Origin: Polaromonas sp. UBA4122
GTDB taxonomy: Bacteria > Pseudomonadota > Gammaproteobacteria > Burkholderiales > Burkholderiaceae_C
NCBI GenBank assembly: GCA_002381615.1
Contig: DFWY01000107.1
Location: forward strand, 1 to 34,294
Reading direction: 5' to 3'
Length of the DNA: 34,294 bases
The notes beneath the pieces were generated by a model, which saw only the letters and a list, made by a program, of their open reading frames with translations, was not told the origin of the DNA and did no database searches. Both the position numbers and the translations under genes were made by a program. How positions within the stretch are numbered: position 1 is the first letter of the stretch; every line of letters starts with the position of its first letter. Shown here in pieces: positions 1 to 34,294 of the stretch.

Positions 1-1
1 C

Positions 2-115
2 ATTGCCGCGCAAAAAGGCCTGCACAACCCGGTGATCGACGAGGTTGTCGCCCTGGTTGACGCCCAGTTGGAACTCAACCGCAAGAACAGCATTTCTGTT
101 GCAAAGTTGAAGTAG
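2..115 (+). CDS. C-terminal end of an unrecognised protein (partial)
   Basis: An open frame enters from the left edge and ends at a TAG at 113-115, giving about 37 residues that include NPVIDEVVALVDAQLELN. The amphipathic helix near a C-terminus resembles the tail of ketopantoate-reductase-like (ApbA/PanE) dehydrogenases, but that is a guess from a few residues. It lies 57 bases upstream of the acyl-CoA synthetase on the same strand, so the two may be co-transcribed. The start and the catalytic domain lie outside the window. Confidence 0.5.
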   Translation: MAAQKGLHNPVIDEVVALVDAQLELNRKNSISVAKLK

Positions 116-172
116 GCAGCCGAATGGGCCTGCAAACCGAAAGCATCAGGACAACAGCGAAGAATCGAGAAC

Positions 173-2302
173 ATGATGAAAGACAAAGCCAAAGTTCGAC
201 AAATTCTTGACGCCGTAAAAGTCGGCGGTCGTGACGCCTTGACCGCCCCGGAAGGCAAACTGGTATGCGATGCCTACGGGATTGCCGTGCCACAGGAAGG
301 CACCGCGACCAACGCCACTGAAGCGCAAAAAATGGCCGCTGCCATGGGCTTTCCAGTCGTGATGAAAATCGTCTCGCCAGACATTCTGCACAAGACCGAG
401 GCCGGTGGCGTGATCGTCGGTGTCAAGAGCGCTGAGGAGGCCGCCATAGCCTATGACACCATCATCGCCAACGCCAAAAAATACAAGGCAGATGCCAGCA
501 TCATCGGCGTGCAGGTTCAGCAAATGCTCAAAGGTGGCCAGGAGGTCATCATCGGCGCGGTGACCGACAGCAGCTTCGGCAAGCTCGTGGCCTTTGGTCT
601 GGGTGGCGTGCTGGTGGAAGTGCTCAAGGACATCACCTTCCGCCTGGCGCCCGCCAGTATGGCGGATGCCTACTCCATGCTGGATGGCATTCAAGCCGCC
701 GAAATGCTCAAAGGTGTGCGCGGCAGCGACCCCGTGGATCGCGAAGCCCTGGCGAAGCTCATCGTCGGCGTCAGCGAGCTGGTGAGTGATTTCCCCGAAA
801 TTTCCGAGATGGATCTGAACCCTGTGTTCGCCAGCAAAGACTCGGCCATTGCGGCGGACGTGCGCATCGTGCTTGACTTCACCGTCAAAGTGCCACGCTA
901 TCGCCCCGCGGAGAGCGACGTGTTGCAGGCCATGAACCGCATCCTGCAGCCCAGGTCGGTCGCGGTCATCGGCGCTTCGGCTGAAACCGGCAAGATCGGT
1001 AACTCGGTCATGAAAAACCTGATCAATGGTGGTTACAAAGGCAATATCTACCCTATTCATCCCAAGGCCGAAGAGATCCTTGGCTACAAGGCCTACAAGA
1101 GTGTCAAGGATGTTTTTGGCGAGATCGATACCGCGGTGTTTGCCATCCCGGCCAAGCTGGTGGCAGCTGCGTTGATCGAATGCGGCGAGAAGAAAATTGC
1201 CGGCGCTGTATTGATTCCCTCCGGTTTTGCCGAAAGTGGTGAGCCAGCCCTGCAGGAAGAGTTGGTGGCCATTGGCCGCAAATACCACATCCGGCTCATG
1301 GGCCCCAACATCTACGGCTTCTACCACACCCACGTCAACCTCTGCGCGACTTTCTGTACGGCCTATGACGTGAAGGGTTCCGTCGCCTTGTCGTCGCAAT
1401 CCGGCGGCATCGGCATGGCCATCATCGGTTTCAGCCGCTCGGCCAAGATGGGGGTGTCTGCCATTGTTGGTTTGGGCAACAAGTCTGACATCAATGAAAA
1501 CGACTTGTTGATCTTCTTTGAGCAGGATCCGAACACCAAAGTCATTGCGCAACATTGCGAGGACTTGAAAGATGGGCGAGCTTTCGCTGAAGTGGCGCGC
1601 CGCGTTTCCAGAAAGAAACCGGTCATCGTGCTCAAAGCGGGTCGCACCCTGGCCGGCGCCAAGGCCGCCAGCTCGCACACGGGAGCGCTGGCCGGTAACG
1701 ACAAGATTTACGAAGACGTGTTCAAGCAGTGCGGCGTGATTCGTGCCCGCAGCCTGCGGGAATTGCTCGAATTCGCACGCGGCGTGCCTATCCTGCCAAC
1801 GCCCAAGGGCGAGAACATTGTCATCATCACGGGTGCTGGTGGCTCTGGCGTGTTGCTGTCCGACGCCTGCGGGGACAACAAGCTGCAGTTGATGCCCATG
1901 CCCGCCGATCTTGACACAGCTTTCCGTAAGTTCATCCCGCCCTTCGGTTCTGCGGGCAATCCGGTTGACATCACCGGCGGCGAGCCACCGCAGACCTATA
2001 AAAACACGGTGTTGCTGGGACTGTCGGACGAGCGAATTCACGCTTTGATTTTGGGTTACTGGCACACCATTGTCACGCCACCCATGGTCTTCGCCAGGAT
2101 CATGGTCGAGGCACGCGATGAGATGCGGGCCAAGGGTATCGAAAAGCCGATGGTGGCCTCACTGGCCGGCGATGTAGAAGTTGAAGAGGCGGCCCAGTAC
2201 CTGTACGAGCACGGTATCCCGGCCTACGCCTACTCAACCGAGTTGCCAGTCCAGGTATTGGGTGCAAAGTACCAATGGGCGCGCGGCGCTGGTTTGCTGT
2301 AG
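173..2302 (+). CDS. ADP-forming acyl-CoA synthetase (acetate-CoA ligase family)
   Basis: Members of this NDP-forming superfamily interconvert acyl-CoA + ADP + Pi with free acid + CoA + ATP in the cytoplasm. The 709-residue protein carries an ATP-grasp domain first (about 1-235, with GFPVVMKIVSPDILHKTEAG), then a CoA-binding Rossmann domain (from about 245, with SVAVIGASAETGKIGNSV), then the ligase portion (SSQSGGIG and SHTGALAG motifs). The more familiar single-chain order puts the CoA-binding alpha part first, so this is the swapped beta-alpha arrangement. ATG codons occur at 173 and 176; the Shine-Dalgarno is weak for both and 173 is kept. The next gene begins 163 bases downstream behind its own operator region. 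The acid substrate cannot be read from sequence; activation of the product of the neighbouring TTT/CoA-transferase cluster is an inference. Confidence 0.88.
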   Translation: MMKDKAKVRQILDAVKVGGRDALTAPEGKLVCDAYGIAVPQEGTATNATEAQKMAAAMGFPVVMKIVSPDILHKTEAGGVIVGVKSAEEAAIAYDTIIANAKKYKADASIIGVQVQQMLKGGQEVIIGAVTDSSFGKLVAFGLGGVLVEVLKDITFRLAPASMADAYSMLDGIQAAEMLKGVRGSDPVDREALAKLIVGVSELVSDFPEISEMDLNPVFASKDSAIAADVRIVLDFTVKVPRYRPAESDVLQAMNRILQPRSVAVIGASAETGKIGNSVMKNLINGGYKGNIYPIHPKAEEILGYKAYKSVKDVFGEIDTAVFAIPAKLVAAALIECGEKKIAGAVLIPSGFAESGEPALQEELVAIGRKYHIRLMGPNIYGFYHTHVNLCATFCTAYDVKGSVALSSQSGGIGMAIIGFSRSAKMGVSAIVGLGNKSDINENDLLIFFEQDPNTKVIAQHCEDLKDGRAFAEVARRVSRKKPVIVLKAGRTLAGAKAASSHTGALAGNDKIYEDVFKQCGVIRARSLRELLEFARGVPILPTPKGENIVIITGAGGSGVLLSDACGDNKLQLMPMPADLDTAFRKFIPPFGSAGNPVDITGGEPPQTYKNTVLLGLSDERIHALILGYWHTIVTPPMVFARIMVEARDEMRAKGIEKPMVASLAGDVEVEEAAQYLYEHGIPAYAYSTELPVQVLGAKYQWARGAGLL

Positions 2303-2360
2303 GCGCCTTCATGGACTTCGGCGGCCAGCCTCTTGATGACGTCAGCGCTCATATTCGAAG

Positions 2361-2437
2361 TTTGTATGCAAAAAAACGTCTGCCAAATAAGCTTTAAGGG
2401 ATAAACCTATTGACAAATGAATTTTGTATGCAAAAAA
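2361..2437 (+). promoter_or_regulatory. Two copies of a GntR-like operator plus a possible -35 box
   Basis: The 15-base string TTTGTATGCAAAAAA occurs exactly twice, at 2361-2375 and 2423-2437, 62 bases apart, in the gap before the aminotransferase gene. Its core TTTGTATGCAAA is a near-palindrome (reverse complement TTTGCATACAAA) of the type bound by FCD-family GntR regulators. A consensus TTGACA lies at 2410-2415, just upstream of the second copy, so a bound repressor would cover the promoter; no good -10 hexamer stands out. The spacing is close to six helical turns. No GntR gene is adjacent, so the regulator is probably encoded left of the window or elsewhere. Confidence 0.6.
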
Positions 2438-2465
2438 TGACACATATTCACGGAACCCATAATTT

Positions 2466-3668
2466 ATGTTGACGCTTGACTCTCATCCTTCCGGCCGCCA
2501 TTTCCTGCAAATCCCCGGACCGACCAATGTCCCTGATCGGGTGCTGCGTGCGATTGACAACGTGACGATCGATCATCGCGGTCCCGAATTTGCCGTACTG
2601 GGCAAAGCGGTTCTGGCCGGTATGAAAAAAGTGTTCAAGACGCAAGCCGATGTCGTGATCTACCCGGCATCCGGCACCGGCGCCTGGGAAGCGGCGCTGG
2701 TCAATACCTTGTCGCCAGGCGACTTGGTGCTGATGGCCGAAACCGGACACTTTGCCTCGCTCTGGAAAAAAATGGCGAACAAACTGGGTCTCAAAGTGGA
2801 ATTCCTGCCGGGCGACTGGCGGCACGGTGCCGACCCTGCGCAGATCGAAGTTCGACTGGCCGACGACAAAGAGCATCAAATCAAGGCGGTGTGCGTCGTT
2901 CACAACGAAACCTCGACCGGCGTTACCAGCCCCATTGGCCAGATACGCCAGGCGATTGACCGTAGCGGCCATTCGGCGCTATTCATGGTGGACACGATTT
3001 CATCGCTGGCCTCGATCGATTACCGGCACGATGAATGGGGCGTTGATGTCACAGTTGCAGGCTCGCAAAAAGGCTTGATGCTGCCGCCCGGCTTGTCGTT
3101 CAACGCGATCAGCGCGAAGGCGCGCGCCGCCTCGAAAACGGCCGCACTGCCGCGTTCGTATTGGGATTGGGAAGAGATGCTCGCGGTCAATCCGACCGGC
3201 TATTTCCCGTACACGCCGGCCACCAATCTGCTGTATGGCTTGCATGAAGCGCTTGCAATGCTGTTCGAGGAAGGGCTGGACAATGTGTTCGCGCGCCATC
3301 ACCGCCATGGCGAGGCAACGCGTCGCGCGGTGCGCGCATGGGGGCTGGAGATTCTCTGCCTCAATCCTGCTGAATACAGTTCGGTGCTGACAGCGGTTGT
3401 GGTGCCGGACGGCCACAGCGCCGACGCGTTCCGCAAGATCGTGCTGGAGCGGTTCAACATGTCGCTCGGGCAGGGCTTGAGCAAGGTATCCGGCAAGATT
3501 TTCCGGATCGGCCATCTGGGCGATTTCAACGATTTGATGTTGTGCGGAACGCTGGCCGGCGTCGAAATGGGGCTCGGCCTGGCCGGTATCCCGCATCGAA
3601 ATGGAGGTGTACAGGCGGCGATGGACTATCTCGCGAAACCGCCCGACGCGATGTCCTCGCCAAGTTAA
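2466..3668 (+). CDS. Class V aminotransferase, serine/aspartate-glyoxylate aminotransferase type
   Basis: A PLP enzyme of fold type I that transfers an amino group from serine, alanine or aspartate to glyoxylate or a similar 2-oxo acid. Seen in the 400 residues: the N-terminal IPGPTNVP motif, ASGTGAWEA (cofactor phosphate region), VDTISS with Asp176 facing the PLP ring, and GSQKG with Schiff-base Lys202. From memory the sequence resembles both SgaA (serine-glyoxylate) and BhcA (aspartate-glyoxylate, beta-hydroxyaspartate cycle); conserved blocks include IDHR, HNETSTGV, GSQKGLMLPPGL, NVFARHHR and GKIFRIGHLGD. The substrate cannot be settled by eye. It is the first gene after the doubled operator and is followed 63 bases later by the TctC gene, so it probably heads the transporter operon. 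Confidence 0.87.
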   Translation: MLTLDSHPSGRHFLQIPGPTNVPDRVLRAIDNVTIDHRGPEFAVLGKAVLAGMKKVFKTQADVVIYPASGTGAWEAALVNTLSPGDLVLMAETGHFASLWKKMANKLGLKVEFLPGDWRHGADPAQIEVRLADDKEHQIKAVCVVHNETSTGVTSPIGQIRQAIDRSGHSALFMVDTISSLASIDYRHDEWGVDVTVAGSQKGLMLPPGLSFNAISAKARAASKTAALPRSYWDWEEMLAVNPTGYFPYTPATNLLYGLHEALAMLFEEGLDNVFARHHRHGEATRRAVRAWGLEILCLNPAEYSSVLTAVVVPDGHSADAFRKIVLERFNMSLGQGLSKVSGKIFRIGHLGDFNDLMLCGTLAGVEMGLGLAGIPHRNGGVQAAMDYLAKPPDAMSSPS

Positions 3669-3731
3669 ATGCAGTATAGGAACTATTTCGCCGGAATATC
3701 CGGTCTTGTAAACCACCTAGAGGAGACAGCC

Positions 3732-4760
3732 ATGACACATCTGATCCAAAATTTATTGCACAGAGCTTCCCTGTTGCCGCTTTCACTGGTCGCGTTGGCC
3801 TGCGTCGCGACCCTGCCCGCCCAGGCTGCCAATTGGGAGCCTACCAAGCCCGTGGAGGTCATCGTGCCCGCCGGTGCGGGCGGCGCTTCCGACCAGATGG
3901 CGCGCACCATTCAGGGCATCATCGTGAAGCACCAACTGATGAAGCAGCCCATGCTGATCCTGAACATGGGCGGCGCGAGCGGCGCTGAAGGCATCATGGA
4001 TGTCAAGGGTTCCAAAGGCAACCCCCACAAGCTCATGGTGGCGTTTTCCGCTATTTACACGCTGCCTGTCGCCGTCAACTTGCCTTTCAATTGGCGCGAA
4101 CTCAATCCGGTGGCAATGATCGCGCTGGATGAATTCGTGCTGTGGGACAACGCCGAAACGCCCTACAAGACGCCCAAGGATTTTCTGGGTGCCGTAAAAG
4201 CCGCGCCGCCTGGGACCTTCAAAATGGGTGGCACCGGCATCAAGCGTGAGGATCATATTATTACCGTCGCGCTCGAAAAAGCCGCCGGCGTGAAGTTCTC
4301 CTACATACCCTACAAGAGCGGCGGCGAAGCAGCGACCCAGTTGGTGGGCAAGCACATTGATTCAAACGTCAATAACCCGAGCGAGAACATCGCTCAGTGG
4401 CGCGCCGGACAGGTCCGCGCCTTGTGTGTCTTCTCGCAGCAGCGCATGGTCTTCAAGGACAAGGTCACCACAGACCAGGCGTGGTCCGACATCCCTACCT
4501 GCAAGGAGTCGGGCGTCGATGTGGAATACCAGATGTTGCGCGCCTTCTTCCTGCCGGGCGACACCACCAAGGAACAGTCGGCTTTTTACGCGGACTTGTT
4601 GAAAAAAGTGGCCGCGACGCCGGAGTGGCAGTCGTATCTCTCGAAGCAGGCCCTCAAGGAAACCTACCTCACCGGGGCTGATTTCGTCAAATTCCTCGAA
4701 AAAGACGAAGCCTTCCACAACAAATTGATGAACGAAGCCGGATTCGCCGCGAAGAAATAA
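3732..4760 (+). CDS. tctC: Bug/TctC-family periplasmic solute-binding protein
   Basis: The extracytoplasmic receptor of a tripartite tricarboxylate transporter; it binds a carboxylate in the periplasm and delivers it to TctAB. I start it at the ATG at 3732 because GGAG at 3722-3725 is well placed; an upstream in-frame ATG at 3669 would add an unlikely N-terminus before the signal peptide. The 342-residue product has a hydrophobic leader ending in PAQA (cleavage near residue 32), then the family-typical first strand PVEVIVPAGAGGASDQMAR and the later YIPYKSGGEAATQL segment. It lies directly upstream of tctB and tctA in the same direction, forming a complete three-part system. The ligand is unknown; the neighbouring aminotransferase and CoA-transferase suggest a carboxylate that is transaminated or activated to its CoA ester. 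Confidence 0.9.
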   Translation: MTHLIQNLLHRASLLPLSLVALACVATLPAQAANWEPTKPVEVIVPAGAGGASDQMARTIQGIIVKHQLMKQPMLILNMGGASGAEGIMDVKGSKGNPHKLMVAFSAIYTLPVAVNLPFNWRELNPVAMIALDEFVLWDNAETPYKTPKDFLGAVKAAPPGTFKMGGTGIKREDHIITVALEKAAGVKFSYIPYKSGGEAATQLVGKHIDSNVNNPSENIAQWRAGQVRALCVFSQQRMVFKDKVTTDQAWSDIPTCKESGVDVEYQMLRAFFLPGDTTKEQSAFYADLLKKVAATPEWQSYLSKQALKETYLTGADFVKFLEKDEAFHNKLMNEAGFAAKK

Positions 4761-4791
4761 TTTCAACCATTTGCCGCTGGCGGGAGTACCT

Positions 4792-5304
4792 ATGGATCAA
4801 GAGCAAACACAAAACCCGCCTGGCGGCGGCCTGACCCACAGCAAGGTCGATGCGATCACAGCGATCGTCATCTTCCTCATTGGTGTGGTCATGATGGTCG
4901 ATAACTACAAGGTCGGCGCCGGTTGGGCTGCGGACGGGCCACAGTCGGGCTACTTTCCTTTTCGTATCGGCGCCATCCTCTGCGTCGCGGCGCTGGTCGT
5001 TTTCATCAAGTCGTTGTTCGGAAAAAACCGCGACCACACGATTTTTGTGTCGTGGGAGCGATTCAGGTTGGTCCTGATGGTCCTGGTGCCAACGACCGTG
5101 TACGTGCTGGCCATCCAGCTTGTGGGCATCTATGTGGCCTCCTTTGTCTTCATCGCCGCGTTCATGCGGGTCATGGACAAACGGAGCTGGTTCAAAGTGA
5201 TGCTGATCAGCATTGGCGTGAGCGCGACGCTGTTCTGGCTTTTCGAAATCCAGTTCATGGTGCCGCTGCCAAAAGGGCCGTTCGAAGCCCTGTTCGGTTA
5301 CTGA
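4792..5304 (+). CDS. tctB: TctB-family small membrane subunit of the TTT transporter
   Basis: The small integral membrane partner of TctA. The 170-residue product has four hydrophobic segments: about 23-38 (AITAIVIFLIGVVMMV), 60-78, 90-125 (long or split) and 140-160. The loop GPQSGYFPFRIG after the first helix is typical of TctB. The start is the ATG at 4792, preceded by GGGAG at 4782-4786; a TTG in the same frame at 4771 is rejected because it lies upstream of that Shine-Dalgarno. It begins 31 bases after tctC and ends 27 bases before tctA, consistent with one transcript. Confidence 0.88.
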   Translation: MDQEQTQNPPGGGLTHSKVDAITAIVIFLIGVVMMVDNYKVGAGWAADGPQSGYFPFRIGAILCVAALVVFIKSLFGKNRDHTIFVSWERFRLVLMVLVPTTVYVLAIQLVGIYVASFVFIAAFMRVMDKRSWFKVMLISIGVSATLFWLFEIQFMVPLPKGPFEALFGY

Positions 5305-5331
5305 AACGCACTACTCGGAGACACGCGCTCA

Positions 5332-6867
5332 ATGGAAAATCTGAATGCCCTCTTTCATGGATTCGCGGTCGCGCTGACCTGGTACAACGGACTGATGATG
5401 CTGATCGGGCTGGTGCTCGGAATTGTCATCGGCGTATTGCCGGGTTTGGGCGGGCCCAATGGCGTCGCCATTTTGCTGCCGCTCACGTTCACGATGCCGC
5501 CGACCTCGGCAATCATCATGCTGTCCTGCATCTACTGGGGATCGCTGTTCGCGGGTGCCATCACCTCGATCCTTTTCAATATTCCTGGTGAAACGTCAGC
5601 CGTGGCGACAACCTTCGATGGCTACCCGCTGGCCCAACAGGGCCGAGCCGGGGAGGCGCTCACGGCATCGTTCACGGGCTCCTTCATCGGTGCCTTTGTG
5701 GGTGTGCTGCTGATCACATTCCTTGCCCCGCTGGTGTCGAAATTCGCCCTCAAATTCGGACCACCCGAGTTTTTCGCGGTTTTCCTGCTCACTTTTTGCA
5801 GCTTTGTCGGATCAGACACCAAGGCACCCTTCAAAACCATCATCGCCATGATGCTGGGCTTCGGTCTGGCGGCGATTGGCATGGACACCGTGAGCGGCGA
5901 ATTGCGCATGACCTTCGGCTTGTCTAGCCTCCTGACCGGCATCGATTTTCTGGTTGTCGTGATCGGACTGTTCGGCCTCGGCGAAATTCTGGTCACCATG
6001 GAAGAAGGACTGGCGTTCGAAGGCAAGCACGCCAAGATCAACGCCAAGGTGGTTTTGGAAACCTGGAAAAAACTGCCCAGGTACTGGTTGACGCTGATCC
6101 GCAGCGCGGTCGTCGGCTGCTGGATGGGCATCACGCCCGGCGGTGCGACTGCCGCTTCCTTCATGGGTTACGGCATCGCCAAGCGTTTCTCGCCGGATGG
6201 TGAAAAGTTCGGCACCGGGCAACTGGAAGGCGTCGTTGCGCCGGAAACCGCAGCCCACGCCGCCGGAACCGCAGCGTTGCTGCCGATGCTGGCGCTGGGC
6301 ATTCCGGGCTCGGCCACCGCGGCGGTTCTGCTGGGCGGCTTGATGATCTGGGGCCTGCAGCCCGGGCCGCTGCTGTTCATCGAACAAAAAGACTTCGTCT
6401 GGGGACTGATCGCCAGCATGTACCTGGGCAATCTGGCCGGACTGTTCATCGTCTTGAGCACGGTACCGCTGTTCGCGGCAATTTTGCGCATCCCGTTTTC
6501 CATCATTGCGCCCATCATCATCGTGGTCTGCGCGATCGGTGCCTACGCTGTGCATAGCTCCATGCTTGATGTCTGGTTCATGGTGTTGTTCGGCATCATC
6601 GGTTATGTCCTGAAAAAACTCAACTATCCGCTCGCACCGCTGGTGCTGGCCGTGGTGCTGGGCGACAAAATGGAAGCGGCATTTCGTCAGTCCATGATCG
6701 GTCCCAGCGGTGGCTTGGGCGTTTTCTGGTCGAACCCGCTGGTCGGCACCATCACCACCTTGGCGCTGCTGATGCTGTTCTGGCCGGTGCTTGCCTTTGC
6801 CTGGCGCAGACTCAGACAGATGTTGGTCGGTAGCCCGACGCCAGCCAAACGGATGCCGCGATCCTGA
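5332..6867 (+). CDS. tctA: TctA-family large membrane subunit of the TTT transporter
   Basis: The permease core of the tripartite tricarboxylate transporter, driving carboxylate import by cation symport in this family. The 511-residue protein is strongly hydrophobic with about 10-12 membrane spans. It shows the TctA signatures GVLPGLGGPNGVAILLPLTF near residue 40 and GITPGGATAASFMGYGIAK near 265, the two related PGxGG-type motifs expected from the internal duplication of this family, and the TAALLPMLALGIPGSATAAV block. GGAG at 5317-5320 precedes the ATG with an 11-base spacing. A 97-base gap with an 8-bp inverted repeat (6869-6876/6929-6936) follows before the GlcG-like gene. Confidence 0.92.
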   Translation: MENLNALFHGFAVALTWYNGLMMLIGLVLGIVIGVLPGLGGPNGVAILLPLTFTMPPTSAIIMLSCIYWGSLFAGAITSILFNIPGETSAVATTFDGYPLAQQGRAGEALTASFTGSFIGAFVGVLLITFLAPLVSKFALKFGPPEFFAVFLLTFCSFVGSDTKAPFKTIIAMMLGFGLAAIGMDTVSGELRMTFGLSSLLTGIDFLVVVIGLFGLGEILVTMEEGLAFEGKHAKINAKVVLETWKKLPRYWLTLIRSAVVGCWMGITPGGATAASFMGYGIAKRFSPDGEKFGTGQLEGVVAPETAAHAAGTAALLPMLALGIPGSATAAVLLGGLMIWGLQPGPLLFIEQKDFVWGLIASMYLGNLAGLFIVLSTVPLFAAILRIPFSIIAPIIIVVCAIGAYAVHSSMLDVWFMVLFGIIGYVLKKLNYPLAPLVLAVVLGDKMEAAFRQSMIGPSGGLGVFWSNPLVGTITTLALLMLFWPVLAFAWRRLRQMLVGSPTPAKRMPRS

Positions 6868-6964
6868 AGCTCGGGCATTGATGTTTCAGACGGACCTTGC
6901 TATTGCCGCCAGCAGATCGCTCCTGCCGGCCCGAGCATATTGACGAAGATACGGGATAAATAAA

Positions 6965-7390
6965 ATGACTGAAAAAGACGTCGGCTTGCGCTTGACTGTA
7001 AAGCCATGCCTTACCCTGGAAGTGGTCAAGTTGATCGCCGCCGCAGCCCATGCGCACGCCATCAACAACAACTGGAAAGTCAGTATCGCCATTGTTGACG
7101 ACGGCGCCAATCTGCTTTACCTGGAACGGCTCGACGGTGCGCAGATCGCCAGCGCTGACGTTTCTCTGGGCAAGGCCAGAACGGCGATGCGCTATAGGCG
7201 TCCGTCAAAAATGCTGGAGGACGCGGTGAACGGCGGTCGCACCGCGTTGGTGGGCGTTGAGGGCGTCACGCCTTTGCAGGGTGCGGTTCCTATTGTTCAC
7301 GACGGAAACATCATTGGCGCCATCGGCGTTTCGGGGGTGCTTCCTGCGCAGGATGAACAGATCGCCATGGCGGGCGCAAGCCTGCTGTAG
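6965..7390 (+). CDS. GlcG/HbpS-family (DUF336) small protein
   Basis: A 141-residue protein of the GlcG/HbpS fold, a family often found inside catabolic operons; some members bind haem, and the role of most is unknown. Recognised from the order of family blocks: L..A..I..AA.AHA near the N-terminus, VSIAIVDDGANLLYLERLDGA, a KARTA helix, and the glycine-rich VPIVHDGNIIGAIGVSG. Full length for the family and no signal peptide, so probably cytoplasmic. It follows tctA by 97 bases and precedes the CoA-transferase by 14 bases. A GGGAT at 6953-6957 is a modest Shine-Dalgarno. Confidence 0.85.
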   Translation: MTEKDVGLRLTVKPCLTLEVVKLIAAAAHAHAINNNWKVSIAIVDDGANLLYLERLDGAQIASADVSLGKARTAMRYRRPSKMLEDAVNGGRTALVGVEGVTPLQGAVPIVHDGNIIGAIGVSGVLPAQDEQIAMAGASLL

Positions 7391-7404
7391 GCGGCATTGC
7401 AAAA

Positions 7405-8625
7405 ATGACGAAAAACAACGCGCATAAGCGACCCCTGCCGCTGGTCGGCGTGCGGGTGCTGGATGTCAGCCAGGTGATGGCGGGCCCTTATGCCTGCATG
7501 CTGCTGGCGGATATGGGGGCCGATGTGGTCAAGGTTGAACCCCCGGGCGTCGGTGACCAGACGCGCGGCGCCATGGGCTTCAAGCTCAAGGGCAACGACA
7601 GCATGGGCTACCTCAACATGAACCGCAACAAGCGCAGCATTACCCTGAACCTGAAGACCGAAGCTGGGCGCCAGGTGCTTTTTCGGATGGTCAGGGACGC
7701 CGACATCCTGGTGGAAAACTACCGCCCCGGTGTTGTCAAGCGTCTGGGCATTGACTACGAAACGCTCAGCGCCATCAATCCGAAGCTGGTGTATGCGAGC
7801 ATTTCAGGCTTTGGCCAGAGCGGCCCGTGGGCGAATCGTCCGGGCTTTGACCTGATGGCGCAGGCCATGTCGGGCATCATGAGCGTCACCGGCTATCCCG
7901 GCGGGCCGCCGGTCAAGGCGGGCGTGCCGGTGGCCGACATCGGCTGCGCGCTGTTTGCCAGTTACGCCATACTGGCCGCCTACATCGGGGCCAAGACCAC
8001 CGGGCTGGGGCAGCACATCGATGCGTCGCTGTTTGACTCGGCGCTGGCGTTTTCGGTCTGGGACATTTCGCAATACTGGGGTACCGGCGAGCCACCCGAG
8101 CCGCTGGGCACGGCCAACCGCATGAGCGCGCCTTACCAAGCGGTGAAGGCCGCCGATGGCTATTTCGTGATGGGCGCAACCAGCCAGAAGCTCTGGAAGC
8201 AGCTGTGCAACACGCTGGGTCGCGAGGAGTTGATCGAGGATCCGCGCTTTGCCACCGTGGCCCTGCGTTTGGCGAACCGGCTCGAACTGATCGCGCAGCT
8301 GGAAGAATCTTTCGCCAAGCGCAGCAGCGAAGAGTGGATCGACGACCTGCTGGCGGTCGGCATTCCCGCCGGTCCCATCCTCACGTATCCGCAGGCGTTT
8401 GAAAGCGAGCATGGGAAGCACCGCAAGATGCGCATGGAGATTGACCACCCGGTGGAAGGAAAAGTGCCCAACATCGGTTTTGCCGTCAAGTTCTTAGGCA
8501 CGCCAGCGCAGGTGCGCATGCCGCCGCCGCTGCTCGGTGAGCACACCGATGCGGTGCTGGCCGAATTAGGCATCGACGCCAGCCAGCGGGCCGCGCTCGA
8601 GGCCCAGGGCGCGTTCTCCGTATGA
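7405..8625 (+). CDS. CaiB/BaiF-family (type III) CoA-transferase
   Basis: Type III CoA-transferases move CoA from one acyl-CoA to another carboxylic acid through an aspartyl-CoA thioester. The 406-residue product is the normal length. It begins LVGVRVLDVSQVMAGPYACM (typical N-terminus), then GADVVKVEPP, RNKRSITLNLK and ENYRPGV, with the catalytic aspartate expected at Asp178 in VADIGCA. The ATG at 7405 is 14 bases after the GlcG-like gene. Its stop overlaps the start of the crotonase gene by four bases (ATGA at 8622-8625), so the two are translationally coupled and probably act in sequence: CoA activation of a short carboxylate, then conversion of the CoA ester. The acid is not identifiable from sequence. 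Confidence 0.92.
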   Translation: MTKNNAHKRPLPLVGVRVLDVSQVMAGPYACMLLADMGADVVKVEPPGVGDQTRGAMGFKLKGNDSMGYLNMNRNKRSITLNLKTEAGRQVLFRMVRDADILVENYRPGVVKRLGIDYETLSAINPKLVYASISGFGQSGPWANRPGFDLMAQAMSGIMSVTGYPGGPPVKAGVPVADIGCALFASYAILAAYIGAKTTGLGQHIDASLFDSALAFSVWDISQYWGTGEPPEPLGTANRMSAPYQAVKAADGYFVMGATSQKLWKQLCNTLGREELIEDPRFATVALRLANRLELIAQLEESFAKRSSEEWIDDLLAVGIPAGPILTYPQAFESEHGKHRKMRMEIDHPVEGKVPNIGFAVKFLGTPAQVRMPPPLLGEHTDAVLAELGIDASQRAALEAQGAFSV

Positions 8626-9398
8626 GCGAAGGCACGGTCCATCTGAGCATCGAAGGCCGCATCGCCTCGGTGCTGTTCGACCGCCCGCAGGCGCGCAACG
8701 CCATGACCTGGGCCATGTATGAGCAACTGGGCCGCATCTGCACCCAACTGCAGAACGACCCCGGCATTCGCGTCGTGATCTTTCGCGGTGCCGGTGGCGA
8801 GGCCTTCGTCGCCGGCACCGACATCGCGCAGTTCCAGTCGTTCAGCGATGGCGACGATGGCGTGGCCTATGAGCGCCGCATCGACCATTGCATCGAGCAG
8901 ATCGAACGCCTGCCCATGCCCACGCTGGCGGTGGTCGAGGGCTGGGCCGTCGGCGGCGGCCTGGCCATCGCCACGGCCTGCGACTTCCGGATCGCGACAC
9001 CAGGCTCGCGTTTCGGCGTGCCGATTGCCAAGACCCTGGGCAACTGCCTGTCGATCAACAATCTTGCGCGCTTGACGGCCGTGTTCGGCAGCCCGCGCGT
9101 CAAGCGCATGCTGCTGCTGGCCGAACTGCTGGGTGCCGAAGAAGCGCTGGCCTGTGGTTTCCTGTTGCAGGTTTGCGAGCCCGCCGAGATCACGGGCACC
9201 ACGATGAAACTCTCTGAGCGGCTGGCCTCGCTCGCACCGGTCACGCAGAGCGTGGTCAAGGAAGGGATGCGGCGCCTCGCCACCCATGCATTGCCCGAGA
9301 GCGAAGACCTGATCCGCCGCTGCTATGCGAGCCGCGACTTTCGCGAAGGCGTAGAAGCCTTTGTTGCGAAAAGGAAGCCGGTCTGGCAAGGGCACTAA
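8622..9398 (+). CDS. Enoyl-CoA hydratase/isomerase (crotonase) family protein with atypical active site
   Basis: A 258-residue crotonase-fold protein acting on an acyl-CoA thioester. The two oxyanion-hole segments are present: AFVAGTDIAQF near 61-71 and EGWAVGGGLAIATACD near 106-121. By hand alignment to rat mitochondrial enoyl-CoA hydratase, the positions of the catalytic glutamates (E144, E164) hold Ile135 (FGVPIAK) and about Arg162, so ordinary hydration is doubtful; an isomerase, hydrolase, decarboxylase or lyase of the same fold is more likely. It starts inside the stop of the CoA-transferase gene (ATGA), which ties its substrate to that enzyme. It is the last plus-strand gene of this cluster; a convergent operon ends 118 bases later. 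Confidence 0.87.
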   Translation: MSEGTVHLSIEGRIASVLFDRPQARNAMTWAMYEQLGRICTQLQNDPGIRVVIFRGAGGEAFVAGTDIAQFQSFSDGDDGVAYERRIDHCIEQIERLPMPTLAVVEGWAVGGGLAIATACDFRIATPGSRFGVPIAKTLGNCLSINNLARLTAVFGSPRVKRMLLLAELLGAEEALACGFLLQVCEPAEITGTTMKLSERLASLAPVTQSVVKEGMRRLATHALPESEDLIRRCYASRDFREGVEAFVAKRKPVWQGH

Positions 9399-9516
9399 TG
9401 GCGCGCTTCTGAAAGACCACCCCTCGTAGGGCTCGTGCGAGGCGGTGTTAAATCGGATTCTGAGTTTTCCGGCGCGGTAGAAGTTGCCTATCCGACTCAC
9501 GCAGCAGCCCCGCCCC

Positions 9517-10305
9517 CTACACCGCCACGGTGTAGTTCAAGGTCATCCGCCCGCCATCGACCACCACGATTTCGCCAGTGATGTAGCTGGCTGCGTCGCT
9601 GGCCAGATAGGCCACGGTGTCGGCAATCTCCGAAGGCTCACCCAGGCGCTTCATGGGTGTGCGGCTCATGATTCTTGCCTTGGCCTCTTCGCTTGTCAGC
9701 ACGGCTTTGGCGGCCAGCTCGGTGGCGATGGTACCGGGCGCGACAGCGTTCACGCGCACGCCCTTGTCGGCCAGCGCCATCACCCGCTTGAGCTGGTTGA
9801 TGCCGCCTTTGCTGACGTTGTAGCTGGCAATCGTGGGAATGGTCAGCACGGCGTTGACTGAGCTCATGTTCACAATGCTGCCTTTGCCGGCTTTGGCCAT
9901 TTCGCGCGCAACGGCCTGGCCCACCAGAAATGAACCCTTGAGGTTGACGCGCAAGACCGCGTCGAAGTCGGCTTCAGTCACTTCCAGAAAATCAGCCGCC
10001 TTGAAAATTCCGGCATTGTTGACCAGCACGTCGATGCGGCAGTGCGCGGCCATGGTCTGGGCCACCAGTGCATCGACCTGCGCCTTGTTACCCACATCGC
10101 AATGAACGTAAAGGCCACCGAGTTCGTTGGCCAGCGCGGCACCGCGGGCATCGTCGATATCTGCAATGACGACTCGGGCGTCTTCGCGTGCAAAGCGGCG
10201 AATGCAGGCTTCGCCAATGCCTTGGGCGCCACCGGTGACGATGCAGACACGGCCCGCCAGCCCGAACGAGATGGCCGAAGAATTTGCAGGTGAAATAGTG
10301 CTCAT
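9517..10305 (-). CDS. Short-chain dehydrogenase/reductase
   Basis: A 262-residue classical SDR that oxidises or reduces a hydroxyl/keto group with NAD(P). It shows the cofactor motif VTGGAQGIGEA near residue 24, Asp48 in VVIADI (an acid at this position favours NAD), NNAG at about 96-99, and a catalytic Ser149-Tyr162-Lys166 set (MSSV...SYNVSK). The start at 10305 is chosen because its ATG overlaps the TGA of the upstream aldolase gene (ATGA), a coupled junction; an in-frame ATG at 10326 inside the aldolase gene is less likely. It is the last gene of a minus-strand aldonate operon, so a sugar or aldonate dehydrogenase role (for example aldose 1-dehydrogenase) is inferred. Confidence 0.88.
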   Translation of the reverse strand: MSTISPANSSAISFGLAGRVCIVTGGAQGIGEACIRRFAREDARVVIADIDDARGAALANELGGLYVHCDVGNKAQVDALVAQTMAAHCRIDVLVNNAGIFKAADFLEVTEADFDAVLRVNLKGSFLVGQAVAREMAKAGKGSIVNMSSVNAVLTIPTIASYNVSKGGINQLKRVMALADKGVRVNAVAPGTIATELAAKAVLTSEEAKARIMSRTPMKRLGEPSEIADTVAYLASDAASYITGEIVVVDGGRMTLNYTVAV

Positions 10306-10940
10306 GCCCTTATGGTACCAGCGCATGCTGCTATGAAGTTCATAGCGTTTTCGGTTACGTCGGCAGGTGACATGCCGGGTTTGTACAAGGCAGAGCCGAT
10401 GCCGAAGCCATTGGCGCCTGCAGCGAGGTAAGGGCGCATGTTCTCTAGCGTGATGCCGCCCACCGGGAGCACCACCGTGCTGGCCGGCAGCACCGCGCGC
10501 AGCGCCTTCACCACGGCGGGCGTGATCATTTCGGTCGGGAAAATCTTCAGCCCCGTAGCGCCGGCTTCCAGTGCACCAAAAGCTTCGCTGGCGGTCATCA
10601 CGCCGGGCAGGCAGACCAGCCCCAGGCGCACCGCTTCACGCACGACTGCCGGGTTGAAGTTGGGCGAGACGATCAGCTGGCCGCCCGCGGCCTGCACATT
10701 GCGTACATCCTCGGGTGTCAGCACGGTGCCGGCGCCGATCAATGCCTGGGGGAAGGCGCCCGCCATGGCGGCAATGCTGTCCAGCGGCTGCGGCGAATTC
10801 AGCGGGATTTCAATCAGCGTCCAGCCGGTGGACAGCAGCGCCTGGCCGACGGGCAGCGCCCCGGCAGGCTGCAGCCCGCGCAGGATGGCAACCAGCGGAA
10901 TGGTCTGCAGGGCTTTGGAGAATTTTTGATGGGGGTTCAT
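10302..10940 (-). CDS. dgoA: 2-dehydro-3-deoxy-6-phosphogalactonate aldolase
   Basis: A class I aldolase of the KDPG/KDPGal family that splits 2-keto-3-deoxy-6-phosphogalactonate into pyruvate and glyceraldehyde 3-phosphate. The 212-residue product matches the E. coli DgoA pattern: VAILRG, EIPLNSP (Glu44, general acid/base), LIGAGTVL, the Schiff-base lysine Lys132 in GLKIFP, VGGIT and GIGSALYKPG. EIPLNSP followed by GLKIFPTE favours DgoA over Eda. Both ends overlap neighbours by four bases (ATGA with the kinase upstream and the SDR downstream), so kinase, aldolase and SDR are coupled. The region coding near residues 199-204 holds a perfect palindrome, GCTATGAA-G-TTCATAGC (10330-10346). Confidence 0.93.
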   Translation of the reverse strand: MNPHQKFSKALQTIPLVAILRGLQPAGALPVGQALLSTGWTLIEIPLNSPQPLDSIAAMAGAFPQALIGAGTVLTPEDVRNVQAAGGQLIVSPNFNPAVVREAVRLGLVCLPGVMTASEAFGALEAGATGLKIFPTEMITPAVVKALRAVLPASTVVLPVGGITLENMRPYLAAGANGFGIGSALYKPGMSPADVTENAMNFIAACAGTIRA

Positions 10941-11878
10941 GGTGCTGTAATTCGGTGGATAGTCGATTGACTGCCGGTTCGGGGCAGGGTGTCGGCAATG
11001 GCGCGCAAACCGCGCCAGGTGGCGCCGGCGCCTACGCGCTGAACCGATACCCCCAACTGCGCCAGGGCTTGCTCGTAGCGGGCTGTCAACGTTTCCTCGC
11101 CCATGACCACCACCGCATCGCCGCGTTGCAAGCTCTGGGATTTCAGTTCTTCGCCGATAACCAGCCCCGACAGGTAGCTCGGCAGTGCGTCGGTGGCCAT
11201 GCGGTTAAATAGTGACAGGGTTCGCGTGCTGAAAGCCGTGTGCAGCAGGCCCTGGCCGCGCAGCGCATGGGCAACGCCCTGCTCAAAAGCGCCTGGGTCC
11301 GGTGCAGGGTCGCTGTCGTTGGTGTTGTTGGGCAGCGTCCGCGCCAGTATGGAATGCTGGCGCAGCAGTGCGTAGAACTCGCCGGTCATCCAGGTCGAAA
11401 AGTCAGTGATGCGGTGCTTGGCGACGGTCACCCATTTGCTGTGCGTGCCGGGCAATACCAGCCGGGCGTTGGCCAGCTCCAGCAGTTGCAATGCCCCGAA
11501 CACCTGCGTTTCTTCACCGCGCATCACGTCCGGCACACCGTCTTTGTCAACGCTCAACCCGGGCACGATGGCGATGCGGCCAGGCTCCACCCATTCAAGG
11601 TGGGCTGCAATGTCGTCGAAACCCGCAGGGCAGGCGCAGTAGGGTGCTTCACGCCAGCCCTGTTTGCTGCCGGCCATTCCCGAAATAAGGCAGAGGTTGC
11701 CGGGAGCCGTCCAGTCGCCAAAACAGCGCTCAAAAACAGGGGGAAATTCGCCCGCAGCAACGGTCAGGATGCCGCGCGCAAAGGAGCGCTCCTCAAGCAC
11801 CCGGCCATCGGCATCGATCAGTGCACCGCGCAGGGATGAGGTGCCCCAGTCGACTGCAACCAGGTTGCGACCGCTCAT
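10937..11878 (-). CDS. dgoK: 2-dehydro-3-deoxygalactonokinase
   Basis: Phosphorylates 2-keto-3-deoxygalactonate at O-6 with ATP before aldol cleavage by DgoA. The 313-residue product is normal length for DgoK and is recognised by the N-terminal phosphate-binding AVDWGTSSLRG, SGMAGSKQGW, VPGL, MRGEETQVFG (a DgoK hallmark), LPGTHSKWV and TGEFYALL. It sits between the DenD-like gene (48-base gap) and dgoA (ATGA overlap). A DgoK-DgoA pair behind an IlvD-type dehydratase is the classical non-phosphorylated entry of a De Ley-Doudoroff-like pathway; the same enzymes can serve other six-carbon aldonates with the matching configuration. Confidence 0.93.
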   Translation of the reverse strand: MSGRNLVAVDWGTSSLRGALIDADGRVLEERSFARGILTVAAGEFPPVFERCFGDWTAPGNLCLISGMAGSKQGWREAPYCACPAGFDDIAAHLEWVEPGRIAIVPGLSVDKDGVPDVMRGEETQVFGALQLLELANARLVLPGTHSKWVTVAKHRITDFSTWMTGEFYALLRQHSILARTLPNNTNDSDPAPDPGAFEQGVAHALRGQGLLHTAFSTRTLSLFNRMATDALPSYLSGLVIGEELKSQSLQRGDAVVVMGEETLTARYEQALAQLGVSVQRVGAGATWRGLRAIADTLPRTGSQSTIHRITAP

Positions 11879-11926
11879 GAGGCCTCTGTATCGGTGGGTT
11901 GCCGATTCATGCCGATTCGGACCCGC

Positions 11927-12931
11927 TCAGTGGTTCAGGCCGCGCAGGGCGTCCGCCGGATAGCTGGGTTGCTGGCAGTCCTCGATGTACTGTTCGATGA
12001 TGGCCTTGAACGAAGCATCCGGGCGCAGCCCCAGCGCCAGCGCGCGCTCGGCGGTCGAGCCCCTGGCCCAGTTGGCGACGATGCCGGCAATGCGTTCGTC
12101 GCGTTCAAAACGAACCCGCTGGCGGACCTGCGTGCCGGCCACTTCCTCCAGGGCCTGCAGCATGTCACCCACGCGCACATTCAGCCCCGGCAGATTCAGC
12201 GCCAGGCGTCCGCCCATGGCTTCCCTGCTGGCCTCAAACACGGTGATCAGGCCATGCACGGTGTTGGCTGGGGATGACACGGGGTGCGTGACATCGGGAT
12301 CGACCGGGCAGGTGGTTTCCACGCCGGCCAGAGGCTCGCGGATGATGCCGCTGAAAAACGACGACGCGGCGCCATTGGGCTTGCCCGGTCGCACGGTGAC
12401 GGTCATCAGGCGTGCGGACCGGCCATCGATGAAGCCCTTGCGCGTGTAGTCGGCAATCAGGTACTCGCACATCAGCTTGTGCGTGCCGTACGATGTCTGC
12501 GGCGAGGGCAGGGTGTTGTCGGCCACCAGGTCGGGTAGGGGATTGGCGGCGTCCGGTCCGAACACCGCGACCGAACTGGCGAACACCAGGCGGGGGGCAT
12601 TGCCGGCCTTGCGCAATCCATCAAGCAGGACGCGGGTGCTGTCGAGGTTGGAACGCAGGCCCAGGTCAAAGTCCAGCTCGCATTCGCCCGAGACGGCCGA
12701 GGCCAGGTGAAACACAGCGTCGAAACCGCTGGCAAACAATTCGGCTTGATTCAGCAGGGGTCCGGTGTGCACCCGCACCCGCGGGTCCGCGCTCAGGTCG
12801 GCGGGCGGGGGAAATATGTCGGCGATATTGAGTTCGGTGATGGTTTGGCCATCAAGCTGCCCTTTCTTGAGCAGTTCCCGGGCGAGCCGGGCTCCAACGA
12901 AACCAGCGCCGCCGGTGATGAGTATTTTCAT
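11927..12931 (-). CDS. NAD-dependent epimerase/dehydratase, D-erythronate dehydrogenase (DenD)-like
   Basis: An extended-SDR protein of 334 residues. Seen: MKILITGGAGFVGARLA (NAD-binding GxxGxxG), HLASAVSGECE, the Ser-Tyr-Lys set with SS119-120, Tyr148 and Lys152 (SYGTHK), and VRPGKPNGAASSFFSGI, a block I associate with the DenD group rather than UDP-sugar epimerases. DenD oxidises D-erythronate at C2 in four-carbon acid-sugar catabolism; related proteins act on other aldonates, and uronate dehydrogenases are more distant relatives. None of the OtnC/OtnI/OtnK partners is visible here, so the substrate may differ. It lies 16 bases after the dehydratase gene in the same operon. Confidence 0.82.
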   Translation of the reverse strand: MKILITGGAGFVGARLARELLKKGQLDGQTITELNIADIFPPPADLSADPRVRVHTGPLLNQAELFASGFDAVFHLASAVSGECELDFDLGLRSNLDSTRVLLDGLRKAGNAPRLVFASSVAVFGPDAANPLPDLVADNTLPSPQTSYGTHKLMCEYLIADYTRKGFIDGRSARLMTVTVRPGKPNGAASSFFSGIIREPLAGVETTCPVDPDVTHPVSSPANTVHGLITVFEASREAMGGRLALNLPGLNVRVGDMLQALEEVAGTQVRQRVRFERDERIAGIVANWARGSTAERALALGLRPDASFKAIIEQYIEDCQQPSYPADALRGLNH

Positions 12932-12947
12932 GACAGTGCCTTTCTAG

Positions 12948-14690
12948 TCAGTGGTTATCTCGCGGGACGAAGGCTTCCCGCTTGCCCATGAGGAAGTCCA
13001 GATCGGCGCCTTCATCGGCCTGCCGCACATGGTCAACGTAGAGTTTCCAGTAGCCTGATGTCATGGGTGGCTCGGGTGCTTTCCAGTTGGCCAGGCGGCG
13101 GGCCAGTTCCTCGTCTGTCACATGCAGCTGGATCTTGCGATTGGGGACGTCCAGTTCGATGATGTCACCGTTTTGTACCACCGCCAGCGGTCCTCCTGCG
13201 GCCGCTTCGGGCGCAACGTGGAGTACGACGGTGCCGTAGGCCGTGCCGCTCATGCGTCCATCGCAGATACGCACCATGTCGGTAATGCCTTTGCGCAGAA
13301 TCTTGGGCGGCAAGGGCATGTTGCTCACCTCCGCCATGCCGGGGTAGCCCTTGGGGCCGCAGTTCTTGAGCACCATGACGCAGGTTTCGTCAATATCGAG
13401 ATTCTCGTCATCAATGCGGGCGTGGAAGTCCTCGATATTTTCGAACACCACGGCCCGACCCTTGTGTGTCGTCAGTTCCGGTGTGGCGGCGCTGGGCTTG
13501 ATGATCGCGCCACGCGGTGCCAGATTGCCGCGCAACACGGCGATGCCGGCCTTGTCCTTGAACGGCTCATCGAACTTCTTGATGACTCGCGGGTCGAAAT
13601 TCTCTGCGTCAGCAATGTTCTCGCCCACGGTTTTTCCATTGGCCGTGACAATCTCTGTGTGCAGCAGGTGCTGGATTTCCTTCATCACCACCGGCAACCC
13701 CCCGGCGTAACAGAAGTCTTCCATCAAGTGCTGTCCCGAGGGCTGCAGGTTGACCAGGCAAGGCAGTTCGCTGGCCAGCCGGTCAAAATCTTCGATGGTC
13801 AGCTTGATGCCGATCCGACCGGCCATGGCGATCAGGTGAATCACGGCATTGGTCGAGCCGCCAATGGCGGCCAGTGTCTTGATCGCATTTTCGAAAGCTT
13901 CGAGGGTAAGGACCTTGGAGAGCTTCTGATCCTCATGGACCATCTCCACTGCGCGCCGCCCGACCATGCGCGCCAGCACATTGCGTCGTCCATCCACTGC
14001 CGGGTAAGCGGCATTGCCGGGCAGACCCAAACCCAGTGCCTCGACCATGCAGGCCATGGTGCTGGCGGTGCCCATGGTCATGCAGTGGCCGTGGCTGCGG
14101 TGCATGCAACTCTCGGCCTCCAGGAATTCCTCCAGCCTGAGTGTGCCGGCGCGAACCTGCTCGCTCATGCTCCATACCCCGGTGCCCGAGCCCAGTTCCT
14201 GGCCGCGCCACTTGCCGTTGAGCATGGCGCCGCCGCTCAATCCGATGGTGGGCAAGTCGACGCTGGCCGCGCCCATCACCAGCGAAGGTGTGGTCTTGTC
14301 GCAGCCCATCAGCAGCACGACGCCGTCGAGAGGGTTGGCACGAATGCTTTCCTCCACATCCATGCTGGCCAGATTGCGGTACAGCATGGCGGTAGGGCGC
14401 ATCAGGGTCTCGCCCAGCGACATGACCGGAAACTCCATCGGAAAGCCGCCGGCCTCGTACACGCCGATCTTGACCTGCTCGGCCAGCGTGCGGAAATGCG
14501 AGTTGCAGGGCGTGAGTTCACTGAAGGTGTTGCAAATGCCAATGACCGGGCGGCCATCAAACTGGTCGTCTGGCACGCCCTTGCCTTTGACCCAGCTGCG
14601 GTAGACAAAACCGTCGCGGTCCTGCCGACCAAACCACTGCTGGCTGCGAAGTTCTTCGGGCTTCTTTTTCGGTTTGCTTGAATTGGTCAT
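12948..14690 (-). CDS. IlvD/Edd-family aldonate dehydratase (L-arabinonate dehydratase-like)
   Basis: An iron-sulfur dehydratase that removes water from a sugar acid to give a 2-keto-3-deoxy acid. The 580-residue protein matches the sugar-acid branch of IlvD/Edd (Rhizobium L-arabinonate dehydratase type) in length and motifs: RSQQWFGRQDRDGF, NTFSELTPCN, MGCDKTTPSL, GTASTMACM, AAIGGSTNAVIHL, MKNCGPKGYPGMAE and DGRMSGTAYGTVVLH. Cluster ligands are expected at Cys62, Cys130 and Cys203. I use the ATG at 14690 (MTNSSKP); an open frame upstream runs through the operator region and has no homology-like content. It is the first gene of the minus-strand operon. With DgoK/DgoA downstream, a six-carbon aldonate substrate such as D-galactonate is more likely than a pentonate. 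Confidence 0.92.
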   Translation of the reverse strand: MTNSSKPKKKPEELRSQQWFGRQDRDGFVYRSWVKGKGVPDDQFDGRPVIGICNTFSELTPCNSHFRTLAEQVKIGVYEAGGFPMEFPVMSLGETLMRPTAMLYRNLASMDVEESIRANPLDGVVLLMGCDKTTPSLVMGAASVDLPTIGLSGGAMLNGKWRGQELGSGTGVWSMSEQVRAGTLRLEEFLEAESCMHRSHGHCMTMGTASTMACMVEALGLGLPGNAAYPAVDGRRNVLARMVGRRAVEMVHEDQKLSKVLTLEAFENAIKTLAAIGGSTNAVIHLIAMAGRIGIKLTIEDFDRLASELPCLVNLQPSGQHLMEDFCYAGGLPVVMKEIQHLLHTEIVTANGKTVGENIADAENFDPRVIKKFDEPFKDKAGIAVLRGNLAPRGAIIKPSAATPELTTHKGRAVVFENIEDFHARIDDENLDIDETCVMVLKNCGPKGYPGMAEVSNMPLPPKILRKGITDMVRICDGRMSGTAYGTVVLHVAPEAAAGGPLAVVQNGDIIELDVPNRKIQLHVTDEELARRLANWKAPEPPMTSGYWKLYVDHVRQADEGADLDFLMGKREAFVPRDNH

Positions 14691-14720
14691 AGGGGTAAAT
14701 CCTTGAATTGGTAAACATAT

Positions 14721-14797
14721 TATCGTCATATGATAACAATCAGAAACTAGGGAAAACCCCGGTGAAAATATCATGCTATCGTAATATGATAACAATC
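14721..14797. promoter_or_regulatory. Two near-identical operator repeats in the divergent dehydratase/regulator gap
   Basis: A 21-base segment at 14721-14741 recurs at 14777-14797 with one mismatch (base 7, C versus A). Each copy contains a dyad, TATCGT-N3-ATGATA (14721-14735 and 14777-14791), 56 bases apart. The pair lies between the IlvD-type dehydratase (minus strand, start 14690) and the FCD-GntR regulator (plus strand). FadR/FCD regulators usually bind short palindromes of this kind near their own gene, so autoregulation plus control of both divergent operons is inferred. The second copy covers an in-frame ATG at 14786, which favours the regulator start at 14816. Confidence 0.75.
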
Positions 14798-14815
14798 GAA
14801 AATCAGCAAAAAAAC

Positions 14816-15559
14816 ATGATAAAAAACGTCCACGGCAATACGGTTGACCATCTCGGCGAAGCCATCGTCGCGGGGCGCTACGTCGCCGGCGCATCGATTC
14901 CACCCGAGCCGATTCTGGGTGAGCAACTGGGAGTCAGTCGCACCGTGATACGTGAAGCCGTGAAGTCGCTTATCGCCAAAGGTTTGGTGACGACAGGCCC
15001 CAAGGTGGGTACCCATGTGCTGCCCGAAGAGCATTGGAACTGGTTCGACCCCGATGTTATTGCTTGGCAAGCCAAGGCTGGCTTGACGCCCGAATTTCTA
15101 CACGATCTGATGGATTTGCGGCGTGTTGTTGAACCTGCTGCTGTTCGCCTCGCAGCCCAACGCGCCACCCAAGAGGATATTACCGACATCGAAATTGCCT
15201 TTGAAGGCATGGCGCGGGTTGTGAAAGAAGGCGGTGACTATGTCTCCTATGACCTGCGCTTCCATCAGGGGCTGCTGCGGGCCTGCCGCAACCGCATGCT
15301 CATCCACATGAGCAAGGCGCTCGGGGCCCTGTTACGCACCAGCTTTGAGTTGTCTGCCAGTAAAAAAGGGGGGCCGGCGGGTTCCCTTGCGCTGCATCGC
15401 GCGGTACTCGATGCCGTGATTGCCCGCAACCCCGCCAAGGCTGAAAAGGCAATCCTGGTCCTGATTGATGGCGCCCATCAGGATATTGAAGAAATTCTGG
15501 CCTCAAGCCGCCGCCTGCCCCGACTGAATACGCCAGCCTCGATGCTCAAGGCGGCCTGA
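14816..15559 (+). CDS. FadR-type GntR regulator (FCD domain)
   Basis: A 247-residue transcription factor with an N-terminal winged helix (about residues 8-72: VDHLGEAIVAGRY, LGEQLGVSRTVIREAVKSL, GLVTTGPKVGTHV) and a C-terminal all-helical FCD ligand domain (about 90-235). The FCD family's metal-site residues appear to be present (DLRFHQGLLRA and LHRAVLDAV helices), typical for sensing small organic acids. ATG codons at 14786 and 14816 are in frame; 14816 is preferred because 14786 lies within an operator repeat. It is divergent from the aldonate operon and 22 bases upstream of the TRAP genes, so it is probably the local repressor released by an aldonate or its 2-keto-3-deoxy product. Confidence 0.9.
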   Translation: MIKNVHGNTVDHLGEAIVAGRYVAGASIPPEPILGEQLGVSRTVIREAVKSLIAKGLVTTGPKVGTHVLPEEHWNWFDPDVIAWQAKAGLTPEFLHDLMDLRRVVEPAAVRLAAQRATQEDITDIEIAFEGMARVVKEGGDYVSYDLRFHQGLLRACRNRMLIHMSKALGALLRTSFELSASKKGGPAGSLALHRAVLDAVIARNPAKAEKAILVLIDGAHQDIEEILASSRRLPRLNTPASMLKAA

Positions 15560-15581
15560 CGAATTAATTTTTCTGGAGTCT

Positions 15582-16130
15582 ATGGTGCAAAAAATAATAA
15601 ATCCGTTCTTCAAACTGCTGGAGTTGCTGATCGTCGTGTGCATGGTGGCCATGGTCATCATGGTGTTCGGCAATGTGGTGCTGCGCTACGGCTTCAACTC
15701 AGGCATCGATGTATCTGACGAAATGTCCCGTTACTGCTTTATCTGGCTCACCTACATAGGCGCCATGGTCGCCATGCGCGAAAGAGGGCATCTGGGCGTG
15801 GACACGCTGGTCATGCATCTGGGTGTGGGCGGCAAGAAGCTGTGCCTGTTTCTGAGTGAAGCGCTGATGCTGGGTTGCAACGTGATGTTCTTTGTGGGCA
15901 CCTGGGAGATGCACGAGCTCCAGGTCAGCAATGTCTCGCCCGTCGTTGGCATCTCGATGATCTGGGTTTATGGCATCGGTTATGTCGTTGGCGCTGTCAT
16001 GGGCATCATGAACCTCAATGTGTTGTACCGCCTGCTGACCGGCCGGCTGCGCGAGGACGAACTGATTCAGGTCATCGAAACCGAAGGACTGGCGGATGTC
16101 GAAAAACAACTAAAGGAAATTAAAGCATGA
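15582..16130 (+). CDS. dctQ: TRAP transporter small membrane subunit (DctQ)
   Basis: The four-helix small subunit of a TRAP transporter. The 182-residue product has hydrophobic segments near 13-35, 48-65 (SRYCFIWLTYIGAMVAMRE), 88-108 and 124-146. The pattern DEMSRYCFIWLTYIGA...RGHLGVD is characteristic of DctQ. GGAG at 15575-15578 is only three bases from the ATG at 15582 but six from the GTG codon that follows it, so the second codon may be the true start. The stop overlaps a 14-codon mini-ORF that runs into dctM. Confidence 0.9.
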   Translation: MVQKIINPFFKLLELLIVVCMVAMVIMVFGNVVLRYGFNSGIDVSDEMSRYCFIWLTYIGAMVAMRERGHLGVDTLVMHLGVGGKKLCLFLSEALMLGCNVMFFVGTWEMHELQVSNVSPVVGISMIWVYGIGYVVGAVMGIMNLNVLYRLLTGRLREDELIQVIETEGLADVEKQLKEIKA

Positions 16131-16171
16131 GCGCAGCACATCTCTTGGCAAGCCTGGGGAAAAAAGCATGA
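16127..16171 (+). CDS. 14-codon mini-ORF bridging dctQ and dctM
   Basis: ATG at 16127 overlaps the dctQ stop (ATGA), runs MSAAHLLASLGKKA, and stops at a TGA (16169-16171) that overlaps the dctM ATG at 16168 (ATGA again). An AAGGA-type Shine-Dalgarno lies just upstream within the dctQ end. Nothing is known to require this peptide. It may only keep ribosomes moving from dctQ to dctM (translational coupling), and chance cannot be excluded for so short a frame. Confidence 0.35.
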   Translation: MSAAHLLASLGKKA

Positions 16172-17466
16172 CCGTCACGGTATTCCTCGTCAGCCTGCTG
16201 GCCGCCATGGCCGTTGGCATGCCCATTGCCTATGCCTTGCTCGTTTGCGGCGTGGCGCTCATGGGTTTTCTGGGGGCGACCAGCGGCCTGGTTACGTTTG
16301 ACAGCCAGATCCTGGCGCAGCGTTTTGTCGACGGCGCTGACAACTTCCCGCTGCTGGCGGTGCCCTTCTTCATGCTCGCCGGCGAATTCATGAACGCCGG
16401 CGGCTTGAGCCGGCGCATTGTCAATCTGGCCATGGCCTGGGTCGGCCATTTCCGGGGCGGTCTGGGTTATGTCACCGTGGTTGCCGCCGTGATCATGGCC
16501 TCGCTCTCGGGTTCCGCCGTGGCCGATACCGCAGCGCTTGCGGCCCTGCTTATTCCGATGATGCGGACAGCGGGCTACAACATCAACCGCTCCGCTGGCC
16601 TGATTGCGTCGGGCGGCATCATCGCCCCCGTTATTCCGCCCTCCATCGGGATGATTATTTTTGGGGTCGCGGGCAACGTCTCGATCACCAAGCTGTTTCT
16701 GGCCGGCATTGTCCCAGGGGTGCTGATGGGCGCTGCCGTCGGGCTGACCTGGTGGTGGGTGGCGAAAAAGGAAAAAGTTCAGCCTGCACCCAAACTTGCG
16801 ATACCGCTACGCCTGAAAATCACCGCTGAAGGAACCCTCGCCCTCGCCCTGCCCGTGATCATCATTGGCGGCATGAAACTGGGCGTGTTCACTCCCACCG
16901 AGGCGGCAGTGGTGGCGGCGGTTTACAGTTTTGCGGTGGGCATGTTTGTCTACCGCGAACTCAAATGGTCTGAGCTGTATCAGCTGGTGCTGACCGCAGG
17001 CAAGACGACGGCAGTGGTGATGTTTCTGGTGGGAGCGGCCATGGTCAGTGCCTGGCTCATCACGGTGGCCAACATTCCGACGGAAGTCGCCAACATGCTG
17101 GAGCCCTTCATGGGCAACAGGATGCTGCTGATGTTCATCATGATGGTGCTGATCGTGGTGGTTGGCACGGCGCTCGATTTCACGCCCACGGTGCTGATCC
17201 TCACGCCGGTGCTGATGCCTGTGGTGCTCAAGGCCGGGATCGATCCGGTTTACTTTGGCGTGTTGTTCATCATGAACAACGCCATCGGCCTGATCACACC
17301 GCCGGTGGGAACGGTGCTCAATGTCGTGTGTGGTGTTGCAAAAATTACCATGGACGACGCCTTCAAGGGCGTGCTGCCTTTCCTGCTGGCCCAGCTGGCC
17401 GTGCTTTTCCTGCTGGTTCTTTTTCCCCAAATCGTCACTGTGCCACTTCACTGGTGGATGCACTGA
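16168..17466 (+). CDS. dctM: TRAP transporter large membrane subunit (DctM)
   Basis: The large permease subunit that carries the substrate with sodium or proton coupling. The 432-residue protein is strongly hydrophobic with about 11-12 spans. DctM hallmarks include PLLAVPFFMLAGEFMNAGG, SLSGSAVADTAALAALLIPMM, IAPVIPPSIGMIIFG, FTPTEAAVVAAVY and GLITPPVGTVLNVV. GGGGA at 16156-16160 precedes the ATG. Its last 243 bases (17224-17466) are duplicated almost unchanged at 29566-29808. The dctP gene follows 59 bases later; that gap contains a tandem 10-mer, CGTCAATAGC, at 17481 and 17494. Confidence 0.93.
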   Translation: MTVTVFLVSLLAAMAVGMPIAYALLVCGVALMGFLGATSGLVTFDSQILAQRFVDGADNFPLLAVPFFMLAGEFMNAGGLSRRIVNLAMAWVGHFRGGLGYVTVVAAVIMASLSGSAVADTAALAALLIPMMRTAGYNINRSAGLIASGGIIAPVIPPSIGMIIFGVAGNVSITKLFLAGIVPGVLMGAAVGLTWWWVAKKEKVQPAPKLAIPLRLKITAEGTLALALPVIIIGGMKLGVFTPTEAAVVAAVYSFAVGMFVYRELKWSELYQLVLTAGKTTAVVMFLVGAAMVSAWLITVANIPTEVANMLEPFMGNRMLLMFIMMVLIVVVGTALDFTPTVLILTPVLMPVVLKAGIDPVYFGVLFIMNNAIGLITPPVGTVLNVVCGVAKITMDDAFKGVLPFLLAQLAVLFLLVLFPQIVTVPLHWWMH

Positions 17467-17525
17467 TGAGGCTTTTCCCGCGTCAATAGCAATCGTCAAT
17501 AGCTCTAACAACTAAAGGAAGCAAC

Positions 17526-18536
17526 ATGTTCAAACGAAGAACCCTCGTATCAGCCCTCGCCGGCGCAGCCCTGCTCGTCAGCACAGCGGCATTTGCGCAG
17601 TTTGCCGAGCGCACCATCAAGTTCACCAACGGCGTGGCCGAAGATCATCCGGTCGGGATGGGTGTCAAGAAAATGCAGGAAGTGCTCAATGCCAAGACCG
17701 GCGGCAAGATCAAGATCAATGCCTTCTGGAACAACGCGGCGGGTGGCGACCTGCAGGCCACGCAGGCACTGCGCGCGGGCACGCAGGAGATGGTGTGCAC
17801 CTCCAGCTCGCCGCTGGTGGGCATCATCAAGGAACTCGGCGTGTTTGACCTGCCTTTCCTGTTTGCCAACGAAAAAGAAGCGGATACCGTGCTGGATGGC
17901 CCGGCAGGCGCTTACTTCAACAAGAAACTCGAAGAAGCCGGTCTCGTCAATCTCGCTTATTGGGAAAACGGGTTTCGCAACCTGACCAACAACAAGCGCC
18001 CTGTGGCCAAAGTCGAAGACTTTGAGGGTATCAAGGTTCGCGTCATGCAGAACAGCATCTTCCTGGACACCTTCAAGACGCTGGGCACCAACGCCGTTCC
18101 GATGAACTTCGGCGAAGTGTTCACCGCGCTGGAAACCAAGACCATCGACGGTCAGGAAAACCCGTTCGTCACGATTGAAACGTCCAAGTTCAACGAGGTG
18201 CAAAAGTACCTGAGCGTGACGCGCCATGCCTACACGCCGTTTCTGATCCTCTACAGCAAAAAACTGTGGGACCAGCTCAATCCGCAAGAGCAGGCCGTGC
18301 TGCGCGAAGCCGCTATAGCGGGCCAGAAGGTGGAGCGTACCGCTCTTCGCGCGCAGTCGGAAAAATCGCTGGCCAGCCTGAAAGCCAAGGGCATGGTCGT
18401 CAACGAGATTACCCCGGCCGAGCAGGCCCGCATGTTTGCGAAGGTCAAGCCGGTGTATGACAAAAACCTGCCAACGATTGGTGCTGAGCCGGTCAACGTC
18501 GTGATGGATGCCCTGAAAAAGGTGCGCGGCCACTGA
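17526..18536 (+). CDS. dctP: TRAP transporter periplasmic binding protein (DctP), copy 1
   Basis: The periplasmic receptor of the TRAP system. The 336-residue product has a signal peptide (MFKRRTLVSALAGAALLV..AAFA, cleavage near residue 24) and the DctP fold. The ligand-site region IKVRVMQNSIFLDTFK contains the arginine that normally binds the substrate carboxylate, followed by MNFGEVFTALETKTIDGQEN. AAAGGAA at 17514-17520 is a strong Shine-Dalgarno. A hairpin terminator follows the stop by about 20 bases, which should leave dctP more abundant than the dehydratases downstream. Context with an FCD regulator and aldonate enzymes suggests an aldonate or uronate ligand. A paralogue lies at 29853. 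Confidence 0.93.
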   Translation: MFKRRTLVSALAGAALLVSTAAFAQFAERTIKFTNGVAEDHPVGMGVKKMQEVLNAKTGGKIKINAFWNNAAGGDLQATQALRAGTQEMVCTSSSPLVGIIKELGVFDLPFLFANEKEADTVLDGPAGAYFNKKLEEAGLVNLAYWENGFRNLTNNKRPVAKVEDFEGIKVRVMQNSIFLDTFKTLGTNAVPMNFGEVFTALETKTIDGQENPFVTIETSKFNEVQKYLSVTRHAYTPFLILYSKKLWDQLNPQEQAVLREAAIAGQKVERTALRAQSEKSLASLKAKGMVVNEITPAEQARMFAKVKPVYDKNLPTIGAEPVNVVMDALKKVRGH

Positions 18537-18557
18537 TTCAGTCTGTAGCATTGTGTG

Positions 18558-18591
18558 AAGGCCGCCAGGGGCAACCCTCGCGGCCTTTTTT
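18558..18591 (+). terminator. Rho-independent terminator after dctP copy 1
   Basis: Stem AAGGCCGC (18558-18565) pairs with GCGGCCTT (18580-18587); after one C/C mismatch, AGGG (18567-18570) pairs with CCCT (18575-18578) around a GCAA tetraloop, and a T run reaches 18591. It sits between dctP and the dehydratase of the same apparent operon, so partial termination is likely. Confidence 0.9.
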
Positions 18592-18618
18592 CGGCGTCTG
18601 TTTTCTGGAGTCTGAATT

Positions 18619-19830
18619 GTGAAAATCACCGAGATCGAAACCATTCGCCTGGGCGAGTTCCCCAACATCATCTGGGTGCGCATCCATACCGATGAGGGGC
18701 TGACCGGGCTGGGCGAAACCTTCATGGGCGCGGCAGCCGTGGAAGCCTATTTGCACGAATGGGCGGCGCCCAAGCTGCTGGGGCAGGACCCGCTGGCCAT
18801 CGAAGCGCGCAACCGCGACATCACCGGCTACCTGGGCTGGCGCGGCTCCGGTGTGGAAACGCGCGGCAACTCGGCCGTGGACATTGCGCTGTGGGATATT
18901 TTTGGCAAGGCTGCCAATATGCCGGTGCACACCGCCCTGGGTGGCAAGAGCCGCGACGCCATTCGCATCTACAACACCTGCGCCGGCTACCAGTATGTGC
19001 GCAGCACTGTCAACCAGAACACGGCGAACTGGGGCCTGGGTTCTGCCAGGGACAAAAATGCCGGGCCTTACGAAGACCTGGAAGGCTTTTTGCACCGTGC
19101 CGATGAGGTCGCGCAGTCGCTGCTGTCCGAAGGCATCACGGCCATGAAGATCTGGCCGTTTGACCCCGCTGCGGAAAAAAGCCATGGCCAGTACATCAGC
19201 AATGAAGATCTGGATGCCGCGCTGGAGCCTTTTCGCAAGATTCGCAACGCCGTCGGCGACAAGATGGACATCATGGTGGAGTTTCACAGCTTGTGGCGCT
19301 TGCCCATGGCGCAAAAAATCGCGCGTGCGCTCAAGCCCTTCAACACCTTCTGGCACGAAGACGCCATCCGCATGGATTCGTTGGACCTGCTCAAGCAATA
19401 CGCCAAAGATTGCGAGGCCCTGATTTGCGCCAGTGAAACGCTGAGCTACAAATGGGGCTTCAAGGACTATTTGCAAACCGGCGTGGCCGGGGTGGCCATG
19501 TTGGACCTGAGCTGGTGCGGCGGACTGACCGAAGCGCGCAAAATTGCCGCCATGGCCGACGCGTGGCAGTTGCCGGTGGCGCCGCACGACTGCACCGGGC
19601 CGGTGGTCTGGGCGGCGTCGACGCACTTGTCGCTGCACGCACCCAACGCGCTGATCCAGGAGAGCGTTCGCGCTTTCTTCACGGGCTGGTATAAGGAACT
19701 GGTGACCGAATTGCCCAGCGTGAAAAATGGCATGATCAGTCTCAATGACAAGCCCGGGCTTGGACTGGAGTTGCTGCCTGATCTGCACAAGCGCGCGGAT
19801 GCCACGGTGCGGATCTCGGTGCCGGATTAA
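18619..19830 (+). CDS. Enolase-superfamily acid-sugar dehydratase, galactonate dehydratase-like active site
   Basis: A mandelate-racemase-subgroup enzyme expected to dehydrate an aldonate to its 2-keto-3-deoxy acid using a divalent metal. The 403-residue protein has the capping domain (about 1-115) and barrel. Metal ligands are Glu221, Glu247 and Glu273, each 26 residues apart, with His223 two residues after the first ligand and His323 in PHDCTGP. This matches the GalD pattern (D183, E209, E235, H185, H285) in spacing, with Glu for Asp at the first ligand. There is no KxK motif, so the base/acid pair is histidine-type. It starts with GTG at 18619, behind the same TTCTGGAGTCT ribosome-binding sequence as dctQ. 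A decayed copy exists at 30936-31217. The exact sugar acid is unknown. Confidence 0.87.
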
Positions 19831-19864
19831 AGCGTCCGGGTCAAACAGAAACCGGAGTTTTTCC

Positions 19865-20977
19865 ATGAAAATCAAATCAGTCCTTCCTTTCATCCTGCAC
19901 GTGCCTGTCACCGACGCGCAGATTGCCGACAGCACCCACACCATCTCGCACTGGGGTGTGGTGGGTGCACAGATTGAAACTGAAGACGGCCTGACGGGCT
20001 ACGGCTTTACGGGCACGCATGCCCATTTGCCCAGCGATCAGCTCATCGCGCGCTGTATCGAAACCTGCCATGCCCCTCTTCTGGTGGGAGAAAACGCCAG
20101 TGACATCAATCGGTTGTGGCACAAAATAGCCCACAACCCGGCGCTGCAGTGGGTCGGGCGCGCAGGCATCACCACGCTGGCGCATGCGGCGATCGATGTG
20201 GCGCTGTGGGACCTAAAAGCCAAGGCGGCACAGCAACCCTTGTGGAAATTGCTTGGTGGCCAGGTGCGTGACAAGGTCCGCGCTTACAACACCGATATTG
20301 GCTGGCTCAGCATTGCCGATGACAAGCTGGTGGAAGGTGCGAAGCGTGCGGTGGCGCAGGGCTTTACCGGCATCAAGATCAAGGTCGGCTCCACCGTCGG
20401 GCGTGATCTGCGGCGTCTGGTCGCAGTGCGCCAGGCGATCGGCCCCGACGTCACGCTGGCCATTGATGGCAACGGTAAGTGGGACTTGCCCACCTGCCTG
20501 CGCTTTTGCCGCGCGGCGCAGGATTTCGATGTGTTCTGGTTCGAGGAGCCGTTGTGGCACGACGACGTGAAGGGCCACGCGCAACTCGCGCGCGCCACCC
20601 CCATCCCGGTGGCCCTGGGCGAGCAGTTGTACACACCCGATGCGTTTTCAGAGTTCCTCAATCAGCAGGCCATCCACTGGGTGCAGCCCGACGTGACGCG
20701 CATGGCCGGCCTGACCGATGTGCTGCGGGTGTGCGAGACAGCACACGCCTTTCGCCTGCCGGTGGCGCCGCACGCGGGGGACATGAGCCAGGTGCATGTG
20801 CACCTGTCGTACGCCCATCCTGCCTGCGAGGTGCTTGAATACATTCCATGGATCAAGGACTGCTTCACCGACCCGGCCGAGGTGGTTGATGGTTATTTCC
20901 GGCTACCTCGACTGCCCGGTGCGGGTACGTCGCCCACCGCAGCTGCATGGAGGCAATACCGGCAAGCCACGGCCTGA
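19865..20977 (+). CDS. Enolase-superfamily enzyme, mandelate racemase type (KxK and His-Asp dyad)
   Basis: A second superfamily member, of 370 residues, with a different catalytic set. It has Lys171-x-Lys173 (KIKVG), metal ligands Asp201, Glu227 and Glu253 (26-residue spacing), and an Asp276/His303 dyad, the two-base arrangement of mandelate racemase and of several acid-sugar dehydratases (fuconate, rhamnonate, talarate/galactarate types). The ATG at 19865 follows the first dehydratase by 34 bases. Having Lys and His bases on opposite faces allows it to act on C2 epimers or to epimerise, which would complement the GalD-like enzyme beside it. Nothing in the sequence alone settles the substrate. 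Confidence 0.86.
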
Positions 20978-21063
20978 GCCGGTGTGCCATGTCTCTTCTG
21001 CTTGCGCGAACGCCATTTCATGACTTAAATGTACTTACGATTGACCTAAAAAATAGTTAAACA

Positions 21064-21972
21064 ATGTCGAACGACATTACCGACCTGCGTTTCTTCGTGG
21101 CGCTCACCGAAAGCGGTTCTCTGGCCGAGGCGGCGCGGCGCATGGATGTGACGCCGTCGGCGGTATCGCAGCGCCTGCGGCAACTGGAGACCCGCCTGAG
21201 CCTGCACCTGGTCCACCGCAGCACCCGGCGCTTCAGTCTCACCGACGAGGGCGAGTTGTTCAATGCGGGCGCCGTCGGTCTGCTCGCAGACCTCGATGAC
21301 CTGACCGACACCCTGCGCGCGCGCTCGGGCGAGGTCGCTGGGACGTTGCATGTTTGCGGTCCCCTGGGTTTTGGCCGACACCACCTGGCGGCCGCCATTG
21401 CCGACTTCCATACCCTGCATCCCCGGCTGATAGTTTCCCTGTCACTCAGCGACGTGGTGCCGGAGGCCGATGCGAATCGATTCGACATGATCGTGCACAT
21501 CGGCAATCTCACAGATTCGAGTATGGTCGCCTACCCGATCGCGCCCAATGCGCGCTTCGTTTGCGCCGCGCCCGACTATCTGGCCCGTCCCCCGGCGCCG
21601 CGCGAGCCGCAGGAGCTGGCCACGCACCATTGCATTGTGCTGCGCGAAAATCAGGAAGACGTGACCCTGTGGCGTTTCAGGAAGAGCCGCAACGAGGTCT
21701 CGGTCCGGGTGCCGGCGATCCTGAGTAGCAACGATGGCGACGTTGTGCGGCAGTGGGCGCTCAGGGGCAAGGGAGTGATCATGCGCTCGGAATGGGACGT
21801 GGCTGAAAACCTGGCCGCAGGCCGACTGGTGCGCGTGCTGAAAGACTGGCGCCTGCCCGATGCCGACGTCGTGGCTCTGGTGGACCGGCGCCACGGAATG
21901 GCGGCGCGCGTGAAGCTGTTTCTGTCCTTCCTGCAGGCGCGTTTCAAGCCTGTGCCGCCGTGGCGGCGGTAA
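21064..21972 (+). CDS. LysR-family transcriptional regulator
   Basis: A 302-residue LysR protein: N-terminal helix-turn-helix (about 5-63: LRFFVALTESGSLAEAARRM, TPSAVSQRLRQLE, RSTRRFSLTDEG) and a periplasmic-binding-like effector domain (about 90-295). It is transcribed in the same direction as the dehydratases, 86 bases after them. LysR proteins of this CrgA/DsdC-like branch usually act on an adjacent gene; here the downstream side is occupied by transposase debris and then the Bug gene, so the target may be the Bug/aldolase pair at 22583. The DNA just upstream (21020-21063) is AT-rich and probably holds its promoter. Confidence 0.9.
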   Translation: MSNDITDLRFFVALTESGSLAEAARRMDVTPSAVSQRLRQLETRLSLHLVHRSTRRFSLTDEGELFNAGAVGLLADLDDLTDTLRARSGEVAGTLHVCGPLGFGRHHLAAAIADFHTLHPRLIVSLSLSDVVPEADANRFDMIVHIGNLTDSSMVAYPIAPNARFVCAAPDYLARPPAPREPQELATHHCIVLRENQEDVTLWRFRKSRNEVSVRVPAILSSNDGDVVRQWALRGKGVIMRSEWDVAENLAAGRLVRVLKDWRLPDADVVALVDRRHGMAARVKLFLSFLQARFKPVPPWRR

Positions 21973-22145
21973 TACAGGATGGAGCGGCAATCAGCGCGAA
22001 AGCGAAATGCAGGGGAATGCCAACTGTGGCGGATGTCAAGAACTGGCGCGGCTGGCGGGGATCGGGGCTGCACGAGATGGCACAGCAGGGCATGCGGCAA
22101 CCTCATCGATAAGACGAGGTCCGTATAGAAGCCGCATCAGAAGCC

Positions 22146-22460
22146 TCACAAACTTGAAACGAACTCAGAAGTTTCTGGCTGAAAGCGTAGCATCGTTTGT
22201 TTGGAGATGGTGCCGATGTTGACAAAGAACACAGCCTCTTCACCTTCCTGAAATTGAAACAACGCCCGCATGCGAGGTGAAGACATGGCCTGACCGGCCA
22301 ACACATTGCTGGCGTCGTTGAAGGATTTAAACCCGGCTTGGGTTTTGTGATCCCCTTCACCGATCGATGGTCGTTCTCAATGATGTTGTTGAGATACTTG
22401 ATCATCATCGATGGCTGTTCATTATCGTCACGATTCGGCGAGTGGAAGCCGGCCTCAATT
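22146..22460 (-). pseudogene. Decayed IS6-like DDE transposase, C-terminal fragment with frameshift
   Basis: Reading the minus strand from about 22460 gives DDNEQPSMMIKYLNNIIEND then HRSVKGITKPKPG. YLNN-x-x-E-x-DH is the last catalytic block (Glu) of IS6-family DDE transposases. After KPKPG the frame shifts by one base and continues FKSFNDASNVLAGQAMSS to a TGA at 22146-22148. The N-terminal two thirds and the terminal inverted repeats are not visible. The flanking 21973-22145 holds nothing I can identify. The fragment separates the LysR gene from the Bug gene, and shows that this junction was once invaded. Confidence 0.75.
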
Positions 22461-22473
22461 CGTAAAAAAAACT

Positions 22474-22491
22474 AAACTATAGATGTAGTTT
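22474..22491. promoter_or_regulatory. Palindromic operator-like site upstream of the Bug gene
   Basis: AAACTA (22474-22479) and TAGTTT (22486-22491) form a perfect 6-bp inverted repeat around a 6-base spacer; an overlapping wider pair AAAACTA/TAGTTTT has an 11-base spacer (22468-22492). It lies in AT-rich DNA about 90 bases before the Bug start. The symmetry suits a LysR- or GntR-type operator, but no second copy was found. Confidence 0.45.
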
Positions 22492-22582
22492 TGATGAGTT
22501 TTATTTTTGAATGCCGGGCTTAGAATAAATTCGCAGGTCATATTTTTTGGCCCTTGATTCAACATTCTCGGAGGTCCGTGCC

Positions 22583-23554
22583 ATGCGAAAACGTTTCCTG
22601 TTGCTCACTCTTGTCCTTGCTGCGCTGGCGACCGTGTCGATGCCGGGCCTGGCGGCCTATCCCGACAAGCCAATCCGCCTGATCGTGCCGTCGGGCGCTG
22701 GCGGCGCCCCCGACGTACTGATGCGCACATTGGCCCTGCAGCTGTCGCAGCAGATGGGCGTGCCTTTCGTGATCGACAACAAGCCCGGTGGCTCGTACAC
22801 GATTGGCACCATGGACCTGGTTCACTCTCCGGCCGACGGCTATACGCTGGCCTACGGCAACGTCGTCTCGTTGGCCACCAACCGCTCGCTCCTGGCCAAC
22901 GTGCCTTACGACGTGGACAAGGACCTGACGCTGATCTCGAACACGCTGCGCCTGGTCAACCTGATGATCGTGAACAACAGCCTGCCGGTCAAAACCGTGC
23001 CCGAGCTGATCGCCTATGCCAAGAAGAATCCGGGCAAGCTGGCCTTCGCCTCGGACGGTAATGGCACCACCGCCCACCTGGGGATGGAGCTCTTCAAATC
23101 CATGACCGGCACCTACATGCTGCATGTGCCCTACCGCGCGGTGACGGCGGCTATGACCGACCTTATCGGCGGCAGCGTTCAGCTCATGATGGTCAACACG
23201 CCGGTGTCCGGTCCGCAAGTTCAGGCGGGCCGGGTGCGGGCCCTGGGTATTTCGTCCAGCCAGCGCTCGCCCGCCTACCCTGACATTCCCACCATTGCCG
23301 AATCTGGCGTGCCGGGCTTCGAGGTGGTGGCCTGGGGTGGCATTATCGGGCCGGCCAACATGCCTAAGGACATCGTGACCCGTCTCAATGCCGAAATTCG
23401 TACCGCGCTGGCCAGTCCGGCGGTGCGCGAGCGCTTCAAGGCGCTGGGTGCGGAGACTGTCCCCAGCACGCCGGAGGAATTCCGTGAGCTCGCGCGTCGC
23501 GAGACGGTCAAATGGGCCAAGGTCGTCAAGTTCTCGGGCGCAAAGATCGATTGA
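22583..23554 (+). CDS. Bug/TctC-family periplasmic binding protein (orphan)
   Basis: A 323-residue extracytoplasmic receptor with a signal peptide (MRKRFLLLTLVLAALATVS.., cleavage near GLA at residue 24-25) and the Bug fold: YPDKPIRLIVPSGAGGAPDVLMR, DNKPGGSYTIGTMDLVHSPADGYTL, HVPYRAVTAAMTDLIGGSVQ. GGAGG at 22570-22574 supports the ATG at 22583. No TctA/TctB genes are adjacent, as is common for Bug proteins in Burkholderiales. It may share the TctAB pair at 4792-6867 or act as a sensor. It is followed 37 bases later by a D-hydroxyaspartate-aldolase-like gene, so its ligand may feed that enzyme. Confidence 0.9.
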   Translation: MRKRFLLLTLVLAALATVSMPGLAAYPDKPIRLIVPSGAGGAPDVLMRTLALQLSQQMGVPFVIDNKPGGSYTIGTMDLVHSPADGYTLAYGNVVSLATNRSLLANVPYDVDKDLTLISNTLRLVNLMIVNNSLPVKTVPELIAYAKKNPGKLAFASDGNGTTAHLGMELFKSMTGTYMLHVPYRAVTAAMTDLIGGSVQLMMVNTPVSGPQVQAGRVRALGISSSQRSPAYPDIPTIAESGVPGFEVVAWGGIIGPANMPKDIVTRLNAEIRTALASPAVRERFKALGAETVPSTPEEFRELARRETVKWAKVVKFSGAKID

Positions 23555-23591
23555 AAGGCACCCGGATTTCCCCAATGAGCCCCGTTCACCC

Positions 23592-24707
23592 ATGAGCCCC
23601 TGGCCAGCCGCACGACCCGGCGATCACCTCAGCGCGGTCGATACGCCCGCGCTAATTCTTGACCTCGATGCGTTCGAGCGCAATCTGGAACGCATGGCTG
23701 CGGCGCTGCGCGGGAGTAACGTGCGCCTGCGTGCCCATGCCAAGAGCCACAAGTGTCCGCAGATTGCCTTGCGTCAGGTGGCGCTGGGTGCGGTTGGCAT
23801 CTGCTGCCAGAAGGTCAGCGAGGCGGCTGTGTTTGTGGAGGCCGGCATCAAGGATGTTCTGGTTACCAACGAGGTGATGGGAGACATCAAGCTGCGCCAT
23901 CTGGTCGCACTGGCGCGCACCGCACGCATTGGCGTGTTGGTCGATCACCCGCAGCAGGTGCAGGCGCTGGCCGCTGCGGTGCAGGCGCAGGCGGTGACGC
24001 TGGATGTCTATGTCGAGGTCAATGTGGGTGCAAACCGCTGCGGTGTTGCCCCCGGAGAGGAGGCGGTGCAGCTGGCGCGGCAGATTGCGGCCAATCCGCC
24101 GCTGCGTTTTGCAGGCCTGCAGTGCTACCACGGCCAAGCCCAGCATCTGCGCGCGCCGCAGGACCGCGCTACGGCCATTGGCAGCGCCGTTGAGGCCGCG
24201 CGGGTGACCCGACAAGCCATTGAGGGCTGCGGTATCACCGTCGAACGTGTGACGGGTGCGGGTACCGGCAGCTTTGTGCATGAGCGCGACTCTGGTGTCT
24301 TCAACGAAATCCAGGCCGGTTCCTATGTCTTCATGGATCGCGACTATGGCGACAACCAGCGTGGTGAAGGTGACATCGCGTTCGAGCATGCCCTGTTCGT
24401 GCGCACCACCGTCATGAGCCGGACTACCGCTGCGCGCGCCGTGGTTGACGCCGGCCTGAAGGCGTCCAGCGTGGACTCGGGCCTGCCCACCGTGTGGCAG
24501 CGAGCTGATCTGCGCTATGTGAAAGCCGCCGACGAGCATGGTGTGCTGAGTACCGCCGATGCTGCCACGGTGGCGCTGGGCGACCCACTGATGCTGGTGC
24601 CTGGTCATTGCGACCCGACCGTCAATCTTTATGACGAACTGGTCTGCGTGCGCGGCGAGTTAGTCGAGGCCATCTGGCCGATTGCCGCGCGCGGCGCGCT
24701 GCTGTGA
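23592..24707 (+). CDS. D-3-hydroxyaspartate/D-threonine aldolase-like PLP enzyme (BhcC-like)
   Basis: A fold type III PLP enzyme of the DSD1/D-threonine aldolase family; 371 residues. The PLP lysine is expected at Lys51 (AHAKSHKC). The metal site near the C-terminus reads PGHCDPT, placing His339 and Asp341 as the His-x-Asp pair found in D-threonine and D-3-hydroxyaspartate aldolases. From memory it shares long blocks with Paracoccus beta-hydroxyaspartate aldolase (BhcC): GICCQKVSEA, IKDVLVTNEV, GAGTGSF, VVDAGLKASSVDSGLP, DEHGV and LVPGHCDPT. Expected reaction: D-hydroxyaspartate to or from glycine + glyoxylate, or D-threonine-type cleavage. The ATG at 23592 is chosen from homology; it lies 37 bases after the Bug gene. 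Confidence 0.85.
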   Translation: MSPWPAARPGDHLSAVDTPALILDLDAFERNLERMAAALRGSNVRLRAHAKSHKCPQIALRQVALGAVGICCQKVSEAAVFVEAGIKDVLVTNEVMGDIKLRHLVALARTARIGVLVDHPQQVQALAAAVQAQAVTLDVYVEVNVGANRCGVAPGEEAVQLARQIAANPPLRFAGLQCYHGQAQHLRAPQDRATAIGSAVEAARVTRQAIEGCGITVERVTGAGTGSFVHERDSGVFNEIQAGSYVFMDRDYGDNQRGEGDIAFEHALFVRTTVMSRTTAARAVVDAGLKASSVDSGLPTVWQRADLRYVKAADEHGVLSTADAATVALGDPLMLVPGHCDPTVNLYDELVCVRGELVEAIWPIAARGALL

Positions 24708-24786
24708 ATCCGGGGGTGTTCGGTGAGGTCGTGCAGGGTTTGGTTTTCATTACCCGGAGCGCGCGGCGGAGTTGCAGGTCAAGGCC

Positions 24787-24930
24787 ATGAGTTGCAACAG
24801 GCTACTGCGGCTGGTTCTTGACGACATCGCAAAAAGAACGGTGAAGCAGTTCGGACGTGAACGCGAGCACTGGACACGGCTGCATCTTGATGCGCTGCGT
24901 CGCAAGCTCGATCACGAACGTCCCGAGTAG
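24787..24930 (+). CDS. Short unrecognised ORF, probable gene remnant
   Basis: A 47-residue frame (MSCNRLLRLVLDDIAKRTVK and on to DHERPE), rich in Arg/Lys/His. The frame stays open upstream to about 24730 (HYPERAAELQVKAM), so it looks like the C-terminal end of a longer, lost protein. The family was not recognised. It fills most of the 261-base gap between the aldolase and the 3-hydroxyisobutyrate-dehydrogenase-like gene, and may mark another decayed insertion. Confidence 0.3.
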   Translation: MSCNRLLRLVLDDIAKRTVKQFGREREHWTRLHLDALRRKLDHERPE

Positions 24931-24968
24931 GCAGGCTGATTGGAAAAGAAACTATGAAAGGAATGGAC

Positions 24969-25874
24969 ATGTCTGGCAAAAGAAAACTTGGCTTTATCGG
25001 TGTGGGACTGATGGGGCACGGCTTGGCAAAAAATTTGCTCAAGCAGGGGCACGCCATGACCCTGCTTGAGCATCCGGGCAACCAGCCTGTCGATGACTTG
25101 ATAAAAATGGGGGCTCAAACGGTTGCGACCCCCAAAGAGGTGGCTGCGGCTGCCGATGTGGTGTTTATGTGTGTCACCGGATCGCCCCAGGTTGAAGCTT
25201 GTGTCTACGGTGCGGATGGTCTTTTGGAAGGCTTGCGGGCGGGGAGCATTGTCGTGGATGGCACGACGGCAGACCCTGTGTCGACGGTCAAAGTGGCGGC
25301 TGCGGTGCAGGCGCGAGGCGGACGTTATGTCGATGCCCCGATGACCCGTACCTCCCAGCATGCCGAAGATGGCTGTGTCAATGCCATGCTCGGTGGAGAT
25401 GCCGCAACGATTGCGGAGGTCCGACCGCTGATTGAAGCCTACGCCGAAAATATCTTCGTCGGTGGTGAGGTCGGTTCCGGCCATCGCATGAAGTTGCTGC
25501 ACAACTACATTTCTCTGGGCACCTTGGCCTTGCTGGCTGAGGCCTATACCTGCGCCGGCAAGGCCGGGATCGACCGCAAAGTTCTGACCGAGGTGCTGGC
25601 AACCGGAGGGGGCGACAGCGTTGTCCTCAAACGCCTGATGCCATTTCTCGACAGCGGGGAGCCTGGAAGCATGTTGTTCTCCTTGATCAATGCGGGCAAG
25701 GACCTGCGGTACTTCACCCACATGGCAGAAGAGCTTCAGGTCGGTGCCTTTGTCGGCGAGGCGGTTCATCAGACCTTTGTCACCGCTTCGAATGTGGGCG
25801 GCGGCGAAAAAATGATTCCCGAACTGCTCAACATTCTGTGTCGCATGCATGGCGCGCCACTCTGCGGCAAATAA
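24969..25874 (+). CDS. 3-hydroxyisobutyrate dehydrogenase-family (beta-hydroxyacid) oxidoreductase
   Basis: A 301-residue NAD(P)-dependent beta-hydroxyacid dehydrogenase. It has an N-terminal Rossmann domain with GFIGVGLMG (residues 8-16), the substrate block VDAPMTRTSQHAEDG where relatives have DAPVSGG, and an all-helical C-terminal domain with the catalytic lysine Lys175 in GHRMKLLHN. The changed substrate block suggests a ligand other than 3-hydroxyisobutyrate, for example tartronate semialdehyde or another C3-C4 beta-hydroxyacid. I start it at 24969 because AAGGA at 24957-24961 fits; in-frame ATGs at 24954 and 24963 are possible. It heads a tight four-gene run with the D-aminoacylase, DSD1 and reductase genes. 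Confidence 0.87.
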   Translation: MSGKRKLGFIGVGLMGHGLAKNLLKQGHAMTLLEHPGNQPVDDLIKMGAQTVATPKEVAAAADVVFMCVTGSPQVEACVYGADGLLEGLRAGSIVVDGTTADPVSTVKVAAAVQARGGRYVDAPMTRTSQHAEDGCVNAMLGGDAATIAEVRPLIEAYAENIFVGGEVGSGHRMKLLHNYISLGTLALLAEAYTCAGKAGIDRKVLTEVLATGGGDSVVLKRLMPFLDSGEPGSMLFSLINAGKDLRYFTHMAEELQVGAFVGEAVHQTFVTASNVGGGEKMIPELLNILCRMHGAPLCGK

Positions 25875-25900
25875 AAAACTTTTCAACTCAAAGGCCCCTG

Positions 25901-27367
25901 ATGCAGGAAAATTTTGACCTTCTGATTCGCAACGCAAGCATCGTCGATGGTACGGGCGCGCCCCGTTTCACGGGTGATATCGGCATTCGTGGCGACCGCA
26001 TCGCGCGTATCGGCGATCTCTCAAAGCTGCGCGGCGAGGTGGAAGTCGATCTGGCGGGTCGCATTGCGGCACCGGGTTTCATCGACGCGCACACCCACGA
26101 CGATCGCCTCATGCTGTCCAACCCCGACATGGCGCCCAAGGTCAGCCAGGGTGTGACCACGGTGATCGGCGGCAATTGCGGCATTTCGCTGGCACCGATG
26201 CCGCGCCCCATTCCCAATCCGGTCACGCCGCCGCTGAATCTGCTAGATGACCAGGGGGGCTGGTTTCACTTCCCCACGTTTTCGTCCTACATCGATGAGT
26301 TGCGCGCCAAGCCCGCCGCCACCAACTGCGCCATGCTGGTGGGGCACACCACTTTGCGCGTGGCCACCATGGATGACCTGACGCAGCCGGCGAGTACGGC
26401 CGAAATCGGCGCCATGCGCGAACTGGTCGACGAGGCCATGCGCGCGGGCGCCATCGGCGTGTCCACCGGGTTGTTCTATGAGCCGGCGATTGCCGCGCCC
26501 ACTGAGGAGGTGATCGAGATCTGCCGACCGCTCAAGAAATTCAACGGCATGTATTGCACCCACATGCGCGACGAGGCGGATCGGGTGATCGACTCGCTGG
26601 AGGAAAGCTTTCGCATCGGCCGCGAGGTGGGGGTGCCGGTGGTGATCTCGCACCACAAGCTGGTGGGGCAGGCGAATTATGGCCGCTCCAAGGAAACGCT
26701 GTCCTTCATCGAAAAAAACATGGCCAAGCAGGCGATCTGCCTGGACTGCTATCCCTACACGGCCGGCTCCACCATCCTGTCCGCTGACCGGGCGGCAACT
26801 TCCACACGCGTCATTGTCAGCTGGTCGAAAGCGCTGCCTGAGTATGCCGGCCAAGACCTGGCCGATATCGCGCAAAAAATGGGAGTACCCCAGGAGGAGG
26901 CAGTTCGGCGCCTGAGCCCCGCCGGTGCGATCTACTTCAGGATGGACGAGGCCGATGTGCAGCGCATCCTGAAGTTCGACCAGACCATGATCGGCTCCGA
27001 CGGCCTGCCGCATGATGCGGCACCGCATCCGCGGCTGTGGGGAAGTTTTCCGCGCGTGCTGGGCCACTATGGACGCCTGCTCGGGCTTTTCCCGCTGGAG
27101 ACCGCCGTGCACAAGATGACCGGACTGACGGCGAAGAACTTCGGCCTGCGGGACCGGGGCGTCTTGAGGGAAGGGGCATACGCCGACTTGACCCTGTTCG
27201 ATGCGGACACGGTGGACGAGGTCGCCACCTATGAGAAGCCCATCGCGCCGGCACGCGGTATCGACACGGTGATTGTCAATGGCGCCATTGTCTGGCGCGA
27301 TGGACGGCCGACGGGCGCGCGGCCCGGGCGGGTACTTACGCGTGAAACGCAAGACACGGGGAACTGA
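25901..27367 (+). CDS. N-acyl-D-amino-acid deacylase (D-aminoacylase family amidohydrolase)
   Basis: A zinc amidohydrolase that releases D-amino acids from N-acyl-D-amino acids; 488 residues, normal length. Seen: the beta-strand leader LLIRNASIVDGTGAPRFTGD, His64-x-His66 in DAHTHDD, GGNCGISLAP with Cys93 (the D-aminoacylase-specific metal ligand), STGLFYEPA, CTHMRDE, ISHHKLVGQANYGRS and the essential Asp367 in SDGLPHDAAPHPRLWG. AAAGG at 25890-25894 precedes the ATG. It begins 26 bases after the dehydrogenase gene and ends one base before the next start, so co-expression with the D-amino-acid-directed DSD1 enzyme is nearly certain. Side-chain preference is unknown. Confidence 0.9.
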   Translation: MQENFDLLIRNASIVDGTGAPRFTGDIGIRGDRIARIGDLSKLRGEVEVDLAGRIAAPGFIDAHTHDDRLMLSNPDMAPKVSQGVTTVIGGNCGISLAPMPRPIPNPVTPPLNLLDDQGGWFHFPTFSSYIDELRAKPAATNCAMLVGHTTLRVATMDDLTQPASTAEIGAMRELVDEAMRAGAIGVSTGLFYEPAIAAPTEEVIEICRPLKKFNGMYCTHMRDEADRVIDSLEESFRIGREVGVPVVISHHKLVGQANYGRSKETLSFIEKNMAKQAICLDCYPYTAGSTILSADRAATSTRVIVSWSKALPEYAGQDLADIAQKMGVPQEEAVRRLSPAGAIYFRMDEADVQRILKFDQTMIGSDGLPHDAAPHPRLWGSFPRVLGHYGRLLGLFPLETAVHKMTGLTAKNFGLRDRGVLREGAYADLTLFDADTVDEVATYEKPIAPARGIDTVIVNGAIVWRDGRPTGARPGRVLTRETQDTGN

Positions 27368-27368
27368 G

Positions 27369-28508
27369 ATGCCGAAACAAGTTCTGGAACAGCTGGAAAC
27401 ACCCGCGCTGATTCTTGATGAGGCGCGGATGGACCGCAACATCGAGCGTATGCGCAGCCATCTGCGCCGCCTGAATGTGACCTTCCGTCCTCACGTCAAG
27501 ACCAACAAATGCATGGACGTGGCGCGTCGACTCATGGAAACACCGCAAGGTCCGATCACGGTCTCCACCCTGCTGGAGGCCGAGTATTTCGCGGCGCACG
27601 GGGTCAAAGACATCCTGTACGCCGTCTGCATCGCGCCGAACAAGCTGGACCATGTGATGGCCCTGCAGGACAAGGGGGTGCGGCTGTTGCTCCTTCTGGA
27701 CAGCATGGAGACCGCCCGGATTCTGGCCGAGCGTGCCAAGGCGGCGCGGCATCCCTTCAACGTCCTTATCGAGATCGATTCGGACGGTCACCGTTCGGGC
27801 GTGAGGCCCGACGCTGCCGAGTTGGTCGAGATCGGCCAGTTCCTCGAGGGCGCCGGCATTACGGTGAAGGGGGTGCTCACCCATGCCGGAAGTTCCTACG
27901 ACTGCCCATCCGTGGCCGCGATTCGCGCCATGGCCGAGCAGGAGCGTGACGCGGTCGTTCATGCGGCCGATCGGCTGCGCGCGGCGGGCATGGCGTGCCC
28001 GGTGGTTAGCATGGGCTCGACGCCGACCGCGCTGTTCGCCGAGCATCTGGAGGGCGTGACGGAGGTGCGTGCCGGCGTGTTCGTCTTCTTCGATCTGGTA
28101 ATGGCCGGCCTGAATGTCTGCCGGTTGGACGACATCGCCCTGTCGGTCCTGACCACGGTGATCGGGCATCAGCGCGAAAAAGGCTGGACCATTCTTGATG
28201 CCGGGTGGATGGCCATGTCACGCGACCGTGGCACGGCCAAACAGCCAGTGGACCAGGGTTACGGCGTCGTCTGCGACCTTGATGGCCAGCCGTTGGACGA
28301 CTTCATTCTGGTGGGCGCCAACCAGGAGCACGGCATCATGGCGCACCGATCCGGCAAGGTGGACAGCGCGCTGCACCTGCCTGTGGGCAGCCAGGTTCGG
28401 ATCCTGCCCAACCATGCCTGTTCCACCGCAGCGCAGTATGGTCATTACAACGTGCTGGGATCCGGTCACGAGATCACGGCGTCCTGGCAGCGTTTCAGCG
28501 GCTGGTAA
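27369..28508 (+). CDS. DSD1-family PLP enzyme, D-serine/D-hydroxyaspartate dehydratase-like
   Basis: A second fold type III PLP enzyme, 379 residues, only distantly similar to the BhcC-like aldolase at 23592. PLP lysine expected at Lys44 (RPHVKTNKC; the family more often has KTHK). The C-terminal metal motif is NHACST, with His349-x-Cys351, the zinc pair of eukaryotic-type D-serine dehydratase, unlike the His-x-Asp of aldolases. Dehydratases of this family act on D-serine and D-threo-3-hydroxyaspartate, giving an imino acid that hydrolyses to pyruvate or oxaloacetate. It follows the D-aminoacylase stop by one base and is followed 19 bases later by an iminosuccinate-reductase-like gene, which fits an imino product captured by reduction. 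Confidence 0.87.
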   Translation: MPKQVLEQLETPALILDEARMDRNIERMRSHLRRLNVTFRPHVKTNKCMDVARRLMETPQGPITVSTLLEAEYFAAHGVKDILYAVCIAPNKLDHVMALQDKGVRLLLLLDSMETARILAERAKAARHPFNVLIEIDSDGHRSGVRPDAAELVEIGQFLEGAGITVKGVLTHAGSSYDCPSVAAIRAMAEQERDAVVHAADRLRAAGMACPVVSMGSTPTALFAEHLEGVTEVRAGVFVFFDLVMAGLNVCRLDDIALSVLTTVIGHQREKGWTILDAGWMAMSRDRGTAKQPVDQGYGVVCDLDGQPLDDFILVGANQEHGIMAHRSGKVDSALHLPVGSQVRILPNHACSTAAQYGHYNVLGSGHEITASWQRFSGW

Positions 28509-28527
28509 AGCCAGAAAGGAAGACGAC

Positions 28528-29499
28528 ATGTTGGTCATTTCCGAAGAGGACGCTCGCGTCCTGGTGAGCGTTGAAAGCGCCATCGCCGCGGTCGAAAAAA
28601 CCTTCGCCGCCATGGCGCGCGGCGAAGCCCGTAATTACCCTGTCGTGCGCGAGGTGGTGGGCTATCAGGATGCTGTTTTCGGCGTCAAGACTGGCTGTGA
28701 CACCAGTGCTCCCATTCTTGGCCTCAAGGCGGGCGGTTACTGGCCCCATAATTTGGCAAAGGGGTTGACCAATCACCAGTCTTCGACCTTGCTGTTCGAT
28801 CCGGAAACGGGCCGCGCCTCGGCGCTGGTCAGCGCCAACTACCTGACCGGGGTGCGCACCGGAGCAGCCAGCGCCATCGCCACCAAGTATCTGTCACGCC
28901 CCGACAGCACCGTGCTCGGCATCATCGGCACCGGCGCCCAATCGGCATACCAGTTGCGCGCTACCCTGGCCGTGCGCCCCATCCGCAAGGTCTACGCCTG
29001 GGACCCCTCTCTGGAAAATATCGCGACTTTCGGCCGCATAGTGGCGGAACTTGGACTGGAGTACGCCCCCCAAACCGACTGTCAGGCGGTGGCGGTCAAC
29101 GCCGACATTCTGATCACCGTGACGCCCTCGCAACGTGCCTTGGTAGAAAAATCCTGGGTGCGCGCCGGCACCCATGTCAGCGCCATGGGGGCCGACACCA
29201 AGGGCAAGCAGGAATTGGATCCCGCCTTGGTGGCAAGTGCCGCCTTGTTTGTGGATGAGACCGCACAGGCCATCACCATCGGCGAATGCCAGCATGCCTA
29301 TAACGCCGGGTTGATCACGGCGCAGAGCTTGCGCGGCAGCATCGGAGAGGTCATCGCAGGGTTCTGCGATGGACGGCGTACAGCACAGGAAATCACCCTC
29401 TTCGATGGCACCGGTGTGGCCTTGCAGGACCTGGTGGTGGCCGACCTCGCCCTGCGCCTGGCCGCAGAGCTGGGCCTTGGCTCCCGCGTCGAGTATTAG
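28528..29499 (+). CDS. Ornithine cyclodeaminase/mu-crystallin family, iminosuccinate reductase (BhcD)-like
   Basis: A 323-residue NAD(P)-dependent imine reductase/deaminase-fold protein. It has the family Rossmann motif VLGIIGTGAQSAYQLRA, plus blocks that I recall from Paracoccus BhcD (iminosuccinate reductase): NYPVVREVVGYQDAVFGVK, LGLKAGGYWPHN, NHQSSTLLFDPETGR, AMGADTKGKQELDPALVA, IGECQHA and FDGTGVALQDL. BhcD makes L-aspartate from iminosuccinate with NADH. Ordinary ornithine cyclodeaminases lack the GGYWPNN-type block, so I prefer an imino-acid reductase role. AAAGGA at 28515-28520 gives a clear start. It ends the D-amino-acid run; a broken dctM copy begins 66 bases after its stop. Confidence 0.85.
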   Translation: MLVISEEDARVLVSVESAIAAVEKTFAAMARGEARNYPVVREVVGYQDAVFGVKTGCDTSAPILGLKAGGYWPHNLAKGLTNHQSSTLLFDPETGRASALVSANYLTGVRTGAASAIATKYLSRPDSTVLGIIGTGAQSAYQLRATLAVRPIRKVYAWDPSLENIATFGRIVAELGLEYAPQTDCQAVAVNADILITVTPSQRALVEKSWVRAGTHVSAMGADTKGKQELDPALVASAALFVDETAQAITIGECQHAYNAGLITAQSLRGSIGEVIAGFCDGRRTAQEITLFDGTGVALQDLVVADLALRLAAELGLGSRVEY

Positions 29500-29565
29500 T
29501 CGACGATGTCACAAATGAAGTCTTGGGCTGTTCCATCCGCAATGCGGTTAATTACGCCAGCCTCC

Positions 29566-29808
29566 GTGCTCAAGGCCGGGATCAATCCGGCTTACTTTGG
29601 CGTGTTGTTCGTCATGAACAACGCCATCGGCCTGATCACACCTCCGGTGGGCACGGTGCTCAATGTCGTGTGTGGTGTGGCAAAAATCACCATGGACGAC
29701 GCCTTCAAGGGCGTGCTGCCCTTCCTGGTGGCCGAGCTGGTCGTGCTTTTCCTGCTGGTTCTTTTTCCCCAGATCGTCACAGCGCCACTTCATTGGTGGA
29801 TGCACTGA
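29566..29808 (+). pseudogene. Truncated dctM copy (last 80 codons)
   Basis: VLKAGINPAYFGVLFVMNNA through to PLHWWMH matches the end of the intact DctM (17224-17466) at protein and DNA level, with a few substitutions and the same stop. An ATG at 29506 opens the frame but codes unrelated residues before the homology. About 81% of the gene is missing, so it cannot form a permease. It marks the left edge of the duplicated block. Confidence 0.9.
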
Positions 29809-29852
29809 CAAATTTTCCCCAACCCCTGTCATTTATATTTAAGGAGACAACC

Positions 29853-30863
29853 ATGTTTAAACGCAGAACCCTCGTATCAGCCCTCGCCGGCGCCGCCTTG
29901 CTGGTGGCGACTTCAGCCTTCGCCCAGTACGCCGAGCGAACCATCAAGTGGACCAACGGCGTGAACGAAGACCACTCAGTCGGACTGGGCGTCAAGAAGA
30001 TGCAGGAGGTGCTTAATGCCAAGACCGGCGGCAAGATCAAGATCAATGCTTTCTGGGGCGGCTCCGCGGGTGGTGACCTTGCTGGTGCCCAGGCTACGCG
30101 TGCGGGTACGCAAGAGATAGTGTGCACATCCGGCTCGGCCTTGATGGGTATCGTCAAGGAACTGGGCGCGTTCGACCTGCCGTTTCTGTTTGCCAACGAA
30201 CAAGAAGCCTACACCGTGCTGGACGGTCCGGCTGGAAAGTACTTCAACAAGAAGCTTGAAGAAGCTGGCCTTGTCAATCTGGCCTACTGGGAAAATGGCT
30301 TTCGCAACTTGACCAATAGCAGGCACGCGGTTAGCAAAATCGAAGACTTTGACGGCTTGAAAATACGTGTCATGCAGAACAGCATTTTTCTCGACACGTT
30401 CAAGACACTGGGTGCCAACCCGACGCCGATGGCCTTTGGGGAAGTATTCACCGCGCTGGAAACCAAGGCCATCGATGGCCAGGAAAACCCCTTTTCCACG
30501 ATCGAGACAGGCAAACTCTATGAGGTCCAGAAGTATTTGACGGTGACTCGTCATGCGTACTCACCCTTCTTTGTGCTTTACAGCAAAAAGCTGTGGGATC
30601 AGCTCAACCCGCAGGAGCAGGCCGTGCTGCGTGAAGCGGCACTGGAAGGGCAGACGGTCCAGCGCGATGCAAGCCGCGCGCAGGATGCTAAGTCATTCGC
30701 CATCCTCAAGGCACGGGGTATGGTGGTCAATGATATTTCTCCTGCAGAGAAGGCCCGCATTATTGCCAAGCTAAAGCCGGTTTATGACAAGCATGTGCCC
30801 ACTATCGGCGCTGAGGCTGTTAACGTTGTGCTGAATGCCCTGAAAAAGGCGCGCGGCGGCTGA
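29853..30863 (+). CDS. TRAP transporter periplasmic binding protein (DctP), copy 2
   Basis: A 336-residue paralogue of the DctP at 17526, collinear without gaps, with a nearly identical signal peptide (cleavage near AFA, residue 24) and the conserved IRVMQNSIFLDTFK and ETKAIDGQENP blocks. AAGGAG at 29841-29846 is a better Shine-Dalgarno than copy 1 has, and the leader is different. The frame is intact while its neighbours on both sides are broken, which suggests selection to keep it. No DctQ/DctM pair belongs to it locally; it could use the permease at 15582-17466. Differences from copy 1 include WTNGVNEDHSVG for FTNGVAEDHPVG, GGSAGGDLAGAQ for NNAAGGDLQATQ, and NPTPMAFGEV for NAVPMNFGEV. Confidence 0.92.
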   Translation: MFKRRTLVSALAGAALLVATSAFAQYAERTIKWTNGVNEDHSVGLGVKKMQEVLNAKTGGKIKINAFWGGSAGGDLAGAQATRAGTQEIVCTSGSALMGIVKELGAFDLPFLFANEQEAYTVLDGPAGKYFNKKLEEAGLVNLAYWENGFRNLTNSRHAVSKIEDFDGLKIRVMQNSIFLDTFKTLGANPTPMAFGEVFTALETKAIDGQENPFSTIETGKLYEVQKYLTVTRHAYSPFFVLYSKKLWDQLNPQEQAVLREAALEGQTVQRDASRAQDAKSFAILKARGMVVNDISPAEKARIIAKLKPVYDKHVPTIGAEAVNVVLNALKKARGG

Positions 30864-30888
30864 TCCAGTCCGTAGCACTGTTTGATGC

Positions 30889-30921
30889 AAGGCCGCCAGG
30901 GGCAACCCTCGCGGCCTTTTT
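30889..30921 (+). terminator. Rho-independent terminator after dctP copy 2
   Basis: The same hairpin as at 18558: AAGGCCGC (30889-30896) with GCGGCCTT (30911-30918), AGGG/CCCT inner stem, GCAA loop, T run to 30921. The stem-loop is unchanged although the bases on both sides differ from copy 1, so it is probably still functional. Confidence 0.9.
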
Positions 30922-30935
30922 CCGAGGCTCAATTG

Positions 30936-31217
30936 GAGATGCACGGTTCGAAGCCATCCGCCTGGGCGAGTGTCCCAACATCATCTGGGTGCGTCTGCAC
31001 ACTGACCGCGCTGGGTAGCAAAAGCCGCGATGCCATCCGCATGGACAGCCTCGATCTGCTCAAACAGCATGCGAAGGACTGCGAAGCCCTGATCTGAGTC
31101 AGTGAAACGCTGCGCCACAAATGGGACTTCAAGGACTATCTGCAGACGGGTGTGGCCATGCTCGACCTGAGCTGGTGCAGCGGCCTCACCGAGGCGCGCA
31201 AGATTGCCGGCATGGCC
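30936..31217 (+). pseudogene. Collapsed copy of the GalD-like dehydratase gene
   Basis: About 280 bases match three separate parts of the intact gene at 18619-19830: its first ~70 bases, a short piece from about 18931-18968, and about 19360-19557. Joins lie near 31006 (ACCG shared) and at 31030-31043, where the parent has GACGCCATTCGCAT at 18955 and GACGCCATCCGCAT at 19360. A further 9-base deletion and an in-frame TGA (in CTGATCTGAGTCAG, parent CTGATTTGCGCCAG) are present. The remainder of the gene after 31217 is absent. No function is possible as an enzyme. Confidence 0.88.
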
Positions 31218-31369
31218 AAACATTATTACGCTCAGCGCAGCCTCACAGGCTTCATATTTCGTTCACTAAAAAATCCCATCTCCGTAATCAGTCATTGGAC
31301 TGACCTTGCACGCCTGTCACGAGAAAGCGCATGCCAGTAAAAAAGGGGGGGAAAGGTAAACTTGGCGGA

Positions 31370-31882
31370 ATGAAAATAATTTTCTCTTGGGTATTGCTCT
31401 GTCTGGCAGCAACAACTTTTCCCGCATTCGCGAAAACCCCCGGTGAGGTCGAGGTCGGCAGCCTTCTTCGCGAAGCACAAATGCAGGGGCTTTCCGGCCC
31501 CTCTAAAAAACTGTCCGCATTCCGCGGCAAGCCTCTGGTCATCAACGTATGGGCCAGCTGGTGCCCCCCCTGCCGACAAGAAATGGGATCCTTGGAAAGA
31601 CTCTCACGCCGCTATGGGGGAAAGCAGTTCGAAGTGATAGGCATCTCGACCGACGACTACCCGGACCGTGCCGCGGCGTTTCTTCAACAATCCCACACCA
31701 CATTCAGCAATTTCATCGACAGCAAGCTGTTTATGGAAAACATGCTGGGAGCCGATCGGCTTCCCTTGACGCTGCTGGTCGATGCTCAGGGTCGGGTGCT
31801 TGGCAAGTACTATGGGGCAAAGCAATGGGACAGTCCTGAAGCGTTGGAAATCATCGCAAAAGCGTTCCGCATCAAGATGTGA
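31370..31882 (+). CDS. TlpA-like periplasmic thiol:disulfide oxidoreductase
   Basis: A 170-residue thioredoxin-fold protein with an N-terminal hydrophobic signal (MKIIFSWVLLCLAATTFPAFA, cleavage near residue 21) and the redox motif Cys65-Pro-Pro-Cys68 in WASWCPPCRQEMGSL. The expected cis-proline lies in RLPLTLLVDAQGRVLG. Proteins of this group reduce disulfides in the periplasm, for example in cytochrome c maturation. An ATG at 31331 would add 13 basic residues (MPVKKGGKGK..); either start leaves a usable signal. It stands alone between duplication debris and a clear terminator, and its lower-GC codons differ somewhat from the catabolic genes before it. Confidence 0.88.
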   Translation: MKIIFSWVLLCLAATTFPAFAKTPGEVEVGSLLREAQMQGLSGPSKKLSAFRGKPLVINVWASWCPPCRQEMGSLERLSRRYGGKQFEVIGISTDDYPDRAAAFLQQSHTTFSNFIDSKLFMENMLGADRLPLTLLVDAQGRVLGKYYGAKQWDSPEALEIIAKAFRIKM

Positions 31883-31961
31883 CTTTGTGTTGCCTTGGCT
31901 GTGGCCATCGAACGGCTCACTTGCCGCGTTTCCGGGAAAGCCGCGGTGGTCGAAAGTCCAG

Positions 31962-31992
31962 AAGGGTTACAAATTTTCGTAACCCTTTTTTG
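31962..31992 (+). terminator. Rho-independent terminator after the TlpA-like gene
   Basis: AAGGGTTAC (31962-31970) pairs perfectly with GTAACCCTT (31979-31987) around an 8-base loop, followed by a T run. It ends the plus-strand TlpA-like transcript 80 bases after its stop and lies just beyond the end of the convergent LysR gene. Confidence 0.92.
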
Positions 31993-32027
31993 TTTTGGGC
32001 TGCGCCATAAAATTGCCCTGGGCGGCC

Positions 32028-32954
32028 TCAGGCCGGCGGTGCCTCCATTTTTTTGATCACCGCTCGCGTGTACTCGGTCATGAACTCCAAAAACACGCTG
32101 GTTCTTGCGGGAATGAACTTGCGGCTTGGCAGCGCGGCATACAGGGTGTTTCTGCCGGTGATCCAGGGTGCCAGAACGCGTTGCAGTTCCCCGCTGTTGA
32201 GCAAGTTGGCCACCAGGTCAATTGACTGGCTGGAGATGCCTGCGCCGTCGACGCAGGCGCGTATCAGGGTGTCGGTGTGGTTCACCAACAGGGCGGCCTC
32301 GATCTGCACTTCCAGTACGCGCTGTTGCTCTTGCGGGTTGATGAGCCGCCAGCTGCGGTGGCGGTTGGCCGGCAACTTGACCCTCAGACAGCGGTGCCCG
32401 GTGAGGTCTTCGGGCTGCTGCGGAATGCCGTGCTCGCGCAGGTACTTGGGCGACGCGCACAGGATGCCGTCCGAAGACGCAATCGGCCGCGCGATGATGT
32501 TGGCGTCAAAAGTGTCTTCCGCGCCCAGCAGGGTCAGGTCGTAGTCTTGAATCGGCGGCAGCAGCGGCGAGTCCACATGGATGTCGAGCACGACCTTGGG
32601 ATAAAGCCGCCCAAACTCGGCCACCAGCGGCGCCAGCACATGCACGCCAATGAGGGGTGGTGCAAAGATGCGTATGACGCCGGACATTTCCTCTGCATTG
32701 GCCTGCGCGGCGGCATGGGCCTCGTCAATGTCATTGAGGATATGGCGCACGCGGGCCAGATAAGCTTCGCCGACATCCGTCAGGGCCAGGCGCCGGGTCG
32801 TGCGCTGCAGCAGCCGCACGCCGAGGTGGTTTTCCAGGTCGCCAACGAGCCGGGTCACCACGGCTGCCGACAGGTCGAATTTGCGCGCCGCAGCGGCAAA
32901 ACTGCCATCGTCCACTACTTGCTGAAACACGCGCATTGATTGAAGCCGGTCCAT
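32028..32954 (-). CDS. LysR-family transcriptional regulator
   Basis: A 308-residue LysR regulator: helix-turn-helix at about 1-60 (MRVFQQVVDDGSFAAAARKF, SAAVVTRLVGDLENHLGVRL, RTTRRLALTDVGEAY) and a C-terminal effector-binding domain (IRIFAPPLIGVHVLAPLVAEF..., residues about 92-295). It ends with a short charged tail. It converges with the TlpA-like gene and is divergent from the DUF4148 gene. A dyad (32978-33000) about 24 bases upstream of its start is a likely autoregulatory site. The regulated genes cannot be named from the sequence. Confidence 0.92.
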   Translation of the reverse strand: MDRLQSMRVFQQVVDDGSFAAAARKFDLSAAVVTRLVGDLENHLGVRLLQRTTRRLALTDVGEAYLARVRHILNDIDEAHAAAQANAEEMSGVIRIFAPPLIGVHVLAPLVAEFGRLYPKVVLDIHVDSPLLPPIQDYDLTLLGAEDTFDANIIARPIASSDGILCASPKYLREHGIPQQPEDLTGHRCLRVKLPANRHRSWRLINPQEQQRVLEVQIEAALLVNHTDTLIRACVDGAGISSQSIDLVANLLNSGELQRVLAPWITGRNTLYAALPSRKFIPARTSVFLEFMTEYTRAVIKKMEAPPA

Positions 32955-32977
32955 GGTGTCCTTGATATATCGCCTTT

Positions 32978-33000
32978 ATTATTGCTAAGTTAACAATAAT
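32978..33000. promoter_or_regulatory. Palindromic site in the lysR/DUF4148 divergent region
   Basis: ATTATTG (32978-32984) and CAATAAT (32994-33000) form a perfect 7-bp inverted repeat with a 9-base spacer, in the AT-rich 216-base gap between the divergent genes and 24 bases from the lysR start. Size and place fit a LysR-type binding box. The rest of the gap (33001-33170) shows no other clear element. Confidence 0.55.
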
Positions 33001-33170
33001 TACTTGTTTTATTTGATATTTATTGATCCATTTGATTGTAATAAAGTAAAAGCATCGATGAGCCAAGACCCATAACAAGGTGACTCACCGAGGTTGGACA
33101 GGCGGGGAACTACATCGAGAAGTGCCCGCCATATCCGGTATGTCACTGTACTTTTGAGAGGATATTCATC

Positions 33171-33461
33171 ATGAAATCAAACTTTATTGGCACCGCTGTG
33201 CTGGCGGTAGCTGCGCTGACTTCCGTGGCCGCTTCTGCAGAAACCTTCAACTCCTACCTGTTCGACCAGATGAGCGCGCCGGCGACCAAAACCCGCGCTG
33301 AAGTCAAGGCCGAGGTGCTGCAAGCCCAGCGTGAAGGCGCCCTGGCAGGCTCCAGCTACAACGGCGCGGCGGCCCAGCAAACCGTGAGCGCCCCCCGGGC
33401 CGACAAGGCCGGTGCCTCGCCACAGGCCGCGGCCGACCTCGTCAAAACCAGCCAGCATTAA
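33171..33461 (+). CDS. DUF4148-like small secreted protein
   Basis: A 96-residue protein with a signal peptide (MKSNFIGTAVLAVAALTSVAASA, cleavage near residue 23) and the DUF4148 core KTRAEVKAEVLQAQREGALAG (about 42-62), followed by a low-complexity Ala/Gln/Ser tail. Proteins of this kind are numerous in Burkholderiales and exported; their function is unknown. GAGAGGA at 33156-33162 supports the ATG at 33171. It is monocistronic, with an inverted repeat following its stop. Confidence 0.8.
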   Translation: MKSNFIGTAVLAVAALTSVAASAETFNSYLFDQMSAPATKTRAEVKAEVLQAQREGALAGSSYNGAAAQQTVSAPRADKAGASPQAAADLVKTSQH

Positions 33462-33476
33462 GCGCTACAACCGCTA

Positions 33477-33528
33477 TAAAAATAGTAGCTGCATTCGTCC
33501 TACCTATATGGGCCATAGGCTATTTTTA
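33477..33528. repeat. Comamonadaceae-type intergenic stem-loop
   Basis: TAAAAATAG (33477-33485) and CTATTTTTA (33520-33528) are perfect inverted repeats around a 34-base centre beginning TAGCTGC. From memory, AATAGTAGCTGC...GGCTATTTTTAC-like units are frequent between genes in Polaromonas, Rhodoferax and related genomes. It lies between the DUF4148 gene and the convergent antiporter gene and could end transcripts from both sides, since both arms are A- or T-rich. Confidence 0.65.
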
Positions 33529-33564
33529 CTAAAAAATTCGGTAAAGCACCGGCGCAGGACCAGT

Positions 33565-34294
33565 TCACCCCCCTGGCGGGCTGGAACCTGGTTTTTCCGC
33601 TGGATTGTGTTTGCTCAGGGCTTTGCGCGCTTCATACCGCTGCATCAGCGGCGTGACCGAAATGCCGTGTGCAATGACCGAGGCGACGACCACGGCAAGT
33701 GTGAGCGACAGCAGGCGCTCGGCCAGCGCCGGTTCGATGTCGTGGCTGATGGCGTAAAGCAGGTAATACAGCGAGCCGATGCCGCGAATGCCGAACCAGC
33801 TCATCAGCCGGCGTTGCGCGCCTTTGACGGGCGTTCCCAGCAGGCCGATATAAACTGCCAGCGGGCGAATCACCAGAAACAGCACCGGGATGAACCACAG
33901 CATTTCGGCGCGAAACTTGACGGTGTCCAGCAGCACGCCCACGGCCATCACAATGCCGACTTCCACAAAGCTCTCAAGCTGGCTGTTAAAGCGCTGCACC
34001 GCATTCATCATGTGGGCGGGCGCTTCGGCGCCTGATGCTTCGAGGTCCGCAGGGCTAAGTGCGGCCGCGGGTTCGGGTTCGGGCTCGGGTGGCGGAGCCG
34101 ATTTTGGCTCGTCAATGCGGCGCAGCGCCAGCCCGGCGGCGAACACCGCCAAAAACCCGTAGGTCTGGCTTAAAAGGGCCAAACCATAGGTGAATGCAAT
34201 CAGGCCCAGGGCAATGAATTCGTCAGAGCCCAGCGCTTCGCGGTGGCGCATGCGCAGGTAGATGATGGCGCGGCCGACCAGCGTGCCCATCAGG
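33565..34294 (-). CDS. Cation/proton antiporter, C-terminal part (partial)
   Basis: The frame runs off the right edge; about 243 C-terminal residues are present, carrying several membrane segments: LIAFTYGLALLSQTYGFLAVFAAGLALRR, FVEVGIVMAVGVLLD, MLWFIPVLFLVIRPLAVYIG, WFGIRGIGSLYYLLYAI and LTLAVVVASVIAHGISVTPLM. WFGIRGIGSLYYL and HGISVTPLM are typical of the CPA1/NhaP-like sodium (potassium)/proton antiporters. A hydrophilic insert rich in Pro-Glu (PPPEPEPEPAAAL) follows LRRIDEPKS. The ion-binding aspartates expected in the N-terminal half are outside the window. The C-terminal tail is short and polar, without a nucleotide-binding domain. Confidence 0.88.
   Translation of the reverse strand, partial: LMGTLVGRAIIYLRMRHREALGSDEFIALGLIAFTYGLALLSQTYGFLAVFAAGLALRRIDEPKSAPPPEPEPEPAAALSPADLEASGAEAPAHMMNAVQRFNSQLESFVEVGIVMAVGVLLDTVKFRAEMLWFIPVLFLVIRPLAVYIGLLGTPVKGAQRRLMSWFGIRGIGSLYYLLYAISHDIEPALAERLLSLTLAVVVASVIAHGISVTPLMQRYEARKALSKHNPAEKPGSSPPGG

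Follow-up and report, generated by a model that had tools for sequence, protein, structure and literature searches.

D-beta-hydroxyaspartate residues occur in lipopeptides and siderophores. In Paracoccus denitrificans the dehydratase of the beta-hydroxyaspartate cycle, BhcB, is a PLP enzyme of fold type II, oxaloacetate and ammonia are the end products of the D-threo-3-hydroxyaspartate dehydratase from Delftia, and the EutB/EutC pair of 5-hydroxyectoine catabolism is a precedent for a dehydratase working with an OCD-family enzyme, also with regard to chemistry. According to the accessible parts of the corresponding papers, the product of BhcC is (2R,3S)-hydroxyaspartate (PMC8307300) and BhcD has been described as a biocatalyst (PMC11876095). 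D-threo-3-hydroxyaspartate is designated (2R,3R) in the available text of PMC8071972, where the D-erythro isomer is an inhibitor of the Delftia dehydratase; by deduction D-erythro is then (2R,3S), and the (2S,3S) given there for L-erythro does not fit.

The window studied here is the whole 34,294-nucleotide stretch of Polaromonas sp. UBA4122 (contig DFWY01000107.1). A sequence-only reading had assembled from its genes either a variant of the beta-hydroxyaspartate cycle or a linear pathway from D-hydroxyaspartate to L-aspartate, both based on a fold type III dehydratase and a BhcD-like reductase. According to the data given below the linear variant is the more probable one, and the cycle is not supported.

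Gene order and relatedness of the encoded enzymes

All four open reading frames considered in that reading have ATG exactly where it had placed them (23592, 27369, 28528 and 2466); in the longest-frame list three of them begin further upstream. Genes for a D-aminoacylase (25901..27367), a DSD1-family dehydratase (27369..28508) and an OCD-family imine reductase (28528..29499) form a tight trio on the plus strand with spacing of 1 and 19 bases, the latter, from the end of the stop at 28508 to the ATG at 28528, being as previously stated. The D-aminoacylase heading this trio had been passed over. Upstream on the same strand lie a TctC/Bug-type periplasmic solute receptor (22583..23554, Pfam TctC 222 bits), which may capture the substrate, an accessory DSD1-family aldolase (23592..24707), a class II aldolase gene of which only the C-terminal part is left (24739..24930; tblastn identity of 66% to the gene of locus L025, from 24748) and which is longer in relatives, and an accessory dehydrogenase resembling 3-hydroxyisobutyrate/tartronate-semialdehyde reductases (24954..25874, Pfam NAD_binding_2 and _11), for which the top NCBIfam match of 168 bits is under the cut-off. 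The TRAP solute receptor DctP (29853..30863, plus strand, Pfam DctP 298 bits) possibly belongs to the uptake system of the cluster; loci L033, L036 and L037 have genes for DctQ, DctM and DctP after that for the reductase. The DctP gene of the window sits inside a partly decayed duplicate. Promoter scanning was uninformative (3 sites versus a mean of 2.2 in shuffled sequences).

The dehydratase signature ascribed earlier to the 379-residue DSD1 product of 27369 is indeed there: its metal site is PNHACST (HxC), both Pfam domains, Ala_racemase_N and D-ser_dehydrat, are present, and the best solved relative is the D-threo-3-hydroxyaspartate dehydratase 3wqc (410 bits, 53% identity). Together with 3wqc and 3llx it forms one group with SH-aLRT 92 in both quick trees, within which it falls into a subclade apart from 3wqc. 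K44 aligns with a lysine present in every row compared and is inferred to be the PLP lysine. All 43 sequences compared, and 3wqc too, share five basic residues, which in window numbering are Arg193, Lys/Arg285, Arg287, Arg344 and Arg375; all five are missing from chicken D-serine dehydratase. Based on this kinship we propose that 27369 encodes a D-threo-3-hydroxyaspartate dehydratase releasing iminosuccinate.

For the 323-residue product of 28528 the label “BhcD-like” proved appropriate. It gives 401 bits on the NCBIfam BhcD model, under the cut-off of 500, and among solved structures it is closest to iminosuccinate reductase 6rqa, with 321 bits against only 83 bits for ornithine cyclodeaminase 1u7h, so that a grouping with ornithine cyclodeaminases, named earlier as a refuting outcome, was dropped. 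In the tree it branches outside the 100/100 BhcD clade; this position and the low BhcD score count against the route proposed below. Window-type reductases are not one side of a branch in the large tree but are in the smaller one (support 85/94), and the deepest branching of these enzymes, BhcD and the Azospirillum OCDs differs between the two. Columns shared by BhcD and window-type reductases and missing in four other OCDs number only six and are not decisive. The 28528 product is a candidate iminosuccinate reductase yielding L-aspartate.

The D-aminoacylase (PDB 1m7j, 609 bits), a proposed N-acyl-D-(hydroxy)aspartate deacylase, does not keep the hydrophobic pocket F191/M254/L298/M346 of AfDam, having F/V/A/R at these positions, i.e. 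Val254, Ala298 and Arg346 in the alignment in place of Met, Leu and Met. In BbDam, according to the part of PMC12017989 available, an arginine at position 298 serves the gamma-carboxylate of D-Glu. Taken alone, pocket Arg346 suggests an acidic side chain. It is present in 17 of the 19 aligned deacylases of the core loci introduced below; L021, L051 and L053 have a divergent deacylase without the pocket arginine. Of 250 genomes from the GTDB family to which the host belongs, 44 gave a match, and of the 30 deacylase loci compared Arg346 was found in three (G477, G581 and the window). None of the remaining 27 has the dehydratase/reductase pair in its short flanks, and G581 combines an Arg-type deacylase with absence of the pair beside it.

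Linkage of dehydratase and reductase in other genomes

The core set comprised 44 named loci from Comamonadaceae, Rhizobiales, Rhodobacterales and Halomonas with the same reductase (64–94% identity); genes were counted by tblastn in flanks of up to 10 kb. The dehydratase was registered in the fetched stretch of 42 of them, which is more than expected by chance. It lies directly upstream of the reductase on the same strand in 19 loci (gap 12–43 nt), directly downstream on the opposite strand in 8 (24–64 nt) and at a distance of 5–9 kb in 15. Contigs of the two loci without it are too short to settle its presence: that of L067 has only 3.0 kb, and that of L051 starts 4.8 kb upstream, where in loci of its type the dehydratase gene ends approximately 6.5 kb upstream. 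The HxC motif was seen in 41 of the 42 dehydratases (the copy in L042 is incomplete), as well as in the window, L021 and L025. The pair is retained across differing arrangements and across two dehydratase lineages, one of which, 42–47% identical to the enzyme of the window, is that of Alphaproteobacteria and Halomonas. As hydrolase these bacteria mostly have an M81 peptidase (22 of the 44 core loci), and their clusters also include genes of the sugar-type ABC, SDR and epimerase kinds; given these differences their substrate could be another one. In L069 neither a deacylase nor an M81 peptidase was found within 10 kb.

Other genes of the window are less regular companions. The D-aminoacylase has a copy (75–91% identity) in 18 of the 44 loci, the dehydrogenase in 6, and the TctC/Bug receptor (74–90%) in 16, which are the same 16 that carry a full aldolase (71–90%; 17 loci if one at the end of a fetched stretch is counted).

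A second set of 28 loci contained other D-threo-type dehydratases. In 7 of them the neighbor is a different OCD-family reductase, five of these loci have in addition a fold type II enzyme, and the three such enzymes scanned all pass the NCBIfam cut-off for threo-3-hydroxy-L-aspartate ammonia-lyase. The blocks (F/Y)P(V/L)(V/I)RE, GxKxG and HQ, picked after viewing the alignment, are common to those reductases, BhcD and the 28528 product, and are also found in Azospirillum OCDs (L022, L080) and, mostly, in the G695 OCD (L020); no DSD1 match was detected in the stretches L022, L080 and L030 around Azospirillum and G695 OCDs. For the other 21 dehydratases there was no OCD match in flanks of approximately 1.5 kb, nor around any of the 11 given a wider look, so the dehydratase alone needs no reductase.

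Proposed route and its alternatives

Genes, motifs, relatedness, conserved linkage and aligned pocket residues were observed; the substrate, its stereoisomer, the upstream N-acyl compound and each reaction we infer. The reading that we prefer, with a probability of roughly 0.6, is a linear salvage route from N-acyl-D-hydroxyaspartate through D-hydroxyaspartate and iminosuccinate to L-aspartate, most likely with D-threo (2R,3R)-3-hydroxy-D-aspartate as the isomer used. The solute receptor would import N-acylated or peptide-derived 3-hydroxy-D-aspartate, from which the D-aminoacylase would liberate the D-amino acid. The PLP- and metal-dependent dehydratase would then take off the 3-hydroxyl as water, giving iminosuccinate (or the enamine), and the BhcD-like reductase would convert iminosuccinate to L-aspartate at the expense of NAD(P)H. 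Since the imine would be reduced, nitrogen would be retained and the stereocenter inverted, instead of ammonia and oxaloacetate being formed. In the Comamonadaceae form the D-threonine aldolase-type enzyme may offer an additional exit, by cleavage of one diastereomer to glycine plus glyoxylate.

A C4-acid as the substrate is what three features point to, namely kinship with 3wqc, kinship with iminosuccinate reductase and the deacylase arginine that has no counterpart in 27 other loci. Nevertheless, the pocket arginine only suggests an acidic side chain, about 50% identity to BhcD leaves room for another imino acid, and a related yeast dehydratase takes hydroxyasparagine, as mentioned in the available part of PMC8071972. 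Thus the same chemistry might serve another acidic or amidated 3-hydroxy-D-amino acid, such as 3-hydroxy-D-glutamate or hydroxyasparagine, and give the respective L-amino acid. We consider this rather unlikely, since among solved structures the two core enzymes are closest to a hydroxyaspartate dehydratase and an iminosuccinate reductase, respectively, and the fold type II gene in clusters of five relatives corresponds, for the three scanned, to L-threo-hydroxyaspartate ammonia-lyase. PpOngB, in whose pathway the fold type III PLP enzyme OngC deaminates GlcN1A, D-Ser and D-Thr (PMC9537276, accessible part), is a further match of the deacylase (445 bits), and genes resembling those for DgoK kinase and KDPG aldolase were recognized by eye in the window at 10.3–11.9 kb. 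Catabolism of N-acetyl-D-glucosaminate or N-acetyl-D-serine/threonine to KDG or pyruvate, with the reductase having its role elsewhere, is in our opinion very unlikely: the OngB pocket, as far as the same source describes it, consists of Ala193, Ala256, Gln298 and Gly348 instead of Phe, Val, Ala and Arg, and linkage of the reductase in 42 of 44 loci would be pointless if the imine were merely hydrolysed.

Homologues of all four activities of the cycle are inside the window, where the 23592 product could join glycine with glyoxylate, while 27369, 28528 and 2466 would stand for BhcB, BhcD and BhcA. The BhcA-like gene noted before at 2466-3668 (400 aa) is present and gives 463 bits on the NCBIfam BhcA model (cut-off 650), being the only strong match in the host genome; it starts approximately 26 kb from the reductase. 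Flanks of up to 10 kb contain a BhcA match in one of 44 loci (152 bits), but a copy as distant as that of the window lies beyond such flanks and would not be visible there. The aldolase (371 aa, metal motif PGHCDPT, HxD), earlier called BhcC-like, gives 427 bits on the BhcC model (cut-off 690). Its place in the tree is among D-threonine aldolases and separate from BhcC, and it matches 7dib (382 bits) and 4v15 (353) better than BhcC 6qkb (338); its close relatives are confined to the 16–17 loci mentioned. The lack of a BhcB-like gene, reported earlier for the window, extends to the entire host assembly (4.17 Mb, 99.8% complete, 172 contigs; best match 230 bits, cut-off 550), where no complete bhcABCD cluster was found, and to the fetched stretches of all 44 core loci. 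There is also a stereochemical mismatch, because BhcC makes the (2R,3S) isomer and the Delftia enzyme, the closest characterised dehydratase, acts on D-threo (2R,3R). Moreover, four of these 44 genomes contain, outside the fetched locus, a BhcB above the cut-off, with BhcA adjoining in each and BhcC beside them in the three for which the sequence extends that far; both systems therefore coexist. The D-aminoacylase, finally, has no evident role in a cycle. The cycle reading was for these reasons rejected as scarcely likely at all.

Comparison with described systems

The salvage route, if extended to all these bacteria, would represent a widespread undescribed way of scavenging N-acyl or peptide-bound D-beta-hydroxyaspartate in Comamonadaceae, Rhizobiales, Rhodobacterales and Halomonas, converting it to L-aspartate with inversion and retention of nitrogen by a fold type III dehydratase and a dedicated iminosuccinate reductase; this broad claim is tentative, and we would give it somewhat less than even odds. 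Among titles and abstract openings of the open-licence literature no paper was found that joins a DSD1/D-threo-hydroxyaspartate dehydratase with an OCD/BhcD-type reductase. If true, the D-threo-3-hydroxyaspartate dehydratase would gain a physiological partner and a pathway, BhcD-type reductases would act beyond the glycolate cycle, making a BhcD-like gene alone poor evidence for that cycle, and there would be a testable route by which hydroxyaspartate-containing natural products are consumed, as well as a stereo-inverting D-to-L conversion usable in biocatalysis. The combination of a hydroxyaspartate dehydratase and a BhcD-type reductase would in that case form a module of general use, assembled more than once from different dehydratases, and the marine glycolate cycle would be one specialised case of it.

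The Paracoccus BhcB-BhcC-BhcD system is similar in that hydroxyaspartate is dehydrated and the imine is turned into L-aspartate by a BhcD-type enzyme, but BhcB acts on the (2R,3S) isomer, whereas the locus has a fold type III dehydratase and a deacylase, with neither BhcB nor a conserved BhcC. The dehydratase of Delftia sp. HT23 shares with 27369 the DSD1 family, the HxC metal site and the same wider tree group; it was studied singly, while that of the window has an imine reductase and a deacylase as linked partners. In the Ong pathway a D-aminoacylase-like deacetylase, OngB, likewise precedes a fold type III PLP deaminase, OngC; it differs by the RidA protein OngD, a KDG kinase and another deacylase pocket, and no imine reductase is named in the available part of its description (PMC9537276). 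EutB and EutC are likewise a PLP dehydratase and an OCD-family enzyme paired in one catabolic cluster (PMC13188858, accessible part), but EutB is of the threonine-dehydratase type with another substrate, and against a cut-off of 472 for the EutC model the 28528 product reaches only 196 bits. The locus would be a variant of the known module of PLP dehydratase and OCD-family reductase.

Gene cluster and its predicted enzymes

The draft genome totals 4.17 Mb, and the window is its contig C8; comparison of the reductase places it, among named organisms, nearest to Polaromonas, Rhodoferax and other Comamonadaceae. The cluster occupies positions 22583-29499 of the + strand and includes, in order, genes for a TctC-type receptor, a DSD1-family aldolase (23592; genes are named by their starts), a class II aldolase reduced to a C-terminal remnant (24739-24930), a hydroxyisobutyrate-dehydrogenase-like protein, a D-aminoacylase (25901, further the deacylase), a DSD1-family dehydratase (27369) and a BhcD-like reductase (28528). 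The sequence-only reading had already registered 23592, 27369 and 28528, and this observation was confirmed. Deacylase and dehydratase genes are separated by 1 base, dehydratase and reductase genes by 19 bases, and this spacing suggests a single transcript. Homologues of the class II aldolase remnant were found in loci L025 (7785-8522), L033, L035, L036, L037, L064 and L075. The whole cluster (22.5-29.5 kb) sits between two copies of a duplication: segments 17224-18680 and 19360-19557, with the end of TRAP DctM, DctP and a mandelate-racemase-like gene, recur in decayed form at 29566-30993 and 31029-31217 (78-79% identity).

The two DSD1 proteins carry different C-terminal motifs. In 23592 it is PGHCDPT (HxD), and since the metal of Alcaligenes D-threonine aldolase is held by His347 and Asp349 (PMC4401734, excerpt), this motif suggests an aldolase. 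In a quick tree this protein clustered with D-threonine aldolases (SH-aLRT 98), apart from BhcC. The motif of 27369 is PNHACST (HxC), and HxC is also present in the dehydratase of Delftia, for which two deposited variants are altered at either His or Cys of this motif; the quick tree placed 27369 together with Delftia 3wqc and Idiomarina 3llx (SH-aLRT 92).

Compared with proteins of known structure, 28528 scored 321 bits for iminosuccinate reductase 6rqa, 193 bits for archaeal alanine dehydrogenase and 83 bits for ornithine cyclodeaminase 1u7h. BhcDs of bhc clusters form a separate clade (100/100), one member of which, from Paracoccus denitrificans, matches 6rqa at every residue of the compared part. 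The product of 28528 and its relatives fall outside this clade, with the deepest branch order differing between trees. A plasmid of Azospirillum brasilense (L022:7153-8984) encodes a member of yet another, third BhcD-like subfamily, which scored 331 bits for BhcD and is accompanied by genes for an alpha/beta hydrolase and an ABC transporter; neither DSD1 nor BhcB matches were found within the 16.9 kb available for this locus.

Conservation of the dehydratase-reductase pair

A pattern-based scan for two short reductase peptides in 84,980 species genomes, which picks up close relatives and is not exhaustive, gave 48 loci. Four were set aside ahead of any count, namely the bhc clusters L077 and L078, L079 with 130 residues on a contig of 3.2 kb, and the Azospirillum locus L080 (46%). 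Among the remaining 44 core loci, two of which (L025 and L064) apparently belong to one genome, reductases are 64-94% identical, and at least 9 kb on each side was available in 26 cases. The DSD1 dehydratase was found in 42 of the 44, both misses being on contigs too short to decide. Its HxC motif was readable in 41 of these 42 copies, the one in L042 being cut by the contig edge. A different DSD1-like gene, with no readable HxC, lies 3.3 kb downstream in L051, and L046, L066, L070, L072 and L074 contain an additional distant DSD1-like gene whose motif either differs from HxC or was left unread. None of five other OCD-family control loci (L022, L029, L030, L031, L080) gave a DSD1 match at E<1e-3, and the DSD1 matches of eight bhc-type loci coincided with BhcC. 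In the GTDB family of the host the reductase is rare (3/399 genomes at E<=1e-60, one only 41% identical).

Three architectures were distinguished. In Comamonadaceae, TctC and a D-threonine aldolase type gene, sometimes with class II aldolase and dehydrogenase, are combined with deacylase, dehydratase, reductase and sometimes TRAP genes. One Ramlibacter and one Hydrogenophaga genome combine aldehyde dehydrogenase, peptide ABC transporter, class II aldolase, deacylase, dehydratase and reductase, while Alphaproteobacteria and Halomonas have aldehyde dehydrogenase, LysR regulator, M81 peptidase, reductase, dehydratase and often sugar-type ABC genes. The deacylase is present in 20/44 core loci (18 close, 2 divergent) and the M81 peptidase in 22/44; one locus has both and three, two of them short, have neither, which looks like swapping of an amide hydrolase. 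A protein with no Pfam or NCBIfam match (L021:12987-14195) belongs to a group present in 20 of the compared loci, often near the pair. A small RidA-like protein, recognised by eye (gene group c29), is likewise encoded near the pair in L066, L070, L074 and L076, all from Rhodobacteraceae, and could hydrolyse the same imine.

Cycle or linear route

The sequence-only reading offered either a variant beta-hydroxyaspartate cycle or a linear route from D-hydroxyaspartate to L-aspartate. The cycle found no support. No BhcB was detected in the stretches around the reductase in any of the 44 core loci, and 23592, as noted, stands apart from BhcC. BhcB above the cut-off is present in 4/44 core genomes (and 2/2 bhc controls); in all four it lies beside BhcA, away from the region fetched for the pair, with BhcC adjoining in three, while the fourth stretch ends at that point. 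Seven further genomes gave matches of 339-353 bits to the BhcB model, about the same range as the three L-threo-hydroxyaspartate lyases of L155, L157 and L160 described below (340-354 bits). The lack of a conserved nearby BhcA weighs less, since 10 kb flanks cannot reach the distance of about 26 kb separating the BhcA-like gene 2466 from the reductase, but the odds against the cycle are unchanged, because other counter-evidence stands. The linear route, putative in substrate and chemistry, is the best explanation.

According to excerpts of published reports, BhcC produces (2R,3S)-hydroxyaspartate (PMC8307300), while the Delftia dehydratase uses D-threo (2R,3R) and L-erythro isomers, D-erythro being termed an inhibitor (PMC8071972). 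With D-threo as (2R,3R), the (2R,3S) isomer is D-erythro; the label (2S,3S) given there for L-erythro is inconsistent with this and we take it as a slip. The D-erythro isomer is removed by mouse serine racemase, 35% identical to a Pseudomonas D-erythro dehydratase (PMC8071972, excerpt). Since the Delftia relative takes D-threo and is inhibited by D-erythro, 27369 more likely acts on D-threo-hydroxyaspartate, provided that it behaves in the same way.

D-threo-type dehydratases were found in 37/299 family genomes. Thirty loci were fetched, and with the window and genome G477 set aside, 7 of the 28 others had an OCD-family match in flanks of about 1.5 kb. Wider regions, examined for 18 loci including all these seven, revealed no OCD neighbour in the remaining 11. 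Five of the seven also have a fold-II gene, and in these reductase, fold-II gene and dehydratase adjoin (L155:4016-7021, L156, L157, L158, L160); the three fold-II genes scanned (L155, L157, L160) exceed the NCBIfam cut-off for threo-3-hydroxy-L-aspartate ammonia-lyase (569-576 bits versus 452). Such clusters look like salvage of several hydroxyaspartate stereoisomers. Their seven reductases are 35-40% identical to 28528 and share with it and BhcD the blocks (F/Y)P(V/L)(V/I)RE, GxKxG and HQ, missing in alanine dehydrogenase 1omo. Since OCDs of Azospirillum and G695 also carry all or most of them, these blocks alone are no proof of substrate.

Substrate pocket of the deacylase

The pocket of AfDam is formed by Phe191, Met254, Leu298 and Met346 (PMC12017989, excerpt), and alignment to these positions gave Phe, Val, Ala and Arg for the window-type deacylase. 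The pocket Arg is present in 17 of 19 aligned core deacylases (L033, with a broken match, was omitted), L051 and L053 being without it; it is absent from the L021 deacylase as well. A survey of 250 family genomes gave matches in 44, and among 30 fetched loci Arg was found in those of the window, G477 and G581, the other 27 being without it. In G581 a small cluster (L120:8556-12175) combines a TctC receptor, a D-threonine aldolase type gene and the Arg346 deacylase, and the 19.5 kb fetched here contain no dehydratase gene and no BhcD-like one; a D-threo-type dehydratase and weaker OCDs are encoded elsewhere in this genome. This arrangement fits an aldolase outlet for the same deacylase. A second D-aminoacylase with pocket F/A/D/Q was registered in L027 (G000:C61:27552-30353), about 1 kb from a DSD1-domain gene of the same genome, and this gene pair is perhaps another N-acyl-D-amino acid unit.

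The pocket adds evidence on the substrate that is independent of the dehydratase. In BbDam an Arg at the position of Leu298 binds the gamma-carboxylate of D-Glu (PMC12017989, excerpt), whereas in the window-type pocket Arg occupies a different position and the neighbouring residues are smaller.
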